Origin: Flavobacteriaceae bacterium
Lineage (GTDB): Bacteria > Bacteroidota > Bacteroidia > Flavobacteriales > Flavobacteriaceae
Length of the DNA: 64,000 nt
Reading direction: 5' to 3'
NCBI GenBank assembly: GCA_028279515.1
Contig: JANQNQ010000004.1
Coordinates: 310,001 to 374,000, forward strand
Shown here: positions 1-64,000 of the stretch, piece by piece
How the letters are laid out: every line of letters starts with the position of its first letter
Numbering within the stretch: position 1 is the first letter of the stretch
Program-made: the position numbers and the translations under genes
Notes under the pieces: generated by a model
Told to the model about the DNA's origin: nothing
Database searches by the model: none
What the model saw: only the letters and a program-made list of their open reading frames with translations

Positions 1-73
1 TACCAGAGTTCTCGACAAGTTGAAGTCCTTCTCTAGACTTTCTGCAACGCGGATTGTGATATATTTTGATCAT
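1..73 (-). CDS. arsC: Arsenate reductase (ArsC/Spx family), N-terminal fragment cut by window edge
   Basis: Reading leftward from an ATG at 73-71, the 24 visible codons give a protein beginning MIKIYHNPRCRKSREGL and running off the window. The start IYHNPRC-x-KSRE is the N-terminal strand and catalytic Cys loop of the glutaredoxin-type arsenate reductase / Spx-like family, where this Cys attacks arsenate or forms a disulfide. The ATG lies 2 nt past the stop of the HAD gene, so the two are probably co-transcribed with prfB upstream. Whether it is a true arsenate reductase, a YffB-type or another ArsC-family protein cannot be told from 24 residues. Confidence 0.75.
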   Translation of the reverse strand, partial: MIKIYHNPRCRKSREGLQLVENSG

Positions 74-75
74 GA

Positions 76-693
76 TTATAGATGAATCTGAAATGTTTTC
101 AATTGCTCTTTAAGTGTTTCGGCATTTTTAAAATGAATACCATTGATGCCCATAGCGTTCGCGGCTTCAATGTTTCGTAAGTTGTCGTCAATAAAGATGG
201 AATTTTCCGCCTTAATATCAAAACGATCAAGCGTCAGTTCATAGATCTCTCTAAAGGGCTTTCGAGTTTTTTCTTCCCCCGAAACCAAAATACCTTCGAA
301 CCAATGCAAAAACTCAAAACGATCTAGTGCGATAGGAAAGGTCTCATGACTCCAATTGGTAAGGGCCACTACTTTAAATCGTGGATCCTTGATGAATTTT
401 TCCAAAATAACTACCGTATCCTGAATGGCATCTCCCAACATTTCGACCCAGCGGCCATAGTACATTCTGATCAGTTCTTCGTGTTCAGGAAACATAGCTA
501 CGCGCTCTTCGGTGGCTTTGTCCAATGGGTAACCAGCATCTTGGTTTTCGTTCCAATCGGTGGTGCAGATCTCGTCAAAGAACCATTGCATCTTCTTTCG
601 GTCGCCATTGAATACGTCAAGATATACGTATTCGGGATTCCAGTCGATGAGTACCCCGCCTAGGTCAAAAATAATGGTGTCAATGGTTTTCAT
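76..693 (-). CDS. HAD-family hydrolase (haloacid dehalogenase-like phosphatase)
   Basis: This 205-aa cytosolic protein has the HAD motifs in order. Motif I is FDLGGVL with nucleophile Asp10 and Gly12, motif II lies in VVALTNWS near residue 110, a conserved Lys sits in the EKTRKPFREIYE segment near residue 143, and motif IV is FIDDNLRN near residue 168. The DLGG form of motif I and the helical cap after it resemble the YihX-like subfamily, which removes phosphate from sugar phosphates or other small metabolites. The true substrate cannot be read from sequence. It starts 5 nt after the prfB stop and ends 2 nt before the arsC-like start, suggesting one minus-strand operon. Confidence 0.85.
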   Translation of the reverse strand: MKTIDTIIFDLGGVLIDWNPEYVYLDVFNGDRKKMQWFFDEICTTDWNENQDAGYPLDKATEERVAMFPEHEELIRMYYGRWVEMLGDAIQDTVVILEKFIKDPRFKVVALTNWSHETFPIALDRFEFLHWFEGILVSGEEKTRKPFREIYELTLDRFDIKAENSIFIDDNLRNIEAANAMGINGIHFKNAETLKEQLKTFQIHL

Positions 694-698
694 ATCGT

Positions 699-1803
699 TT
701 ACAGTTGTTTTTCGTCCTTTTGTCCCATCATCATCAAGTACGCCTTTAAGAACTCACTTATGTCTCCGTCCATTACGGCATCGACGTTTCCGGTTTCCTG
801 AGCCGTACGCACATCTTTTACAAGCTTATATGGGTGCATAACGTAGTTTCGTATTTGAGAACCCCATTCGATTTTCATCTTACTGGCCTCGATCTCTTGA
901 CGAGCTTCCATACGTTTTCGCAACTCGATCTCATAGAGTTGAGATTTCAGCATTTGCATAGCTGTTGCCCTGTTATCGTGCTGTGATCGAGAATCAGAAC
1001 AAGAGATTTGTATTCCCGTCGGTTTGTGCCAAAGTTGCACTTTAGTTTCAACCTTATTTACGTTCTGTCCTCCTGCACCACTAGAACGCGCTGTGGTGAT
1101 TTCGATATCGGCTGGATTGACTTCGATCTCTATCGAATCATCTACCATAGGGTATACATAGACCGAAGCAAAAGAGGTGTGTCGTTTGGCATTACTGTCA
1201 AACGGAGAGATACGTACCAAACGGTGCACGCCATTTTCTCCTTTAAGCCAACCAAAAGCATATTCGCCATCAAACTCGAGCGTTACGGTCTTGATTCCGG
1301 CAACATCTCCTTCTTGATAGTTAAGCTCTTTCACTTTATAACCGTTCTTTTCGCCCCACATCAAATACATACGCATCAACATACTTGCCCAATCACAGCT
1401 TTCGGTACCTCCAGCACCAGCGGTGATCTGCAAAACGGCACTCATGCCGTCTCCTTCGTCCGAAAGCATGTTCTTGAATTCCATGTCTTCGACCAAGGTG
1501 ATCGTCTTTTCAAAATGTTCTTGGAGGTCTTCGGCAGTAGCTTCTCCTTCTTTATGAAATTCGTACAGTACCTCGAGGTCGCCTATGAGGCCTTCTGCTT
1601 TATTGTAATCTTCAACCCATTTCTTAAGCCCGCGCAAGTGCTGCATGATCTTTTCGGCGGCTTTCGAGTCATTCCAGAAATTGGGATCGAATGTTTTTTC
1701 TTCTTCGTTAGAAATTTCGATGAGCTTGGCATCGATGTCAAAGATACCTCCTTAACGCGCCAAGGCGTTCCTGAAGGTCTTTTACCTGATCGGTAGTAAC
1801 CAT
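699..1803 (-). CDS. prfB: Peptide chain release factor 2 with programmed +1 frameshift
   Basis: RF2 recognises UGA and UAA stop codons and triggers peptide release on the ribosome. The gene is in two frames. An ATG at 1803-1801 opens 21 codons ending ...R-R-Y-L then an in-frame TGA (1740-1738). Skipping one T and reading GAC gives 346 further residues, 367 in all, the usual RF2 length. The body carries the SPF tripeptide used for stop-codon recognition ([15 protein letters not shown]) and the catalytic GGQ ([15 protein letters not shown]). A shorter unshifted reading starting at 1646 would lose the first domain and is not the real protein. It is the first gene of the minus-strand run with the HAD phosphatase and ArsC-like genes. 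Confidence 0.95.
1737..1752 (-). promoter_or_regulatory. prfB: prfB +1 programmed frameshift site
   Basis: On the minus strand the bases read AGGAGGTATCTTTGAC: a Shine-Dalgarno-like AGGAGG, a 3-nt spacer, the slippery CTT, the in-frame stop TGA and a following C. This is the classic RF2 autoregulation site. When RF2 is scarce the ribosome pauses at UGA, slips forward one base and completes RF2. The E. coli site differs only in the SD-like hexamer. Confidence 0.95.
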
Positions 1804-1897
1804 ATATTATCCAATTTTAAACAAAAGTAATACATCGCTTTTTGCGAGAAAACTATTTTATCTAATTTTATGCAGTAGGAAACATCAAACTATCCTT

Positions 1898-4333
1898 ATG
1901 AGAACGTTACTAGTATGCTGTATCGCCGTCTTTTCGATGCAAACCGCCTTTTCTCAATTTTTAGAAAAGAAGAAAGACCTTAAGAAATTCGATGGGTATT
2001 TCAATTTTCACTACAGTGAAAAAGAAGACAAGATCTATTTGGAAGTTGACAAACTGGAAGAAGAATTCCTTTATGTCAATTCGTTGAGTAGCGGTGTCGG
2101 AAGCAATGACATTGGATTGGACCGCGGCCAACTAGGAGGAGAGCAGGTTGTTTTTTTCAAAAAGGCCGGAAACAAACTATTATTGATACAACCCAACTTA
2201 GACTATCGTGCGATTACTGATAATGAACTCGAACGACGTTCTGTCGAGCAAGCCTTTGCCAAATCTGTCTTGCATGGATTTAAGATCGAAGAGGAAAAAG
2301 ACGGAAAGTATATTATAGATCTTACGCCTTTCTTGATGCGCGATGCACATGGTGTAAGTAGAAGGCTTAAAGGTTCGAATCAAGGTTCGTACAGTTTGGA
2401 TACATCGAAGAGCGCCTTGGCGATGGAACGCACAAAAGCATTTCCTGAAAATGTTGAATTCGAAGCGTTGCTTACGTTTAAAGGAGAAGCCAAAGGCGGA
2501 AACATTCGTTCGGTAACGCCGAATTCCTCTTTGGTTTCTGTTGTGCAGCATCATTCATTTGTTCGGTTACCAGACGCAGGATATGAGACACGAGTGTACG
2601 ATCCAAGAAGTGGTTCTTGGCAAACTACCTATTTGGACTATGCGACACCGGTACAAGAACCGATTGTAAAACGTTTCATCACGCGCCACCGATTAAAAAA
2701 GAAGAATCCAACGGCAGCGGTTAGTGAGGCTGTTGAACCGATCATTTATTATTTGGACAACGGAACACCCGAGCCAATTCGTTCGGCACTATTAGATGGC
2801 GGAAAATGGTGGAATCAAGCTTTTGAGGCCATTGGCTACAAAGATGCGTTTCAGGTGAAAATATTGCCAAACGATGCCGATCCTATGGATGTACGTTACA
2901 ATGTGATCCAATGGGTGCACCGTTCAACCAGAGGTTGGAGTTATGGTGGAAGCGTTACTGACCCCAGAACTGGCGAGATCATCAAAGGACATGTCAGCCT
3001 TGGGAGCTTACGTATTCGTCAAGATTTTATGATCGCACAGGCATTGATGAACAAACCTTTTGCCGAGCGCGATGATAATTATCAGCCGATGTTAGATATG
3101 GCTTTGGCTCGTATCCGACAGCTTTCGGCACATGAAATAGGACATACGCTGGGTTTCTCGCACAACTTCGCTGCTAGTACTAATGGAAGGGCTTCGGTGA
3201 TGGATTATCCGCACCCTCAATTAACACTGCGAAAAGATGGTACCATAGACTTTAGTAATGCCTATGATGATAAAATTGGTGCATGGGATAAAGTAACAGT
3301 GGCCTATTCATATTCTGAGTTCCCAAAAGGTACGGATGAAAAAGAAGCCTTAAACAAGATATTGGATGGCGCTTACAAAGCAGGACTACGTTACATTTCT
3401 GATAGTGATGCGCGCCCGCAAGGAGGTGCCCACGCCCTGGCTCACCTTTGGGATAATGGTAGCAATGCTAGTGAAGAGTTGGCGCGTGTGCTAAAGGTTA
3501 GAGAAAGTGCGATTGCCAATTTCTCTGTCGACAACATTCGAAGCAATGAGCCATATTCTGTATTAGAAGATGTTTTTGTACCGCTGTATTTCTTTCATCG
3601 TTATCAGACCGAGGCAGCAGTGAAGCTCATTGCTGGATTGAACTATAATTATGCGGTAAAAGGTGACGGACAACTCATCACCAAAGTTGTTGATAAAAAG
3701 GCCCAGAAGGAGGCGTTAGAAGCACTGTTGATGACTTTAGACGCAGAGACCCTAGCTATTCCAAAAGATAAGCTGTCCTTATTTCCGCCAAGAGCCATGG
3801 GCTATTGGAGAGGAAGAGAATCTTTTAGCGGACAGACAGGTGTTGCCTTTGATGCGCTGAGCGTTGCTTCAACCGCTAGTGACATGTCTTTACGATTATT
3901 GTTGCATCCTGAAAGAGCCTCTCGTTTGGTGCAGCAAAGTGCCATGGACGATGGACAATTAGGCCTTGAGAAAGTAATTGATGAATTGCTGGAGGGTACC
4001 TTCAAACAAAAACAAAGAAATAGCTATCTCTTCGAAGTACAGCAAACCATTAATTTTAATGTGTTGAAGCATTTGATGAGTTTGGCAAAGGACACCAAGG
4101 CATATCCACAAGTAAACGCCATAGTGCGTTACAAGTTAAATGAGCTACAAGAGTGGCTTCAGTCCAAAAAAGGACAAGATTTAGAGAAAGTCTATGCGAC
4201 CGAATATTTGAGACAAATAGCTCAGTTTAAGAAGAACCCAGATAAATTTAAGGTGATAGCGTCTCCCAAAATACCAGATGGGTCGCCCATTGGAACCACC
4301 TGCACTTTTAATGAAAGCCCTATATGGAAATAA
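1898..4333 (+). CDS. Secreted zinc-dependent metalloprotease (DUF5117/DUF4953 type)
   Basis: This 811-aa protein has a Sec signal peptide (first ~19 residues, ending ...MQTAFS before QFLEKK). The zinc-binding motif HEIGHTLGFSH spans residues 412-422, the HExxHxxGxxH form of metzincin-like peptidases, and a Met in the following SVMDYPHP could act as the Met-turn. The N-terminal region, with its EEEFLYV...GLDRGQLGGEQVV segment, is typical of the Bacteroidota family with DUF5117, DUF5118 and DUF4953. It probably acts in the periplasm or outside the cell; its substrates are unknown. Its last codons overlap the threonine aldolase start by 10 nt, so the two are translationally coupled. Confidence 0.88.
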   Translation: MRTLLVCCIAVFSMQTAFSQFLEKKKDLKKFDGYFNFHYSEKEDKIYLEVDKLEEEFLYVNSLSSGVGSNDIGLDRGQLGGEQVVFFKKAGNKLLLIQPNLDYRAITDNELERRSVEQAFAKSVLHGFKIEEEKDGKYIIDLTPFLMRDAHGVSRRLKGSNQGSYSLDTSKSALAMERTKAFPENVEFEALLTFKGEAKGGNIRSVTPNSSLVSVVQHHSFVRLPDAGYETRVYDPRSGSWQTTYLDYATPVQEPIVKRFITRHRLKKKNPTAAVSEAVEPIIYYLDNGTPEPIRSALLDGGKWWNQAFEAIGYKDAFQVKILPNDADPMDVRYNVIQWVHRSTRGWSYGGSVTDPRTGEIIKGHVSLGSLRIRQDFMIAQALMNKPFAERDDNYQPMLDMALARIRQLSAHEIGHTLGFSHNFAASTNGRASVMDYPHPQLTLRKDGTIDFSNAYDDKIGAWDKVTVAYSYSEFPKGTDEKEALNKILDGAYKAGLRYISDSDARPQGGAHALAHLWDNGSNASEELARVLKVRESAIANFSVDNIRSNEPYSVLEDVFVPLYFFHRYQTEAAVKLIAGLNYNYAVKGDGQLITKVVDKKAQKEALEALLMTLDAETLAIPKDKLSLFPPRAMGYWRGRESFSGQTGVAFDALSVASTASDMSLRLLLHPERASRLVQQSAMDDGQLGLEKVIDELLEGTFKQKQRNSYLFEVQQTINFNVLKHLMSLAKDTKAYPQVNAIVRYKLNELQEWLQSKKGQDLEKVYATEYLRQIAQFKKNPDKFKVIASPKIPDGSPIGTTCTFNESPIWK

Positions 4334-5361
4334 ACCTGATCAGTGATACGGTCACCAGACCGACCCAAGGAATGTTGGACGCTATGTTAAGCGCCTCAGT
4401 TGGTGATGATGTCTTTAAGGCAGACCCAACGGTAAATGCTTTAGAAGAGAAAGTAGCCAAGCTTTTTGGTATGGAACGTGCTTTGTTCTTTCCTTCGGGA
4501 ACCATGGCTAACCAAGCTGGAATCAAAGCGCATACGGATCCCGGAGATCAATTGATATGCGACAAGTATGCGCATGTGTACAATTATGAAGGGGGAGGAG
4601 TGGCCTTTAACAGTGGTGTTACTTGCAAATTGGTAGATGGGCATCGTGGAATGATGACCGCAGATCAAGTACAGGCATCAATTAATCCACCGGATTTTTA
4701 TCATAGCCCAAAGAGTAGTCTTGTGTGTATTGAGAATACCACAAATAAAGGTGGCGGAGCCTGTTGGGATATCGAAGAGATCAAGAGAATACGCCAGGTA
4801 GCCAAGAGTCATGATCTAGGATATCATTTGGACGGTGCACGATTGTGGAATGCGTTGGTCAAAAAGAAAGAGACCGCTAAGGAATACGGAGCCATCTTTG
4901 ATACCGTATCGGTTTGCTTAAGCAAGGGACTTGGTTGCCCTGTGGGTTCAGTGCTTGTCGGAAGTGATGCGTTGATAGAAAGTGCGTTTAGAGTGCGAAA
5001 AGTATTTGGAGGAGGAATGCGTCAGGCTGGTTATTTGGCCGCTGCAGGAATCTATGCGCTGGACCATCACATTGACCGTTTGTCTGAAGACCATGACAAA
5101 GCACAAGATATTGGAGCTACTTTGAGAACGCTTTCCTTTGTCAAGAACGTTGAGCCCATCGAAACAAACATCATCATCTTCAACATTCAGGATGACATTG
5201 ACGAAACACAGTTTCTACAAACACTCGAAAGTAACGGAGTCCACATTATTGGAATGGGGCAAGGCAAACTGAGGATTGTAACCCATTTGGATTATTCAGA
5301 CGAAATGCATAACAAGTTTTTAGAAATTCTGAAAAGTTTACCCGTAAAAAAAGCGTCGTGA
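4324..5361 (+). CDS. ltaE: Low-specificity L-threonine aldolase
   Basis: This PLP enzyme cleaves L-threonine or L-allo-threonine to glycine and acetaldehyde. It is 345 aa long, the usual size, and begins MEINLISDTVTRPT, the family's N-terminal signature. The aspartate that holds the PLP pyridine nitrogen is in YHLDGARLWNA, and the PLP-binding Lys is K201 in SVCLSKGLGCPVGS. It overlaps the upstream metalloprotease by 10 nt and is followed at once by a strong hairpin terminator, so this is the last gene of a two-gene unit. Confidence 0.93.
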   Translation: MEINLISDTVTRPTQGMLDAMLSASVGDDVFKADPTVNALEEKVAKLFGMERALFFPSGTMANQAGIKAHTDPGDQLICDKYAHVYNYEGGGVAFNSGVTCKLVDGHRGMMTADQVQASINPPDFYHSPKSSLVCIENTTNKGGGACWDIEEIKRIRQVAKSHDLGYHLDGARLWNALVKKKETAKEYGAIFDTVSVCLSKGLGCPVGSVLVGSDALIESAFRVRKVFGGGMRQAGYLAAAGIYALDHHIDRLSEDHDKAQDIGATLRTLSFVKNVEPIETNIIIFNIQDDIDETQFLQTLESNGVHIIGMGQGKLRIVTHLDYSDEMHNKFLEILKSLPVKKAS

Positions 5362-5377
5362 CCACGACGCTTTTTTT
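5346..5377. terminator. Bidirectional intrinsic terminator
   Basis: A GC-rich stem GCGTCGT/ACGACGC with a 4-nt loop is flanked by an A run on the left and a T run on the right. It ends the ltaE transcript and, from the other strand, the YegP-like gene at 5408. Confidence 0.9.
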
Positions 5378-5407
5378 ATGTGTTTAAAAGTCTTTTGATT
5401 GAATAGA

Positions 5408-5734
5408 CTATTCAGTAAGGTCTTTTACTTCACCACCAGCATTGTTTCTTACCGACTCAATACCGTTTTCCATTCCAGCTTCAGAAGCATACATTTGGCT
5501 AGATCCAATGATCTGTCCGTTTCCAGCCTTCAAGTTAAAATGGAATTTGCCGTTGGCAGCAGTTTTACGCTCATAACGGCTATCGTCATCGCAGTTATTC
5601 TTTACAGAATCAATACCGTTCTTAGCACCGTTTTTATCTGCATACCCTTGGCTAGAAAGAATGATCTGTCCGTTCTTAGCTTTTAGGTTGAAGTAGTACT
5701 TCTCGTTTTTGTCACTTTGGAATATTTCAAACAT
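5408..5734 (-). CDS. YegP/DUF1508-family protein with two tandem repeats
   Basis: This 108-aa cytosolic protein contains two copies of the DUF1508 (UPF0339, YegP) repeat. Each runs roughly (Y/F)FNLKAxNGQII-x-SSQ-x-YA...NGI(D/E)SV(K/R)NN, at residues ~14-52 and ~62-100. The family is widespread and structurally known as small alpha/beta repeats, but its biochemical role is not established. It lies divergent to the OmpA-type gene across a 243-nt region that holds a candidate operator, and it ends at a bidirectional terminator. Confidence 0.85.
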   Translation of the reverse strand: MFEIFQSDKNEKYYFNLKAKNGQIILSSQGYADKNGAKNGIDSVKNNCDDDSRYERKTAANGKFHFNLKAGNGQIIGSSQMYASEAGMENGIESVRNNAGGEVKDLTE

Positions 5735-5830
5735 GGTTAAAAAAGTTTTTTAGTTCGTTCAGTAAATATATCAAAAAAGTAGAAGCCGTAAAAAAATTCT
5801 TTATGCATGCATTGGAAAAAAGTGTAGTTT

Positions 5831-5864
5831 ATCGATGAAAAAAATGCATTTCATCGATGAAAAA
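5831..5864. promoter_or_regulatory. Candidate operator: ATCGATGAAA inverted repeat plus direct repeat
   Basis: ATCGATGAAA at 5831-5840 and its exact reverse complement at 5849-5858 form a perfect 10-bp inverted repeat with an 8-nt spacer. ATCGATGAAAAA also occurs as a direct repeat at 5831 and 5853, 22 bp apart (about two helical turns). It lies between the divergent YegP-like and OmpA-type genes, 147 bp before the OmpA start. The binding protein is unknown. Confidence 0.45.
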
Positions 5865-5977
5865 CTGGTTTTAAACCATTTTCCAAAATGTGAACCAAGT
5901 GTTAAAATCGTTTCCAAAAATGTTAAATTAATTTCGTAACTTGTTAATGTAACACTAATTAAATCAACGTTTTAATC

Positions 5978-7651
5978 ATGAAAAATGCCTTATTCATTTT
6001 TCTTGCGCTATTGTTTACTTCCATCACTTTTGCGCAAGATCTTCCGACAAATCCGGAACCGGGGAAATGCTATGTTCGATGTGTCACTCCAGATGTATGG
6101 AGAAATGAGGAGGTTACCGTAACGGTATCTCCAGCCTACAAAAAACTAAAGACCATTCCTGCAAAGTACGAAACTGTTACTGAAGAAGTAATCACTCAAC
6201 AAGCTGGACAACGTTTAGAAGTTGTTCCTGCCAAGTATGAGATGAGAAACGTAGAGGTGGTAGTAAAAGAAGCCAGCCAACGTTTAGTAAAGATTCCTGC
6301 GCGTACAGAGACTCAAAAAGAGACTGTGGTTGTGAAAGAAGCGAGCCAACGTTTGGAGCTAATTCCTGCAAAGTACGAAACGCAAAAGTTTGAGGTTGTT
6401 GTTCAGCCTGCTAGTCAAAAGCTGAAAATGATTCCGGCTAAGTACGAAACGCAGAAGGTAACCGTAGTAACTGAAGAAACAAGCCAACGTCTTGAGGTAG
6501 TACCAGCAGAGTGGGGAACTGAAACTATTAGCTATAGAAAGCGTGAGTTTGGTTCTAGCTTACGAGTAATTCCTGCTAGCTTTGAGAACTCATCAGAGAC
6601 TATCGAGACAAGACCTAAGACCGCTAAATGGGAAATGGGTGACGTAGCTCCTGATTGTGCTTCTAGCGATCCTAACGATTGTAGAACATGGTGCTATAAA
6701 AATGTACCAGCTCAATTCCAAACAGTTTCGACAACCGTTTTAAAGAGCGATGCCACCTCTGTGAGAACTCCTGATTGTGATACTTCATCAGATCCTGATT
6801 GCGGTATGGCTTCGTATACAAAGAAAATTGTAACAAAGCCTGCTTCAACAAGAGTAGTTGAGATTCCTTCTAAGTCGATCACAATGAACAAGACTGTGAT
6901 GGTATCTGCTCCTAAGACTGAAGTAATCGAGATTCCTGCTGTGACAAAAACTATGGAGCGTACTGTTATGGTAACGCCTCCAAGTACTAGAGTAATTGAG
7001 ATCCCTGCTGTAACTAAGACGGTTACTAAAACGATTATCATTCCTGAGAGCACTAGAGTAGAAGAAATTCCTGCTGTGACCAAGACTGTTAAGAAGCGTG
7101 TGATGGTAACACCACCAACGACACGTGTGATTGACATTCCTCAGAAAACTGGAACGATCAAGAAAACTGTGCTTGTAAGCGATTCTAAAGTTGTCGAAGA
7201 AACAGTTCCTGCTGTGACTAAAACCGTTACCAAAGAAATCCTTGACAAAAAAGGTGGTTTGACCGTATGGAGAGAGATCGAGTGTAAGTTGGTAGAGTAC
7301 AATCCGCTTCCAATCAACTGGAACCTTGGTAGTGCCACTTTGACTTCAGGTGCTAAGCGTATCATCGATGAGCGTTTGTTACCACTTCTTAGAGAGAACG
7401 AAGGTGCATCAATCGAGATTGCTTCTCACACTGACTCTAGAGGTTCTAAATCTAGTAACCAAGCTTTATCTGAAAGAAGAGCACAGGCCGTAACTAATTA
7501 CTTGATTTCTAAAGGAATTAACAATAGCCGATTGGTTGCTAACGGATACGGTGAAACAAGATTGAAGAACAGATGTTCTGATGGTGTTTCTTGTACTGAA
7601 AGAGAGCATGCTGATAACCGTAGAACAGAATTTAGATTCATCAGCCAATAA
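5978..7651 (+). CDS. OmpA-family outer-membrane protein with 23-residue 'IPA' repeats
   Basis: This 557-aa protein has a signal peptide (residues 1-19, ...SITFA|QDL). Residues ~56-216 hold seven tandem 23-residue units of the form RLxxIPAKYETQxxxVVVxxASQ. A Cys-rich linker (CASSDPNDC, CDTSSDPDC) follows, then about six related 22-23-residue units of the form TRVxEIPAVTKTVxKxVMVxPPS to about residue 435. The C-terminal OmpA peptidoglycan-binding domain (about 440-557) has LGSATLTSGAKRIID, IASHTDSRGSKSSNQALSERRA and NRRTEFRF. It probably anchors to the cell wall and spans the periplasm with a long beta-rich stalk. No eight-stranded barrel is seen. It is monocistronic, with a terminator directly after it. 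Confidence 0.88.
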   Translation: MKNALFIFLALLFTSITFAQDLPTNPEPGKCYVRCVTPDVWRNEEVTVTVSPAYKKLKTIPAKYETVTEEVITQQAGQRLEVVPAKYEMRNVEVVVKEASQRLVKIPARTETQKETVVVKEASQRLELIPAKYETQKFEVVVQPASQKLKMIPAKYETQKVTVVTEETSQRLEVVPAEWGTETISYRKREFGSSLRVIPASFENSSETIETRPKTAKWEMGDVAPDCASSDPNDCRTWCYKNVPAQFQTVSTTVLKSDATSVRTPDCDTSSDPDCGMASYTKKIVTKPASTRVVEIPSKSITMNKTVMVSAPKTEVIEIPAVTKTMERTVMVTPPSTRVIEIPAVTKTVTKTIIIPESTRVEEIPAVTKTVKKRVMVTPPTTRVIDIPQKTGTIKKTVLVSDSKVVEETVPAVTKTVTKEILDKKGGLTVWREIECKLVEYNPLPINWNLGSATLTSGAKRIIDERLLPLLRENEGASIEIASHTDSRGSKSSNQALSERRAQAVTNYLISKGINNSRLVANGYGETRLKNRCSDGVSCTEREHADNRRTEFRFISQ

Positions 7652-7680
7652 TTTAGGTTGACAAATCTACAGATATAGAA

Positions 7681-7705
7681 AAGGAGCCAAACGGCTCCTT
7701 TTTTC
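7681..7705 (+). terminator. Intrinsic terminator after OmpA-type gene
   Basis: AAGGAGCC-aaac-GGCTCCTT followed by a T run. It could also stop minus-strand transcription from ybaB, which ends at 7719. Confidence 0.88.
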
Positions 7706-7718
7706 ATTTTATAATGCT

Positions 7719-8042
7719 CTATTTAAACATGTCCATTCCTGGGATATTGGGCATGCCTTCTTTGGCTACGGCCCCGAGTTCGGTCTCGTTGATTGCGGTG
7801 GCTCTTTCAATAGCCTTATTCATTGTAAGCACTAGATAGTCTTCAAGCTGTTCTTTATCCTGAAGAAGCTCGTCACTTACTTCTATAGACTTGATCGTTC
7901 TGTTGGCCGTTATAGTGACTTTGAGCAGTCCGTCAGAACTTTGCTCATCGATCAATACGGTGTCCAACCTTTTTTTGGTTTCTTCAATCTTTTTTTGGGC
8001 TTCTTTTAGTTTCCCCATCATGCCCATTAAGTCTCCAAACAT
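7719..8042 (-). CDS. ybaB: YbaB/EbfC-family nucleoid-associated protein
   Basis: This small cytosolic DNA-binding protein of 107 aa starts [21 protein letters not shown], the usual family start. An in-frame ATG 27 nt upstream would add a poorly matching nine residues and was not chosen. The central segment ([19 protein letters not shown]...) and a C-terminal helix followed by a Met/Gly-rich NIPGMDMFK tail are typical. YbaB proteins form dimers that grip DNA like tweezers; their regulatory role in this group is not defined. It lies divergent to the S9 peptidase gene with a short shared upstream region. Confidence 0.88.
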
Positions 8043-8110
8043 TTTCTTAAAATTTAAAATTACTGTCACAAAATTATTAAATTGTCGTCTTTAATGAATA
8101 AAATCTTATC

Positions 8111-10246
8111 ATGAAAAAACCAGCCGTTATTTTATCTACATGTCTTATTTTTGCCACTTCGTGTAAAGAAGAAAAAGAAAACAGCGTGAAAGAAGAGAAC
8201 GTTCCGCCAAAGGCGGAGAAAATTGCCACCAACCTTGAAAAGCACGGAGATGTTCGTGTGGACAACTACTATTGGTTAAGTAAAAGAGATGATTCTGAGG
8301 TCATTGACTACCTTGAAAGAGAGAATGACTACAATGACAAGATGACTGCCCATACCAAAGATTTTCAAAAGTCGCTCTTTGAAGAGTTGAAAGGTCGAAT
8401 CAAAGAAGACGATGAGTCTGTACCGTACAAGTTTAACGGGTATTGGTATATTACACGTTTTGAAGAAGGAAAGAACTACCCAATATATACACGAAAGAAA
8501 GAAACGTTAGATGCTGAAGAGGAAGTGCTCTTTGATTGTAATAAAATGGCCGAAGGTCATGAATATTTCCGATTGGTCGGAATCAATGTGAGCCCGGATA
8601 ACAAGCTTGTTTCATTCGGGGTTGATACTGTTTCAAGACGACAATACACCATTCAGGTCAAAAATCTTGAAACCGGAAAAATATTCCCAGAGCGTATTGA
8701 TAATACCACAGGAGGTTCGACTTGGGCCAATGACAACAAAACGTTATTCTACACAAAGAAGGACCCTCAAACCTTACGATCAGATAAGATCATGAAGCAT
8801 ACGCTAGGCGGCGATGTAAATAACGATCAATTGATCTTCGAAGAGAATGACGATACATTCTATGCTTTTGTGTACAAAACAACTTCGCAAGAATATTTGG
8901 TGATTGGATCTACAAGCACATTGACGTCAGAATATCAAATTTTGAAGGCAGACGACCCGAATGGGACGTTTAAAGTATTTCAGCCACGGGAACGAGGGCA
9001 TGAATACAGCATTTACCACTACGGTGATTCTTTTTACGTTGTAACAAATACAGATGATGCGACCAACTTTAAGTTGATGAAGACCTCAGAGAACAATACT
9101 GAGAAAGCCAACTGGGAAGAGGTCATTCCGCATAGAAAAGACGTATTGCTCGAAGACATCGATATTTTCAAAGACTATTTGGTAGTCAGTGAACGTGACA
9201 ACGGACTCAACAAGATCAAAATTACTCGTTGGGATGGTACAGATTCGTTTTACCTACCGTTTGACAATGAGACGTACACTGCCTATACAACACGTAATTT
9301 AGACTTTGATACCGATATCTTGCGCTATGGTTATCAATCTATGACAACGCCTGCTTCGACGATTGATTTCAATATGAAGACGAAGGAAAAAGAAATCAAG
9401 AAAGAACAGGAGATTCTAGGCGGAAAATTTGACAAGAACAACTACGAATCAAAACGTGTTTGGGCCACAGCCGAAGATGGTACGAAGATTCCGATTTCAA
9501 TGGTTTACCGTAAAGGAATGAAGCAAGATGGAAAGAACCCTTTGCTACTTTATGGGTATGGCTCTTATGGCGCAACGATCGACCCTTACTTCTCGACTTC
9601 TCGTTTAAGCCTATTAGACCGTGGATTTATTTTTGCCATCGCGCATATTCGTGGCGGACAATATCTTGGAAGACCATGGTATGAAAACGGAAAAATGTTC
9701 ACAAAGAAGAATACCTTCACTGATTTTGTGGATTGCTCGAAATATTTGATTGCTGAAAAATATACATCAGCAGACCATCAATATGCGATGGGAGGCTCTG
9801 CTGGAGGATTGCTTATGGGAGCAGTAGTAAATATGGCTCCAGAGCTTTATAATGGAGTAGTAGCGGCCGTGCCATTTGTAGATGTTGTAACTACAATGTT
9901 AGATGATAGCATCCCTTTGACGACAGGAGAATATGATGAGTGGGGGAATCCAAACAACAAAGATTCTTATGAATATATGTTGTCGTACTCACCTTATGAC
10001 CAAGTGAAGGCACAAGACTATCCAAACATGTTGATCACTACAGGATATCATGATTCACAGGTGCAATATTGGGAGCCAGCGAAATGGGTGGCCAAGTTAA
10101 GAGAACTCAAAACAGACGATAATATTATTTTGTTTCATACCAACATGGATGCAGGTCACGGAGGCGCCTCAGGAAGGTTCGAAGCCCTTAAGGAAGTTGC
10201 CGAAGAATATGCCTTTATGTTTGACCTAGAAGGTATAAAAGAGTAA
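8111..10246 (+). CDS. S9 oligopeptidase (oligopeptidase B-like), lipoprotein
   Basis: This 711-aa serine peptidase is exported as a lipoprotein: a short hydrophobic signal ends in the lipobox-like FATSC, with Cys18 as the lipidation site. An N-terminal beta-propeller precedes the alpha/beta-hydrolase domain. The nucleophile is S563 in GGSAGG, the likely Asp is D648 in YHDSQVQYWEP, and the His is H683 in DAGHGGASGRFE. The VPFVDVVTTMLDD and EYDEWGNP segments favour oligopeptidase B (PtrB), which cleaves short peptides after basic residues, over prolyl oligopeptidase. It probably faces the periplasm. No clear terminator separates it from the next gene, 80 nt away. Confidence 0.9.
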   Translation: MKKPAVILSTCLIFATSCKEEKENSVKEENVPPKAEKIATNLEKHGDVRVDNYYWLSKRDDSEVIDYLERENDYNDKMTAHTKDFQKSLFEELKGRIKEDDESVPYKFNGYWYITRFEEGKNYPIYTRKKETLDAEEEVLFDCNKMAEGHEYFRLVGINVSPDNKLVSFGVDTVSRRQYTIQVKNLETGKIFPERIDNTTGGSTWANDNKTLFYTKKDPQTLRSDKIMKHTLGGDVNNDQLIFEENDDTFYAFVYKTTSQEYLVIGSTSTLTSEYQILKADDPNGTFKVFQPRERGHEYSIYHYGDSFYVVTNTDDATNFKLMKTSENNTEKANWEEVIPHRKDVLLEDIDIFKDYLVVSERDNGLNKIKITRWDGTDSFYLPFDNETYTAYTTRNLDFDTDILRYGYQSMTTPASTIDFNMKTKEKEIKKEQEILGGKFDKNNYESKRVWATAEDGTKIPISMVYRKGMKQDGKNPLLLYGYGSYGATIDPYFSTSRLSLLDRGFIFAIAHIRGGQYLGRPWYENGKMFTKKNTFTDFVDCSKYLIAEKYTSADHQYAMGGSAGGLLMGAVVNMAPELYNGVVAAVPFVDVVTTMLDDSIPLTTGEYDEWGNPNNKDSYEYMLSYSPYDQVKAQDYPNMLITTGYHDSQVQYWEPAKWVAKLRELKTDDNIILFHTNMDAGHGGASGRFEALKEVAEEYAFMFDLEGIKE

Positions 10247-10261
10247 TTAAAAAAAATAGAT

Positions 10262-10269
10262 TAAATTTG
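10262..10269 (+). promoter_or_regulatory. -7 box (TAAATTTG) before cysteate-synthase-like gene
   Basis: TAAATTTG matches the Bacteroidota housekeeping -7 consensus TAnnTTTG, 58 nt before the start codon. No good -33 TTG is seen at the expected distance, so this is a weak call. Confidence 0.4.
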
Positions 10270-10326
10270 CACGATTTGTATTCTTTGTAGAATTACAGGT
10301 CTTCGATTTTAACCTTACGAACAAAT

Positions 10327-11367
10327 ATGGAACAAGACATAAATGCGTTTAACAATGTGCTCGAACTAGTAGGGAATACACCCCTGATTCGTTTGAATAA
10401 AATTGTTGAAGAGTTTAGCGGAAATTTCTTTGCTAAAGTAGAAGCATTCAATCCTGGACACTCTACAAAAGACAGGATAGCCCTTTATATAATTGAAGAA
10501 GCAGAGAGAAAAGGGCTTATCAGACCAGGAGATACAATTATCGAAACAACTTCAGGAAATACTGGATTTAGCTTGGCCATGGTAAGTATTATCAAGGGAT
10601 ACGAATGTATCTTGGCAGTAAGCTCAAAATCGTCTAAGGATAAGATCGATATGCTTCGTTCAATGGGAGCAAAGGTATATGTTTGTCCTGCGCATGTTAG
10701 TGCAGACGACCCTAGATCTTATTATCAAGTAGCTAGGCGTTTACATGAAGAGATCAAAGGTTCTGTATATATCAACCAATATTTCAACGAATTAAATATT
10801 GATGCTCACTATAACTCGACTGGGCCAGAGATTTGGAAACAGACCAATGGTAAGATCACGCACTTTGTTGCTTGTAGCGGAACTGGTGGAACCATTTCGG
10901 GAACAGCCAAGTACCTAAAGGAGCAAAATCCAAACATTCGTATTCTAGGAGTGGACGCCTATGGGTCTATTCTAAAAAAATATCACGAAACTAAAGAGTT
11001 TGACAAGAACGAGATCTATCCATACCGAATAGAAGGATTGGGTAAGAACTTAATTCCTTCAGCAACTGATTTCGATATCATTGATAGCTTCACAAAGGTT
11101 AGCGATGAAGCCAGTGCCCATTCTGCACGCGAGATATCTAAGACAGAAGGTCTATTTGTTGGATATACGAGTGGTGCTGTAATGCAAGCCGTTTCTCAAC
11201 TAAATGAAGAAGGCGAATTCGATGAAGATAGTGTAGTTGTAATGATCTTCCCAGATCACGGATCTCGTTATATGAGCAAGATCTACAGTGACGAGTGGAT
11301 GAGTGAACAAGGTTTCTTCGATAGCAAGAACACAGAAGAAGAACAGAAGATAGAATATATCCGATAA
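10327..11367 (+). CDS. PLP-dependent cysteine/cystathionine-synthase family enzyme; probable cysteate synthase
   Basis: This 346-aa fold-type II PLP enzyme resembles cysteine synthase and cystathionine beta-synthase. The PLP Lys is K48 in NPGHSTKDR, the Asn loop is [12 protein letters not shown] (residues ~77-88), and the phosphate-binding loop is SGTGGTISG. It lacks the heme and CBS domains of eukaryotic CBS. The next gene, 260 nt downstream on the same strand, is an alpha-oxoamine synthase. In sulfonolipid-making Bacteroidota a cysteine-synthase-like enzyme makes L-cysteate from phosphoserine and sulfite, and an alpha-oxoamine synthase condenses it with a fatty acyl group. I infer that role from context and family; ordinary cysteine or cystathionine synthesis is the alternative. 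A strong terminator follows. Confidence 0.8.
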
Positions 11368-11385
11368 TTACTGATATATAAGTGA

Positions 11386-11417
11386 AAAGGCCATCGTTTA
11401 AACGATGGCCTTTTTTT
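11386..11417 (+). terminator. Intrinsic terminator
   Basis: A 28-nt near-perfect palindrome, AAAGGCCATCGTTT followed by AAACGATGGCCTTT, and then a run of T. It separates the cysteate-synthase-like gene from the alpha-oxoamine synthase, so each is likely transcribed on its own. Confidence 0.92.
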
Positions 11418-11575
11418 GTGGTCTATATTTGTAAAAGGCCTAATGAGACATTAAGATTCTGACGTGGGATTTGCAAAAAATATTGTGAAATAATCAAAAA
11501 ACACTATATTTTTTTATCAATATCCCAATAGTTATTGTGAATTATGATTACAAAGTAAAAATAGTTACTTTTGCC

Positions 11576-11583
11576 TGCTGAGA
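11576..11583 (+). promoter_or_regulatory. -7 box (TACTTTTG) before alpha-oxoamine synthase
   Basis: TACTTTTG fits TAnnTTTG and sits 45 nt before the start codon, after an AT-rich stretch. No -33 TTG is found at about 20 nt spacing. Confidence 0.45.
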
Positions 11584-11627
11584 ATTTTTAACAATAAGTT
11601 AATAAAAGCTAACTTGACAAACCCTAC

Positions 11628-12887
11628 ATGAAAGACTTATTTGACAGGATTTTAGAGAACAAAGGACCCCTAGGAAAATGGGCATCACAAGCCGAAGGCT
11701 ATTTCGTATTCCCAAAATTAGAAGGCCCTATCTCTAACAGAATGATCTTTAATGGAAAAGAGGTGATTACATGGAGCATTAACGATTATCTCGGTCTTGC
11801 GAATCACCCAGAAGTGAGAAAAGTGGATGCCGCTGCTGCTGCAGAGTACGGTTCGGCATACCCAATGGGGGCTCGAATGATGTCAGGACACACGGCATTA
11901 CACGAGAAACTTCAAGATGAATTGGCAGCCTTTGTAGACAAAGAGGCAGCCTACTTATTAAATTTTGGTTACCAAGGAATTCTTTCTACTATTGATACAC
12001 TGGTATCAAAAGATGACATCATTGTATACGACGTGGATTCTCATGCTTGTATTATTGATGGAGTGCGCTTGCACCTTGGAAAGAGATTTACTTACAAGCA
12101 CAACGATATTGAAAGCTTAGAGAAAAACCTTGAGCGTGCTACAAAGATGGCCGAACAAACCGGAGGTGGTATCTTGGTAATCTCTGAAGGTGTTTTCGGA
12201 ATGCGCGGAGAACAAGGAAAACTAAAAGAGATCTGTAAGCTAAAAGAAAAGTTCAAGTTCAGATTGTTGGTGGATGATGCACACGGTTTTGGTACACTTG
12301 GTAAAACAGGTGCCGGAGCAGGTGAGGAGCAAGGAGTACAAGATCAAATCGACGTGTACTTTGCTACATTCGCAAAGTCAATGGCAAGTACAGGAGCTTT
12401 TATCGCAGGTGATAAAGAAATCATTGAATACCTAAAATATAACATGCGTTCTCAGATGTTCGCCAAATCATTACAGATGCAGTTGGTGGTTGGTGCGCTA
12501 AAACGTCTAGAAATGCTTAAGACCATGCCAGAGCTTAAAGCAAAGCTATGGGAAAACGTAAATGCGCTTCAAAATGGTCTTAGACAACGCGGATTCGATA
12601 TCGGTACGACACAAAGCTGTGTAACTCCGGTGTACTTAAAAGGAAGCATTCCTGAAGCAATGGCGTTGGTTAAGGACCTTAGAGAGAATCATGGCATTTT
12701 CTGCTCGATTGTAGTATACCCTGTGATTCCTAAAGGATTGATCTTATTACGTATGATTCCAACGTCTTCTCATACACTTGAAGATGTTGAAGATACTTTG
12801 ATTGCCTTCTCTGCTATCAGAGAACGTTTAGAGAATGGTACTTATAAGAGACTGTCTGCATCAGTAGCGGCAGCAATGGGAGAATAA
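11628..12887 (+). CDS. Alpha-oxoamine synthase family (SPT/KBL-like); probable cysteate acyltransferase for sulfonolipids
   Basis: This 419-aa fold-type I PLP enzyme belongs to the family of serine palmitoyltransferase, KBL and BioF. Visible motifs are NDYLGLANHPEV (~47-58), the cofactor-stacking His in YDVDSHACIIDG, the cofactor Asp in VDDAHGFGTLG, and the PLP Lys K250 in FATFAKSMASTGAF. Family members join an amino acid to an acyl thioester with loss of CO2. The PLP synthase next door (10327) makes cysteate the likely amino acid, giving the capnine-type backbone of sulfonolipids known in gliding flavobacteria. Serine palmitoyltransferase (sphingolipids) is the main alternative. It has its own upstream region and terminator. 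A soluble cytosolic enzyme is expected. Confidence 0.85.
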   Translation: MKDLFDRILENKGPLGKWASQAEGYFVFPKLEGPISNRMIFNGKEVITWSINDYLGLANHPEVRKVDAAAAAEYGSAYPMGARMMSGHTALHEKLQDELAAFVDKEAAYLLNFGYQGILSTIDTLVSKDDIIVYDVDSHACIIDGVRLHLGKRFTYKHNDIESLEKNLERATKMAEQTGGGILVISEGVFGMRGEQGKLKEICKLKEKFKFRLLVDDAHGFGTLGKTGAGAGEEQGVQDQIDVYFATFAKSMASTGAFIAGDKEIIEYLKYNMRSQMFAKSLQMQLVVGALKRLEMLKTMPELKAKLWENVNALQNGLRQRGFDIGTTQSCVTPVYLKGSIPEAMALVKDLRENHGIFCSIVVYPVIPKGLILLRMIPTSSHTLEDVEDTLIAFSAIRERLENGTYKRLSASVAAAMGE

Positions 12888-12907
12888 CACATCTGTTTTA
12901 TATAAGT

Positions 12908-12936
12908 AGAAAGGCCGCAATAGCGGCCTTTCTTTG
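12908..12936 (+). terminator. Intrinsic terminator
   Basis: AGAAAGGCCGC-aata-GCGGCCTTTCT followed by T-rich sequence, just after the alpha-oxoamine synthase stop. Confidence 0.9.
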
Positions 12937-12980
12937 TATGTAGCTGTTGTAACATTTTGAAACATACCATTCAATATGTC

Positions 12981-12998
12981 ATTTATCGATAAAAAAAA
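12981..12998. promoter_or_regulatory. ATCGAT-A(n) motif like that before the OmpA gene
   Basis: ATTTATCGATAAAAAAAA closely matches TTTATCGATGAAAAAAA before the OmpA-type gene and lies at nearly the same distance (148 bp) from the next plus-strand start. Only one arm is present here. Confidence 0.3.
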
Positions 12999-13132
12999 GC
13001 AGCTCGTCTTTTAATCCATTTTTCAGTGAGTTTCAACAAAAAATGTTTTGATCACGACCATTTCACCCTTTCTTTGAAGTGTAATTAGTTAACAACCCTT
13101 ACAAATTTCATTAACGCCTAAAACAAATTACG

Positions 13133-13300
13133 ATGACAACAATTTTACTTTTCAAAGACCTTTATAACGAAGCATTCAAAAATCTAGGAAACATTTTTTC
13201 AGTAAATATCTTTAAGGTGATGAGCTGGTTTTGCTTTTCATGCATTGCCGTTATCCTATATGCTTTTGTATATAGATTGGCGACTGGTTTTGCCTTCTAG
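13133..13300 (+). CDS. Small single-pass membrane protein (DUF6747-like)
   Basis: A 55-codon ORF begins MTTILLFKDLYNEAFKNLGN, continues with a short amphipathic stretch, and ends in a hydrophobic segment (about residues 31-48) and RLATGFAF. It has its own intergenic space on both sides and a hairpin terminator directly after. From memory it resembles a small conserved Flavobacteriaceae family (DUF6747) with the same KDLY-x-EAFKNLG and ATGFAF ends. The function is unknown. The single transmembrane helix suggests an inner-membrane peptide, perhaps a regulator of a larger complex. Confidence 0.7.
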   Translation: MTTILLFKDLYNEAFKNLGNIFSVNIFKVMSWFCFSCIAVILYAFVYRLATGFAF

Positions 13301-13322
13301 AATCAATTAGACATAAGTTATG

Positions 13323-13353
13323 AAAAAGGGCGTCCGTTTTGGCGCCCTTTTTT
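13323..13353. terminator. Bidirectional intrinsic terminator
   Basis: AAAAAGGGCG and CGCCCTTTTT flank a 10-nt loop. It serves both the small membrane protein gene (plus) and the GNAT gene (minus), whose stops are 23 and 3 nt away. Confidence 0.88.
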
Positions 13354-13355
13354 AT

Positions 13356-14474
13356 TTATAACATCTTTTTGAAGGTCTTTCTGTGCCTGTGGGTAACCGG
13401 ATTGAAGTTTTTCCAGATCTGATGAATTGCTGTGTTTTCGACCAATTCGGGAGTACGAATACAATCGATTACTCCACGTTTATTAAAGGCCTCGTAATAT
13501 TCGTTAAAGATGACCGCCGTTACACCTTTGTTTTGATAATCTGGGTGTACACCTATTAAATAGAATGTGACATATTTACTGTGTTTTCGGGCGTTGAGCA
13601 TGTGAAATATACCAAACGGAAATAACTTACCGTTGGCCTTTTGCAATGCCTTAGAAAAGGAGGGGAGTACAATGGCAAAGGCTACCATCTTATCATTTTC
13701 ATCAACTACGAATTTGATGTATTCTGGATTGATGAAGCTAATGTACTTTTCCTTGAAATATTCTTGCTGCCTCTTTGTAATGGGAACAAAGGAAGCCAAC
13801 GGGGCATATGCAGTATTGAACAGCTCAAACATTTCATCGGCATAGGGAAGTACATCCTTCGTCTTCGTGAAATTAACTTCCCTGAGCTTATAGCGTCGTT
13901 TTATCAATGCCTGAACCCGTGTGAAAAAACTGGCGTCCATTCCTTTAAAACGAAATTTGTTTTCTAAATAGACCTTTTCCGTTTCAAAACCATGTTTTTC
14001 GAAGTGTCCAGCATAGTAAGGATGATTGTACCAGGTGATCATATTTCCTATGTGATCAAAACCTTCCGTAATAACACCAACCTTGTCAAGATTAGAGAAC
14101 CCAACAGGTCCTTCCATATATTCAAGTTGATGTGATCGTCCGATTTTGGTTACTTCTTCCAGCAAGGCCGCCGATACCTCAAAGTCATCAATGAAGTCAA
14201 ACCACCCAAAACGCATCTTTTTCAATTGTTGTTGATTGACTTCTACCCAATTGACGATGGCTGCAACCCGACCCACAATTTTTCCGTCTTTATAAGCCAA
14301 TAACAAGTTGGCTTCTGCACTCTCAAAAACGGGGTTCTTCTTTCTGTCGAAAGTAGCGAGCTCGTCGGCAATAATCGGTGGCACCCAATATTTTGACCCT
14401 TTGTACAGAGAAAAGGGGAATTTGACAAATTGTTTTAGCTCTTTCTTGGTCTTCGCCTCTTTTATGGTAATCAT
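13356..14474 (-). CDS. GNAT-family N-acetyltransferase-like protein
   Basis: This 372-aa cytosolic protein is of a type common in Bacteroidota: an N-terminal region ending in VPPIIADELATFDRKKNPVFE, then an acetyltransferase-like core. The FYLIGVHPDYQNKGVTAVIF segment near residue 310 resembles the acetyl-CoA pyrophosphate loop (Q/R-x-x-G-x-G/A) in its QNKGVTA form. Homologues are often mislabelled 'GTP cyclohydrolase', for which nothing here gives support. The acceptor is unknown. It starts 13 nt after the stop of the outer-membrane protein gene and is probably co-transcribed with it. Confidence 0.8.
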   Translation of the reverse strand: MITIKEAKTKKELKQFVKFPFSLYKGSKYWVPPIIADELATFDRKKNPVFESAEANLLLAYKDGKIVGRVAAIVNWVEVNQQQLKKMRFGWFDFIDDFEVSAALLEEVTKIGRSHQLEYMEGPVGFSNLDKVGVITEGFDHIGNMITWYNHPYYAGHFEKHGFETEKVYLENKFRFKGMDASFFTRVQALIKRRYKLREVNFTKTKDVLPYADEMFELFNTAYAPLASFVPITKRQQEYFKEKYISFINPEYIKFVVDENDKMVAFAIVLPSFSKALQKANGKLFPFGIFHMLNARKHSKYVTFYLIGVHPDYQNKGVTAVIFNEYYEAFNKRGVIDCIRTPELVENTAIHQIWKNFNPVTHRHRKTFKKML

Positions 14475-14487
14475 GTATTCTTAGCAA

Positions 14488-15648
14488 TTAGTTCTCTTCT
14501 CCTTCGTCTTCGTCACCACCGTCATCTTCGTTGTCTTCACCGCCGTCTTCAGGAGTACTGTCTTTATCTTTGTTCTTCTTTTTATCGCGCTTCTCTTTCT
14601 TACGTTTTTTACGCGTTTCTTTACGTCGCTGTTGCTTTTCCTTTTTCTTCGTACGATCTAACTGCCTTTTATACTTGTCGAAGTTTGGCGGTTCGTCTTC
14701 GTGATAATCTAAGCGGTAAGAAATACCAAGATTTCCAAACACCCTAGAAGGAGAGTTTTTCAGGTTGGTACCGATACTGGCATCGATTTGGATATTTTTC
14801 CAAAACAGATAAGAGCCTCCACCTCTAAAGATGACATCAGAGTAGATGTCACTACTAATTCCTTGGTTTTCTAGATATACCGACCATCTTGGGTGAAACG
14901 CCTTGGTTACCGTAAGTAAGTAGCTTAGTTCAGGGAAATCAGTTCCAATACGGTCATAAGTGATGTTGGCCACAGCCACCCATGTGGGTAAGAAATGGCT
15001 CTGCGCTGCCAACGTTATTTTTGGACTTATAAATGGTTCTTCATAATCATTGTTAAAGCCTAGCAATGAAATATCATTGAACATGTCACGATACGGGTAG
15101 GTATTGCTTCCGCCGATATTAAATCCGACATATACAGACACAGCAGGAATTATATCTCGCCAGCGAAATTTATTGTTGGCTTTCCAGCTGTAGAGGTCGA
15201 TATCTTTCTTGTCTTCTGCCTTTTCCTCTTCAGATCGCAACTGATACTTCCTAAAGGGATCAAAAAATAAATATTTGGCACCAATCGTGTTTCTGTAAAA
15301 ACCGTTTCGGTTTAGAATTCTAGTAGGGAACGAAGTATTATCAGTAAACTGATCGAACTGGTAAGAGGTTTCCCAACTTATTTCAAATTGTTCTCTCCAG
15401 AAGCCATAACGCACTGCGAAATCAATGTTATACGCAAAAACCTTTGAATCGTTGAAGCTCTTATGCTTGTAGGACTCAAATCGATGGCCCATCTCAAACT
15501 GCACAACATCCTTACCGACAGAAAAGGCGCCAATAGATTCGCTGGGACGGTTAGAGTTGATAAGATCGGTATATTGGGCCAGGGAAGTCTGAATGAAAAA
15601 CAATCCCAAAATAATAGTAGTGCGACAAATAAATCTTTTCATTCGCAT
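14488..15648 (-). CDS. Outer-membrane beta-barrel protein ('transporter' type) with charged C-terminal tail
   Basis: This 386-aa protein has a signal peptide (IILGLFFIQTSLA|QYT). SNRPSESIGAFSVGKDVVQFE followed by alternating beta strands (residues ~30-315) is typical of the Bacteroidota 'transporter' family related to phenol-degradation-locus outer-membrane barrels. The substrate is unknown. Unusually, after about residue 325 the chain becomes a Lys/Arg-rich stretch (KKKEKQQRRKETRKKRKK) and then an Asp/Glu/Gly-rich end (GGEDNEDDGGDEDEGEEN). The barrel therefore does not end in a usual C-terminal aromatic residue. It is the first gene of a two-gene minus unit with the GNAT protein. Confidence 0.78.
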   Translation of the reverse strand: MRMKRFICRTTIILGLFFIQTSLAQYTDLINSNRPSESIGAFSVGKDVVQFEMGHRFESYKHKSFNDSKVFAYNIDFAVRYGFWREQFEISWETSYQFDQFTDNTSFPTRILNRNGFYRNTIGAKYLFFDPFRKYQLRSEEEKAEDKKDIDLYSWKANNKFRWRDIIPAVSVYVGFNIGGSNTYPYRDMFNDISLLGFNNDYEEPFISPKITLAAQSHFLPTWVAVANITYDRIGTDFPELSYLLTVTKAFHPRWSVYLENQGISSDIYSDVIFRGGGSYLFWKNIQIDASIGTNLKNSPSRVFGNLGISYRLDYHEDEPPNFDKYKRQLDRTKKKEKQQRRKETRKKRKKEKRDKKKNKDKDSTPEDGGEDNEDDGGDEDEGEEN

Positions 15649-15958
15649 TTAGATTTCAAGACCGTAGGCTATTAAGGGTTTAGTCTAGTGGTCTCATGGT
15701 TATACCCAAGGGGTAATAATTACTGTTAGGTTCGTAGAACGAAAATAAGGGATTTCGCTTACAATTCCCTAAACTAAATAAAAAAGTACGAGCTTCCTAA
15801 TGGTCACAACAAATTAGCTCGTTTACAGTTCTATAATACAAACGATACAAAGTGAAACGTATTTTACGGTAGTATCTACTAGCATTTATAGGTCTAGAGT
15901 TGTATTTTTGAATTCCTAATCTTGTCAGCGTTTAAAGACTGACGTTTAAATTGCGCAT
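15649..15958. other. Divergent intergenic region
   Basis: These 310 nt lie between the outer-membrane protein gene (minus) and the DUF4834 gene (plus). The plus side has a -7 box TATTTTTG at 15903-15910, 48 nt before the DUF4834 start. There is a weak inverted repeat AGGGA/TCCCT near 15750-15773. No coding potential or RNA gene is seen. Confidence 0.5.
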
Positions 15959-16219
15959 ATGTTGTACGAAGCTTCGTTAACCGGATTCATTAAAGCAGTG
16001 TTGATTATTTTGGCAGCGTATTATCTGTTAAGGTGGTTGACCCCTTATTTTCTATATTTTGCGGTCAAGAAGGCAGAGAAGAAGTTTGCCAAGCAATTCG
16101 AACAGTTTTCACAGGAACACAACAATCAAGAAGATCAACCTTCTTTCAAAACTGCTGGTGCTTCAAAAAAATCGAATGATTCGGTTGGTGAATACATAGA
16201 TTTTGAAGAAATTGACTGA
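15959..16219 (+). CDS. DUF4834 family small membrane protein
   Basis: This 86-aa protein has one N-terminal transmembrane helix (about residues 10-35, FIKAVLIILAAYYLLRWLTPYF) and a charged, probably disordered cytoplasmic tail ending GEYIDFEEID. Both ends match the Bacteroidota family DUF4834. The function is unknown. It is followed 16 nt later by the yfhO-like gene; this pairing suggests a link to envelope or glycan work but proves nothing. Confidence 0.8.
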   Translation: MLYEASLTGFIKAVLIILAAYYLLRWLTPYFLYFAVKKAEKKFAKQFEQFSQEHNNQEDQPSFKTAGASKKSNDSVGEYIDFEEID

Positions 16220-16235
16220 CACAAACAGCGAATCC

Positions 16236-18677
16236 ATGAAATTCAACATGAAAAAAGTAGTACCGCACTTATTAGTTGTGGTATCCTTTATTATCATAGC
16301 CCTTGCTTATTTTAACCCTGTTTTAGGAGGAAAGGTCATCTTTCAAAACGACATTGCTCAATATACCGGGATGGCCAAGCAACTGTCTGATACACGTAAA
16401 ATTGACAGGGAGGAAACCTATTGGATTGACAACGCTTTCTTAGGGATGCCAACGTATCAACTTGGCGCCAAATACCCGCATAACTATACAAAGAAACTAG
16501 ACCTAACACTTCGGTTTCTACCTAGGCCTGCTGATTATATGTTTCTATATTTTATAGGAATCTATATACTGTTATTGGTCTTTAAAGTAGAGTATAAGTT
16601 CGCCTTTTTGGGAGCATTGGCCTTTGGGTTTTCTACGTATATGATCATTATATTGGGAGTAGGGCATAATGCCAAGGCGCATGCTATTGCATACATGCCT
16701 TTAGTGCTGGCGGGGATCTTCATGGCGTTTCAAAAAAAATACATTTGGGGCTTTTTACTTACCACAATTGCAATGGCGCTAGAGATCAATGCCAATCACT
16801 TTCAGATGACCTATTATTTGCTGTTGTTGGTCTTGGTCATCGGTATCGTGTATTTGATAGACGCCTATAAGAAACAAGAAGTACCCCATTTCTTTAAGAC
16901 CGTTGGAATTCTTTCTGTGGCGGTTATAATGTCGTTGGCACTTAATGCCAGCAACTTAATGGCAACGCAAGAATATGTCAAATACAGTACGCGCGGTAAG
17001 AGTGAACTCACCATCAACCCTGATGGAACTCCAAAAGAAAATACGGGCTTGTCGAAAGAATACATCACCGAATACAGCTACGGCAAGATTGAAAGTCTAA
17101 ACCTGTTTGTCCCCGGTTTTATGGGAGGTTCTAGTTCTGAAAGCCTGGATGAAGGTTCAAATACATATAAGTTTTTAATAAGGAATGGTTTGTCACGATC
17201 ACAAGCACTTGACTTTGTAGACGGCCTTCCGTTATATTGGGGCGATCAAACTTATGTGGGTGCGCCTGCGTACATTGGGGCTGTTGTCATCTTCCTTTTC
17301 ATTCTCGCTTTGTTCTTGGTGAAAGGAAGACTAAAATGGTGGCTTGTAGCTGGAAGCGTAATAACCCTCATTTTATCTTGGGGAAAAAATAGCGAATACA
17401 TCACAAATTTCTTTATCGATTATGTACCATTGTATAACAAATTCAGGGCAGTTTCATCCATTCAAGTAATCATCGAGTTGTGCGTACCTATCCTGGCTGT
17501 GTTTGGGTTAGTACGATTCTTTAACGGTTATGTGGGCAAAGTTGAAAAATTAAAAGCGCTTAAGTGGAGTACTATTATTGCTGGCGGTGTTGCATTGGCA
17601 ATACTATTATTTAAGGGAAGTGCTAGCTTTGTTGGTGCCCGAGATGGAGACTACCTACAAATATTTGGTCATGAACTTTTAAAAGCAATCAAAGAGGACC
17701 GCGCTTCTTTGTATACTAGTGATGCGATTCGAACATTAATATTCGTGATACTTACAGCAGGAACGCTATTTTTCTTCCTGAAGAATAAGTTAAAAGAAAA
17801 TTTTGCATTGGTCATTGTCGGAATCCTCTTAGTTGCTGACCTAATTGCAGTTGGGCAGCGTTATGTAAACAAAGATGACTTTGTATCTGCGCGACGTATG
17901 GAACTTCCGTTTGCGCCCAATGCAGCCGATAAAGAGATCATGAAAGACAAAGGACACTATCGCGTTTTCGAACCTTCATTAGGAATGTCAAACGCGCGAA
18001 CTGCCTTCTTCCATAAAACGCTTGGCGGTTATCATGCAGCCAAACCAGCAGCCATACAGGATCTCTATGATTTTCATATAGCAAAGAATAACATTGGTGT
18101 ACTGAATATGCTCAATGTAAAGTATATCATCAGTGAAGATGACCAACGAAGACCTTTGGCCCTTACAAATCCTGACGCTAATGGAAGTGCTTGGTTTGTT
18201 CAAGAACTTACCTCAGTAGGATCGGCTAATGAGGAGATTAAAGCGTTAGAAGCAATGGATACCAAGAAGACTGCAGTGTTTAACGGAAGCTCCTTTGTAG
18301 ATATTCAACCTAAGATATTTGCAACAGATTCGTTAGATAGTATTGAGCTAACATCATATAAACCGCAGCATCTCGTATACCAATCAAATACTAAAAATGA
18401 TGGGCTGGCGGTATTTTCTGAAGCATATTATGCACCAGGATGGAATGCTTATATCGACGGAAACGAAGTGCCTTACTTTAGAGCAAATTATGCACTTCGC
18501 GCGATGAACATTCCAGCAGGAAAGCACACAGTAGAATTTAAGTTCGAGCCAAAAGTGGTACAAACAGGAAGTACCATTTCATTAGTAGGTTCGGTATTAT
18601 TTATATTGCTATTGGGTGGTGGAATCTTTTACAGCGCGAAGAACACTTCTGAAGTACCATCGCAACCCGAAGCATGA
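16236..18677 (+). CDS. YfhO-family polytopic membrane protein (GT-C-like)
   Basis: This protein is about 813 aa from the ATG at 16236. A TTG at 16203 would extend it into the previous gene and was not used. It has some twelve transmembrane helices and begins YFNPVLGGKVIFQNDIAQYTGMA, with an acidic luminal loop after the first helix as in GT-C glycosyltransferases. The C-terminal part ends in a soluble domain (SEAYYAPGWNAYIDGNEVPYF) and a last helix. In Gram-positives YfhO glycosylates lipoteichoic acid; in Bacteroidota the substrate is not known. The stop overlaps the next glycosyltransferase start (ATGA), so the two are coupled and probably share a glycan pathway. Confidence 0.85.
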   Translation: MKFNMKKVVPHLLVVVSFIIIALAYFNPVLGGKVIFQNDIAQYTGMAKQLSDTRKIDREETYWIDNAFLGMPTYQLGAKYPHNYTKKLDLTLRFLPRPADYMFLYFIGIYILLLVFKVEYKFAFLGALAFGFSTYMIIILGVGHNAKAHAIAYMPLVLAGIFMAFQKKYIWGFLLTTIAMALEINANHFQMTYYLLLLVLVIGIVYLIDAYKKQEVPHFFKTVGILSVAVIMSLALNASNLMATQEYVKYSTRGKSELTINPDGTPKENTGLSKEYITEYSYGKIESLNLFVPGFMGGSSSESLDEGSNTYKFLIRNGLSRSQALDFVDGLPLYWGDQTYVGAPAYIGAVVIFLFILALFLVKGRLKWWLVAGSVITLILSWGKNSEYITNFFIDYVPLYNKFRAVSSIQVIIELCVPILAVFGLVRFFNGYVGKVEKLKALKWSTIIAGGVALAILLFKGSASFVGARDGDYLQIFGHELLKAIKEDRASLYTSDAIRTLIFVILTAGTLFFFLKNKLKENFALVIVGILLVADLIAVGQRYVNKDDFVSARRMELPFAPNAADKEIMKDKGHYRVFEPSLGMSNARTAFFHKTLGGYHAAKPAAIQDLYDFHIAKNNIGVLNMLNVKYIISEDDQRRPLALTNPDANGSAWFVQELTSVGSANEEIKALEAMDTKKTAVFNGSSFVDIQPKIFATDSLDSIELTSYKPQHLVYQSNTKNDGLAVFSEAYYAPGWNAYIDGNEVPYFRANYALRAMNIPAGKHTVEFKFEPKVVQTGSTISLVGSVLFILLLGGGIFYSAKNTSEVPSQPEA

Positions 18678-19945
18678 AAAAGGTATTGGTCATAACGTAT
18701 TATTGGCCACCCGCCGGAGGACCAGGCGTACAACGCTGGTTGAAGTTTGTCAAATACCTGCGTGAGTTTGGCATCGAGCCTGTAGTGTATATTCCTGAGA
18801 ATCCCGATTATCCCATGATCGATAGTTCTTTTGAGAATGATATACCTAACGATATCACCATCTTAAAGCACCGTATTTTCGAGCCCTACGCATTAGCTCG
18901 TCTATTCTCAAAGAAAGATGCCAAAACCATCAGCAAAGGCATTATCAACACTAAAAAGCAGTCCTTCATTCAGAAAGCAATGCTTTGGATTCGGGGCAAT
19001 TTCTTCATTCCCGATGCCCGAAAGTTTTGGGTAAAACCCTCTATAAAGTTCCTGGAAAAGTATCTTCAGAATCATGACATTAAGACCATTATCACTACAG
19101 GCCCTCCACACAGTGTCCATTTAATAGGAATGGGCCTCAAAAAAAGAAACAACGTAAAATGGCTAGCCGACTTTAGAGATCCATGGACTACCATCGGTTA
19201 TCACGACAAGCTAAAGTTGACCAGGCGTTCTACCAAAAAACACAAACGACTAGAGGAACAGGTGTTAGGCGGAGCAGATCAATTGGTCGTTACCAGTTTT
19301 ACTACCAAGAAAGAGTTCACAGCAATTACAGATACGCCCATCGAGGTCATTACCAATGGCTTTGACCAAGAATTAACAGCGGTAGGGGAGTTGGATGCCG
19401 ATTTTACCCTATCACATATAGGCTCCTTATTGACTGGCAGAAATCCGCATGTGTTGTGGAAAGTATTGGAGGATTTGATTTTTGAAGAGGAAGGGTTTGC
19501 CGAGCGATTCAAATTGTGCCTCGCTGGAACCGTCAGTGAAGATGTCCTAGCCGATGTACGGCATTTTATTCCAGAGGAAAACATAAAGTTACTTGGGTAC
19601 ATTTCCCATGCCGAAGCCATACGCATGCAACAATGTTCGCAAATGCTTCTGTTGATAGAGATCGATACTACGAATACTCGATGCATCATTCCTGGAAAGC
19701 TATTCGAATATATGAATGCCAAGCGTCCTATTGTCGCATTAGGGCCAGAAGGCTGGGATGTGAAGAAAATCATACAGAGCACGCAAACAGGTGATTGCTT
19801 CAACTATGATGAGCAATCAGTTTTGAAAGAAACAATAAAGAAGCACTTTAAGGCGTACATGAACAGAGAGCTTTCGATTTCCGCAACTGATTTAACACCC
19901 TACACACGAAAGTCGCTCACAGGGCAGTTATCTAAGTTATTATAA
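18674..19945 (+). CDS. Glycosyltransferase family 4-like protein
   Basis: This 423-aa GT-B fold enzyme begins MKKVLVITYYWPPAGGPGVQRWLKFVKYLREFG, with the N-terminal GPGVQR glycine loop typical of GT4. The C-terminal domain carries IPGKLFEYMNAKRPIVALG, the usual E-x7-E-like sugar-nucleotide region. It probably moves a sugar from a nucleotide donor to a membrane-linked acceptor on the cytosolic face. It overlaps the yfhO-like gene by 4 nt. Donor and acceptor cannot be told from sequence. Confidence 0.85.
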   Translation: MKKVLVITYYWPPAGGPGVQRWLKFVKYLREFGIEPVVYIPENPDYPMIDSSFENDIPNDITILKHRIFEPYALARLFSKKDAKTISKGIINTKKQSFIQKAMLWIRGNFFIPDARKFWVKPSIKFLEKYLQNHDIKTIITTGPPHSVHLIGMGLKKRNNVKWLADFRDPWTTIGYHDKLKLTRRSTKKHKRLEEQVLGGADQLVVTSFTTKKEFTAITDTPIEVITNGFDQELTAVGELDADFTLSHIGSLLTGRNPHVLWKVLEDLIFEEEGFAERFKLCLAGTVSEDVLADVRHFIPEENIKLLGYISHAEAIRMQQCSQMLLLIEIDTTNTRCIIPGKLFEYMNAKRPIVALGPEGWDVKKIIQSTQTGDCFNYDEQSVLKETIKKHFKAYMNRELSISATDLTPYTRKSLTGQLSKLL

Positions 19946-19992
19946 AAAGAAAGTCCCGCAACGTGCCGGGGCATCCATCTTGCGGGACTTTC
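19944..19992 (-). terminator. Terminator of the basic-tail secreted protein gene
   Basis: Read on the minus strand, GAAAGTCCCGCAA and TTGCGGGACTTTC form a 13-bp stem with an 18-nt loop, followed by TTTTTATA. It also lies just after the plus-strand glycosyltransferase stop, but the T run is on the minus side. Confidence 0.85.
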
Positions 19993-20010
19993 AAACTAAC
20001 CAACCAAAAA
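19993..20010 (-). repeat. Shared 3'-UTR element, copy 1
   Basis: The minus strand reads TTTTTGGTTGGTTAGTTT between the stop codon of the 20014-21204 gene and its terminator hairpin. Similar copies follow the genes at 21793 and 48316. Confidence 0.6.
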
Positions 20011-20013
20011 CTT

Positions 20014-21204
20014 TTAACTTCTGCTTCTAGTACTTCTTGAGTTGCGTTTTGAGCTGCTTCTCGAAGCCTTAGAGCGTTGTGTGCTTCTTGTACTTTTTCT
20101 TGAGGCTGTGCTCTTGCGGCTACCACCTCTTTTCACCGTACTTTTGTGATTTCTTTTCGGAGCTCTTTGAGTTACTCTCGAAGAAGACCTAGAAGTACTT
20201 CTGTTTCTTTTTATCGTATTCCCCGATCTGTTTTTCTGAACGCGGGATTTGTTTCTCTGTTTAACCGTATTGCTTCGGTTTCCTTGGGTGCGAACCCGTC
20301 CTTGACTACGACGCTCTACAGTTCTTCTATCTGTATTATTTCTGCGAACGCTGTTGTTGTTTTTACGAACACCATTGTTTCTTCTTGACTGAACAGTATT
20401 GTTACCTCTCTGTACACGACGTCCTTCATTTCTTCTTTCAACCGTTCTTCTGCTATTCTGCGTAACACGATCACGTCTTCCAGAGTTTGTCGAGATGTCA
20501 GCACGTCGAGTTACACGGCGATCATTTCTATAAATATTGCCTCTTCTGCTTCTGTTAACATCGTAGCGATACGTAGTACCAACTCGAGCGTAACTTCTTC
20601 TAAAATTGTTTCTATAAGGCCTGTAGTAAGTGTAACGTACAGGTCTGTAATATCTTCTATACGGTCTATAGTTTACCAGACAAAGGTCTACGTAAGGTCT
20701 TACAAAAAATCTATACGCCGGACGATATACATAGTATCTGTTGTACACATTGATAAACCCAGTACAGTGGCTATAGTTTCCGAAGGAGTTGTAGAAAACA
20801 TTCAATCCTCCGACACGAACCAATCTGCGATTTCTGTAAGAAATGCGGACATCACCAATTTGGTCAACACGTCCGTACCAATCGTAGTAGATAGGGACAT
20901 TCTCAACTTGAATTACAGCTCCATAATCATCATACTGTACAAAGGCGCTATAATCATAGCCAGCATTAAAACTGAAACTAACATTACCATTACCAAAGTT
21001 TGCATCAACACCAACGCCGCATACGCTATCGATATAAAAGTCAAATTCTCCGTCTGGATACACCGAGAAGGTGACACCACTTTCGTTAAATACGAATGAA
21101 TTTCCGTACCCGCGATAACGCGCAATCTCTTCTGCTGTCTCTGCTGCTTTTACAGATGTACCTCCCAAAAGTACCGCTGTAAAAAGTAATATTAATTGTT
21201 TCAT
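20014..21204 (-). CDS. Secreted protein with highly basic Arg/Ser/Asn-rich tail
   Basis: This 396-aa protein has a clear signal peptide (MKQLILLFTAVLLGGTSVKA|AE). The chosen ATG at 21204 replaces an upstream ATG at 21246 that would place 14 extra residues before the signal. The N-terminal domain (residues ~20-170) contains GVTFSVYPDGEFDFYID and repeated Y-x-x-x-GRV-x-xIG-x-V-type units. It is homologous to the neighbour at 21793. After a Tyr/Arg-rich linker the last ~200 residues are extremely rich in Arg, Lys, Ser and Asn with few acidic residues, so probably disordered and strongly cationic. No known domain is recognised. A sigma-54-like promoter lies 35 nt upstream, and a shared 3' element with terminator lies downstream. 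Confidence 0.8.
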   Translation of the reverse strand: MKQLILLFTAVLLGGTSVKAAETAEEIARYRGYGNSFVFNESGVTFSVYPDGEFDFYIDSVCGVGVDANFGNGNVSFSFNAGYDYSAFVQYDDYGAVIQVENVPIYYDWYGRVDQIGDVRISYRNRRLVRVGGLNVFYNSFGNYSHCTGFINVYNRYYVYRPAYRFFVRPYVDLCLVNYRPYRRYYRPVRYTYYRPYRNNFRRSYARVGTTYRYDVNRSRRGNIYRNDRRVTRRADISTNSGRRDRVTQNSRRTVERRNEGRRVQRGNNTVQSRRNNGVRKNNNSVRRNNTDRRTVERRSQGRVRTQGNRSNTVKQRNKSRVQKNRSGNTIKRNRSTSRSSSRVTQRAPKRNHKSTVKRGGSRKSTASRKSTRSTQRSKASRSSSKRNSRSTRSRS

Positions 21205-21238
21205 AACTAAGGGTTTTAATGTATTCAGTATATACTTA

Positions 21239-21255
21239 CCAAGCATCGTGCCAAA
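21239..21255 (-). promoter_or_regulatory. Sigma-54-type promoter of the basic-tail gene
   Basis: The minus strand reads TTTGGCACGATGCTTGG: a -24 element TTGGCACG and a -12-like TTGG with ten bases between the two GG pairs. The consensus has GC, not GG, at -12. It is 35 nt from the start codon, and the paralogous gene has the same arrangement. Confidence 0.6.
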
Positions 21256-21707
21256 GTGGTTGTTAGTTGTTAGTTCTTGGTTGTTAGTCTTTGGAATTTG
21301 GTGTTGGGTGTTGGGTGTTGGGTGTTGGGTGTTGGGTCCACCTTCACTAGTCTACTACGCCGAAGTGGCCAAGGCCATGAAGGCCGTAAAGTTTGGTGGA
21401 CAAATGTTAGGTGTTGGTGCTTCCTAACCCACAAAAGAGAAACTCGGACTTTTGTGATTCTTGAAAACGTTTTATGCTGCTAGCCTCCAACTTCAAGTTT
21501 CCAGCTTAGTTTTTCACCTTTCACTTTTACATTTCATGTAGAGAGAGTTTCAATTCAAAATTCAGCATTCAAAATTAAACATGGAAAAACGTCCCATATC
21601 TCAACCCTTCGCTCTATAGAGCTACGGATTGTGAAGACACATCTCATATCTCAATACTAACATCTTTGTACTTAATACTTTGTACTCTGTACTAACCAGA
21701 AAAAAGA
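21256..21707. repeat. Low-complexity intergenic mosaic
   Basis: About 450 nt without coding potential are made of several short-phrase blocks. They are GTTGTTAG-type repeats (21258-21290), five and a bit copies of the heptamer GGTGTTG (21300-21337), a 7-bp inverted repeat GTCCACC/GGTGGAC (21336-21342 and 21395-21401), AATTCA-rich phrases (21551-21580), a 12-bp palindrome GCTCTATAGAGC (21611-21622), CATATCTCA twice, and TTGTACTTAATACTTTGTACT (21665-21685). The origin is unknown. It lies upstream of one sigma-54-type promoter and downstream of the paralogous gene. Confidence 0.6.
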
Positions 21708-21743
21708 AAACCTACATTCCACCGAGCGGTTTCCTGTAGGTTT
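21704..21743 (-). terminator. Terminator of the acidic-tail secreted protein gene
   Basis: On the minus strand, AAACCTACA and TGTAGGTTT form the outer stem, with an inner ACCG/CGGT hairpin, followed by TTCTTTTTTC. It is placed like the terminator of the paralogous gene. Confidence 0.8.
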
Positions 21744-21745
21744 CC

Positions 21746-21763
21746 AACTAACCAACCAAAAAA
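21746..21763 (-). repeat. Shared 3'-UTR element, copy 2
   Basis: The minus strand reads TTTTTTGGTTGGTTAGTT between the stop of the 21793-22467 gene and its hairpin terminator, nearly identical to the copy at 19993. Confidence 0.6.
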
Positions 21764-21792
21764 TCTAATTATGAACTAACTATATTCTATTA

Positions 21793-22467
21793 TTAATCAT
21801 CAATCTTTCTCTTCTTCGTTTTACCATTCTTACCTCTGTAGTAATAGTAGTTATCGTCGTCGTCATCGTAATCATCATCAAAGTCATCGTCATCATCATA
21901 TCCATATCCGTTGTCGTACCAATCATCATTATCTTGTCCAATATGGCCTACAGTACATCCTGCTCCCTGGTTCACTCGACCTTGCATGCTCACCAGCCTT
22001 CCCCATCTATTGTATCTTAGGTACAGGCCTCCAATTTGTCTTAACAGTCCTCTACGGTTATATTGCATGTATACGGATCCAATTCTCTTTACTTGCCCGA
22101 CTCGGTTATAGTTGATAAAAGTATTACCTACTCTTCTTACTCTACCAAGGTGGTCATGTTCTACTCGAACACCATACCCTCTTCTTGGGCCCGAGTAACG
22201 TACTCTAACTCCTGGGGCTCCAAAGGTGGCATTGACTGACCCTCTACGACTTCTGTTATACACGGTTCTGTGAGTGTTGAAATCGAACTCTCCGTTTTTG
22301 AAGACAAAGAATTCAACACCTCGTTCTACAAACTTGATAGGTTGTGTATAACGATAGCGTTTTGTTAACCCCTTGTTCCCGTCAACAGTTGTGTTGATCT
22401 TTTCGCTCGCCTGTGCAGATGTTACTACTAGTAACAGACCTGTCAATAAAAGTGAAATCTTTTTCAT
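21793..22467 (-). CDS. Secreted protein with acidic Asp/Tyr-rich tail, paralogue of the 20014 gene
   Basis: This 224-aa protein has a signal peptide (MKKISLLLTGLLLVVTSAQA|SE). The N-terminal domain shares with its neighbour the GVEFFVFKNGEFDF motif and a ladder of ~17-residue units (LGRVRRVGNTFINYN, VGQVKRIGSVYMQYN, RGLLRQIGGLYLRYN). The unit form suggests a repeating beta structure of the RHS/YD or MORN kind, but I do not recognise a named family. From about residue 180 the tail is dominated by Asp with Tyr (DDDDDFDDDYDDDDD), then a short basic end. A sigma-54-like promoter lies upstream and a shared 3' element downstream. Confidence 0.8.
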   Translation of the reverse strand: MKKISLLLTGLLLVVTSAQASEKINTTVDGNKGLTKRYRYTQPIKFVERGVEFFVFKNGEFDFNTHRTVYNRSRRGSVNATFGAPGVRVRYSGPRRGYGVRVEHDHLGRVRRVGNTFINYNRVGQVKRIGSVYMQYNRRGLLRQIGGLYLRYNRWGRLVSMQGRVNQGAGCTVGHIGQDNDDWYDNGYGYDDDDDFDDDYDDDDDNYYYYRGKNGKTKKRKIDD

Positions 22468-22534
22468 CTGGTTTCTTATTTGGGTTATGCCTACTCGTTT
22501 AGCTTTTCGGCGGACGCTATTTGCCTAGTACTAT

Positions 22535-22551
22535 CCAAACAGCGTGCCAAA
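22535..22551 (-). promoter_or_regulatory. Sigma-54-type promoter of the acidic-tail gene
   Basis: The minus strand reads TTTGGCACGCTGTTTGG: a -24 TTGGCACG and a -12-like TTGG with ten bases between the GG pairs, the same form as at 21239-21255. The predicted 5' leader is about 55 nt. The flanking sequence is unrelated to that of the paralogue. Confidence 0.6.
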
Positions 22552-22645
22552 AATTATGCATGCATACTAAATTGTTGTCATACAGTGATTTAACATGTAT
22601 TTTCGGATGTGATGATTTTTTGTAATTTTATGCAAACCTTTCTAA

Positions 22646-23707
22646 ATGACCGACCAAACTACCTGCAAGAACTGTGATAAACAGTTTGACCCTGGATTTG
22701 CATATTGCCCGCATTGCGGACAAAAGTCTGGAGATGACCTTACTATAGGGGTGTTGTTTAGCAACACGATTAGCAACTACTTTTCTGTAGACGCTAGATT
22801 CTTTAGAAGTTTTTTACCCTTGATGTTTAAACCTGGTGTGCTGGCCAGACGATTTGTTGATGGTAGACGTCAGGTCTATCTTCATCCAGCACAGTTTTAT
22901 CTATTTATCTCGGTTATTTTCTTTTTCTTGTTTTCTATTATTACGCGTAAACAGCAACTAGACGTGGACCAGGCTTTACAGAAAGGATTCGAGGCAGAGA
23001 TGGTGAATGATACCATCCCTAAAAAAGAACTGACCAAGGCTGATTCGCTGCGCATTGATAAAGTCACCGATGTGCTCAAACAAAATCAAAAGTTCACGGG
23101 CATGAAGGACGAAGACATCGAAGTTTTAGATTCTGTGATGAAAACGGATCAAAATGCCCCTAATTTGAGTTTCAGCTTCAATCGACAAAAGCTGGACTCG
23201 TTGATTGCTGCCGGGGCTTCGAAAGAAGAAAAATTAAAGGTGATTGGCCTCGAAGAGGATGATGGAGCTTTTAAGCGACTTTTTGTTTCTCAAATACTCA
23301 AGTTCTATGAACAAAAGGGGGGAGGAATATTGAAGGCCTTTTACGATACGATTCCGATTGCGATATTCTTCTTGCTTCCGTTGTTTGCCCTATTACTAAA
23401 GATATTTTACTACAGAAAGGGACGGTTTGCCCACCATATGGTATTTGGTTTCTATTTCTTTACCTTCCTCTTTGTGGTCTTTACGGTACTCATACTGGCC
23501 AATTTCATTTTTGATATTCCGGGATGGATTGAAACACTGGTGATTTTATCGACCTTTATATACCTTGTATTGAGTCTCAGGAATTTCTATAGGGAACATA
23601 TGCTCCTGGCTTTGTTTAAGGGGGGAGTGATTTCGTTCTCTTATCTCATGATTGTTTTGCCAATCTCGTTATTTTTTATGGCAATGATCTCTTTCTTGGT
23701 GTACTAG
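22646..23707 (+). CDS. DUF3667 domain membrane protein with zinc ribbon
   Basis: This 353-aa inner-membrane protein starts with a zinc ribbon (Cys7, 10, 21 and 24 in CKNC...CPHC). RRFVDGRRQVYLHPAQFYLFIS then leads into the first transmembrane helix, the DUF3667 signature. A soluble loop of about 130 residues follows, then four to five more helices. The function is unknown. Its stop codon overlaps the uvrA stop on the other strand through CTAG at 23704-23707. The leader contains the 11-mer TAATTTTATGC at 22623, also seen before the genes at 1898 and 30383. Confidence 0.82.
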   Translation: MTDQTTCKNCDKQFDPGFAYCPHCGQKSGDDLTIGVLFSNTISNYFSVDARFFRSFLPLMFKPGVLARRFVDGRRQVYLHPAQFYLFISVIFFFLFSIITRKQQLDVDQALQKGFEAEMVNDTIPKKELTKADSLRIDKVTDVLKQNQKFTGMKDEDIEVLDSVMKTDQNAPNLSFSFNRQKLDSLIAAGASKEEKLKVIGLEEDDGAFKRLFVSQILKFYEQKGGGILKAFYDTIPIAIFFLLPLFALLLKIFYYRKGRFAHHMVFGFYFFTFLFVVFTVLILANFIFDIPGWIETLVILSTFIYLVLSLRNFYREHMLLALFKGGVISFSYLMIVLPISLFFMAMISFLVY

Positions 23708-26484
23708 AGTTTTTCCTTTAAATAGTGTCCGGTAAATGACTTCTTATTCATGGCAACTTCTTCAGGAGTTCCTTGTGCTACAACAGTACCACCTTTTTCA
23801 CCGCCTTCTGGGCCTAGGTCAATGATGTAATCTGCACATTTGATAAGTTCCAGATTGTGCTCAACAACTACAATTGAATGTCCTTTTTCGATAAGTGCTT
23901 CAAAAGAAGTCAATAACTTTTTGATGTCGTGAAAATGCAGCCCCGTTGTAGGTTCGTCAAAGATAAACAAGGCCTTTTCTTTAGTATTTCCCTTTACCAA
24001 AAAGGAAGCTAGTTTGATACGTTGGGCCTCTCCGCCAGAAAGAGTAGAGGAAGACTGTCCCAAGGTTACATACCCAAGTCCAACATCTTGCAGCGGTTGT
24101 AGTTTATTGATGATTTTCTTTTGCTCGTGCTGTTTGAAAAAAGCGATGGCATCGTCAATGGTCATGGTCAATACATCATCGATGTTTTTGCCTTCAAAGG
24201 TGACTTCAAGAATTTCTTTCTTGAATCTTTTTCCTCCACAGGTTTCACATTCTAAATGAACATCAGCCATAAACTGCATCTCAATGGTCACTTCGCCTTC
24301 ACCTTTGCAGGTTTCGCAGCGCCCACCTTCTACATTAAATGAAAAATGTTTAGGCTGATAGCCTCTCATTTTAGCCACTCGTTGTTTGGTAAACAAAGCT
24401 CTGATATCATCATAGGCTTTTATGTAGGTTACCGGATTTGAACGCGAAGAGCGACCAATTGGATTTTGATCGACAAATTCGACCGTACCTATATTACTGT
24501 ATTTACCATCCATTTTTGTGAATTGTCCAGCTTTTTCTCCATAACCCCCAGTTTCTTTGAGAATTGACGGGTACAAGATTTTCTTCACCAAGGTACTTTT
24601 TCCGCTTCCTGAAACTCCTGTAACTACGGTGAGCATATTGAGCGGAAAGGTGGCGCTGATGTTCTTAAGATTGTTTTCACGCGCCCCTATAATGTCAATA
24701 TGATAGTTGGATGTCCTTCTCTTTTTCGGAACCTCAATTTTCATAGCCCCATTGAGATAGTTGGCCGTAAGAGTGTTTCCGTTATTTGTTATGTGGTCAA
24801 AGGTGCCAGTAGCGACGACTTCACCTCCATGAGTACCCGCTTCGGGGCCTATATCGATGATTTCGTCAGCGGCAACCATGATATCTTCATCGTGTTCAAC
24901 GACAATTACTGTGTTGCCAAGATCTCGTAAGGATTGCAGTACGTTGATCAGCTTTTCGGTGTCCTTAGGATGCAGTCCTATACTGGGTTCATCAAGGATA
25001 TACATAGAGCCTACTAAGCTACTCCCTAATGAAGTTGCCAAGTTAATACGTTGTGATTCCCCACCCGAAAGGGTATTGGACTTTCTATTGAGTGTCAAAT
25101 ATTCGAGCCCTACATTGGTCAGGAATAGCAATCGGTTATTGATTTCCTTGAGTAAGCGCGAAGCGATTTGCTGATCGTGTTCGTTAAGAGTGAGTTCGTT
25201 AAAAAAATCGGCTAAACGATGTAAAGGCATTTCGACTAGGTCGGTAATGGTCTTTCCCGCAACTTTCACGTAGTTAGCTTCAGGTCGCAGTCGTTTCCCA
25301 TGGCAGACATCACATTTGGTCTTTCCGCGATAGCGAGATAACATGACTCGATTTTGGATCTTATAGCTTTTTTCCTCTAAAAAAGAGAAAAACTGATTGA
25401 GCCCTTCAAAATATTCATTGCCTTCCCAAACCAGGCGTTTTTGTGCATCAGTAAGCTCAAAGAAAGGCTTGTGAATTGGAAAATCAAACTTATAAGCATT
25501 GTTGACCAATTGATCGCGATACCAGCTCATGCTTTCACCGCGCCAAGGAAATATAGCGTTTTCATAGACTGAAAGCCCAGTGTTAGGGATAACGAGATCC
25601 GCATCGATGCCAATCACATCACCATAACCCTCACACTTTGGACAAGCCCCGTACGGATTGTTAAAGCTGAAAAGATGTAAGTTTGGTTCAAGGAACTGCA
25701 TGCCATCAAGCTCGAACTTATTACTAAATAAAGTTTGTTTTTCGGTTCCTACCTCTTCAATGATACAAGTTCCACTGCCTTCAAAGAAGGCCGTTTGTGT
25801 GGCGTCTGCCAATCGATTGTAGAAATCCTCATCGTGATTTACGATGATACGGTCGACAACCAGATAAAAGTCATGGTCGATCTCTTCATTGATCTCATCA
25901 ATACGAACCACTTCGCCTTTATATTTTATCCTAGCATAGCCTTGTTGTGCTAAGATTTTAAGCGCATGATAAGTACTTCGGTCATCTGGTATGTGTACTG
26001 GTGATAACAACAAGAGTTTGCTGCGTTCTTCGTAAGATTTTACAAAGTCAATAACATCGGCGACGGTATGTTTTTTCACTTCTTTTCCTGAGATAGGAGA
26101 GAAGGTCTTTCCGATACGAGCGTATAGAAGTTTCAGATAATCATAAATCTCGGTAGTGGTACCAACTGTAGACCTAGGGTTGGTTGAATTGACCTTTTGT
26201 TCGATAGCAATGGCCGGAGCGATTCCTTTGATATAGTCAACCTTAGGTTTATTGAGCCTTCCTAAGAACTGTCGTGCATAAGATGATAAGCTTTCTACAT
26301 AACGACGTTGTCCTTCGGCATATAGGGTGTCAAAGGCCAGACTCGATTTTCCAGAACCTGATAGCCCGGTAATCACTACAAGTTTGTTTCGAGGGATGGC
26401 AACGTCAATGTTTTTAAGGTTGTGAAGTTTAGCCCCTTTAATGAGGATGTTCTTCTTTGGGTCTAGCGCTGTAATATCGGTCAT
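23704..26484 (-). CDS. uvrA: Excinuclease ABC subunit A (UvrA)
   Basis: This protein of about 926 aa is the damage-sensing ATPase of nucleotide excision repair, acting with UvrB and UvrC. It has two ABC cassettes: Walker [17 protein letters not shown] with signature [14 protein letters not shown], and [15 protein letters not shown] with signature [14 protein letters not shown]. The zinc-binding Cys pairs are [26 protein letters not shown] and CETCGGKRF. The start is placed at [25 protein letters not shown]; an ATG 57 nt upstream would add residues not seen in the family. It is convergent with DUF3667 and divergent from the sigma factor gene. Confidence 0.96.
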
Positions 26485-26565
26485 TGCAACATAAAAATAA
26501 TCTCCAAAGATACTATTTAAAAAAGAGGATTTAAAGACCAAAAATGATAAAAAATCGAATTTCTA

Positions 26566-26598
26566 TTTGTTTTTTTAAAATGAATATTGTTATATTTG
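26566..26598 (+). promoter_or_regulatory. Bacteroidota housekeeping promoter of the ECF sigma gene
   Basis: TTTG at 26566-26569 (the -33 box) and TATATTTG at 26591-26598 (the -7 box TAnnTTTG) are separated by 21 nt. This is a near-ideal promoter of the Bacteroidota primary sigma factor, with a leader of about 105 nt before the ATG at 26710. Confidence 0.75.
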
Positions 26599-26709
26599 GC
26601 TCAGTTACAAACTACAAAACACAGTTGCCTATATCTTAAAATTACTTTTTTAAACAGAATTACGGTATTATCAGCCCTACGGTAATACTTAACCTAAAAA
26701 AGTAATGAT

Positions 26710-27291
26710 ATGGAACAACGTCTCGAAGATTCAGTTCTAGTTAGCGATTACATTAAAGGAAACGAGGTAGCCCTCGAAAGGCTTATCAATCGTCACCAGC
26801 AACGTGTTTACAGTTTTATCTATTCAAAGGTCTTGGATAGAGATACCACAGAAGACATTTTTCAGGATACCTTTATCAAAGTGATCAATACGCTAAAGAG
26901 AGGTGCTTACAATGAAGAAGGAAAATTTTTACCTTGGGTGATGCGTATCGCTCATAATTTGGTCATCGATCATTTTAGAAAGAACAACCGTATGCCTAAG
27001 TTTGAGAACAATGGTGAATTTAGCATTTTCTCTGTTTTAGGAGATTCGGCTCTGAATGCCGAGAAAAAAATTATTAAAGAACAGGTTGAGAGCGATCTTA
27101 GAAGATTGATTCAAGAGTTACCAGACGATCAAAAGCAAGTGCTTAAACTTCGTTTGTACAATGACTTGAGTTTCAAGGAAATCTCTGAGCAGACGGGGGT
27201 TAGCATCAATACGGCGCTAGGAAGAATGCGCTATGCATTGATCAATCTCAGAAAGGTAATAGAGAAACATAATATCGTTTTGACAAACTGA
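26710..27291 (+). CDS. RNA polymerase sigma factor, ECF-type sigma-70
   Basis: This 193-aa protein has region 2 (LINRHQQRVYSFIYSKVLDRDTTEDIFQDTFIKV...FLPWVMRIAHNLVIDHFRKN; residues ~24-98) and region 4 (LPDDQKQVLKLRLYNDLSFKEISEQTGVSINTALGRMRYALINLRK; ~137-182) joined by a short linker with no region 3, as in ECF sigma factors. No anti-sigma gene is adjacent; the next gene encodes a 47-aa protein instead. It has a clear housekeeping promoter. The target genes are unknown. Confidence 0.92.
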   Translation: MEQRLEDSVLVSDYIKGNEVALERLINRHQQRVYSFIYSKVLDRDTTEDIFQDTFIKVINTLKRGAYNEEGKFLPWVMRIAHNLVIDHFRKNNRMPKFENNGEFSIFSVLGDSALNAEKKIIKEQVESDLRRLIQELPDDQKQVLKLRLYNDLSFKEISEQTGVSINTALGRMRYALINLRKVIEKHNIVLTN

Positions 27292-27353
27292 TGCAATAAA
27301 GTGTAAAACGCCGCGTTGTTATAGTATAAAAAATCTTATACAAACAACGTAAT

Positions 27354-27497
27354 ATGGAAAAACTTTACACTGAGAATTCATCAGAAATGAAGAATTTACA
27401 TCCTAAAAAGGAAACCATCAGCTTCCTACTTAATTATTCTAAGGCTTTAAGTGTTATTAATTATAAGAAGCTACAATTTGAAACGCTTCTTAATTGA
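27354..27497 (+). CDS. Small 47-aa protein downstream of the sigma factor
   Basis: A 48-codon ORF (MEKLYTENSSEMKNLHPKKE..., ending KKLQFETLLN) begins 62 nt after the sigma gene stop and ends at a terminator. It has no signal peptide or membrane segment. The second half (ETISFLLNYSKALSVINYKK) looks helical. From memory, closely similar short proteins follow this sigma gene in other Flavobacteriaceae, which supports a real gene. Function is unknown; the linkage allows a role tied to the sigma factor, which is speculation. Confidence 0.72.
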   Translation: MEKLYTENSSEMKNLHPKKETISFLLNYSKALSVINYKKLQFETLLN

Positions 27498-27529
27498 AAA
27501 AAGGCTCGCTCGATCAGCGAGCCTTTTTT
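27497..27529. terminator. Bidirectional terminator overlapping the nth stop codon
   Basis: AAAAAAGGCTCGCT and AGCGAGCCTTTTTT form a 14-bp stem with a small loop. The right arm contains the last codons and stop of nth (27514-27516, minus), so the hairpin doubles as coding sequence. Confidence 0.88.
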
Positions 27530-28176
27530 GATTTCATATAGTCAGCAATCACCGATTTTCTTCCGATGGTGTTGGTAATAATGTCCTTTTCAAGATTCCA
27601 ACCGCGTGCCGGAGAGTATTCTCTTCCGTAGTATATGATTTGCAGATGTAGCTTGTTCCATAATTCTTTGGGGAACAATCGTTTGGCATCTTTTTCAGTT
27701 TGAACGACATTTTTTCCGTTAGAAAAACCCCAACGATACATCAATCTGTGAATGTGCGTATCTACCGGAAATGAAGGTATTCCGAAGGCTTGTGACATCA
27801 CAACACTGGCAGTTTTATGACCTACAGCAGGAAGCGATTCTAATGCTTCCATATCAGCAGGAACTTCTCCGTTGTACTTATCGATCAATATATGTGAGAG
27901 CTCATAAATTCCCTTTGACTTCATTGGTGACAACCCAACCGGTCTGATGATTTCGCGAATCTCCTCTTGTGACAATCGTATCATAGCATGCGGATTATCA
28001 GCTCTGTCAAATAACAGCGGAGTGATTTGATTTACTCGAGCATCAGTACTCTGTGCAGACATCAAGACTGCGATAAGCAATGTATACGGGTCTGTGTGGT
28101 CTAACGGAATGGGAGTTTTGGGATAAAGTTTCTCTAATGTATCAATCGTGAAGGCAACCTTTTCTGCTTTGGTCAT
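27514..28176 (-). CDS. nth: Endonuclease III-type DNA glycosylase lacking the Fe-S cysteines
   Basis: This 220-aa base-excision repair enzyme removes oxidised pyrimidines and nicks the AP site. The HhH-GPD core is clear: ALESLPAVGHKTASVV with catalytic Lys K121, and FPVDTHIHRL with Asp D139, close to E. coli K120 and D138. The C-terminus, where E. coli Nth has C-x6-C-x2-C-x5-C for a 4Fe-4S cluster, reads YYGREYSPARGWNLEKDI with no Cys. There is no cysteine anywhere in the protein, so it should lack the cluster. A -7 box TAATTTTG lies just upstream (28193-28200, minus). It is divergent from bcp. Confidence 0.92.
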   Translation of the reverse strand: MTKAEKVAFTIDTLEKLYPKTPIPLDHTDPYTLLIAVLMSAQSTDARVNQITPLLFDRADNPHAMIRLSQEEIREIIRPVGLSPMKSKGIYELSHILIDKYNGEVPADMEALESLPAVGHKTASVVMSQAFGIPSFPVDTHIHRLMYRWGFSNGKNVVQTEKDAKRLFPKELWNKLHLQIIYYGREYSPARGWNLEKDIITNTIGRKSVIADYMKSKKAR

Positions 28177-28230
28177 TTTTCTTATTTTTAATCAAAATTA
28201 CAGAACTAAGTTTCAATTAAAAAATTTGCT

Positions 28231-28683
28231 ATGAACACATTGAAAGTAGGGGACAAAGTCCCTGATTTTACAACGACCGATCAAGATGGGAATTCGGTCT
28301 CTCTATCTGATTTTAAAGGAAAGAAATTGGTTGTTTTCTTTTATCCACGAGCGAACACTCCTGGATGTACGGCCGAAGCTTGCAATCTTCGTGACCACTA
28401 TGCTGAGCTGCAATCAGCAGGATATTCCCTTTTGGGCGTTAGCGCCGATACCGAAAAAAAACAAAAGAACTTTGCTACCAAGTTCGACTTTCCGTTTCCT
28501 CTATTGGCTGATACAGACCACACGGTCATCAACGCTTTTGGTGTATGGGGTCCTAAGAAATTCATGGGACGTGAGTTTGATGGTATCCACCGCAAAACCT
28601 TCTTGATTGATGGGGAGGGTGTTGTCGAAAGGGTCATTGACAAGGTAAAAACAAAAGACCACGCGGCACAGATTCTAAACTAA
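28231..28683 (+). CDS. bcp: Thioredoxin-dependent thiol peroxidase (BCP)
   Basis: This 150-aa cytosolic peroxiredoxin of the BCP/PrxQ type reduces peroxides with electrons from thioredoxin. The active-site loop FYPRANTPGCTAEAC has the peroxidatic Cys46 and a resolving Cys51 four residues later, the atypical 2-Cys arrangement of E. coli BCP. The length is normal. It is divergent from nth and followed by a terminator, so probably monocistronic. Confidence 0.95.
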   Translation: MNTLKVGDKVPDFTTTDQDGNSVSLSDFKGKKLVVFFYPRANTPGCTAEACNLRDHYAELQSAGYSLLGVSADTEKKQKNFATKFDFPFPLLADTDHTVINAFGVWGPKKFMGREFDGIHRKTFLIDGEGVVERVIDKVKTKDHAAQILN

Positions 28684-28690
28684 TAAAAAG

Positions 28691-28719
28691 AAAAAGGCTT
28701 CCAAACGGAAGCCTTTTTT
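28691..28719. terminator. Bidirectional intrinsic terminator
   Basis: AAAAAGGCTTCC-aaac-GGAAGCCTTTTT between the convergent bcp and the minus-strand gene ending at 28744. Confidence 0.9.
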
Positions 28720-28743
28720 ATATTCTTGATCGAGAGATTGAGA

Positions 28744-30198
28744 TTATTCTTTCTCGATTACCGCCTTGGCGTCGTAGCCAAAGAGTTTCTTTTCTTTGAT
28801 CAATTCAGCAATACCTTCTGGCAGCATTTCTTCCCATCCTTCTTCACCACTGGCGATCATACCTAAAACTTTTCGGCTAAAGATGTGTAAGATATCTTGT
28901 TCAAAATCAAAGATATCGACTACCTTTCCGTTGTATTTAAAGAATTTGTACAGTTCTTTCATCCTAGGATGTACTTTCAAATTGTTACTTGTGATCAATT
29001 GACCAGTTTCTGGGTCAACCATTGGGTACAAGTATACCTTTAGATCTTTAAAGAACAACTTTCCGAAGGCTTCTAGTATACCACCACTCAAATGACGATA
29101 ATACTTTTCATTGAAGATCTCTACAAGATTGTTGACCCCTAACGTAAGACCCAAGCGTTCCTTTGTATAGTTAGAGAAATATTCTACTACTTTATAGTAT
29201 TCCTTGAAGTTAGAGATCATCACCGTTTGTCCGAGCGAGCAGAGTAGGCGTGCACGATCCATGAAATCTTGCTCATCGATCTCACCTTCAGCTCTTAGGT
29301 TAGAAAGGGTGATTTCAAAGACAACAACCGTTTTGTCTACGTCTACCTTATTCTCTCGAATAAAGATTTCGTATGACTTTTTGTACATATCCATGTTGAC
29401 CTTGGTCACCGGACGATAACTTCCACGAAGTGCAAGTATGTTCTTCTTGTACAAGATACGAGCAGGAAGAATGTTGTTTCCGTCAGGACCAAACATCACC
29501 GCTTCGGTCATTCCGTTTTTAACTAACTGTAAGCTCATCAAACGGTTATCAACATCTGCAAAACGAGGTCCTGAGAAGTTGATGGTATCGATTTCGATCA
29601 TGTCTGTATCGATATGATCGTATAAATATCTTAGTAATTTTCTTGGATTGTTGTGCTTATAAAAGGCACCATAGACCAAATTGACTCCCATGATACCCAA
29701 GGTCTCTTGCTGAAGCTTGGCATCAATTTGGTGAAAACGTACGTGCAGTACGATTTCGTTGTAATCTTCGTCTGGAGCTACTTGAAATTTAACACCCATC
29801 CAACCATGGCCCTTGTACTTTTTAGCAAAGTCAATGGTAGCCACTGTGTTGGCGTAACTAAAGAATATTTTGTCGGGATGCTTTTCACGTGAGATACGCT
29901 GCTCGATCAAACTCATCTCATGAGAAAGCATTTTCTTCAATCGGGCCTCGGTTACATAACGACGATCATCCTCGATACCATAAATGGCATCACTAAAGTC
30001 CTTGTCATAGGCACTCATAGTTTTTGCGATCGTTCCAGATGCACCACCCGCTCTAAAAAAATGTCTAGCTACTTCTTGTCCGGCACCAATTTCAGCGAAG
30101 GTACCATAGATGTGTTCATTAAGATTTATTCGGAGCGCCTTCGCATGAATCGAAGGCACATTTTCAATTTGCTTATCTCCTTTGAGAACAATAGGCAT
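28744..30198 (-). CDS. Conserved cytosolic protein of unknown function
   Basis: This 484-aa protein has no signal peptide and no membrane helix. It begins with a short strand and IHAKALRINLNEHIYGTFAEIGAGQEVARHFFRAGGASGTIAKTMSAYDKDFSDAIYG, a glycine-rich, strongly conserved-looking segment. SYANTVATIDFAKKYKGHGWMG, DTINFSGPRFADVDNRLMSLQLVKNGMTEAVMFGPDG and NLRAEGEIDEQDF follow. I know near-identical Bacteroidota proteins labelled 'TonB-dependent receptor' or 'nicotinate-nucleotide adenylyltransferase'. Neither fits: there is no export signal or barrel, and no nucleotidyltransferase HxGH motif. I do not recognise the fold. It is monocistronic. Confidence 0.85.
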   Translation of the reverse strand: MPIVLKGDKQIENVPSIHAKALRINLNEHIYGTFAEIGAGQEVARHFFRAGGASGTIAKTMSAYDKDFSDAIYGIEDDRRYVTEARLKKMLSHEMSLIEQRISREKHPDKIFFSYANTVATIDFAKKYKGHGWMGVKFQVAPDEDYNEIVLHVRFHQIDAKLQQETLGIMGVNLVYGAFYKHNNPRKLLRYLYDHIDTDMIEIDTINFSGPRFADVDNRLMSLQLVKNGMTEAVMFGPDGNNILPARILYKKNILALRGSYRPVTKVNMDMYKKSYEIFIRENKVDVDKTVVVFEITLSNLRAEGEIDEQDFMDRARLLCSLGQTVMISNFKEYYKVVEYFSNYTKERLGLTLGVNNLVEIFNEKYYRHLSGGILEAFGKLFFKDLKVYLYPMVDPETGQLITSNNLKVHPRMKELYKFFKYNGKVVDIFDFEQDILHIFSRKVLGMIASGEEGWEEMLPEGIAELIKEKKLFGYDAKAVIEKE

Positions 30199-30382
30199 TT
30201 GTACTAGGTTTTATTGAATACACAAAGTTAAAAAGATTCGCACACTTTCTGTCTTAATTAGTCATAAATTTCAAGTATTAAGAGGGATTAAATTAAATCG
30301 CTTCTCTCGACTGCTATGGTTAATTTATGTAATTTTATGCGGAAGAATTATCCAAATTTTTGAACAAACTATACGTTAAATT

Positions 30383-31147
30383 TTGAAAGTCACATTTCTA
30401 GGCACTGGAACATCCCAAGGAATCCCCATCATCGGAAGCACGCATCCCGTATGTTTAAGCGAAGATCCAAAGGACAAACGTCTTCGGGTATCGATCATGG
30501 TCGAATGGGACCAATATCGTTATATAGTTGATTGCGGACCAGATTTTAGACAACAGATGCTCAGTGTCAATTGTGATCGTATCGACGGCATTCTTTTTAC
30601 ACATGAACATGCCGATCACACAGCCGGACTTGACGACATACGTCCCTTTTTCTTTAGGCAAGGGGATATCCCGGTATATGCACACGAGCGTGTTTTAAAG
30701 GCCTTGCAGCGTAGGTTTGACTATATCTTTGAAACCAACAACAAATATCCTGGCGCACCTTCTGTCATTCAAAATGTCATTTGGAACAATCAACCCTTTA
30801 GATTGGGCAACTTGGATGTCATTCCGATCAATGCGATGCACAATCGTTTGCAGGTATTCGGTTTCAGATTTGGTGAATTCGCCTATTTAACCGACGTTAA
30901 GACGGTTGAAGAGGAAGAAATGCAGAAACTTTCAGGACTTGAAGTGCTAGTGGTCAATGCATTGCGAGAAGAGGCTCATCATTCGCACTTTAATCTAGAG
31001 GAAGCTCTAGCTTTTGTCGAACGAGTGAAGCCCAAAAGAGCGTACTTCACCCACATAAGCCATCGTTTAGGATTTCATGCCAAAGTGGCTAAAAGTCTTC
31101 CAGAAAATGTATTTTTGGCCTACGATAACTTGAGCATTTCAATTTAG
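30383..31147 (+). CDS. MBL-fold metallo-hydrolase (PhnP-like)
   Basis: This 254-aa cytosolic hydrolase has the metal motif FTHEHADHTAGLDDI (HxHxDH) near residue 74, with further His residues in NAMHNRLQVFGFRF and YFTHISHRLG. The opening FLGTGTSQGIP is typical of PhnP/RNase Z-like phosphodiesterases. The start is TTG at 30383: an in-frame TAA lies two codons upstream, so no ATG is available. The substrate is unknown, perhaps a cyclic nucleotide or other phosphodiester. The leader has the 11-mer TAATTTTATGC at 30330. Confidence 0.88.
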   Translation: MKVTFLGTGTSQGIPIIGSTHPVCLSEDPKDKRLRVSIMVEWDQYRYIVDCGPDFRQQMLSVNCDRIDGILFTHEHADHTAGLDDIRPFFFRQGDIPVYAHERVLKALQRRFDYIFETNNKYPGAPSVIQNVIWNNQPFRLGNLDVIPINAMHNRLQVFGFRFGEFAYLTDVKTVEEEEMQKLSGLEVLVVNALREEAHHSHFNLEEALAFVERVKPKRAYFTHISHRLGFHAKVAKSLPENVFLAYDNLSISI

Positions 31148-31204
31148 AAGAAGGCCAATAAATATTGGGCGACCACGTTACTGTAAATGATTAATCCCTA
31201 AACT

Positions 31205-31696
31205 ATGAAAAACAAGATCTTCATGTACCTCTTCATTTTTGCGGTACTCTATATTTTATTTCAATATGTAAGCTCAAAAAACTTCTTTCAAGAGAACGAA
31301 GCGAAGATCCAAAAACTAGAACAACAAGTGACGCAGCTCACTGATTCGGTAGGTACACTGAATGAGAAAATACTAGACTTGGGCTCTTTTAATCTTGCCA
31401 ATGACGACCTAGGGTTAGAGTATTTTGCCGAATACGGCTATGAGCAGGTGATTCCGTTTATAGAGGACAAGTTGATCGAAACCAATCTAGGTAAAGGAAA
31501 CAATCCGTTGGTGCCTTATGAAATGACGGGCGAAACACCGTTTAAGATCAATTCAATGCGCGTTTTGAACCATCGTTGGGTGGTTGCTGATTTTTCAGAT
31601 GGAAAACAGTGGGGTCAAGTGATCGTAAAGTACTTTATCAACGAAGATAATACAATGGACTTTGAAGTCGTTGAACATTTATTGTATCCTAACTAG
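31205..31696 (+). CDS. Membrane-anchored protein with coiled coil, unknown function
   Basis: This 163-aa protein has one N-terminal transmembrane anchor (KIFMYLFIFAVLYILFQYV, residues 4-22) and a heptad-type coiled coil (ENEAKIQKLEQQVTQLTDSVGTLNEKI, about 30-57). A small globular domain (LGLEYFAEYGYEQVIPFIEDKL...FEVVEHLLYPN) follows and probably faces the periplasm. No family is recognised with confidence. It follows the MBL hydrolase by 57 nt and may be co-transcribed. Its TAG stop overlaps the TAG of the convergent esterase gene through CTAG (31693-31696). Confidence 0.8.
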   Translation: MKNKIFMYLFIFAVLYILFQYVSSKNFFQENEAKIQKLEQQVTQLTDSVGTLNEKILDLGSFNLANDDLGLEYFAEYGYEQVIPFIEDKLIETNLGKGNNPLVPYEMTGETPFKINSMRVLNHRWVVADFSDGKQWGQVIVKYFINEDNTMDFEVVEHLLYPN

Positions 31697-32343
31697 ATCT
31701 TCTTTTCTAACCAGTCTTTAAACGAATAGAAGTTTTGTGGCGCGACTCCGTGACCCACAGGATATTCTTCGTACACATGGTCAATGCCTAGTTTCTCTAA
31801 CATCGGACTGCTTTTACGTGCCCAATCGACAGGAATTACCTGATCTACACTGCCGTGAGAGCAATAAAAGGAAAGGTGATTGTAGTTGGCATCTGTACTT
31901 CCTAAAATATCCTGATTGATGTAACCACTCAGGGCCACCACATTTTTTATTTTCTCTGGATAGGTCAGAGCAACTGCATAACTCAATATCGTTCCTTGGC
32001 TAAAGCCAAGAAGAGTCACATTGTCTTTATTTACAGGATACGCTTCAAGAACTTCATCAATGAATTTGGCAATCACATCTCGTGATGAAATGGCTTGCTC
32101 GTTGTCGCTCCATTTTCCGTCAACGGCGTCAAAGTGAATGGCATACCAAGCATGGCCGTAAGGCATCAAATCGTAAGGAGCACGTGCTGATACGATAAAC
32201 AATTCCTCTGGAAGTTCAGAAGCAAATGAGAAGAGATCTTCCTCATTACTTCCGTATCCGTGAAACATGATCATTAGTGGTGCATTCTGTTCTAATGTCG
32301 AAGAACGAATAATATGGTGAAGCGATAGGGTCTGTGCTTGCAT
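31693..32343 (-). CDS. Alpha/beta hydrolase, phospholipase/carboxylesterase type
   Basis: This 216-aa cytosolic esterase of the carboxylesterase / acyl-protein-thioesterase family shows the nucleophile elbow GFSQGT (Ser near residue 115). The likely Asp is in HGSVDQVIPVDWAR and the His in YPVGHGVAPQN. The opening has the oxyanion segment MIMFHGYGSNEEDLFSFA. The natural substrate is unknown. It is the last gene of a minus-strand operon after the BatA-type, dihydroorotase-like and small membrane protein genes. Confidence 0.87.
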   Translation of the reverse strand: MQAQTLSLHHIIRSSTLEQNAPLMIMFHGYGSNEEDLFSFASELPEELFIVSARAPYDLMPYGHAWYAIHFDAVDGKWSDNEQAISSRDVIAKFIDEVLEAYPVNKDNVTLLGFSQGTILSYAVALTYPEKIKNVVALSGYINQDILGSTDANYNHLSFYCSHGSVDQVIPVDWARKSSPMLEKLGIDHVYEEYPVGHGVAPQNFYSFKDWLEKKI

Positions 32344-32361
32344 GGATATTACTTTAGGGAA

Positions 32362-32682
32362 CTATTGAACAAAGGTAAACCAACGTTGAAACAATGGACC
32401 TATAAGCGGTACAGCCAGCTCTTTTTTGGTAATGGCACCATAGAGTCCCATGGCCCAGCAAAGAAACGAAATCACCCATGTGATGTCGCCAAGCAATTCG
32501 TTGACACGATAAAACGCCATCGAAAGCATCAAGAGAATGATGAGCCCAAACATCTGACGAATATGGAATCGGGCAAAGGAATTCTTCTTTTCCAAGTTCA
32601 TAGAAAAGGCGATGAATGTGCCAATAAATGTTATATAGGCAATGGTGGCGATGGTTCTTCCTTCGTTGGCTACTTTACTCAT
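32362..32682 (-). CDS. Small polytopic membrane protein (DUF4870-like)
   Basis: This 106-aa protein has three to four hydrophobic helices and the pattern EGRTIATIAYITFIGTFIAF...FARFHIRQMFGLIIL...AMGLYGAITKKELAVPLIGPLF. That resembles DUF4870-type or Bacteroidota 'import component' small membrane proteins. The function is unknown. It overlaps the dihydroorotase-like gene by 4 nt (ATGA) and is 18 nt from the esterase. Confidence 0.8.
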   Translation of the reverse strand: MSKVANEGRTIATIAYITFIGTFIAFSMNLEKKNSFARFHIRQMFGLIILLMLSMAFYRVNELLGDITWVISFLCWAMGLYGAITKKELAVPLIGPLFQRWFTFVQ

Positions 32683-33932
32683 TCTGCAATGATGATTTGG
32701 TCGTTATTAATGATTCCGTAAGCTCTTCCTTTTAATTCCATCCCTATAAAGGCACTGTTTTTCGAAGAAGATACGATGTGCTCTTCTGAGAATGTTGTTA
32801 CTTCATTTGGATTGAACAATGTAAGGTCGGCTTTGTTTCCAACGGCAATCGTGTTCGTTTCAATACCAAAACGCTGTTTTCCGTTGGTTAGCATTTCGAC
32901 TGATTTTTCTATAGAGGTCACAGTGTGTAATGCACCCAAGGCCGTTTCAAGCCCTGTGGTACCATACATGGCACGGTCAAACTCTACTTTTTTATTTTCT
33001 ATATCTATTGGATTGTGGTCACTTGTCACCATATCGATGGTTCCGTCTTCCAATCCTTTTATGAGAGCCTTCGTATCTTTTTTGGTACGCAAAGGAGGGA
33101 GGACCTTGTAATTTGTGTCAAATCCGACCAATAGATCGTCAGTAAGTACTAAGTTGTGTACAGCAACACTACAGCTCACATCGAGTCCTTTCTTTTTGGC
33201 CTCTTTGATGAGTTTCACAGACTTTGCAGTTGATACCGTAGGAATATGTAATTTTCCGCCGGTGTATTCAAGTAGAAACAGATCGCGAGCGATTTGTAAT
33301 TCTTCAGACAAAGCAGGAATCCCTTTCAGTCCGATTAAGGTGCTCGTCGCTTCTTCGTTCATCACACCTTTACCAACGATGCTGTCCGTTTGTGGGAAAG
33401 AAAGCACCAATCCGTCGAAATTTTGAGCATAGAGTAAAACAATCTTTAAGAGATTCGGATTGCTGATGGCCTTTTGATAATCACCGAAGGCAATGGCTCC
33501 AGCATTATACATATCGTACAGCTCTGCCATGTCAACGCCTTCACCTTTGACCGTGAGGGTTCCTATTGGATATAGATCCACGGCATGGTTCTGTGCTTTC
33601 CCCTTTAAAAAGGAAACGTCAGCATTCGAGTCGATGATCGGTTGTGTATTCGGATTTACCGCAACAGTTGTGAAACCACTTTTAGCGGCTGTTTCAAGAC
33701 CATTTTCGATGGTCTCTCTTTCTTCAAAGCCAGGCTCACCAAAACTTACGCTGCTGTCAAACCATCCTTGCGACACATGTAGATCTTTTAGGGAGATCTC
33801 CTTAGCTTTCGGAGCGTTGATGTTCTTCCCAATTTTGGTAATTACACCTTTTTCAATAAGAATATCAAGCTTTTTGTTGTGGAATTCGCTTTGCGAATCA
33901 ATGATAGTGGCCGACTTTAAAAGGATGTTCAT
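32679..33932 (-). CDS. Dihydroorotase-like protein lacking zinc-binding His residues (probable pseudoenzyme)
   Basis: This 417-aa member of the amidohydrolase/dihydroorotase family is readily aligned: LHVSQGWFDSSVSFGEPGFEERETIENGLETAAKSGFTTV. The usual D-P-H-V-H-L-R-E-P-G is here D59-S-S-V-S-F-G-E-P-G, so both first metal-ligand His (positions 61 and 63) are Ser and the substrate Arg is Gly65. Later His sites are also changed: HIAHVST becomes HIPTVST and VTPHHL becomes VAVHNL. The TSDHNPID Asp remains. Catalysis by the known mechanism is unlikely. Inactive DHOase homologues elsewhere act as structural partners of aspartate transcarbamoylase, a possible role. It overlaps its BatA-type neighbour by 4 nt. 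Confidence 0.85.
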   Translation of the reverse strand: MNILLKSATIIDSQSEFHNKKLDILIEKGVITKIGKNINAPKAKEISLKDLHVSQGWFDSSVSFGEPGFEERETIENGLETAAKSGFTTVAVNPNTQPIIDSNADVSFLKGKAQNHAVDLYPIGTLTVKGEGVDMAELYDMYNAGAIAFGDYQKAISNPNLLKIVLLYAQNFDGLVLSFPQTDSIVGKGVMNEEATSTLIGLKGIPALSEELQIARDLFLLEYTGGKLHIPTVSTAKSVKLIKEAKKKGLDVSCSVAVHNLVLTDDLLVGFDTNYKVLPPLRTKKDTKALIKGLEDGTIDMVTSDHNPIDIENKKVEFDRAMYGTTGLETALGALHTVTSIEKSVEMLTNGKQRFGIETNTIAVGNKADLTLFNPNEVTTFSEEHIVSSSKNSAFIGMELKGRAYGIINNDQIIIAE

Positions 33933-35854
33933 TTAAAATATTTTAAGATGAGCATTTCTATCACAAGGAATAGCAATGCAAAAATAGCAAACCATTTCCA
34001 AAGGGCATTCACCTCACTCTCACTTTTAATCTCTTCAAGAAGCGTTTCGACCGAATCACTTACTTCAAAATTGAGTGTTTCGAGTCTACGGTACGTAAGG
34101 TCACTTTCAGATCGATCGTTGTTATAGCTGATGGTCTGAAGCGTATTGTCTTTGTTTTTCAAACTAAAAATACCGGCAGTATTTGGCAACTCTTGCGTGG
34201 TCACCGTTACTTTATTTTGGAAGTTTTGTTGCAGCGGAATGATACTTTCCTCTTTATTTTCTACGGAAAGGATCTCGTCCTGTTGCAGGCTTACCTTCAC
34301 ATCGAATTGATTTTCGCGTCCTAAGTTGAAATAAAGTTGTGGCAATTGCAAACTGTTCTTACCTATTTCATAAAAGGTGGGAGCTATCAGTTGTGAACTC
34401 TGAAAATTGGCATTTTCGGTATTCAATGCAGTCGTGAAGACAAAGGTGTTGTCGGTGGTCACCAAGAACGGGTTTCCATCTTCTAGTAGAAGGGCACTAA
34501 CAGCATTTTGAGTGGCCAACGGAAAGTAGCTCTGTACTTCTGGATATTGAAAGTTTGTTTCATTGTTTTCAAGTATGGCATTCATTAACGGATGCGCATA
34601 CCGAATGGTGGTCATCTTTTTAACCGTTTTCTGAATGGCTGAAAACCTTCCGACACCTTGATTGGAAAGCAATTGATTGTAAGTGTTGATATCGGCCTCA
34701 TCTGAAGGAATCACCAATAGTTTTCCTCCGTTGGAAACAAAAGCATCCAGTGCGACGATCAACGAATTAGGAATACTTACCAATTCGTTGAGAATGATCA
34801 GATTTTGTGACTCGATTACGTTATAATCCAATTGCTTTATGGGTGTGGTCGTAGTATCAAATTCATCTGAGGTATAGATCCGTTTCAAAAAATCATCGTC
34901 AGATTCATTGATCAGTAAAACTGCAATTTTATCTGGTCTATTCGTGCTAAAGTATAGGGTGTTGTCAAATTGTAATCCGTTGTCGTCAATCGTGATCTTT
35001 CCGTGTATATCGGCATTCGCAGGAATGCTGAAGGTTACGTCAACATCGTCTTTATTCTGAAAGGAAGCAGAGGTCTTAGCAATCAGTGTTTCCTTATCAA
35101 AAAGAGAAACGGGCAATGAAGACACTTCTCCTTGTTTTGACAATTGTACGGTGAGCTCCAAGTTGAGCGGGTCGTTCTTCGAGATATAGACCGAATCGAT
35201 GGACACATTGTTCGTATTCACAGGTTGTAGCTGTACAAACCTCGGTGCTATTAAAGAATCCACTTTCACATCGACATCTTCATCCTGTTCTTGGAAATCA
35301 GAGATAAGGATGAGTTCCTTTATTGTATTTGGTTCGTTTGAAAAGAGACGTTGTGCCTTGAGCATCACATTATCAATAGGCAGTTGGGAGGAAGAATAGG
35401 GGAGCTGCAAAAGTTGATTGCCAAGCCCTGTTACGGTTGCGTCTCTAAAGGTTTTTTCATTGGTAAATAAGGAAAACGTAGTGGTTGATGGACTATGCGC
35501 CACTAGGTCCTGTATGGCTCGCTGCAATAAAGGACCTTGCGGACCCTTAGCTTCCATACTGAACGAATTGTCTAAGTAGATCACCGTTTCTTTCTCGGTA
35601 GTTGTAATATCTCTATTTGCAAAATACGGTTGGGCAAAGGCGAAAATAATCGTGGCCAATGCCAACATTCGTGTTAAAAGCGTCAACCATTTTTTGAGTT
35701 GTGAACTTTTACGTGTTTGTATCGTTACCTCTTTCAGAAATTTGACATTAGTAAAAGGAACCTTTTGAAATCTTCTAAGCTGAAATAAATGGACTAAAAT
35801 AGGAATGAGTAGAAGAAAAAGTGCGTAAAGAATTTCGGGATGTTTAAACTGCAT
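33929..35854 (-). CDS. BatA-domain membrane protein with VWA-like region
   Basis: This protein is about 641 aa from the ATG at 35854, giving MQFKHPEILYALFLLLIPILVHLFQLRRF. An ATG 30 nt upstream adds residues before this family start. The first hydrophobic segment and the second (LTRMLALATIIFAFAQPYFA, ~55-75) form the aerotolerance-regulator N-terminal (BatA) unit. A VWA-like region begins YLDNSFSMEAKGPQG with a D-x-S-x-S metal site. A long periplasmic part and a last transmembrane helix (LWKWFAIFALLFLVIEMLILKYF) complete it. It is the first gene of the operon with the dihydroorotase-like protein. The role is unknown; Bat proteins are linked to stress tolerance in Bacteroides. Confidence 0.85.
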   Translation of the reverse strand: MQFKHPEILYALFLLLIPILVHLFQLRRFQKVPFTNVKFLKEVTIQTRKSSQLKKWLTLLTRMLALATIIFAFAQPYFANRDITTTEKETVIYLDNSFSMEAKGPQGPLLQRAIQDLVAHSPSTTTFSLFTNEKTFRDATVTGLGNQLLQLPYSSSQLPIDNVMLKAQRLFSNEPNTIKELILISDFQEQDEDVDVKVDSLIAPRFVQLQPVNTNNVSIDSVYISKNDPLNLELTVQLSKQGEVSSLPVSLFDKETLIAKTSASFQNKDDVDVTFSIPANADIHGKITIDDNGLQFDNTLYFSTNRPDKIAVLLINESDDDFLKRIYTSDEFDTTTTPIKQLDYNVIESQNLIILNELVSIPNSLIVALDAFVSNGGKLLVIPSDEADINTYNQLLSNQGVGRFSAIQKTVKKMTTIRYAHPLMNAILENNETNFQYPEVQSYFPLATQNAVSALLLEDGNPFLVTTDNTFVFTTALNTENANFQSSQLIAPTFYEIGKNSLQLPQLYFNLGRENQFDVKVSLQQDEILSVENKEESIIPLQQNFQNKVTVTTQELPNTAGIFSLKNKDNTLQTISYNNDRSESDLTYRRLETLNFEVSDSVETLLEEIKSESEVNALWKWFAIFALLFLVIEMLILKYFK

Positions 35855-35906
35855 TCCTGATTTATTGTGAGCCAAAGATAGCAAATGAATTGTTAACGAA
35901 ATTAAA

Positions 35907-35930
35907 AAATCCTGCTAATTGGCAGGAATT
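35907..35930 (-). terminator. Intrinsic terminator after TIGR02757 gene
   Basis: On the minus strand, TCCTGC-caatta-GCAGGA is followed by TTTTTT. It ends the two-gene unit of the 558-aa membrane protein and the TIGR02757 protein. Confidence 0.8.
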
Positions 35931-35986
35931 TAAGTTTTGTCTTTACGAACATTACTTGATCAAAGAATTAAATACTTTATTCCGCC

Positions 35987-36751
35987 CTAAAACTTTTCAA
36001 AAACCCCAAGCCCAAACAAAGCAAAATCATACTTCACTGGATCATCGATATCCAGCTTACGCAAGTTCGTATCTAGCTCTAATAAGGCCTTGGCATCGTT
36101 TTGTTTACGTTTTAGTAACCCTAGTTTTCGCGCTACGTTACCAGAATGAACGTCCAACGGGCAAGAAAGCTGTGATGGCTTTATCGAATTCCAAAGACCA
36201 AAGTCCACCTTTTTCACATCACTGCGCACCATCCACCTTAAATACATATTAATACGTTTGGCAGCTGAATTCTTGCTAGGATCAGATACATGTTTCATGG
36301 TACGAGCAGGATGCTCAATTGAAAAGAAAACACGCTTAAATGCTGTAATGGCTTCTTGCATAGAATTCTGTTGTGAATGTCTAGCAAACAAAGCTTCTAG
36401 TCCATTGTGTTCTTTGTATATATGTTGCAGTGCTTTTACGAAGTGTGTCAAATCCGTACTATTAAAAGTGCGATGTACGAAGGATTCAAAAGAGGTTAGG
36501 TCATGCTCCTTATGATTCATCACAAAATCATAGGGGCTTTGATCCAACAGTTCCATCATTTTATTAGCACTGTTAATAATGCTCTTGCGATTTCCCCAAG
36601 CGATCGAGGCCGTTAAAAAGGCCGAAATTTCAATGTCTTCTTTGGTTTCGAATCTATGCGGAATCTGGATTGGATCACTTTCAATAAATCGAGGGTGCTC
36701 GTATTGCGCCGCTTTTTCGTCCAAAAAGTCTTTCAGAGCCGTTTTATTCAT
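35987..36751 (-). CDS. TIGR02757 (DUF2400) family protein
   Basis: This protein is about 254 aa from the ATG at 36751 (MNKTALKDFLDEKAAQYEHPRF). The fit to TIGR02757 is good: DPIQIPHRF, EISAFLTASIAWGNRKSIINSA, and a C-terminal CPLDVHSGNVARKLGLLKRKQND...LRKLDIDDPVKYDFALFGLG that resembles a helix-hairpin-helix/HhH-GPD end. The family is of unknown function. The similarity to HhH DNA glycosylases in the CPLDxHxxxVAR part is a weak hint only. It overlaps the end of the upstream membrane protein gene by 8 nt. Confidence 0.85.
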   Translation of the reverse strand: MNKTALKDFLDEKAAQYEHPRFIESDPIQIPHRFETKEDIEISAFLTASIAWGNRKSIINSANKMMELLDQSPYDFVMNHKEHDLTSFESFVHRTFNSTDLTHFVKALQHIYKEHNGLEALFARHSQQNSMQEAITAFKRVFFSIEHPARTMKHVSDPSKNSAAKRINMYLRWMVRSDVKKVDFGLWNSIKPSQLSCPLDVHSGNVARKLGLLKRKQNDAKALLELDTNLRKLDIDDPVKYDFALFGLGVFEKF

Positions 36752-38420
36752 CGGAAGCAATTTTTTTGGGAACAAACCCTTCTTTCAAGGTGGTGCCTCT
36801 AAGCTGAGGAATCACTTGAAAATAGGTTTCAAAATAGCGTAGCTGTTCTTGGCTTAATGCTGGTAGTTCAGCGTCTCCCGTTTCCCAGAAAAAATCTAGA
36901 TCTTTTGGAGAATGGAAATACATATTCTCTTTTTCAATACGATTAAACCCACCCGTATAAGAGGAATTGGAATGGGGAGAAAAAATGTGTTCTGTATTGA
37001 ATTTAGAAGAAATATTAGGTGCAAAAGGTACTGATATTGGAATCAAGATAATGAAAGCAATTGCCACTACGGAAACGAGCTGTATGCCCTGTATCATTTT
37101 CATTTTTTTATGCAGAAGCACTGCTAATGCTAGAAATCCGAAGAACAGAACATAAGCGAAGAAGAAGCGATATTGAGGCGATGTGATCGCCAACAACAAT
37201 AACTGAAGCAGAAATACTACGTATACGACTGGAAAATTCTTTTGAAGGCCAAAGCGCTTGATCAAGAATGGAACCAACAACACAAGAAGTATGGCTATTT
37301 TGTTAAACAATCCATGTTGTCCTGGAAGCATCAGCCATTCTGCGAAACGTTGCATAGTAGAAAGCTTTCCAAACGCTTCTGAGGTCATGCCATAGGCCGA
37401 ATCGACCTCTATTGCAAAGTAGTGTTGAATACCACTATCTACCTTCCAATCAACATTAAAATAATCGAACAGCGCAGTAGGGAAAAAGACATAGCCGCTT
37501 GCTATAACGTTCTTTGCAACAAATAGTGCGGCAAACACCAATGAAATCATTCCTAACTGAAAACCTTCTTTTCTCAATAGCTGCTTTTTGAACACCCAGA
37601 TCAACGGAATCACGATCAAAGGAAGCGCTGTAAACTTTACATAGATGAGAAACAAGATGATCAAACTTATGGGTAGAATACTTTGCTGCTCATCTTTGAT
37701 AAAGTAGTAAAACACCAATATAGACCCTAAAAAGATGACTACATCTGGCGATGGGGCTCCGATGAACTGAAAAATAAATAGATAACTTAACGGAGTGAGT
37801 CCGATTAAAAGATCCAAAATGGTTGATGAGTCTTCAGACAATGCCTTGTTTAAACGTGTCAATGCTAAGAAGGTATAGAGCATCAAAAAGAAGCCGCTCA
37901 GATCATTCAGTCGTGCGGTGAGTCCGTCAAAGTTTAAGGCGCTTTGTAATACATGCCATCCCGATTGTTGTGCCAAAAATGGATGCACATTGGCTGTTCC
38001 TGGAACAAAACCAAAGGTATCTAGCCATTTTACGGTTTGGATGTAATACGATTCATTATCCGGCAGAATAGGTGAGGAGGCGCACTGCATCAGCCCTAAA
38101 ATAAAGATGAGACCCAAAATGACCTTCACAAAGGTTCGCATCCCTGAGAATCGTTTCTTATAATCACTCAAAACCTCAAAAACGCTATTTTTAAGTAAGG
38201 TTAGTGTCAAAATGTTAATGGCCAAGACGCTCATATCAAAGTATCCATTGAGTGGTTGCCAAAAGGCTGTCAATGATGAGAGCACGCATAGAAACAGCAA
38301 CCCAAGAATCATGTGAATATCAGGAGAAGTATATCTTATTTTAAAGAGCCGTGTAAAAAGTACGCCAAAGCTCAAGGTCGTGAAAAATATGTAGATCCAG
38401 GAAAGCAGTACGACAATCAC
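36744..38420 (-). CDS. Polytopic membrane protein (LIC_10190 / GT-C-like)
   Basis: This 558-aa protein has about twelve transmembrane helices followed by a soluble C-terminal part (from about residue 475). A periplasmic loop after the third helix region carries SSPILPDNESYYIQTVKWLDTFGFVPGTANVHPF, an acidic/aromatic loop like that of GT-C glycosyltransferases and of the LIC_10190 family. It probably transfers a sugar from a lipid-linked donor; the acceptor is unknown. It lies 18 nt from the LolD-like ATPase gene upstream, so transcription may run through from there. Confidence 0.75.
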   Translation of the reverse strand: MIVVLLSWIYIFFTTLSFGVLFTRLFKIRYTSPDIHMILGLLFLCVLSSLTAFWQPLNGYFDMSVLAINILTLTLLKNSVFEVLSDYKKRFSGMRTFVKVILGLIFILGLMQCASSPILPDNESYYIQTVKWLDTFGFVPGTANVHPFLAQQSGWHVLQSALNFDGLTARLNDLSGFFLMLYTFLALTRLNKALSEDSSTILDLLIGLTPLSYLFIFQFIGAPSPDVVIFLGSILVFYYFIKDEQQSILPISLIILFLIYVKFTALPLIVIPLIWVFKKQLLRKEGFQLGMISLVFAALFVAKNVIASGYVFFPTALFDYFNVDWKVDSGIQHYFAIEVDSAYGMTSEAFGKLSTMQRFAEWLMLPGQHGLFNKIAILLVLLVPFLIKRFGLQKNFPVVYVVFLLQLLLLAITSPQYRFFFAYVLFFGFLALAVLLHKKMKMIQGIQLVSVVAIAFIILIPISVPFAPNISSKFNTEHIFSPHSNSSYTGGFNRIEKENMYFHSPKDLDFFWETGDAELPALSQEQLRYFETYFQVIPQLRGTTLKEGFVPKKIASDE

Positions 38421-38438
38421 AGCACTTAGGTTTATTAA

Positions 38439-39098
38439 TTATTGAAAAAGACCATCGACCATAACCAGTTTACGATCGGCCATATCGGCGAGCTCCTTAT
38501 TGTGGGTGACAATCACAAAGGTTTGACCAAACTTATCTCGTAGTTCAAAGAACAATTGATGCAATTTCTCTGCAGAATCTGAGTCCAAATTTCCGCTGGG
38601 TTCATCAGCGAAGATGACCAAAGGGTCGTTGATCAACGCACGGGCTACAGCCACGCGTTGTTGTTCACCGCCAGAAAGCTCACTGGGTTTGTGTTCATAA
38701 CGGTGTGAAAGTCCTAAAAAGTCCAAAAGCTCTTTGGCCTTTTTTTCAGCTTCGGGTTTTGGAGTGTTCTTTATGAAGGCCGGGAGACATACATTCTCTA
38801 GAGCAGTAAACTCAGGAAGTAATTGATGAAACTGAAAGATAAAACCAATATTGTGATTTCTGAATTTAGACAACTCTTTGTCTGATAGTTTGTTGATATC
38901 AACATCATTGATCAAAAGCGAAGTTTCTTTTTCTTTGGCAGCTTTGTCCAAAGTACCTAAAATTTGTAGGAGTGTTGTTTTCCCAGCACCAGAGGCGCCT
39001 ACGATCGAAACCACCTCACTTTTTTTAATGTGCAGGTCAACCCCTTTTAATACTTCAAGTTCACCAAAAAATTTGTGAATGTTCTTCGCTTTTATCAT
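38439..39098 (-). CDS. ABC transporter ATPase, LolD/MacB-like
   Basis: This 219-aa cytosolic ATPase has Walker [16 protein letters not shown], a Q-loop in [18 protein letters not shown], the signature [15 protein letters not shown], Walker [14 protein letters not shown], and H-loop FVIVTHN. The [16 protein letters not shown] stretch and the lack of a fused permease are typical of LolD, which powers release of lipoproteins from the inner membrane. No LolC/E permease is adjacent here; it would be elsewhere. Other MacB-family export is possible. Confidence 0.87.
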
Positions 39099-39231
39099 GA
39101 AGGAATGCTTAAGTCGATGTGAAAGTACTATTTTTTTAGAAACTTAAGAAGTCCTAACGAAGCCCCTGATGGAATGTTATGTTATAGAGAATTCACGATG
39201 AAGAATTTTAAAAAAGGTACTTAAATCGACA

Positions 39232-41817
39232 TTACCTCTTTTCCAGTTTATTGAGAATCGTTTCTAACATATTCTTTAACTCCTCATTCTGTTGCTCTAA
39301 CTTTTTTATTTTATTGGAAAGTTCACTGTTTTGTTTGGAAAGCTCCTTTACCGAATTAATAAGCATATAGGTAACCTCGCTGCTATCTACTTTTAAATAA
39401 TCATTTTCATCTGATTGTATGACCATAGAAGCAGCAACTTCCTGTACTTCTTGCGCAATAAATCCAACATGCTTTTTCTCAGTATTGTACCCTGACTTAT
39501 TGTTGTATGAATAGGTGACAGGTCTTAGTTTTTGTATAACTTCTAGACCTTTGGTGTAGTCGGTAATATCTTTTTTCAATCGCCTGTCACTTGACGTCGC
39601 AAATGTACCTCCCCCAGGTTTGTAGGCTTCACCAGTAACTATAATGTCCCCATTGAACGTTAATTCGTTCAGATTAAAATCTCCATAGATCAATGGTGAA
39701 CTTGAAGAAGAATTTTCGATATAAAGTTTATTGCTGGAGGTTTCATTATATCCTGCTTGATACCCTATAAAAACATTTTTCTGCCCTGTTTGGTTGCTAT
39801 AGCCTGCCCTTCTACCAATGCCCACATTGTGTTGACCACTAGTTGTATTGTACAGCGTGCGATCTCCTATTGCTACATTTCTTTCTCCAGTGGTTGAGAA
39901 CAATGCTTCTCTACCAATCGCTATATTTTGACTTGATGTGGCATTTGATATGAGTGCCCTATATCCTAAAGCCACGTTATTGTTTCCTGTGGCATTTGAA
40001 TATAGTGCAGCATAACCAACCGCTATGTTATTGACACCAGAAATGTTACTTAAAAGTGCCCCATTGCCAAGGCCCAAGTTGAAGTTTCCATTACGATTAT
40101 TAGCCAGCGTTGCTCTTCCCAGCCCAATGTTTTCAATACCTGAGGTATTGGCGAACAAGGACTGATAGCCTATTCCCACATTATAGGATCCTGTAGTATT
40201 AAAATATAAACTTTGATAACCAATCCCAATATTTTGGTTGTCAGTTTCGTCATCTATCCTGCCAGCATCGACACCCAAAAAAATAGAAGAGCCATTTTGT
40301 GTCCCATCATTATCACTTTTAGCATCGGTAAGTTCATTGATTTGTTGCGCGCCAACACCGTCTTGTAATGCTGACAGATCAATGTTGGTCGAACTTCCAT
40401 TTTCTATTGAAATTTCTAAGGTTGTTCCAGTAAGAGTTGCACCTGTTAAGTCTTGCTCATCGGTATCAGTATCTACAGTATTGTCGACCCAGTTTAAAGC
40501 GCCATTACCATCGGTTTGCAAAACTTGATTTGCAGACCCATCTGCTATTGGAAAAGCAAAGCCTGAAGTGGTCGGATTTCCTATTTGAAACTCACTATTG
40601 GTTCTTAAAATATCAGTATTGAAGTCCCCATAAATTAGAGCGCTGTTTTCATCGGATATTGAAGGACCATTTTCAATATAAAGCTTATAATTTCCAGTTT
40701 CATTATAACCTGCTCTTGCACCAATCGCTACATTATTTATCCCTGTTTCATTTGAGTATAAGGATTGATAACCGATACTTACATTATTAGCCCCCGTAGT
40801 ATTCTCCCTCATACTATAGCCACCGAGTGCTATGTTGTTATTTCCCGACGAATTATCGTGCAATGAATAAGCACCAATGCCGGTGTTGAACCCCCCTGTG
40901 GTATTGGCGTAAATGGAATTAGGACCTAACGCTACATTGTTACTTCCAGAAGCATTTTTGGTCATAGTGCGATAACCTAAAGCTAAGTTAAAGCTGCCAG
41001 AACCGTTGTCCTCCAAGGCGGTAGACCCAATGGCGACGTTATTACCCCCAGTTTTACTGTCTCTAAGGGAACGATAGCCAATGGCAACATTGTGTGACCC
41101 CGTAGTATTAGCAAATAAAGCCTGAGCTCCGTTTGCTGTGTTATAGTTACCCGAGGTATTAGCTATCATTGAAGTATAGCCAGTAGCCGTATTTTGGAAT
41201 CCATCAACATTTGAGGATAATGCAGAATAACCAAATGCAGAATTGGCATCACCTGTAGTATTGGCATAGAGCGCTCTATGCCCTACAGCGGTAATGTTAT
41301 CCGTAGTGTTAGAGTGTAAGCTCAAGTAACCAATCGCAGTATTCTTCACGCCGGTTTGATTAGAATATAAGGATTGAAAGCCCAGCGCGACGTTTTGATT
41401 GTCGTTTCCATCATCATTTATGCCTGAGTCAACACCAAAAAAAATGGAAGAACCATCTTCTGACCCATCATTATCACTTTTTCCATCGAGTAGATCGTCA
41501 ATTTTCTCTGCTGCATTGCTAACAGAGAGGTTTGTCCACGTGGTGCCGCCATTGTCCCAGTAATAAAATCCCTTGGTAACACTCCCATTCCCAGTAATGT
41601 AGACCAACATGCCATCTTGAGCTGCTGACGGGTTGCTTAATGGGAATTCATCCAATTTAGGAACTAAAATACCATCTGTATTGCTCGGTGTTGCCTGATT
41701 AGAAGATCTAATATCTAGAGTTGCATTGGGATTAACTGTACCTATTCCGACTTGGGCAAAAGAAATATGGGTAAACAAAAGCACAGCGACTAAAAGGGAT
41801 GCTACATTTCGTTCCAT
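39232..41817 (-). CDS. Secreted tail-fibre-like protein with YadA-type repeats and S74 chaperone domain
   Basis: This 861-aa protein has a signal peptide (LLVAVLLFTHISFA|QVG). After VGIGTVNPNATLDI come many degenerate repeats of the form NxAIGYxSLxxNTTGxxN, in two blocks (about residues 115-390 and 515-745). Each block begins with a near-identical SDNDG...GSSIF-(F/L)-GVD-(S/A)-G segment, so the protein arose by internal duplication. The repeats resemble the beta-roll head of trimeric autotransporters. The C-terminus has SDRRLKKDI...GLEVIQKLRPVTYSYN...HVGFIAQEV, the intramolecular chaperone (peptidase S74) domain of phage tail spikes, then a coiled coil. It is likely a trimeric surface protein. 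A perfect 20-bp palindrome lies upstream. Confidence 0.88.
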   Translation of the reverse strand: MERNVASLLVAVLLFTHISFAQVGIGTVNPNATLDIRSSNQATPSNTDGILVPKLDEFPLSNPSAAQDGMLVYITGNGSVTKGFYYWDNGGTTWTNLSVSNAAEKIDDLLDGKSDNDGSEDGSSIFFGVDSGINDDGNDNQNVALGFQSLYSNQTGVKNTAIGYLSLHSNTTDNITAVGHRALYANTTGDANSAFGYSALSSNVDGFQNTATGYTSMIANTSGNYNTANGAQALFANTTGSHNVAIGYRSLRDSKTGGNNVAIGSTALEDNGSGSFNLALGYRTMTKNASGSNNVALGPNSIYANTTGGFNTGIGAYSLHDNSSGNNNIALGGYSMRENTTGANNVSIGYQSLYSNETGINNVAIGARAGYNETGNYKLYIENGPSISDENSALIYGDFNTDILRTNSEFQIGNPTTSGFAFPIADGSANQVLQTDGNGALNWVDNTVDTDTDEQDLTGATLTGTTLEISIENGSSTNIDLSALQDGVGAQQINELTDAKSDNDGTQNGSSIFLGVDAGRIDDETDNQNIGIGYQSLYFNTTGSYNVGIGYQSLFANTSGIENIGLGRATLANNRNGNFNLGLGNGALLSNISGVNNIAVGYAALYSNATGNNNVALGYRALISNATSSQNIAIGREALFSTTGERNVAIGDRTLYNTTSGQHNVGIGRRAGYSNQTGQKNVFIGYQAGYNETSSNKLYIENSSSSSPLIYGDFNLNELTFNGDIIVTGEAYKPGGGTFATSSDRRLKKDITDYTKGLEVIQKLRPVTYSYNNKSGYNTEKKHVGFIAQEVQEVAASMVIQSDENDYLKVDSSEVTYMLINSVKELSKQNSELSNKIKKLEQQNEELKNMLETILNKLEKR

Positions 41818-41855
41818 TTTGAAAAGGGATTTTAATTAAATGGTAAGCATCTAAA

Positions 41856-41875
41856 GTAATTTGATATCAAATTAC
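41856..41875. promoter_or_regulatory. Perfect 20-bp palindrome (candidate operator)
   Basis: GTAATTTGATATCAAATTAC is a perfect palindrome 39-58 nt upstream of the tail-fibre-like gene start. On the minus strand the right half runs into TACTTTAG, one mismatch from a -7 box, so a protein bound here could block the promoter. Confidence 0.5.
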
Positions 41876-41995
41876 ATGTAATACGTAGTAGTACGAATTA
41901 AATAAGTATTAGTCTGCATTGTTAAGCAGTTTAGAGAAATACCCCTTCTGATTTATGAGGTTGGTCGATCAAAACCAGGGTTACTGTATACGAAA

Positions 41996-44422
41996 CTAGC
42001 CTCTAAATATATTTTTGAGATTGTTGACGTCAATAAAATAGACCACACGCAATGATAGTGTGTGCTGGATGGGTTGATCGAAAAGGTCGCTCAAACTCTC
42101 ACCAAAACCAAGGGATGACGCCTCGTTACTATTGAAGATCTGATTTCTGTATAACAGGGTGGCTTCACTACCCGGAGCAAAACGCCAGCGAAAACTCAAG
42201 TCCAGATTCCAGATATTGAAGTTTCGGTTAGGATCGTTCTCGTCTGTATCATACGTAGCCTCAGTTCGGGTACCATCTTCATTAAGGGTGTAAAAGACAT
42301 TATCCTTGTAATTGGCTGTACTCCAGAAATTTCTAAAGCGAAGATCCAACGCCTTGTAAGAATCAAAATTATAGCTTGCTTGCAAAGAGTTCTCAATGCT
42401 CTTCACATCTCTACGACCAAAGAAGATATCGGTATCATTGTTATCGATGTAACCAAAGTTATTGAAGCGTCCAAAGAATTCGGTGGTCCAAATGACCAAG
42501 AACTTGTCAGAGAATCGGTATCTGGGAGATAACTCTACGAACACATTGTATTGTTCTTCGTCACCTACCTCTTTTTCATTGAGCCATTGACGGTGTCCTA
42601 AAGTGGCATCATATGCAAATTTCTTTCGGTAATCAGAAGAGACCCAAAAGTTTCCGCCGATGTTAGGATTAAAGATCACATAACGTCCTTCGACCCTAGG
42701 TTCAAAATAGTCTCGATTTTCTGTATTATAGTTAATGTTTCCGCCGAAGGCAAATCGATTCGGCGTCACAAAAAATCCATTGACTCGATAGTTTTCACCG
42801 GTTTTTACATTGGGTTTGTACAACCTACGGTGTCTGTACCCAAAATTGATGCGATACTTGTTGAACGTTTTTGTGGGTTCAAAGATCTCATAGGAAACAT
42901 CGGCGCCAAAGTTGCTAAAGTTGTTTCTAAAATTTAGCCCCAAGTCATTTGGGTCATAGGTATCGTTGGCAAAAAAGTGTCCTATAAAGTATCGAAAGTT
43001 TCCTTTGGTTCGTCGAAACTCAAAATTCGTTCTGAGTCCAGTTGTGATTGTCCCATCATTGACATTGCTCACACGTGCTCCGCCTTGAAAATTAAACGAA
43101 TTGCTCTTGGTCGAAATATCATACAACAATCCAGTGACATTGGCGTCCCTGAAGCTCCCGTCTCGCATTACATTGGTATTGATCAATGTGACCGAAGAGT
43201 TTTGGTTGAACTGTTGATCCAAGACAAAGATGTTGTAATTGGCAATGGGTTCAATGACCTCTTCGCGTACGGTATTGGTCTCTGTATTCTTAATACGGGC
43301 AACGGTCTTTTCTGTGATTGCATTGAAAAAACCTATTCCCAAATTTCTTTTGGTACGCCCAGAGATCTTTAAGGCATTCAATAGGTTGACCTTTGAAGGT
43401 TGGTCGATTACCTCTTCATTGTCATTGAGCGTTACAGACCCTGTTGGATTACCGCCTACACGTCGACTAAAGAAAAGCCCGCCTTTGTTAAAGAGCTCAG
43501 TGCCTTCTGTAAAGAATTGTCGGTTTTCGCCAAAGACTTGTTCAAATGGGCCTAAATTCAAGGATACTTCGTCAAAAGCAGCCTGCCCGAAATCTGGGAT
43601 CAGGGTCGCATCTAACGTAAAAGCATCGCTTAATCCATATTTGATATCCATTCCGGCAGAAAATTCGGTGTCGGTCTCTCCATCAAATGAAGTCAAAAGA
43701 CCTTGCGCAAAAGGGTAGAGGGTTAGGCGTAGCGGAGGATTGATATTGCTAACGCCGGCCACAATACCGTTGTATTGCGTTTGTTGTCCAACAGCCTTGT
43801 TGATCGTATTCCATGTGTAGGTTTCATTGAGATGATTGATGCGGCGGTAAAAGTTAACGCTCCAATTTTGTACTTCGGCTTCTGGGAAACGTAAGGCGTT
43901 ATAAGGTATTTTAAACTCGGCATACCAACCTTTGTCGTCAAAAGAGCTATTGCCTTGAAAGACCACATTATAGCTGAAATCGGTGTTGAACTGGTCGGCT
44001 CTGGCATCACCAATGGTTCCGGCGCTGGTGATAAAGAAGCGCGTTTCGTTAATTCCATCATTATAGGTGTTCAAGGCGATCGAAAAGAAGTCTGCTTGTA
44101 CGAAGACGTTGTCACGTTGACTAAATTGACGTTGGATTTTAGAAGGGTCTTCATCGTACATATAGGCTGCAATGTATACTGCTACGTCGTCATAGGCCAT
44201 TTTAACTTCGGTACGGTGGGTTTGACGTTCTGGCGTTTCGTTTGAAGGTTCAAACATGAAAAAGTCAGTGGCTGGTTGTATGTTTTGCCAAATTGTATCG
44301 TCTAATACTCCGTCTATTTTAGGAGCGTCATTAATGCGTTTTGCATGGATGGTTTTTTTATCTTGTGCATACAAAGTGAGCACAAAAAAGCATATCAAGC
44401 AGCATGTCAGTATTTCTCGCAT
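41996..44422 (-). CDS. DUF5916 outer-membrane protein with CBM9-like domain
   Basis: This 808-aa protein has a signal peptide (ILTCCLICFFVLTLYA|QDK). An N-terminal carbohydrate-binding family 9-like domain (APKIDGVLDDTIWQNIQPATDFFMFEP; ~28-225) is followed by a long DUF5916 region rich in alternating strands, ending in an aromatic-rich barrel-like part (NLDLSFRWRFAPGSEATLLYRNQIF). It is probably an outer-membrane protein. The family often sits with TonB systems or peptidases but its role is not established. No close partner is seen here; the next minus gene is 178 nt away. Confidence 0.85.
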   Translation of the reverse strand: MREILTCCLICFFVLTLYAQDKKTIHAKRINDAPKIDGVLDDTIWQNIQPATDFFMFEPSNETPERQTHRTEVKMAYDDVAVYIAAYMYDEDPSKIQRQFSQRDNVFVQADFFSIALNTYNDGINETRFFITSAGTIGDARADQFNTDFSYNVVFQGNSSFDDKGWYAEFKIPYNALRFPEAEVQNWSVNFYRRINHLNETYTWNTINKAVGQQTQYNGIVAGVSNINPPLRLTLYPFAQGLLTSFDGETDTEFSAGMDIKYGLSDAFTLDATLIPDFGQAAFDEVSLNLGPFEQVFGENRQFFTEGTELFNKGGLFFSRRVGGNPTGSVTLNDNEEVIDQPSKVNLLNALKISGRTKRNLGIGFFNAITEKTVARIKNTETNTVREEVIEPIANYNIFVLDQQFNQNSSVTLINTNVMRDGSFRDANVTGLLYDISTKSNSFNFQGGARVSNVNDGTITTGLRTNFEFRRTKGNFRYFIGHFFANDTYDPNDLGLNFRNNFSNFGADVSYEIFEPTKTFNKYRINFGYRHRRLYKPNVKTGENYRVNGFFVTPNRFAFGGNINYNTENRDYFEPRVEGRYVIFNPNIGGNFWVSSDYRKKFAYDATLGHRQWLNEKEVGDEEQYNVFVELSPRYRFSDKFLVIWTTEFFGRFNNFGYIDNNDTDIFFGRRDVKSIENSLQASYNFDSYKALDLRFRNFWSTANYKDNVFYTLNEDGTRTEATYDTDENDPNRNFNIWNLDLSFRWRFAPGSEATLLYRNQIFNSNEASSLGFGESLSDLFDQPIQHTLSLRVVYFIDVNNLKNIFRG

Positions 44423-44537
44423 TAATTATTGGTTAGTGTAGTTAATTTGCTTGCAATATTACTATAATTCTGACCTCATTTGTGTGAATACTTTCCTAAT
44501 TTAAAGTTAAAACGAAAAAGCAATGTTTAGCTTTTTG

Positions 44538-44545
44538 TAAATTTG
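44538..44545 (+). promoter_or_regulatory. -7 box (TAAATTTG) before msrA
   Basis: TAAATTTG fits TAnnTTTG 17 nt before the msrA ATG, implying a very short leader. No clear -33 TTG is seen. Confidence 0.4.
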
Positions 44546-44562
44546 ATTAAACAAAACAAACT

Positions 44563-45120
44563 ATGAGCCAAAATACCAACGCTATTGCAATTTTTGCAGG
44601 AGGGTGCTTCTGGTGCACTGAAGCCGTTTTTGATCGTTTAGAAGGCGTTCTTAGCGTCACTTCTGGATATACAGGAGGAGCCATTAAGAATCCTGCCTAT
44701 CGTGAAATATGTACGGGCCGTACAGGACATGCTGAAGGCGTGAAGATCGAGTTCAATCCAAACATCATTTCATACAAGGAGTTGTTAGAGATCTTTTTTG
44801 CCACACATGACCCTACAACATTGAATCGACAAGGAAATGATGTTGGTACACAATACCGTTCGGCCATTTATTATGTGAACGAGGAACAGAAGAAAAAAGC
44901 CGAGGACTTCATTGCTTTTCTCACAGAAAGGCAGATATTTGAAAAACCAATAGTGACCGAGGTAACTGCGTTCGATACTTTTTACAACGCTGAGGACTAC
45001 CATCAAGGTTACTACGATGTTCATAGGGATCAGCCGTATTGCCAGGTGATTATCAATCCTAAGCTTCGAAAGCTGCGCAAGAACTATGAGCATAAATTGA
45101 AGAAACAACTTGTAAGTTAA
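44563..45120 (+). CDS. msrA: Peptide-methionine (S)-S-oxide reductase
   Basis: This 185-aa cytosolic enzyme repairs oxidised methionine. The family signature AIFAGGCFWCTEAVF contains catalytic Cys15. The Glu and Tyr pocket residues and the SGYTGG...YREICTGRTGHAEGVKIEFNP stretch are all present. There is no signal peptide and no fused MsrB. It is followed 8 nt later by folE and then two small genes, so it heads a likely four-gene plus-strand operon. Confidence 0.95.
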   Translation: MSQNTNAIAIFAGGCFWCTEAVFDRLEGVLSVTSGYTGGAIKNPAYREICTGRTGHAEGVKIEFNPNIISYKELLEIFFATHDPTTLNRQGNDVGTQYRSAIYYVNEEQKKKAEDFIAFLTERQIFEKPIVTEVTAFDTFYNAEDYHQGYYDVHRDQPYCQVIINPKLRKLRKNYEHKLKKQLVS

Positions 45121-45128
45121 GACCATAA

Positions 45129-45725
45129 ATGCCATACAAAAGATTTGAAGAATACAACATCCAGATTACTGATGATGTTAAAGACCGTTACAAAAGTATT
45201 ATCTCTGAACTTGGTGAAGATGTTGAAAGAGAAGGGCTCGTAAAAACCCCAGAACGTGCGGCAAAGGCTATGCAGTTTTTGACGCAAGGCTATTATCAGG
45301 ACGCCTCAGAGATCTTAAAGAGCGCCATGTTTAAGGAGTCTTACAACGAAATGGTCATTGTCAAGGACATCGAAGTGTATTCCCTTTGTGAGCATCATAT
45401 CTTGCCTTTCTTCGGAAAAGCTCATATTGCATACATTCCCAATGGACATATTGTTGGTTTGAGCAAATTACCTCGCATCGTAGATGTATTTGCTAGACGT
45501 TTGCAGGTGCAAGAGCGTCTTACTGAACAAATACTTGAATGCATCAACGAAACATTGAAACCTCAGGGAGTTGCCGTTGTTATCGAAGCCGCACACATGT
45601 GTATGATGATGCGCGGTGTGCAAAAACAGAACTCAGTTACCACAACTTCTGGTTTTAGAGGCGCTTTTGAGAAAGAGGAAACTCGCAACGAATTCTTAAA
45701 GTTGATCAGTTCCAGCCTGTCCTAA
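45129..45725 (+). CDS. folE: GTP cyclohydrolase I
   Basis: This 198-aa cytosolic enzyme turns GTP into dihydroneopterin triphosphate, the first step of folate and pterin synthesis. Zinc ligands appear as Cys and His in [20 protein letters not shown], with the third Cys in [14 protein letters not shown]. The signature [26 protein letters not shown] is intact, and the length is normal. It follows msrA closely. Confidence 0.95.
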
Positions 45726-45763
45726 AAAATTGTATCTTTAAAGAGTCAACATTAATTATTAGT

Positions 45764-46042
45764 ATGAAGAAATCCGTATGGGTTGTTCTTCTTTTGTCTA
45801 GTGCTATTTGTTTTGGTCAAAGCCGGCTTACAGGGCCGAAAGCCAAGAACAAAAAAGCTTGGGATGCAAAGAAGTCAACGAATGTTCAGTTAGTGGTGCA
45901 AACCAACAAGAAAAATGTCACTGGCCCAAAGGCTAAGAATACAAAGCCTTGGGAAAAGAAACAAAGCACCTATCAAGTCATTGCGCGCAAGCCTAAAACA
46001 AGGGTGACAGGTCCAAGAGCTAAGAACAAAAAGCGAGCTTGA
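45764..46042 (+). CDS. Small secreted protein with TGPKAKN repeats
   Basis: This 92-aa protein has a signal peptide (SVWVVLLLSSAICFG|QS). It carries three copies of a strongly basic motif: LTGPKAKNKKAW, VTGPKAKNTKPW and VTGPRAKNKK, spaced about 30-35 residues. There is no Cys or acidic cluster in the mature part. From memory, similar short 'GPKAKN-x-KPW' proteins occur in Flavobacteriaceae, without a known function. It follows folE by 38 nt. Confidence 0.78.
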   Translation: MKKSVWVVLLLSSAICFGQSRLTGPKAKNKKAWDAKKSTNVQLVVQTNKKNVTGPKAKNTKPWEKKQSTYQVIARKPKTRVTGPRAKNKKRA

Positions 46043-46091
46043 TTTTTGGCATCCTTCTTGCAATGAAGAAATTGAACAAATTTTTTGACAA

Positions 46092-46379
46092 ATGACTAAA
46101 AACAATGACAAAAAGTATCAGAAGCTTGCACTGAGTATTTTGTTCGATGCTATGGGATACGTGTCCTTTATCCTTCCTTTTTTCGATGTGATATGGGCAC
46201 CGGCTGCAGGTCTTTTGATGACTAAAATGTACAAAGGAAGATCAGGTAAGATCGCTGGATGGATAACCTTCATCGAAGAAGCGCTTCCTTGGTTAGATGT
46301 TGTGCCTACTTTTACACTAATGTGGCTTTATACCTATGTTTATAAAGGTGAAAAAGCTGATCAAATTATTGAGGTATAA
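46092..46379 (+). CDS. Small membrane protein of unknown function
   Basis: This 95-aa protein has two to three hydrophobic segments (LSILFDAMGYVSFILPFFDVIWAPAAG; ITFIEEALPWLDVVPTFTLMWLYTYVY) and charged ends. Similar short proteins are familiar from Flavobacteriaceae, but no function is known. It lies 49 nt after the TGPKAKN protein and 48 nt before the ABC ATPase gene, whose own -7 box (TATATTTG, 46403-46410) separates the two units. Confidence 0.75.
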   Translation: MTKNNDKKYQKLALSILFDAMGYVSFILPFFDVIWAPAAGLLMTKMYKGRSGKIAGWITFIEEALPWLDVVPTFTLMWLYTYVYKGEKADQIIEV

Positions 46380-46402
46380 CGGCAAGTTTGAAGTGCCTTC
46401 GC

Positions 46403-46410
46403 TATATTTG
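46403..46410 (+). promoter_or_regulatory. -7 box (TATATTTG) before the ABC transporter genes
   Basis: TATATTTG fits TAnnTTTG, 17 nt before the GTG start of the ATPase gene. No good -33 TTG is seen at 19-21 nt spacing. Confidence 0.4.
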
Positions 46411-46427
46411 AATAAAAATACTTACTA

Positions 46428-47054
46428 GTGGTTGCTACCAAAGCACTTCAATTTACATACGATAAAGACAATAGGTTCTCATTTCCAGACATAAGCTTGT
46501 CTGAAGGTGAGAACCTACTTATTTTAGGCCCTTCTGGAATAGGAAAGACCACATTACTGCATCTTTTGGGAGGACTGCTGCGACCAGAGAATGGAAGTAT
46601 CTTAATAGATGAAACCGACTTGTCTTTACTTTCAGACAAAGCGTTGGATGCGTTTAGGGGAAGGCATATCGGAGTAGTGTTTCAGCGTCCTCACTTTGTT
46701 TCGTCCTTGACCGTCAAGGAGAATTTACTGTTGGCTCAATATCTTTCTAAAACTGCACAAAATACGAATGAATTATTGTCACTTCTTGACCATTTAGCAA
46801 TTAAGAATAAGGCGAATCAAAAGGCCCATCGATTGAGTGAAGGTCAAAAGCAGCGAGCCAGTATTGCCATGGCCTTGGTAAACAATCCAAAATTACTTTT
46901 GGCCGACGAACCCACATCGAGCCTTGACGATCAAAATTGTGAGCGAGTTATACAATTGCTCAAACAACAGGCAGAAACACTAAAGGCGAACCTCATTGTA
47001 ATCACACATGACCATCGATTAAAGTCTCACTTTTCAAAATCGATTCAGTTATGA
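46428..47054 (+). CDS. ABC transporter ATP-binding protein (MacB/LolD-like, next to FtsX permease)
   Basis: This 208-aa cytosolic ATPase starts at GTG (46428). Motifs are Walker A GPSGIGKTTLLHLLGG, signature RLSEGQKQRASIAMAL (SEGQ for the usual SGGQ), Walker B LLLADEPTSSLDD, and a His switch in VITHDH. It overlaps the permease gene by 4 nt (ATGA) and certainly works with it. The location opposite a ZnuD-like receptor operon suggests a role in metal homeostasis, by analogy with the Vibrio Zrg zinc system that also uses this ATPase/FtsX type. This is inference. Confidence 0.87.
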   Translation: MVATKALQFTYDKDNRFSFPDISLSEGENLLILGPSGIGKTTLLHLLGGLLRPENGSILIDETDLSLLSDKALDAFRGRHIGVVFQRPHFVSSLTVKENLLLAQYLSKTAQNTNELLSLLDHLAIKNKANQKAHRLSEGQKQRASIAMALVNNPKLLLADEPTSSLDDQNCERVIQLLKQQAETLKANLIVITHDHRLKSHFSKSIQL

Positions 47055-48232
47055 ACTTACTAAAGTTGAGCCTTAAAAATCTATTGTCGAAACCTCTTAG
47101 TACGTTACTAAGCGTTCTTTTATTGGTATTGAGTGTTGCGCTAATTTCACTGATGCTTCAGGTAAACAAGCAGCTTGGTGAAACAATGGAGAACAACATA
47201 AACGGTATTGATATGGTGGTAGGAGCGAAGGGAAGTCCGATGCAATTGGTGCTGTCCTCTGTGCTTCATGCTGATGTTCCTACCGGAAACATTAAGCTTT
47301 GGGAAACCAAGGAATTGGAGACCAATCATTTTGTGCGACAGCTGATTCCGCTTTCCTATGGAGATAACTACAAGGGGTATCGAATTTTGGGAACTATACA
47401 CGATTATGTTGAGTTATATAAAGGAACTATTCAAAACGGAAGTCTTTGGGAGGAAGCATTTGAAGTCACCCTGGGAGCCGCCGTGGCAGAAAATCTTCAG
47501 CTGAAAATAGGAGATACATTTGAAGGGTCTCACGGACTTGTGGCCGAAGCGATAGAAACGCACCACCATGATTTTAAGGTGGTTGGGATTTTGGCACCGA
47601 CTAATTCAGTTTTGGACCAATTGATACTTACCAATAAAGAAAGTGTTTGGGAAGTACATGAGGAGGAAGGAAAGGAAGTAGCGAATGCCGATAAAGAAAT
47701 TACGGCCCTATTGGTAACATTTAGAAACCCGATGGGAATGGTACAATTGCCCAGAATGGTCAATCAAAACACTTCAATGCAGGCAGCAATTCCAAGGTAT
47801 GAGGTTGAACGCCTTAATAAGTTGATGGGATTTGGGACAAAGACCATGTTATATGTGGCCATTTTGATCATGTTGATCTCAGGTGTTAGTATTTTTATAA
47901 GTTTGTATAAAGCCATTTCGGAAAGAAAGTACGAATTGGCCTTGATGCGAAATTATGGAGCGTCAAGAGCACAATTGCTTTGGACAGCGATTTTAGAAGG
48001 ACTGATCGTAACGATCATCGGTTTTTTCTTCGGAATCCTACTAAGTCGCATCGGAATTTCTATAGTTTCCTCCGTCATGGGAGATACCTATAACTATCAA
48101 TTGAATGCTTTTTCATTTATCAAAGAGGAAGGCTTCCTTTTTGTTGTGATCGTCTTAATGGGTATATTGGCGGCTTTACTTGCAGCAGTAAGAATTTTTA
48201 AAATGGACATTTCGAAAGTGCTGGCGGAATAA
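47051..48232 (+). CDS. FtsX-type ABC transporter permease (Zrg-like family)
   Basis: This 393-aa inner-membrane protein has the MacB/FtsX layout: one N-terminal helix (LLSVLLLVLSVALISLML, ~18-35), a large periplasmic domain (~40-270), and three C-terminal helices. NGIDMVVGAKGSPMQLVLSSVLHADVPTGNI (within residues 50-80) is a motif I associate with the FtsX-like permeases of zinc-regulated transporter clusters such as Vibrio ZrgE. The periplasmic domain contains ETHHHDFKVV, a possible metal site. It overlaps the ATPase gene. It ends facing the TonB-receptor operon, with a terminator in between. Confidence 0.85.
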   Translation: MNLLKLSLKNLLSKPLSTLLSVLLLVLSVALISLMLQVNKQLGETMENNINGIDMVVGAKGSPMQLVLSSVLHADVPTGNIKLWETKELETNHFVRQLIPLSYGDNYKGYRILGTIHDYVELYKGTIQNGSLWEEAFEVTLGAAVAENLQLKIGDTFEGSHGLVAEAIETHHHDFKVVGILAPTNSVLDQLILTNKESVWEVHEEEGKEVANADKEITALLVTFRNPMGMVQLPRMVNQNTSMQAAIPRYEVERLNKLMGFGTKTMLYVAILIMLISGVSIFISLYKAISERKYELALMRNYGASRAQLLWTAILEGLIVTIIGFFFGILLSRIGISIVSSVMGDTYNYQLNAFSFIKEEGFLFVVIVLMGILAALLAAVRIFKMDISKVLAE

Positions 48233-48245
48233 AATAGTGACAAAA

Positions 48246-48274
48246 AAAGAAGGACAGCCTCCGCTGCCCTTCCA
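48246..48274 (-). terminator. Terminator of the metal-uptake operon
   Basis: On the minus strand, GAAGGGCAGC-ggag-GCTGTCCTTC is followed by a T run. One pair is G-U in the minus-strand RNA but A-C in the plus-strand RNA, so it should work better for the minus operon. Confidence 0.82.
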
Positions 48275-48289
48275 CATTAACCAAAAACT
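48275..48289 (-). repeat. Shared 3'-UTR element, degenerate copy 3
   Basis: The minus strand carries TTTTTGGTTAAT between the lipoprotein stop and its terminator. This is the TTTTTGGTT core of the element seen after the two paralogous secreted-protein genes, with the second repeat lost. Confidence 0.45.
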
Positions 48290-48315
48290 AGTAAGTAATT
48301 GCTTGCAAACCTCAA

Positions 48316-48879
48316 CTAGTTTACTGTCACAGTAAATGTTTCTGTTATATCAGTTTCACCGCCAGCATTCGTGATGTCTCCTTCTGAAACACCTGCTGCA
48401 GTTTTATTTGGCTGATGACGTAAAGTAACCATCACTGTACCTGCTCCGGCTGCACCAGTAGTAAGTGTAAATGCTAATCCAATTGGGTTACCATTGCCGT
48501 CTTGATCAGTATAAGCTGTACCAGTCACACTTCCTGTAGTCGAAAAGAAGAACTGATGCTCATCATCTTCTTCCTGTACTTCTGCTGTGATGTCCTCTGC
48601 TGGAGTTTCTGTTTCATTTAGAAGTTCAATACTACCCGTATAGGTTGTATTAGCTGCCAAAGGTCCAGAAATGTTAATTACAGGAGCGTTAGGGCCATCA
48701 CCATCTAGATCTTGTGTTTGCAACGTAACCACAGCACCTGCTGCCGGAGTGAGTGTAAGTGTCATTGTAGTGATCACCTCTTCTTCATTCACTGGCGTAG
48801 GGTTGTCATCGTCAGATGAACACGACGTAAACACTGCGGCACCTACAAAAAATAAAGCTATTAATTTGATTGTTTTCAT
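48316..48879 (-). CDS. Lipoprotein partner of the TonB receptor ('type 1 periplasmic binding fold' label)
   Basis: This 187-aa protein has a lipoprotein signal (LIALFFVGAAVFTSC; lipid Cys20) and then an acidic linker SSDDDNPTPVNEEE. The body is beta-rich (MTLTLTPAAGAVVTLQTQDLDGDGPNAP...VTLRHQPNKTAAGVSEGDITNAGGETDITETF). Bacteroidota homologues carry the label 'type 1 periplasmic binding fold superfamily protein' and sit beside TonB receptors. EEDDEHQFFF offers acidic and His residues that might bind metal. It is the last gene of the operon, 29 nt after the receptor stop. I infer that it helps capture or pass on the ligand. Confidence 0.82.
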   Translation of the reverse strand: MKTIKLIALFFVGAAVFTSCSSDDDNPTPVNEEEVITTMTLTLTPAAGAVVTLQTQDLDGDGPNAPVINISGPLAANTTYTGSIELLNETETPAEDITAEVQEEDDEHQFFFSTTGSVTGTAYTDQDGNGNPIGLAFTLTTGAAGAGTVMVTLRHQPNKTAAGVSEGDITNAGGETDITETFTVTVN

Positions 48880-48908
48880 GATAAAAAAATTGATTATTAA
48901 TAAAAATG

Positions 48909-51314
48909 TTAGTAACTAATTCGTAATCTTAATAAGATGTTTCTGCCCAGATCATCAGCGAAATAGCGCTGTCTGTTCAAATAATCTCTGTATCGTTGAT
49001 TTAAAATGTTGTTAAAGCTAAGTCCTACACCTGCCATACTTTTCTTTTGAAAAAGCGGAAATTCAATATCCATTGTACTATTTAAAACGTGATAACCATC
49101 TGGAGCTGTATTAATGGCCAATAGCACCTCTTGGTTTTGCACCGGAGAGAACACCATGATATCATCTGGAGTCTCATTTTGTCGAAGGTGATATTGGCTT
49201 TCCAATGTAAAGTTGAAACCTAGCCATTTTTCATTTGTATAACTGATTTGATTTGAAAAAGATGTAGCGGGAATGTTGATCAATGGCCTGTCATTAGAAA
49301 GGTCTCTTCCTTTCACCATTGAAAATCCATGGTCTGAACTGAAATTTTCTGACCAGTTAGAGGTAACCCTAGTATCAATACCTAACAACCTAGCATCTGT
49401 CTGAATATACTCCCACACTGGGAATGCCCCACGAATCGTAAATTCAACGCCAGTAGGTTCTAAGAGAATGAAATCATTAACATGATTGAAATAAGGCGCG
49501 ATCTCCCAAGACCATTGCGTTCCTCGTCCTTGTAATGAGGCAGACAATTTATGTGAAACCTCTTTATCAATGCGAAGGTCGCCAAGCTCAATACGAGCAG
49601 CAGAATGGTGCAAACCATCACTAAACAGTTCAGATGGATTTGGTGTACGGCTTGAGAGTGCGTAATTGAATCGAAGTTCAGTATCATTTTCCCATAAATA
49701 CTGAGCTCCGATAGTTGCTGATATATTGTGATAATCGAATTTGGGATTCGTTAATAATTGTGTGCCGAGGTCTTCAACAATGATGTCTGCGAAATCTTGG
49801 TCATACCCTCTTTCAATCCATCTACTGGTTCGATAGAATTTTTTGGCATCGATGGTATTAAAGTCATACCGAACGCCGGCATCTAACAGAAGATTGTCAG
49901 TAACATAGTAGTTTCCGGACAAATAGGCACCAACATCAAGCTTTTCATAATCAGGGATCAAACGCCGAACCCCAGTGTCAGGATTGGCAAAATTTTCTTG
50001 ATATCTGAAAAGCAAACCAGCATTGAGTTTGTAATTGGGATTGGCGTCCACTACAAAGTCAGAGGTTAGTGTATGCGTTGTAAGCTCTAGATCAAGAGCG
50101 GGTTTGTCACGGTCACTACCTACGCGTATGTCAAACTCGAACCTACGGTTTAGTTGAAAATCATATTGTATATCTAACTTTCCGAGCTCTTCAAAACGCT
50201 TGAAGATCTTTACTTTGCCTAAGTGATGACGTATGTTTTGGGAAGGTCGATCAATGTCATAAGTGAAATCCTCAATAAATAGTGGTATATCACTGTTGAT
50301 TGCACGAATTAGGTCATCAACGTTTCCAAGATGCGATGCTCTCAGCACGCCAATATCTGACTCGATGAATGAATAGTAGGCTTCAAATCCGTAAACAAAT
50401 TTATTGAGTCCCAATCGGGCAGTAAAAGCCTTTTCCTCGTTTCCTGTATTCGATAAAATGTAGTCCTGAGTTTCAAAATCACCAAAACGCTTGTAGGTGC
50501 CTCCGATTTCAGCATAGAACCCTGACTTTGTGCTTTTGACCAAATCAGAACTGATGCTGCCCCCACGTCCATTGCTTCCTAAGGTGAGGTTGGTTCTCCC
50601 AAATAAAGTGTCCTTAGCTGGTATGCGAGAAGATTCGGCTACGATAACCCCGCCAATGGCGTCTCCGCCATATTTGAGTGCTGCAGCACCCTTAACAACA
50701 GTTATTGATCCAAAAGCATTGATATCTACATTTGGGGCGTGTTCGTCACCCCATTCCATATCTTGCATTCGAACCCCATTGTTTAGCATGAGTACTCGAC
50801 TTCCTCTTAATCCTTGAATTACAGGTTTTACAATAGTATTTCCCGTGTTCAATGAAGATACGCCCAAAATACTTTTTAAAGCATCTCCTAATGTTTGCGA
50901 CCCGTAACGTTGTATTATATCTGATGTAAGCGTTTCTTCTTGAGAAGATGTAGTTTTTTTTGGTTTTCCGGATGCGTTGACGGTGGCTGCCTCTAATTCT
51001 TCCACATGGTGTTCAAGTTTTACCTCAACGGTGGTCGGGTTATTATGGATCCGGACTTGCTGGAATCTGGTTTTGCAGTTGTCATGGGATACTTCCAACT
51101 CTATTATTCCTTTGCACAGATTTTTAATTACCAATAAACCATCACCATCAGTTGTATAGGTAGCGTCCTTTCCGAAGATACGTACTGACGAATCGGGTAA
51201 AGGAGCTCCGTTGTGGAAATCAACCACATTAACGATGAGTTGCGTTTGGCATTCCTGGGCTATGGAATAATATACTGTCAAAACAGATACAAGCAAAAAT
51301 GAGAATAATTTCAT
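48909..51314 (-). CDS. TonB-dependent outer-membrane receptor, ZnuD-like
   Basis: This 801-aa receptor has a signal peptide (FLLVSVLTVYYSIA|QEC). A carboxypeptidase-regulatory-like domain (~20-100) and a plug (TLGDALKSILGVSSLNTGNTI...GSITVVKGAAALKYGGDAIGG; ~130-235) come before a 22-stranded barrel that ends LLRLRISY. GVRMQDMEWGDEHAPNVD in the plug and SELFSDGLHHSAARIELGDL in the barrel resemble the His/Asp-bearing segments of the ZnuD zinc receptor family. I therefore infer zinc or another divalent metal as ligand; other metal complexes are possible. It is flanked in one operon by a lipoprotein and a small HCxxC protein. A 7-bp inverted repeat covers its start codon. Confidence 0.9.
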   Translation of the reverse strand: MKLFSFLLVSVLTVYYSIAQECQTQLIVNVVDFHNGAPLPDSSVRIFGKDATYTTDGDGLLVIKNLCKGIIELEVSHDNCKTRFQQVRIHNNPTTVEVKLEHHVEELEAATVNASGKPKKTTSSQEETLTSDIIQRYGSQTLGDALKSILGVSSLNTGNTIVKPVIQGLRGSRVLMLNNGVRMQDMEWGDEHAPNVDINAFGSITVVKGAAALKYGGDAIGGVIVAESSRIPAKDTLFGRTNLTLGSNGRGGSISSDLVKSTKSGFYAEIGGTYKRFGDFETQDYILSNTGNEEKAFTARLGLNKFVYGFEAYYSFIESDIGVLRASHLGNVDDLIRAINSDIPLFIEDFTYDIDRPSQNIRHHLGKVKIFKRFEELGKLDIQYDFQLNRRFEFDIRVGSDRDKPALDLELTTHTLTSDFVVDANPNYKLNAGLLFRYQENFANPDTGVRRLIPDYEKLDVGAYLSGNYYVTDNLLLDAGVRYDFNTIDAKKFYRTSRWIERGYDQDFADIIVEDLGTQLLTNPKFDYHNISATIGAQYLWENDTELRFNYALSSRTPNPSELFSDGLHHSAARIELGDLRIDKEVSHKLSASLQGRGTQWSWEIAPYFNHVNDFILLEPTGVEFTIRGAFPVWEYIQTDARLLGIDTRVTSNWSENFSSDHGFSMVKGRDLSNDRPLINIPATSFSNQISYTNEKWLGFNFTLESQYHLRQNETPDDIMVFSPVQNQEVLLAINTAPDGYHVLNSTMDIEFPLFQKKSMAGVGLSFNNILNQRYRDYLNRQRYFADDLGRNILLRLRISY

Positions 51315-51327
51315 TTTTATAATGAAA
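51309..51327. promoter_or_regulatory. Inverted repeat over the TonB receptor start codon
   Basis: TTTCATT-tttat-AATGAAA is a perfect 7-bp inverted repeat that includes the receptor ATG (51314-51312, minus). It could bind a regulator or hide the start in RNA. AT-rich repeats of this size do occur by chance. Confidence 0.3.
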
Positions 51328-51399
51328 ATTGAGTATGCGTGAATAATTTTCCGTGTTTGTTACAAGGAAAAGTTACAGGTCAAAATAGAGTGTCGATTC

Positions 51400-51711
51400 T
51401 TAGGAAATCGATGGAGGAGGCCTGTTGTAAAGAGAGTAAATGGTGAAGTCAGATATAGACGAGCTGTCGTAATCTGCATAGTTTGAAGAAATCACCGGAA
51501 TGTCAATGGCTGGAGAAGGAACTGCAATCGTGGTTGCAGTATCCGATGGCACGACCGAATCAACGACCGCCCATTCGCAAACATCACAGTGCTCTACGGA
51601 TGTATCGTCTTCCAAAAGATGCAAGTAACCATGCCCAGCCATTGTCTTTATTCCTAAAAACAACAGTAGCAATAGCATTGGTAAAGTCTGTTTTCTCTGC
51701 ATCATTTTCAA
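51400..51711 (-). CDS. Small secreted HCxxC protein, putative metal-binding
   Basis: This 103-aa protein has a signal peptide (MLLLLLFLGIKTMA|GHG). The mature part starts GHGYLHLLEDDTSVEHCDVCEWAVVDSV, giving several His and an H-C-x-x-C site that looks able to bind a metal. The rest is Ser/Pro/Asp-rich and low in complexity, ending NRPPPSIS. Small proteins with HCDVCEWA upstream of TonB receptors are familiar from Flavobacteriaceae, though not characterised; a distant likeness to DUF2946 is possible. It lies 15 nt after the DUF6787 stop and 85 nt before the receptor. Confidence 0.75.
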   Translation of the reverse strand: MKMMQRKQTLPMLLLLLFLGIKTMAGHGYLHLLEDDTSVEHCDVCEWAVVDSVVPSDTATTIAVPSPAIDIPVISSNYADYDSSSISDFTIYSLYNRPPPSIS

Positions 51712-51726
51712 ACGATAGAGGCAAAT

Positions 51727-52029
51727 CTAGGAAAATAAAAATCCCAGACCAATTCTTTTAAGCATTTTCTTCTCAAAATTCCAGAAGAAGGTAAACTGCC
51801 CAAAAAGCCAACCAAAGAAAACTAATAATACTTGATAAATAGGGAAAATTAACAAAATTCTAACAGGCCAATAGATCCACCCATTGGTGTTTTCTTGCGT
51901 CATTCCTATCCACTCGGTCACAGGTCCGGCTACCTTAGCAGATACAGATCCCGTGATGGCAAAAACGATAAAGATTATGACAATCTGAAAGTTAGAGGTA
52001 ATTCCCCAGCGTGCTTTTAGTTTTTCCAT
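51727..52029 (-). CDS. DUF6787-like small membrane protein
   Basis: This protein is about 100 aa from the ATG at 52029 (MEKLKARWGITSNFQIVIIFIVFAITGS); an ATG 21 nt upstream was not used. It has two transmembrane helices (~12-35 and ~63-85) and ends FGWLFGQFTFFWNFEKKMLKR, features I associate with the Flavobacteriaceae family DUF6787. The function is unknown. It follows the DUF6146 lipoprotein by 32 nt and precedes the HCxxC gene by 15 nt. Confidence 0.8.
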   Translation of the reverse strand: MEKLKARWGITSNFQIVIIFIVFAITGSVSAKVAGPVTEWIGMTQENTNGWIYWPVRILLIFPIYQVLLVFFGWLFGQFTFFWNFEKKMLKRIGLGFLFS

Positions 52030-52061
52030 GGTTCTAATTTCCGCTGGCAAATATAAGTCGA

Positions 52062-52514
52062 TCAGATTCTAGGAACAAATGGTCCAAGTCGTTGATTGTA
52101 CTTCCGTTGAAAATAAACGAAGTAATTATATAGTTTGTAGTTTACTTCGTATCCATAATCCACATTGGGGTCATAGTCGATTGTCAACAGATAGAGGTCT
52201 GGGTTGTACAATTGGGGTTGCATCACTCGGTTGTTCCAGTTGATGACAAGCACTCGATTTCTATGTTCCAAAAAACTTTGTGAATAATATCCTTTTGGCT
52301 GGGCAATGGTTTGCAACCAAGCATTGAACCCAGGTTCAATAATAATGATCTGATATTCATCTTCCTCTTCTTCCTCGCTCGCAATACGAACGGTGTCATT
52401 TCCTTTTTGGTCAAACAGCTCCTTCTCAGAATCTTTAACCGCTATGGCTTCCTTAGTCGAAGAACAACTCCAAATAAGAAGCGCTAAAACTGCTATAGAT
52501 AATACGTACTTCAT
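52062..52514 (-). CDS. DUF6146-like lipoprotein
   Basis: This 150-aa lipoprotein has a signal SIAVLALLIWSC with lipid Cys17, then an acidic linker and a compact domain: EYQIIIIEPGFNAWLQTIAQPKGYYSQSFLEHRNRVLVINWNNRVMQP, ending QRKYNQRLGPFVPRI. This matches what I know as DUF6146, commonly paired with DUF6787 in this family. The function is unknown. It is the first gene of the five-gene minus operon that includes the TonB receptor. Confidence 0.82.
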   Translation of the reverse strand: MKYVLSIAVLALLIWSCSSTKEAIAVKDSEKELFDQKGNDTVRIASEEEEEDEYQIIIIEPGFNAWLQTIAQPKGYYSQSFLEHRNRVLVINWNNRVMQPQLYNPDLYLLTIDYDPNVDYGYEVNYKLYNYFVYFQRKYNQRLGPFVPRI

Positions 52515-52572
52515 AATTTTAAAAATACGAAATCTTCTTCATTTATAAGGTTGATTAATAATCTTTTAACAC

Positions 52573-52600
52573 GAAAAAGTCGGGTATAACCCGACTTTTC
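52573..52600 (-). terminator. Terminator after DUF937 gene
   Basis: AAAAGTCGGGT and ACCCGACTTTT with a 3-4-nt loop. It separates the DUF937 gene from the DUF6146 operon on the minus strand. Confidence 0.85.
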
Positions 52601-52622
52601 CAAAAGTATATGTTATTGCTTA

Positions 52623-53258
52623 TTATCGTTTTCCAAACAAGCCTCCTAGCAGTCCGCCAAGACCGCCTTTCTTTTTATTACCGCCAAGCACCATTCCAGC
52701 AACATCATCAATAATGCTTCCGTCACCGTCAGCGTCGATCAAAGTTTCGATCAAGCTTTGGTTTTGCTTTGGCTGATTTCCTAGCATACCACCAAGTAAA
52801 CCACCAAGTCCATTAGCATCGCTTACATTGTTTTGTCTGGTTTCTTTTCCTAGCATTCCCATTAATAAAGGAGCCGCAATTTTTAGAATCTGTGCAATGG
52901 AACCTGCATCTAATCCTGATTTTTGACTCAGTGCACTTTCAACGGCAGGTTGTCTGTTTCCAAGTACATGGCCAAGAATACCAGCCCCGTCATCCATCAC
53001 AGACTTGTCAACACCGCCACCAAATAAACCACCAAGGTTATCAAGGATGCTTCCGTCATGCTTACCAGAAAGTGCTCCTAATAATCCTTCGGCACCTTGA
53101 GGTGTTGAAGCGTTCTTTTTCATAGCTCCCATTAGTACAGGAAGTGCCATGCTAAGTACATCAGCAGTTTTATTTTCTGGAGCACCAGTTTGGCCACTAA
53201 CACCACTGATGATCTGCTTACCCATATCACTGTTCAATAAATCTAAAAGTCCAGACAT
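52623..53258 (-). CDS. DUF937 family glycine-rich protein
   Basis: This 211-aa cytosolic-looking protein begins MSGLLDLLNSDMGKQIISGVSGQTG, the DUF937 start. Helical segments alternate with Gly/Leu-rich runs such as GGLFGGGVDKSVMDDGAGILGHVLG and GLGGLLGGLFGKR. A DADGDGSIIDDVAGM stretch looks like an EF-hand/dockerin-type calcium loop. The family's role is unknown. It is monocistronic, with terminators on both sides. Confidence 0.85.
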   Translation of the reverse strand: MSGLLDLLNSDMGKQIISGVSGQTGAPENKTADVLSMALPVLMGAMKKNASTPQGAEGLLGALSGKHDGSILDNLGGLFGGGVDKSVMDDGAGILGHVLGNRQPAVESALSQKSGLDAGSIAQILKIAAPLLMGMLGKETRQNNVSDANGLGGLLGGMLGNQPKQNQSLIETLIDADGDGSIIDDVAGMVLGGNKKKGGLGGLLGGLFGKR

Positions 53259-53293
53259 TTTATAAGTTTTTTAAGTTCGGATGTTGAAGGTAC

Positions 53294-53326
53294 AAAAAAA
53301 GTCCCTTATCAATGACAAGGGACTTT
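53294..53326 (-). terminator. Terminator after serA
   Basis: AAAGTCCCTT and AAGGGACTTT form a 10-bp stem, with a T run on the minus side. Confidence 0.88.
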
Positions 53327-53347
53327 CTAATTTTAAAAGATCGATAA

Positions 53348-54310
53348 TTAGACGTTTTCTGTCTTTAAAATGCTTATGATCTGTGTTGCAAGTTCTTCTC
53401 CAATACGATCCTGGGCTTCGCCGGTAGCTGCTCCGATATGGGGTGTAAGAGATAGTTTTGGCTGCATCAGTAATTGTACCTCAGGCGTTGGCTCTTTTTC
53501 AAACACGTCTAATCCAGCAAATGCTACTTTTCCGGTGTCTAGTGCTTGTACCAGGGCTACTTCATCGATAACACCGCCGCGGGCTGCATTAACGATACCT
53601 ACGCCATCTTTCATCTTGTCAAACTGCTCTTTTCCGATTACATATTCCTTCTGTGCAGGAACGTGTAGGGTGATAAAGTCAGCTTGTCCTAATACTTCAT
53701 CAAAAGAGACGGTATTGATCTCAAAGTCCAGACGTTGTCCATCGAAGAAATCGATTCCAATGCTTGCTTTTTCTACAAAGGGGTCGCAGGCGACAACATT
53801 CATCCCAACTCCAATTGCGATTTTAGCAGCTTCTTGTCCGATGCGTCCAAATCCAATCACTCCAAGTGTTTTTCCTCTTAATTCAACTCCGCTACCATAC
53901 GCCTTTTTCAACTCTTTGAACTTTGAGTCTCCTTCAAGTGGCATGTTTCTGTTTGCATCGTGTAAGAAACGAACTCCTCCATACAGGTGGGCAAAGACCA
54001 ACTCGGCTACAGAGGCAGAAGATGCGGCAGGTGTATTGATCACATGCAGTCCTTTTTCTCTTGCATAGGCTACGTCAATATTGTCCATACCAACACCGCC
54101 ACGTCCAATTACTTTAAGGCTAGGGCATGCATCAATGATGTCTTTGCGTACCTTGGTAGCAGAACGCACCAAAATAACCGTTATTTCATGCTCATTAATA
54201 TAGTTGATCAATTGTTCTTGGGCCACTTTTGTAGTGATCACCTCAAACCCTGCTTTTTCTAAAGCATCGATTCCACTTTGTGAAACTCCGTCGTTTGCTA
54301 AAACTTTCAT
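53348..54310 (-). CDS. serA: D-3-phosphoglycerate dehydrogenase
   Basis: This 320-aa NAD-dependent 2-hydroxyacid dehydrogenase has the nucleotide loop GKTLGVIGFGRIGQEAAKIA, catalytic Arg in VNAARGGVIDE, Glu in FEKEPTPE and His in SLTPHIGAATGEAQDRIG. It is the short form without an ACT regulatory domain, so serine feedback of the E. coli kind is not expected. The adjacent serC, 34 nt upstream in the same orientation, supports serine synthesis. It is the second gene of a two-gene operon. Confidence 0.92.
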   Translation of the reverse strand: MKVLANDGVSQSGIDALEKAGFEVITTKVAQEQLINYINEHEITVILVRSATKVRKDIIDACPSLKVIGRGGVGMDNIDVAYAREKGLHVINTPAASSASVAELVFAHLYGGVRFLHDANRNMPLEGDSKFKELKKAYGSGVELRGKTLGVIGFGRIGQEAAKIAIGVGMNVVACDPFVEKASIGIDFFDGQRLDFEINTVSFDEVLGQADFITLHVPAQKEYVIGKEQFDKMKDGVGIVNAARGGVIDEVALVQALDTGKVAFAGLDVFEKEPTPEVQLLMQPKLSLTPHIGAATGEAQDRIGEELATQIISILKTENV

Positions 54311-54344
54311 GTTTCCTTTGTTTTGAGACTATTATAATTACTTA

Positions 54345-55409
54345 TTATGCTTTTTTCTCTAGTTGTTGCATGACATCTACTAATACATCAACACTTTCTA
54401 GTGGAAGTGCATTGTAGATTGAAGCACGATAGCCACCAACACTGCGGTGACCATTTAGACCGTTGATTCCAGCTTCTTTCCACAAAGTGTCAAAGGTATC
54501 TTTCATACTGTCATCTGCCAAGTTGAAGGTAGCATTCATATGGCTACGATCTTCTTTGGCTGCAAACCCATTGAACAATGGATTTCTGTCAATCTCATTA
54601 TAGAGTAATGTTGCTTTGGCATCATTTACCTTTTCGATGGCTTCTATACCACCAAGGTCCTTCAACCACTCTAGGGTCAACATTGAAACATATACTGGGA
54701 AAACGGCTGGCGTGTTGAACATGCTATCCTTTCCTATGTGTACTTTGTAGTCTAACATAGAAGGAATAACTCTTTCTACCTGTCCTAAAATATCCTCTTT
54801 TATGACAACCAAAGTAGTACCGGCTGGCCCCATGTTCTTCTGTGCTCCTGCATAGATCAGGTCAAACTTCGAAAAATCGAGCTGACGTGAAAAGATATCA
54901 GAACTCATATCACAGACCAACTTGGTAGGAACTTCTGGAAATTCTTTTATCTGCGTTCCAAAAATGGTATTGTTACTGGTACAGTGAAAATAGTCTGCAT
55001 CTGAAGGAATCGTATATCCCTTTGGAATGTAGTTGAAGTTACCATCCTTTGAGGAAGCCACTTCGACAAGTTCGCCAAATAATTTGGCCTCTTTGATTGC
55101 CTTAGTAGACCACGTTCCTGTATTAAGGTAGGCGGCTTTTTTATTAAGAAGGTTATAGGCCACCATCAAGAATTCGGTGCTGGCACCGCCTTGTAAAAAT
55201 AACGCCTTATATCCTTTGCCTTCTAGGCCTAAAAGCTCAATAGCCAAGCTGCGAGCATTTTCCATTACATCGACAAAATCCTTGCTACGGTGGGAAATCT
55301 CGATCAATGAAAGGTTTAGACCATTGAAATTTAGAATGGCTTCAGATGCCTTTTTCATCACTTCCTGTGGAAGGATACAGGGTCCGGCGCTAAAATTGTG
55401 TTTCTTCAT
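54345..55409 (-). CDS. serC: Phosphoserine aminotransferase
   Basis: This 354-aa fold-type I PLP enzyme converts 3-phosphohydroxypyruvate and glutamate to phosphoserine. Signatures are MKKHNFSAGPCILPQEV at the start, LFLQGGASTEF, the PLP Lys in DLIYAGAQKNMGPAGTTLV, and RSVGGYRASIYNALPLESV at the end. The length is normal. It forms an operon with serA. Phosphoserine is also the proposed substrate for the cysteate-synthase-like enzyme at 10327. Confidence 0.95.
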   Translation of the reverse strand: MKKHNFSAGPCILPQEVMKKASEAILNFNGLNLSLIEISHRSKDFVDVMENARSLAIELLGLEGKGYKALFLQGGASTEFLMVAYNLLNKKAAYLNTGTWSTKAIKEAKLFGELVEVASSKDGNFNYIPKGYTIPSDADYFHCTSNNTIFGTQIKEFPEVPTKLVCDMSSDIFSRQLDFSKFDLIYAGAQKNMGPAGTTLVVIKEDILGQVERVIPSMLDYKVHIGKDSMFNTPAVFPVYVSMLTLEWLKDLGGIEAIEKVNDAKATLLYNEIDRNPLFNGFAAKEDRSHMNATFNLADDSMKDTFDTLWKEAGINGLNGHRSVGGYRASIYNALPLESVDVLVDVMQQLEKKA

Positions 55410-55500
55410 TGTTGTTATTTATAAAATAGTTGGTTGTTTTCCAGATGCAAAGGTGGCAATTTCCCGAATAAATGTTGTTATGAAAATGATAATTTATAGG

Positions 55501-56562
55501 CTATATTTTTAGGAGAAATTCAATAGTGTCTACTCCATCTGCGTAATCACTCAATTTAGGCTGTTGTGTCTCTCCAAATGAAACCTCATTGGACGTCAGT
55601 CCTTTAGATACAATACACTGAATTTTATCACGATCTTGCTGCAATTTGTTACGCAGTTCGTCTGCATCATCGTAGTATTCATAAAAGACTGTTGCGATAG
55701 GAGAGGCGTAGCTTTCGTCTTCTTTGAGCATTAGAAACCCATTTTCTAGTAAGTCGAATAGGCTCATCAAGTAGACCGCCTTGTTGTAATCGTAGTTGTT
55801 TGCATATTTATTAATGTCCATCACATGACTTTGACGATACATTCCGCCGAAGAAGTCGTCAAAATTGTAATTTTTCGGGACGAACAATTTTGAGACGCTT
55901 CGGCATCCAAGGCCGAAATACCTAAATACATCTTCTCCCAATGCTTCGAGCTCTTCCTTAGTTTCATTACCAGTGAGTACTGCCACTGAGTTTCGATTCT
56001 TTCTAATGATATTTGGTTTTTTTCCGAAGTAATACTCAAAATAGCGAGCGGTGTTGTCACTGCCTGTAGCGATCACTGCATCGTAATCTATCAGCTTTTC
56101 ATCGGTGAACGTGATTTTTCCCTTTAAAGAAGGTTCTACATATTCTAAGTATTTCGCCAAAAAGGGGAGTAGTTGCTTGTCGTTAGACGATTGTTTCACA
56201 ACAACGGAATGCCCACTAAGCAAGACACACATAAAATCATGAAAACCAACCAATGGGATGTTTCCTGCCATTATCACAGCCACCTTCTTTTCGGCGGTCT
56301 CTTCTATATTGTAGTGTTGTAGCCAATTTGTGATGTTTTCGGCAGTTAGTGCTTGCGCCCATTGGGTTGCTGCGTAGAGTATATTTTCCTTTATGAACCA
56401 TCCGTTGTGTTCTTGCGCCAATTTGATCTGATGTTTAAATCCGTCAAAGAACAACTCGTTGTACTCTACACTTTCTTCTTTGACAATACCTTCATTTGAA
56501 AATTGACTTAAAAACGACCCTAATTTTACAAATGCAACAATTCTTTGCTGTAATGTGTTCAT
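55501..56562 (-). CDS. Acyl-CoA reductase (LuxC-like)
   Basis: This 353-aa cytosolic protein of the LuxC / acyl-CoA reductase family belongs to the aldehyde-dehydrogenase superfamily. VAVIMAGNIPLVGFHDFMCVLLSGHSVVVKQSSND matches the NAD(P)-binding part, and the nucleophile Cys is likely in YFGLGCRSVSKLFVP. Family members reduce acyl-CoA or acyl-phosphate to aldehyde; the physiological substrate in this group is not known. It is divergent from a ferredoxin gene 74 nt away, an arrangement common in Bacteroidota. Confidence 0.85.
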   Translation of the reverse strand: MNTLQQRIVAFVKLGSFLSQFSNEGIVKEESVEYNELFFDGFKHQIKLAQEHNGWFIKENILYAATQWAQALTAENITNWLQHYNIEETAEKKVAVIMAGNIPLVGFHDFMCVLLSGHSVVVKQSSNDKQLLPFLAKYLEYVEPSLKGKITFTDEKLIDYDAVIATGSDNTARYFEYYFGKKPNIIRKNRNSVAVLTGNETKEELEALGEDVFRYFGLGCRSVSKLFVPKNYNFDDFFGGMYRQSHVMDINKYANNYDYNKAVYLMSLFDLLENGFLMLKEDESYASPIATVFYEYYDDADELRNKLQQDRDKIQCIVSKGLTSNEVSFGETQQPKLSDYADGVDTIEFLLKI

Positions 56563-56566
56563 GAAA

Positions 56567-56598
56567 TTTGTTTATGCAGCGTTTTGGCGCTATTTTTG
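56567..56598 (+). promoter_or_regulatory. Bacteroidota housekeeping promoter of the ferredoxin gene
   Basis: TTTG at 56567-56570 and TATTTTTG at 56591-56598 are separated by 20 nt, a good -33/-7 pair with a 38-nt leader. The -33 box lies just upstream of the acyl-CoA reductase start codon on the other strand. Confidence 0.7.
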
Positions 56599-56636
56599 CC
56601 CTGCAAATTTACATAAACTGAAAAAGAAAAAATACC

Positions 56637-56990
56637 ATGGCGATCATTATAACAGATGAATGCATCAATTGCGGAGCATGTGAGCCAGAATGCCCTAATA
56701 CCGCAATCTACGAAGGGGCTGATGATTGGCGCTACAGCGACGGCACCTCTTTGAACGGTGATGTTGTGTTGCCAAGCGGAAAGTCTGCAAACGCAGAAGA
56801 AGCGCAAGAACCTATCTCTGATGAGATCTACTATATTGTTCCTGATAAGTGTACCGAATGTAAAGGTTTTCACGAAGAACCGCAGTGTGCGGCTGTATGC
56901 CCTGTAGACTGTTGTGTACCAGATGAGGATCATGTAGAAACCGAAGAAGTACTTTTGGGCAAGCAACGTTTTATGCACCCAGATGAATAA
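56637..56990 (+). CDS. 4Fe-4S dicluster ferredoxin
   Basis: This 117-aa soluble electron carrier begins [21 protein letters not shown], the first cluster's C-x2-C-x2-C-x3-C motif. The second part of the pair is [25 protein letters not shown], with a longer insertion between the second and third Cys, as in the Azotobacter/Allochromatium-like YfhL type. The middle has an inserted ~40-residue loop. The partner reductase is unknown. It is divergent from the acyl-CoA reductase and followed by a terminator. Confidence 0.92.
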
Positions 56991-57012
56991 AAAATAAGGT
57001 TACCTTATAAAG

Positions 57013-57041
57013 AAAAACGCCAGCAAGAGCTGGCGTTTTTT
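57013..57041. terminator. Bidirectional intrinsic terminator
   Basis: AAAAACGCCAGC-aaga-GCTGGCGTTTTT follows the ferredoxin gene and faces the minus-strand gene ending at 57064. Confidence 0.9.
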
Positions 57042-57063
57042 GTTTGCAAACATTACACTAATA

Positions 57064-57396
57064 CTAGTTGCTTGCCGAAATGTCAAGTTCGTTGACACCG
57101 TTGATCGTAATGATACTGTGTGTATTCAAAACCCAATCAAAGGTTGGGGCAACACCTGTGGCGATGACCTCTTGGCGGTCGGTGTTCAATGATTGTGTTT
57201 GAGCATCTTTCCATTCGAAGACCATTCCGTTTAAATAGATATTGGTCTTGTCTCCATAAGAAACGTTTTTCGATTCTCCAGCATCCAAAGAGAACTGCTG
57301 CGTCAATGAGGGTTTTTGAATGTTGTCTCCTTGTCTGATTAACAAGGTTACATTTAGGTAATGTCCTGAGTTGTTGATAAATGTTTTCGCTGCCAT
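57064..57396 (-). CDS. Small beta-rich protein of unknown function
   Basis: This 110-aa protein has no signal peptide, membrane helix or Cys. The sequence alternates short strands (KTFINNSGHYLNVTLLIRQGD, LTQQFSLDAGESKNVSYGDK, NIYLNGMVFEWKD, FDWVLNTHSIITINGVNEL), suggesting a compact beta sandwich. NVSYGDKTNIYLNGM is reminiscent of lectin-like or pore-forming aegerolysin-type folds, but the likeness is too weak to name. It is monocistronic, between terminators. Confidence 0.72.
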   Translation of the reverse strand: MAAKTFINNSGHYLNVTLLIRQGDNIQKPSLTQQFSLDAGESKNVSYGDKTNIYLNGMVFEWKDAQTQSLNTDRQEVIATGVAPTFDWVLNTHSIITINGVNELDISASN

Positions 57397-57605
57397 TTTT
57401 CTGGTTTTTAGATTAATAGTTAATGAAATTATTCGCTAGCGTTAACACAAAGCTACTTTGACATTTTGCCTTTTTTGAGAGGAGATTCCCTTGATTTTCG
57501 ATTCGAGCATTCCTACTTAATTGCAAAGTTTACTAGACCCTATCACCTTAAAAGTTAATAGCACCTATTGTGGTAAAACCGTATAGTATTGAGTAGTAGC
57601 AAAAA

Positions 57606-57636
57606 GAAAAGGCGCCCCGATGAGGACGCCTTTGTT
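57606..57636 (-). terminator. Terminator after the second TonB receptor
   Basis: AAAGGCG and CGCCTTT form the stem around a 12-nt loop; on the minus side it is followed by TTCTTTTT. Confidence 0.65.
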
Positions 57637-57654
57637 TATGTATGATGAGTATTC

Positions 57655-60339
57655 TTAGAAATTGAATCCTAAACGAGCATAGTAGTAGGCACCACCAAAG
57701 CCCATTTGAACTGCATCCCAGTAACCACCTGCTTCACTCCAGTCATCTTGTTGATCTGGATATACATTGAAAAGGTTGTTGCTTCCAACATTGATCTTCA
57801 ATGTTTCAGAAAGTTGGAATCCGAAAGCAAGGTCGGTCACCATTTTAGCTCCATAGGTATCTGTTGCTCCAACTAACAATTCCTCGAAGTTAGCATATCC
57901 GAGGTCTGCAGGAGATTCGAATACTTGGAAGTCAAGTAATTCTACTTCACTAAATCTTGTGAATGACAATGCCGCATCAAACCAATCTCTCTTATAATTA
58001 AGATTTAGACTAAGTTTACTGTCTGGAGCAGAGGCCAATAAGAAGGCTTTGTCACGTTCTCCAAAGAAGGTTTGCTCATCAAGCGTACCGTTCTTTACAT
58101 CCTTGATCTTCATGTTGTTGATGTTTCCAATGAAGGCTGCAGAGAATGAAGAATCGTCTCCAAAACTTTTCCTCCAAGAAAGAACGACATCTAAACCTGT
58201 GGTTTGAGTGTCAGCACCGTTTGCGAAGAACTGAGCCGCTTCAACTCCAGGGATACCAACAGCATCAAAGTTACCTGTAAGTACGATACGATCTTTTACA
58301 TCGATGAAATATCCATCAACCGTAGCCGTAAAGTCTCCGATAGTAGCGGTGAATCCAAGTCCGGCGTTAAAGGCGGTCTCTTCTTCTAACGGACCAATAC
58401 CAAAGGCGGCGGTCACAGGGCTATTGTTAGGTGATAATACAGACTCTAAGGCTTGTCCGCCCACAAAGTTGGTGAATCGTAGGTTGTAATAGATCTGCGC
58501 CAATGAAGGAGCTCTAAATCCAGTACTGATCGATCCACGGATGTTCACGTTGTCAGAAGCTTTCAATCTAGCGGCTAACTTTCCGTTAAGTGTGCTACCA
58601 AAATCGCTATAATTCTCGAATCTTGCAGCGGCACTTAATAAGAATGATTGCGAAAGATCAAATTCGGCGTCAGCGTATAAAGAGAAGTTAGAACGACTTC
58701 TGTCCACCTCATTCGCTGGGCTATATCCTGGGAATCCTTGCGAACCACCTGGACGAAGGTCACCGGTATCAGGATCAATTGGCTGCGTTTGGTTTCCTGG
58801 GTCAGTGATCAGGATTCCGTTTTCGTCATAAGTACCATATGAACCCTCTTCACCTGCGAAGATGATAAAGTTCTCCGTTCTATATTCAGCACCAAAGGCC
58901 AAGTTCATTCCTTCTAAAACATCGTCATAATATTTAGAGAAATCCAAGTTTACTGTATTCTGGCTTAAGCTATGTCCACCCGCATCAAAATCGGTTGGAG
59001 ACCCTTCTTGCAATGAAGCATTCAACGTTCCTTTAATGAAGTAGTGGAAGTTGTTCTTACCATACGTATTACTAATATCGATCTTCCAACCACTGTCTGT
59101 TTCGGTTCTAATACCAGCAGAAACCGAGTTATCGATGATATTCGATGTAATTCTAGGTGTAAATCCGTTAGGGTAAATGCTTGTTACGTTACGAGCTGTT
59201 GGATTGTTTCGGGTAAAAGCAAACGCATCCGTATCTCTAAAGTTTCTTCCTCCAAAAGCATAGATCTCAGTCTTGTCTGATAGAGGGAATGCTGCATTGG
59301 CAAAGAAATTGAAACCGTCGATTGCCGCTTCACCAAATCCTCGTCTAAAATCAAATCCAGGACGTAAAGTCTTGTTCTTACTTACATACTCTGCCGTGAA
59401 ATTGGCATATCCGCCTTTTTCTCCAAGGTCAACACCATAATTAACACCGATCTTCACAGAACCACCATCAAAGCTTTGGTCATCTCCGATACGGTTTCCA
59501 TCGTTTTCAGTGTCTAAACGGTTTCCATCAGTATTTGGGGTTCCATCAGGAAAGTCTCCATCAGCGTTAGTGCTGTATGCTCCGTAGCTAATGAAACCAG
59601 TAACTCCATCTGTTTGGTCCTTCAATACAATATTGATCACACCAGCGATTGCATCTGATCCGTACTGTGCAGCAGCACCGTCACGCAGAATCTCGATTCT
59701 TTTGATCGCTGAAGCAGGAATGGCGTTCAAGTCTGTTCCTGTATTACCTCGTCCTCTCGTACCAAAAATATTGATCAATGAAGAAGAGTGTCTTCTTTTT
59801 CCGTTGATAAGCACCAATGTCTGGTCAGGTCCTAAACCTCTTAATGTAGCTGGGTCGATGTGGTCAGCACCGTCAGAACCTGATTGTTTGTTAGCGTTAA
59901 AAGAAGGGGCTGCATATTGTAACAGCTCGTTTACTTCGATCTTTCCGCTTTGTGTTGTCACTTCAGCAATATCGATTACATCGATTGGAACAGCAGTATC
60001 GGTAGCCGTCCTTTTTGGGCTTCTAGACCCAACCAACTGAACTTCACCTAAAGATTCACCAGCTTGCATCGATATATTGATGGTCGATCGGCCGTTTACA
60101 GCTTCTTCAACCGTGTTAAATCCAATGTAACTAAATACAAGGGTGGCGCCATCTTGAACAGTGATTGAATAGTTTCCGTTAAAATCAGTGGAAGCTCCAT
60201 TGTTTGTTCCTTTCTCTACGACATTTACACCAGGTAGTGGGTTACCCTGATCGTCGTTCACAGTTCCGCTAATGCTTTGCTGTGCAAAAGAAAATGTAGC
60301 ACATAAAAGGCAAAGTGCTACCAGTAAAGTTTGTTTCAT
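57655..60339 (-). CDS. TonB-dependent outer-membrane receptor
   Basis: This 894-aa receptor has a signal peptide (LLVALCLLCATFSFA|QQS). A carboxypeptidase-regulatory-like domain (ISGTVNDDQGNPLPGVNVVEKGT...; ~20-95) is followed by a plug with GPDQTLVLINGKRRHSSSLINIFGTRGRGNTGTDLNAIPASAIKRIEILRDGAAAQYGSDAIAGVINIVLK (about 165-240). The barrel ends YYARLGFNF. An Asp/Gly/Asn-rich loop after the first strands (near residues 255-300) may bind ions. No SusD, regulator or ligand-processing gene is adjacent, so the ligand cannot be inferred. The gene is monocistronic. Confidence 0.92.
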   Translation of the reverse strand: MKQTLLVALCLLCATFSFAQQSISGTVNDDQGNPLPGVNVVEKGTNNGASTDFNGNYSITVQDGATLVFSYIGFNTVEEAVNGRSTINISMQAGESLGEVQLVGSRSPKRTATDTAVPIDVIDIAEVTTQSGKIEVNELLQYAAPSFNANKQSGSDGADHIDPATLRGLGPDQTLVLINGKRRHSSSLINIFGTRGRGNTGTDLNAIPASAIKRIEILRDGAAAQYGSDAIAGVINIVLKDQTDGVTGFISYGAYSTNADGDFPDGTPNTDGNRLDTENDGNRIGDDQSFDGGSVKIGVNYGVDLGEKGGYANFTAEYVSKNKTLRPGFDFRRGFGEAAIDGFNFFANAAFPLSDKTEIYAFGGRNFRDTDAFAFTRNNPTARNVTSIYPNGFTPRITSNIIDNSVSAGIRTETDSGWKIDISNTYGKNNFHYFIKGTLNASLQEGSPTDFDAGGHSLSQNTVNLDFSKYYDDVLEGMNLAFGAEYRTENFIIFAGEEGSYGTYDENGILITDPGNQTQPIDPDTGDLRPGGSQGFPGYSPANEVDRSRSNFSLYADAEFDLSQSFLLSAAARFENYSDFGSTLNGKLAARLKASDNVNIRGSISTGFRAPSLAQIYYNLRFTNFVGGQALESVLSPNNSPVTAAFGIGPLEEETAFNAGLGFTATIGDFTATVDGYFIDVKDRIVLTGNFDAVGIPGVEAAQFFANGADTQTTGLDVVLSWRKSFGDDSSFSAAFIGNINNMKIKDVKNGTLDEQTFFGERDKAFLLASAPDSKLSLNLNYKRDWFDAALSFTRFSEVELLDFQVFESPADLGYANFEELLVGATDTYGAKMVTDLAFGFQLSETLKINVGSNNLFNVYPDQQDDWSEAGGYWDAVQMGFGGAYYYARLGFNF

Positions 60340-60486
60340 GGTTTTTAAGAATTGATTAGTCTGGTTAAAGATATTTAAAGATTTTTAATAAAGATCGGTT
60401 TTTTGTCAAAATTTTATTACAAACACTAGCAATCTTTCAATGATTTTGCCATTGTTATTTCTGTTTCTAGTCTAAAACTATAGTGG

Positions 60487-60494
60487 TATATTTG
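60487..60494 (+). promoter_or_regulatory. -7 box (TATATTTG) before ychF
   Basis: TATATTTG fits TAnnTTTG exactly, 24 nt before the ychF start. No -33 TTG is found at the normal distance. Confidence 0.5.
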
Positions 60495-60518
60495 CACCGC
60501 AAAAAAATAAATCACGTT

Positions 60519-61610
60519 ATGAAAGCAGGGATCGTCGGATTGCCAAATGTTGGAAAATCAACACTCTTCAATTGCCTATCAAATGCGAAGGCGCAAAGTG
60601 CAAACTTTCCGTTTTGTACCATTGAACCTAACCTTGGTGTGGTCAATGTGCCAGATGCCAGATTGGAGAAACTAGAATCTTTAGTGAATCCAGAACGTGT
60701 AATGCCTGCTACGGTTGAGATCGTCGATATTGCCGGACTCGTGAGAGGGGCCAGTAAAGGTGAAGGTCTTGGAAACCAATTCCTTGGAAACATTCGTGAG
60801 TGTAACGCTATTATTCATGTACTTCGTTGTTTTGATAATGACAATATCGTTCACGTTGACGGAAGCGTAGATCCTATTCGAGATAAAGAAACCATCGATA
60901 TCGAATTGCAGCTAAAAGACCTTGATACGGTTGAAAAGCGATTGGAAAAGGTCAATAGAGCGGCAAAGACCGGCGACAAGGACGCAAAGAAAGAACAAGA
61001 AACACTTGTGAAGTTCAAGGAAGCGTTAGAAAGCGGGATTTCCGCCCGTGCCGTTGAAGTGAATGAAGACGAGGCTGAATTGATGAAGACCTTCCAGTTG
61101 TTGACCGCTAAACCTATTCTATATGTGTGTAACGTTGATGAGTCTTCTGCCAAAGACGGAAACGCTTACGTTGAAAGAGTAAAGGAAACTGTAAAAGACG
61201 AGAACGCCGAAATTATCGTATTAGCCGTAGCTACGGAAGCTGATATTGCCGAGCTTGAAGATTATGAAGAGCGTCAGATGTTTCTTGAAGACATCGGACT
61301 CGAAGAGCCTGGTGTATCACGTTTGATCAGAGCTGCTTACACCTTACTAGAGCTTCAAACATACTTCACTGCTGGAGAGAAAGAAGTGCGCGCTTGGACT
61401 GTAAAAGTAGGGGCCACTGCACCGCAGGCAGCTGGGGTGATTCACACTGACTTTGAGAAAGGATTCATTAGAGCCGAAGTAATCGCTTATGACGACTACG
61501 CCGCATATGGTACCGAAGCCAAAGTAAAAGAGGCAGGAAAGATGCGCGTAGAAGGAAAAGAATACATCGTTAAAGATGGTGATGTGATGCATTTTAGATT
61601 CAACGTGTAA
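60519..61610 (+). CDS. ychF: Redox-regulated ATPase YchF (Obg-family)
   Basis: This 363-aa cytosolic protein starts MKAGIVGLPNVGKSTLFNCLS at 60519; an upstream in-frame ATG at 60483 falls in the promoter. P-loop GLPNVGKS, G2/G3 (TIEPNLGVV; VDIAGLVRGASKGEGLGNQFLG) and an altered G4 (NVDE for NKxD), which favours ATP over GTP, are as in YchF. The C-terminal TGS domain is present (AWTVKVGATAPQAAGVIHTDFEKGFIRAEVIAYDDY). It binds ribosomes and is linked to stress responses. Confidence 0.95.
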   Translation: MKAGIVGLPNVGKSTLFNCLSNAKAQSANFPFCTIEPNLGVVNVPDARLEKLESLVNPERVMPATVEIVDIAGLVRGASKGEGLGNQFLGNIRECNAIIHVLRCFDNDNIVHVDGSVDPIRDKETIDIELQLKDLDTVEKRLEKVNRAAKTGDKDAKKEQETLVKFKEALESGISARAVEVNEDEAELMKTFQLLTAKPILYVCNVDESSAKDGNAYVERVKETVKDENAEIIVLAVATEADIAELEDYEERQMFLEDIGLEEPGVSRLIRAAYTLLELQTYFTAGEKEVRAWTVKVGATAPQAAGVIHTDFEKGFIRAEVIAYDDYAAYGTEAKVKEAGKMRVEGKEYIVKDGDVMHFRFNV

Positions 61611-61679
61611 TCCGTTTTTTACATCCTTAAAACATATTCGAAAGTACGGTTTTTATCATACTTTTCGTAACTTGCTCAG

Positions 61680-61710
61680 GCCCAACGTTCTCAACAATGT
61701 CGGGCTTTTT
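61680..61710 (+). terminator. Intrinsic terminator after ychF
   Basis: GCCCAACGTT-ctcaac-AATGTCGGGC with one mismatch and one G-U pair, then TTTTT. Confidence 0.8.
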
Positions 61711-61796
61711 GTTGTTAATTACTTTAGGTTGGCACTATTTTATTTTTTACGCTGAAACGTTATATTAGCACCAAACCCTAAAAACACATAGTTCTT

Positions 61797-63653
61797 ATGG
61801 CAGAGACCACGCAATATACCGAAGACAATATACGTTCACTCGATTGGAAAGAGCATATCCGTATGCGTCCGGGGATGTATATCGGTAAGTTGGGTGATGG
61901 TTCTTCTCCCGATGACGGTATCTATATCCTTGTAAAAGAAGTACTCGATAACTGTATCGATGAATTTGTCATGGGTGCTGGTAAAACCATCGAGATCTCT
62001 ATTCAAGGAAACAAGGTGATCGTTCGTGATTACGGACGTGGGATTCCGTTAGGAAAAGTGGTCGACGTAGTGTCCAAGATGAACACTGGTGGTAAGTACG
62101 ACACCAAGGCTTTTAAAAAGTCGGTCGGACTTAACGGGGTTGGTACCAAAGCGGTGAACGCCCTTTCTACCTATTTTAGGGTCGAGTCTACCCGTGACGG
62201 GAAGTCAAAATCTGCAGAGTTCGAGACCGGAAACCTTACCAATGAAGAACACCTAGATGAGACAACACGTCGTCGCGGAACCAAAGTGACCTTTATTCCT
62301 GACGAAACGATTTTTAAGCATTACAAATACAGACACGAGTATGTTGCGAAGATGCTTAAGAACTACGTCTATCTAAATCCGGGGTTGACGATTGTCTTTA
62401 ATGGCGAAAAGTACTATTCTGAGAATGGGCTGAAAGACCTGCTCGAAGATGGAACCAACGTCGAAGACATGTTGTATCCGATCATACATTTGAGAGGAAA
62501 CGATATCGAAATCGCTCTTACCCATAGTAAAACCCAGTACAGCGAAGAATACCATTCGTTCGTAAACGGACAAAATACAACGCAGGGGGGAACACACCTT
62601 GCGGCCTTTAGAGAATCGATTGTGAAGACCATTCGTGATTTCTTTGGAAAGAATTACGATGCTTCCGACATTCGTAAATCGATCATTGGAGCCATCTCTA
62701 TCAAAGTGATGGAACCCGTGTTTGAATCTCAGACTAAGACGAAGCTGGGCTCGACCGATATGGGCGGTGGACTCCCAACAGTACGTACCTATATCAATGA
62801 CTTTGTGGGCACGCAGTTGGACAACTTCCTCCATAAAAACCCAGAAACGACCGAAAAGATTCAGCGCAAGATCTTACAGGCAGAACGCGAACGAAAAGAA
62901 CTTTCGGGCATTCGTAAACTAGCCAAAGAACGTGCTAAAAAGGCAAGTCTTCACAACAAGAAGCTGCGTGATTGTCGCGTTCACCTTGGAGACCTGAAAA
63001 AAGACCGTCGTTTGGAAACTACCTTGTTCATTACCGAGGGAGATTCTGCTTCTGGATCGATCACCAAATCTCGTGACGTAAATACCCAAGCGGTTTTTAG
63101 TTTACGCGGAAAGCCCTTGAACTCGTACGGTATGTCAAAGAAAGTGGTCTACGAAAACGAAGAGTTCAACCTGCTTCAGGCTGCCTTGAATATTGAAGAG
63201 TCCTTAGCAGATCTGCGTTATAACAATATTGTAATCGCTACTGATGCCGATGTCGACGGGATGCACATTCGCTTGCTGTTGATTACCTTCTTCTTGCAAT
63301 TCTTTCCAGAGTTGATCAAAGAAGGGCATTTATATATTTTGCAAACTCCCTTGTTTAGAGTGCGAAACAAAAAGGAAACGATTTATTGCTATTCTGAACA
63401 AGAAAAGAGGGATGCAATAGAAAAACTCAGCGGAAAACCCGAGATCACTCGATTTAAAGGATTGGGTGAGATCTCTCCAGACGAATTCAAGCACTTTATA
63501 GGAGACGATATTCGTCTAGACCCAGTGATGTTGGACAAGGCCGTCTCTATTGAAGAGATGCTACAGTTCTACATGGGCAAAAATACCCCAAACCGACAGG
63601 AGTTCATCATTGAAAACCTTAAGGTAGAGCTCGACGTGGTAGAGGAAAACTAA
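61797..63653 (+). CDS. parE: DNA topoisomerase IV subunit B
   Basis: This 618-aa ATPase subunit of the chromosome-decatenating type IIA topoisomerase starts with [24 protein letters not shown] and the GHKL motif ([17 protein letters not shown]). DYGRGIP and [14 protein letters not shown], the K-loop region with [13 protein letters not shown], and the TOPRIM motifs TEGDSASGS and [12 protein letters not shown] follow. The length and the form of the C-terminus ([12 protein letters not shown]...) favour ParE over GyrB. The next gene, 5 nt on, is a membrane protein. parC is expected beyond the window edge. Confidence 0.93.
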
Positions 63654-63658
63654 CCGAA

Positions 63659-64000
63659 ATGAGATTTAACAACGCCAAGGTCAAAAGGTGGATTCCCATT
63701 GCCTACTTTTTGATCTTCTTATTGATCGTATATAGCTTGGTAGGCTTCAACCTTAAATGGAACGAGCTTGGCAGCAAGGGCTTTGTTTACATGCTTCCGG
63801 CAATTGTACTCTTTTTGGGCGCAATACTGTTGTATGTACTGGCGGTGTTCTTTGAATACGATAGTGATGGTGATGTGCTCAACTTTATAAATAGAGGCAT
63901 GTTTGTCACCGATTTCTTTAATTATCGGGAGAACAAGGCCGAGTTTCCGAAGGAAAAATTGGCCTATTACAAACTCAATGATTACCTGATTTACAGTTCA
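63659..64000 (+). CDS. Membrane protein of unknown function, partial (runs off window)
   Basis: An ATG at 63659, 5 nt after the parE stop, opens a frame with no stop to the window end (114 codons). The start MRFNNAKVKRWIPIAYF leads into two transmembrane helices (~12-32 and ~47-71). The part after these (VFFEYDSDGDVLNFINRGMFVTDFFNYRENKAEFPKEKL) is soluble and looks cytoplasmic. I do not recognise a family. Proximity suggests transcription with parE; parE-to-parC intergenic membrane proteins are familiar in Flavobacteriaceae. Confidence 0.8.
   Translation, partial: MRFNNAKVKRWIPIAYFLIFLLIVYSLVGFNLKWNELGSKGFVYMLPAIVLFLGAILLYVLAVFFEYDSDGDVLNFINRGMFVTDFFNYRENKAEFPKEKLAYYKLNDYLIYSS

What the first reader, a model, noticed from the sequence alone, without database searches (positions are those of the whole stretch)
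46428..52514. Candidate metal (probably zinc) acquisition locus: ZnuD-like receptor, lipoprotein, HCxxC protein and a facing Zrg-like ABC transporter
Seen: a minus operon (DUF6146, DUF6787, small exported HCxxC protein, TonB receptor, lipoprotein) faces a plus-strand ATPase/FtsX-permease pair across a terminator. The receptor has His/Asp segments like ZnuD, the HCxxC protein has a His-rich mature start, and the permease has VVGAKGSP...DVPTGNI and a HHH run. Known: ZnuD is a zinc TonB receptor, and Vibrio Zrg uses an ATPase plus FtsX-type permease for zinc. Inferred: together these may form a complete outer-to-inner-membrane metal system in Flavobacteriaceae. To my knowledge it has not been described as one.
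Basis: partly seen in the sequence, partly recalled or inferred. Interest (0 to 1): 0.68.

Follow-up and report, generated by a model that had tools for sequence, protein, structure and literature searches.

The report
Metal-uptake operon with ribosome-stalling leader
The genes are a metal-uptake receptor and its partner lipoprotein, headed by a small gene that looks like a metal-sensing ribosome-stalling switch of a kind shown so far only for copper; here the gene context points to zinc.

Summary
The conserved unit is not the whole locus but three genes: small 'HCxxC' ORF, TonB receptor, lipoprotein. Of 80 named Flavobacteriaceae receptor loci, 77 have the lipoprotein, 78 a leader ORF directly upstream, and none a homologue of the FtsX permease.

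The HCxxC ORF is most likely not a metal-carrying effector. It is a CruR-like regulatory leader: an exported nascent chain with a Cys pair, then 44-51 residues, then R/K-[A,G,P]-P-P about three residues before the stop. The position-2 residues seen are those that best keep ribosome arrest in published mutagenesis. The motif occurs in 1 of 100 comparable ORFs of the window.

The receptor is ZnuD/OprC-like in sequence and predicted fold. The ATPase/permease belongs to a zinc (Zrg-like) family usually found with a CFFC protein, Zur, COG0523 GTPases and FolE. The host's second copy (contig C9) has a perfect Zur box that I derived; the window copy lacks Zur box, CFFC gene and His-rich loop. One other genus has the same tail-to-tail arrangement, and four relative loci form one leader-receptor-ABC operon, two with Zur boxes at the leader.

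Zinc is likelier than copper. Arrest and the metal are untested.

The parts
46428..47054 (+). ABC ATPase, 208 aa, intact Walker A/B, signature and H-loop; Zrg-like zinc-family paralogue
47051..48232 (+). FtsX/MacB-type permease, 393 aa; His-poorest of 39 family members compared (at most 5 His in 60 aa, against 20 in the paralogue on contig C9); no CFFC partner gene follows
48248..48273 (-). terminator-like hairpin plus T-run ending the lipoprotein operon
48316..48879 (-). lipoprotein, 187 aa, beta-rich model (pLDDT 91.6); invariant C20, E33, E34, E100, E104, H108, H155, D177; candidate metal-binding partner of the receptor
48909..51314 (-). TonB-dependent receptor, 801 aa, ZnuD/OprC-like; invariant H192 in the plug motif WGxEHAP, H328, H363, H569
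51315..51399 (-). leader-receptor intergenic region, 85 nt, with predicted hairpins (z -3.1 for 51280-51440; about -1 for the intergenic stretch alone)
51577..51588 (-). CDVC codons, proposed metal-sensing Cys pair
   Evidence: sequence
51412..51423 (-). RPPP codons (AGG CCT CCT CCA), proposed ribosome-arrest motif
   Evidence: sequence
51727..52029 (-). DUF6787 small membrane protein, syntenic neighbour, not part of the core module
52062..52514 (-). DUF6146 lipoprotein-like protein, syntenic neighbour, not part of the core module

Best explanation
The minus-strand genes are a metal-ion uptake operon under nascent-chain control. When the metal is scarce, the ribosome translating the leader stalls at its C-terminal RPPP (expected with the third motif codon in the P site and the last Pro in the A site), and this keeps the downstream ZnuD-like receptor and lipoprotein genes expressed. 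When the metal is plentiful it binds the Cys pair of the nascent leader about 50 residues from the peptidyl-transferase centre, arrest is relieved, and receptor expression falls, as shown for CruR and copper in Bordetella pertussis. The receptor takes the metal, most likely zinc, through the outer membrane. The His/Asp/Glu-conserved lipoprotein assists or receives it. The facing ATPase/FtsX permease is an intact-looking paralogue of a Zur-linked zinc transporter that has lost its Zur box, CFFC partner and His-rich loop; it probably works on the same metal in the inner membrane but is not part of the conserved operon. Shown: gene order, motif conservation, family relations, presence and absence of Zur boxes. 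Inferred: arrest, metal sensing, metal identity, transport.
For: Leader: an ORF with [R/K][A/G/P]PP within 8 residues of its end lies directly upstream of the receptor in 77 of 78 loci by ORF picking (the other, L085, has it), against 4 of 241 other small ORFs, themselves leader-like. Position 2 is only G 34, A 25, P 18; all six Arg and all four Pro codons are used, so selection is on the peptide. In ApdP, A132G and A132P keep arrest (0.9 and 2.4 units; wild type 1.9) while most other residues weaken it (PMC12992588). CxxC-to-R spacing is 43-45 in CxxC-bearing RAPP/RGPP leaders and 49-51 in RPPP ones; CruR has 45 (PMC9426467). Leaders are 22% identical pairwise, receptors 51%, lipoproteins 48%. 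The leader heads the operon even where the lipoprotein gene comes second (L033, L037). Zinc: ZnuD is the top hit; leaders of the window's own subtype (RPPP, spacing 51) head four strings with receptor, ABC pair and CFFC, Zur boxes adjoining two of them; receptor and ABC genes are tail to tail also in L137; in L198 the receptor cluster adjoins an ABC-2 transporter and a COG0523 GTPase; permease-bearing genomes carry this receptor more often (24/31 against 16/48, p 2e-4).
Against: No expression, arrest or metal data. The only proven relative, CruR, senses copper, and OprC (copper) is the second fold match. The window leader does not match DUF2946, its spacer is 51 rather than 45, and RPPP is a weaker arrest motif than RAPP/RGPP in ApdA and in E. 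coli. Twelve of 77 leaders have Lys in place of the Arg that is irreplaceable in ApcA, ApdA and ApdP. No Zur box in the window. Receptors without a detected leader: L039, L040, L100.
Confidence: 0.68

Rival explanations
1. Same mechanism, but the metal is copper: leader and receptor are the Bacteroidota counterpart of CruR-BfrG, and the zinc-family ABC genes nearby are incidental.
For: CruR senses copper through CXXC and RAPP; OprC is the second-best fold match; no Zur box at the window-type receptor; the lipoprotein's faint fold hits include copper proteins CrdA and CopC, but at E about 0.09.
Against: ZnuD ranks first in both sequence and fold; conserved receptor and lipoprotein ligands are His/Asp/Glu rather than Met/Cys; leaders of the window subtype head Zur-linked zinc operons.
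Confidence: 0.25
2. One reading: the HCxxC protein is an exported metal-binding protein that works with the receptor, and its C-terminal prolines serve protein function.
For: It has an export signal, an HCxxC and His residues; it is conserved beside the receptor.
Against: Only the Cys, one His and the C-terminal R/K-x-P-P are kept while the rest drifts (22% against 51% identity); the motif sits about three residues from the stop with position-2 residues matching arrest chemistry.
Confidence: 0.12
3. The ABC pair is unrelated in function to the receptor: a LolDE/MacB-like exporter that merely landed here.
For: 0 of 80 receptor loci have it; generic FtsX/MacB domains; LolD is the top NCBIfam hit though far below its cut-off (161.7 against 307.75).
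Against: Its family travels with Zur, COG0523 and FolE; G218 has the same tail-to-tail arrangement, and G319 has the ABC-CFFC-Zur operon at the same msrA-folE flank beside DUF6787/DUF6146.
Confidence: 0.25
4. The receptor imports heme or a siderophore rather than a bare metal.
For: NCBIfam TonB-hemin scores above ZnuD (116.2 against 86.5 bits), both far below cut-off.
Against: Best PDB sequence and fold matches are ZnuD and OprC, ahead of heme receptors PhuR and ChuA.
Confidence: 0.1

Closest known systems
CruR (DUF2946) uORF of Bordetella pertussis, controlling BfrG (PMC9426467)
   Same: Small exported ORF immediately upstream of a TonB receptor; CxxC, a fixed spacer, then an R-x-P-P motif about 3 residues before the stop.
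   Different: Window leader has RPPP and a 51-residue spacer, no DUF2946 match, a short intergenic region (85 against 162 nt), a lipoprotein downstream instead of a PepSY protein, and a likely different metal.
RAPP/RGPP uORFs of TonB-related genes (PMC12992588)
   Same: That survey reports RAPP/RGPP uORFs upstream of TonB receptor genes across Gram-negative bacteria.
   Different: It surveyed RAPP and RGPP only; the RPPP and NK[A/P]PP classes, the operon partners and the zinc context described here are not in the passages I read.
ZnuD, zinc TonB receptor of Neisseria (4RDR, 4RDT)
   Same: Top sequence and fold match; an acidic-His pair in the plug (DHA in ZnuD, EHA here) and an ELF/Y-S/A-x-G-x-H segment.
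   Different: 16% identity, far below the NCBIfam ZnuD cut-off, a CarboxypepD-like N-terminal domain, no Zur box.
ZrgABCDE zinc transporter of Vibrio, Aeromonas, Pseudomonas
   Same: ATPase plus FtsX/MacB-type permease; 28.9% identity to the Aeromonas zrgB product over 90% of the permease.
   Different: No ZrgA and no DUF3299 found; relatives have a CFFC protein instead; the window pair lacks a Zur box.
Zur-regulated TonB receptor and ABC systems of Caulobacter (ZnuK, ZnuGHI; PMC4176598)
   Same: TonB receptor paired with an ABC transporter for zinc.
   Different: ABC-2 type rather than FtsX type; no leader reported for the uptake genes in the passages read.

Membership tests
CruR-type metal-responsive leader | CXXC motif in an exported small ORF | tested here: met
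   EHCDVC after a hydrophobic N-terminus
CruR-type metal-responsive leader | C-terminal RAPP-like arrest motif near the stop | tested here: met
   RPPP, 3 residues before the stop; motif class in 77/77 leaders counted; A-to-P at position 2 retains arrest in ApdP
CruR-type metal-responsive leader | CXXC-to-RAPP spacing of 45, within 1-2 residues | tested here: not met
   51 in the window; 49-51 in RPPP leaders, 43-45 in CxxC-bearing RAPP/RGPP leaders
CruR-type metal-responsive leader | match to Pfam DUF2946 | tested here: not met
   no hit for the window leader; 5 of 78 relatives weak, best 0.014
CruR-type metal-responsive leader | ribosome arrest relieved by metal | not testable with these tools
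   needs toeprinting and reporter assays
ZnuD | NCBIfam ZnuD model above cut-off | tested here: not met
   86.5 bits against 950
ZnuD | fold and plug acidic-His pair | tested here: met
ZnuD | Zur control | tested here: not met
   PWM scores -10 to 1 upstream of the window genes against 20-29 at the sites used to build it
ZrgABCDE | FtsX-type permease homologous to ZrgB | tested here: met
   28.9% over 90%, E 6e-31, to the permease of the Aeromonas zrg operon
ZrgABCDE | ZrgA solute-binding protein (PF10986) | tested here: not met
   no match in the whole host genome
ZrgABCDE | ZrgE/DUF3299 | tested here: inconclusive
   no match, but the control genomes did not ring either
Zur regulon of the host | AATGCAAC-NNN-GTTGCATT upstream | tested here: not met
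   perfect boxes only on contigs C9 and C6
Zinc as substrate | zinc binding or uptake | not testable with these tools
   needs ICP-MS, binding and growth tests

The most novel reading that the evidence does not exclude
Bacteroidota use a large, diverse class of arrest-peptide leaders (RGPP, RAPP, RPPP and lysine-type NK[A/P]PP) to sense zinc on the nascent chain and control outer-membrane zinc receptors, partly in series with Zur. This would be a nascent-chain zinc sensor and the first arrest motif of this kind without arginine.
Probability: 0.4. Interest if true: 0.82.

Novelty: new variant of a known kind. Interest (0 to 1): 0.62.

Why it matters
Metal sensing by a nascent peptide is, in the papers I found, experimentally established only for copper, in Proteobacteria. 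A widespread Bacteroidota version with other motifs and a zinc context would show that translation arrest is a general way to control outer-membrane metal uptake, in a phylum whose ribosomes ignore Shine-Dalgarno sequences (PMC9976891) and so may couple leader and receptor differently. It also turns a set of unannotated 'HCxxC' proteins into testable regulators, and gives a predicted zinc regulon and operator for Flavobacteriaceae.

Tried and rejected
Zur control of the window operon or ABC pair: no box. A fixed receptor-ABC neighbourhood: absent in 80 of 80 loci, so dropped as a general claim. Formal DUF2946 or NCBIfam membership of the leader: rejected; DUF2946 itself passes its cut-off in only 2 of 148 Bacteroidota genomes. 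A conserved Shine-Dalgarno-masking stem-loop as in CutF: intergenic folds are better than shuffled for RPPP and K-type leaders (mean z -1.0, -2.2, -2.8) but not for RAPP/RGPP (0.0, -0.5), with no conserved sequence, so left open. A Bacteroidota TAnnTTTG promoter before the leader: 35/77 against 18/77 in a reversed-string control, only suggestive. Lipoprotein fold search: nothing below E 0.01. CFFC protein against the PDB: nothing. Literature searches for HYC_CC_PP, for zinc-linked CruR leaders and for Zur with COG0523 in Bacteroidetes returned nothing.
Full report
What is there. The seven genes are confirmed at the stated places. On the minus strand run DUF6146, DUF6787, the small HCxxC ORF, an 801-aa TonB receptor and a 187-aa lipoprotein; on the plus strand, facing them, an ABC ATPase and an FtsX/MacB-type permease. 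The strong hairpin with T-run between them, 48248-48273, terminates the minus operon.

What is conserved. I searched receptor and permease in 60 relatives and fetched 80 named Flavobacteriaceae receptor loci. The lipoprotein follows the receptor in 77 of 80, and a small exported ORF precedes it in 78, counting L085, which resolved; of the others L069 starts at the receptor and L100 has none. DUF6146 and DUF6787 are there in 36 and 37. The FtsX permease is within 5 kb in none. In relatives L028-L030 the lipoprotein is followed directly by the 95-aa gene and, in two of them, folE, with no ABC genes between. G218 (L137) has the same tail-to-tail arrangement as the window, with a CFFC gene included. 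G319 (L133) has ATPase, permease, CFFC and Zur at the same msrA-folE flank, next to DUF6787/DUF6146 but without receptor and lipoprotein. So the ABC genes recur at this locus in a few genera but are not part of the general operon.

The HCxxC ORF. Across 78 homologues only PP is strictly invariant, with R or K two residues before it and one His and one Cys in at least 90%. The ending is [R/K][A/G/P]PP, then mostly 2-5 residues. Classes: RGPP 34, RAPP 17, RPPP 15 including the window, NK[A/P]PP 12. This ending is found in 77 of 78 upstream ORFs against 4 of 241 other small ORFs of the same loci, Fisher p 7e-68; those four are themselves leader-like. In the window it is found in 1 of 100 ORFs of 60-160 aa, the leader itself. 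All six Arg and all four Pro codons are used. The ORF is far less conserved than its neighbours: 22% mean pairwise identity against 51% and 48%.

Comparison with known arrest leaders. CruR of Bordetella pertussis is a DUF2946 uORF with CXXC, 45 intervening residues and RAPP near the stop, upstream of TonB receptor BfrG; copper binding relieves the arrest and lets Rho terminate transcription (PMC9426467). The leaders here have 43-45 residues in CxxC-bearing RAPP/RGPP forms and 49-51 in RPPP forms. Systematic mutagenesis of ApdA and ApdP shows position 2 tolerates Gly fully and Pro partly to nearly fully, then Ser and Asp, while Arg is irreplaceable (PMC12992588). The natural set G, A, P matches that order; the 12 Lys leaders do not, and are unexplained. 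The same paper reports RAPP/RGPP uORFs before TonB genes in Gram-negative bacteria generally, so the idea is not new; RPPP and NKxPP forms and their partners go beyond it.

The receptor. ZnuD is the best PDB hit by sequence (E 1.2e-14) and by fold (E 4.9e-34), followed by copper OprC. Invariant residues include H192 in WGxEHAP, aligned with ZnuD's plug DHA, and H328, H363 and H569. The lipoprotein keeps E33, E34, E100, E104, H108, H155 and D177.

The ABC pair and zinc. In 38 loci of the permease family, CFFC is present in 35, MerC in 19, a Fur-family gene in 17, FolE in 17, a COG0523 GTPase in 14 and alkaline phosphatase in 7. A de novo palindrome, AATGCAACNNNGTTGCATT, occurs upstream in 20 of 31 loci. 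Given the company (Zur, COG0523, FolE) I read it as the Zur box. The host has three perfect copies: at the C9 ABC-CFFC-Zur operon, before a COG0523 GTPase and before a lipoprotein gene on C6. The window has none at its ABC pair, leader or DUF6146 (scores -7 to 1 against 20-29). The window permease is also the least His-rich of 39 compared.

Links between the two. Four loci (L141, L158, L159, L161) are strings of RPPP leader, TonB receptor, lipoproteins and ABC-CFFC genes on one strand, and their leaders share the window's RPPP and 51-residue spacer. Zur boxes lie just upstream of the leader in L158 and L161. In L198 the window-type receptor is followed by a second leader, an ABC-2 transporter and a COG0523 gene; in L197 it lies in tandem with the Zur-type receptor. 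Of 31 permease-bearing genomes, 24 have the window-type receptor against 16 of 48 without permease. In Aeromonas a bona fide zrg operon is headed by an ORF with CTLC, 44 residues, then RAPP.

Verdict. The locus is best read as a metal, probably zinc, uptake operon under CruR-like nascent-chain control, with a partly detached zinc-type ABC paralogue beside it. Anatomy and family relations are shown. Arrest, metal sensing and the metal are inferences needing experiment.

Noticed in passing
L053-L055, L068, L073, L076, L081, L092, L124, L129, L130, L132; L137:3892-4212: Leaders ending NK[A/P]PP, with Lys in place of the Arg held to be irreplaceable in known arrest peptides, preceded by Asn.
   Followed up: partly
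L021 (host contig C9 168000-187000); L177:8629 and 11662: Host Zur regulon: perfect AATGCAACNNNGTTGCATT boxes between ATPase-permease-CFFC-Zur and MerC-FolE, before a COG0523 GTPase and before a 263-aa lipoprotein.
   Followed up: yes
L064:7994-8323, L065:8048-8377, L198:11136-11471: A second RxPP leader after the lipoprotein, heading an ABC-2 (DUF3526) transporter operon.
   Followed up: partly
L202:3202-3516: Aeromonas caviae zrg zinc operon headed by a DUF2946-like ORF with CTLC and RAPP; in Vibrio, zrgD (DUF2607) is likewise the first gene of the operon (PMC9817125) and could be a leader too.
   Followed up: partly
L152:14878-15219: RPPP leader of the window's subtype upstream of a DUF5829 gene, close to a Zur-linked ABC-CFFC-Zur operon.
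   Followed up: no
L042-L050 and others, alignment A3: CFFC protein (about 145 aa, invariant CFFCG) follows the FtsX permease in 35 of 38 loci; no Pfam or PDB match.
   Followed up: partly
L045:364-2304: Fusion of a CobW-type GTPase with an ABC ATPase (646 aa) next to ABC-2 and zinc-type ABC genes.
   Followed up: no
window 51315-51399 and L053-L132 intergenic regions: Leader-receptor gaps of RPPP and NKxPP loci are longer (median 70-110 nt) and fold better than shuffled; RAPP/RGPP gaps are about 41 nt and unstructured.
   Followed up: partly
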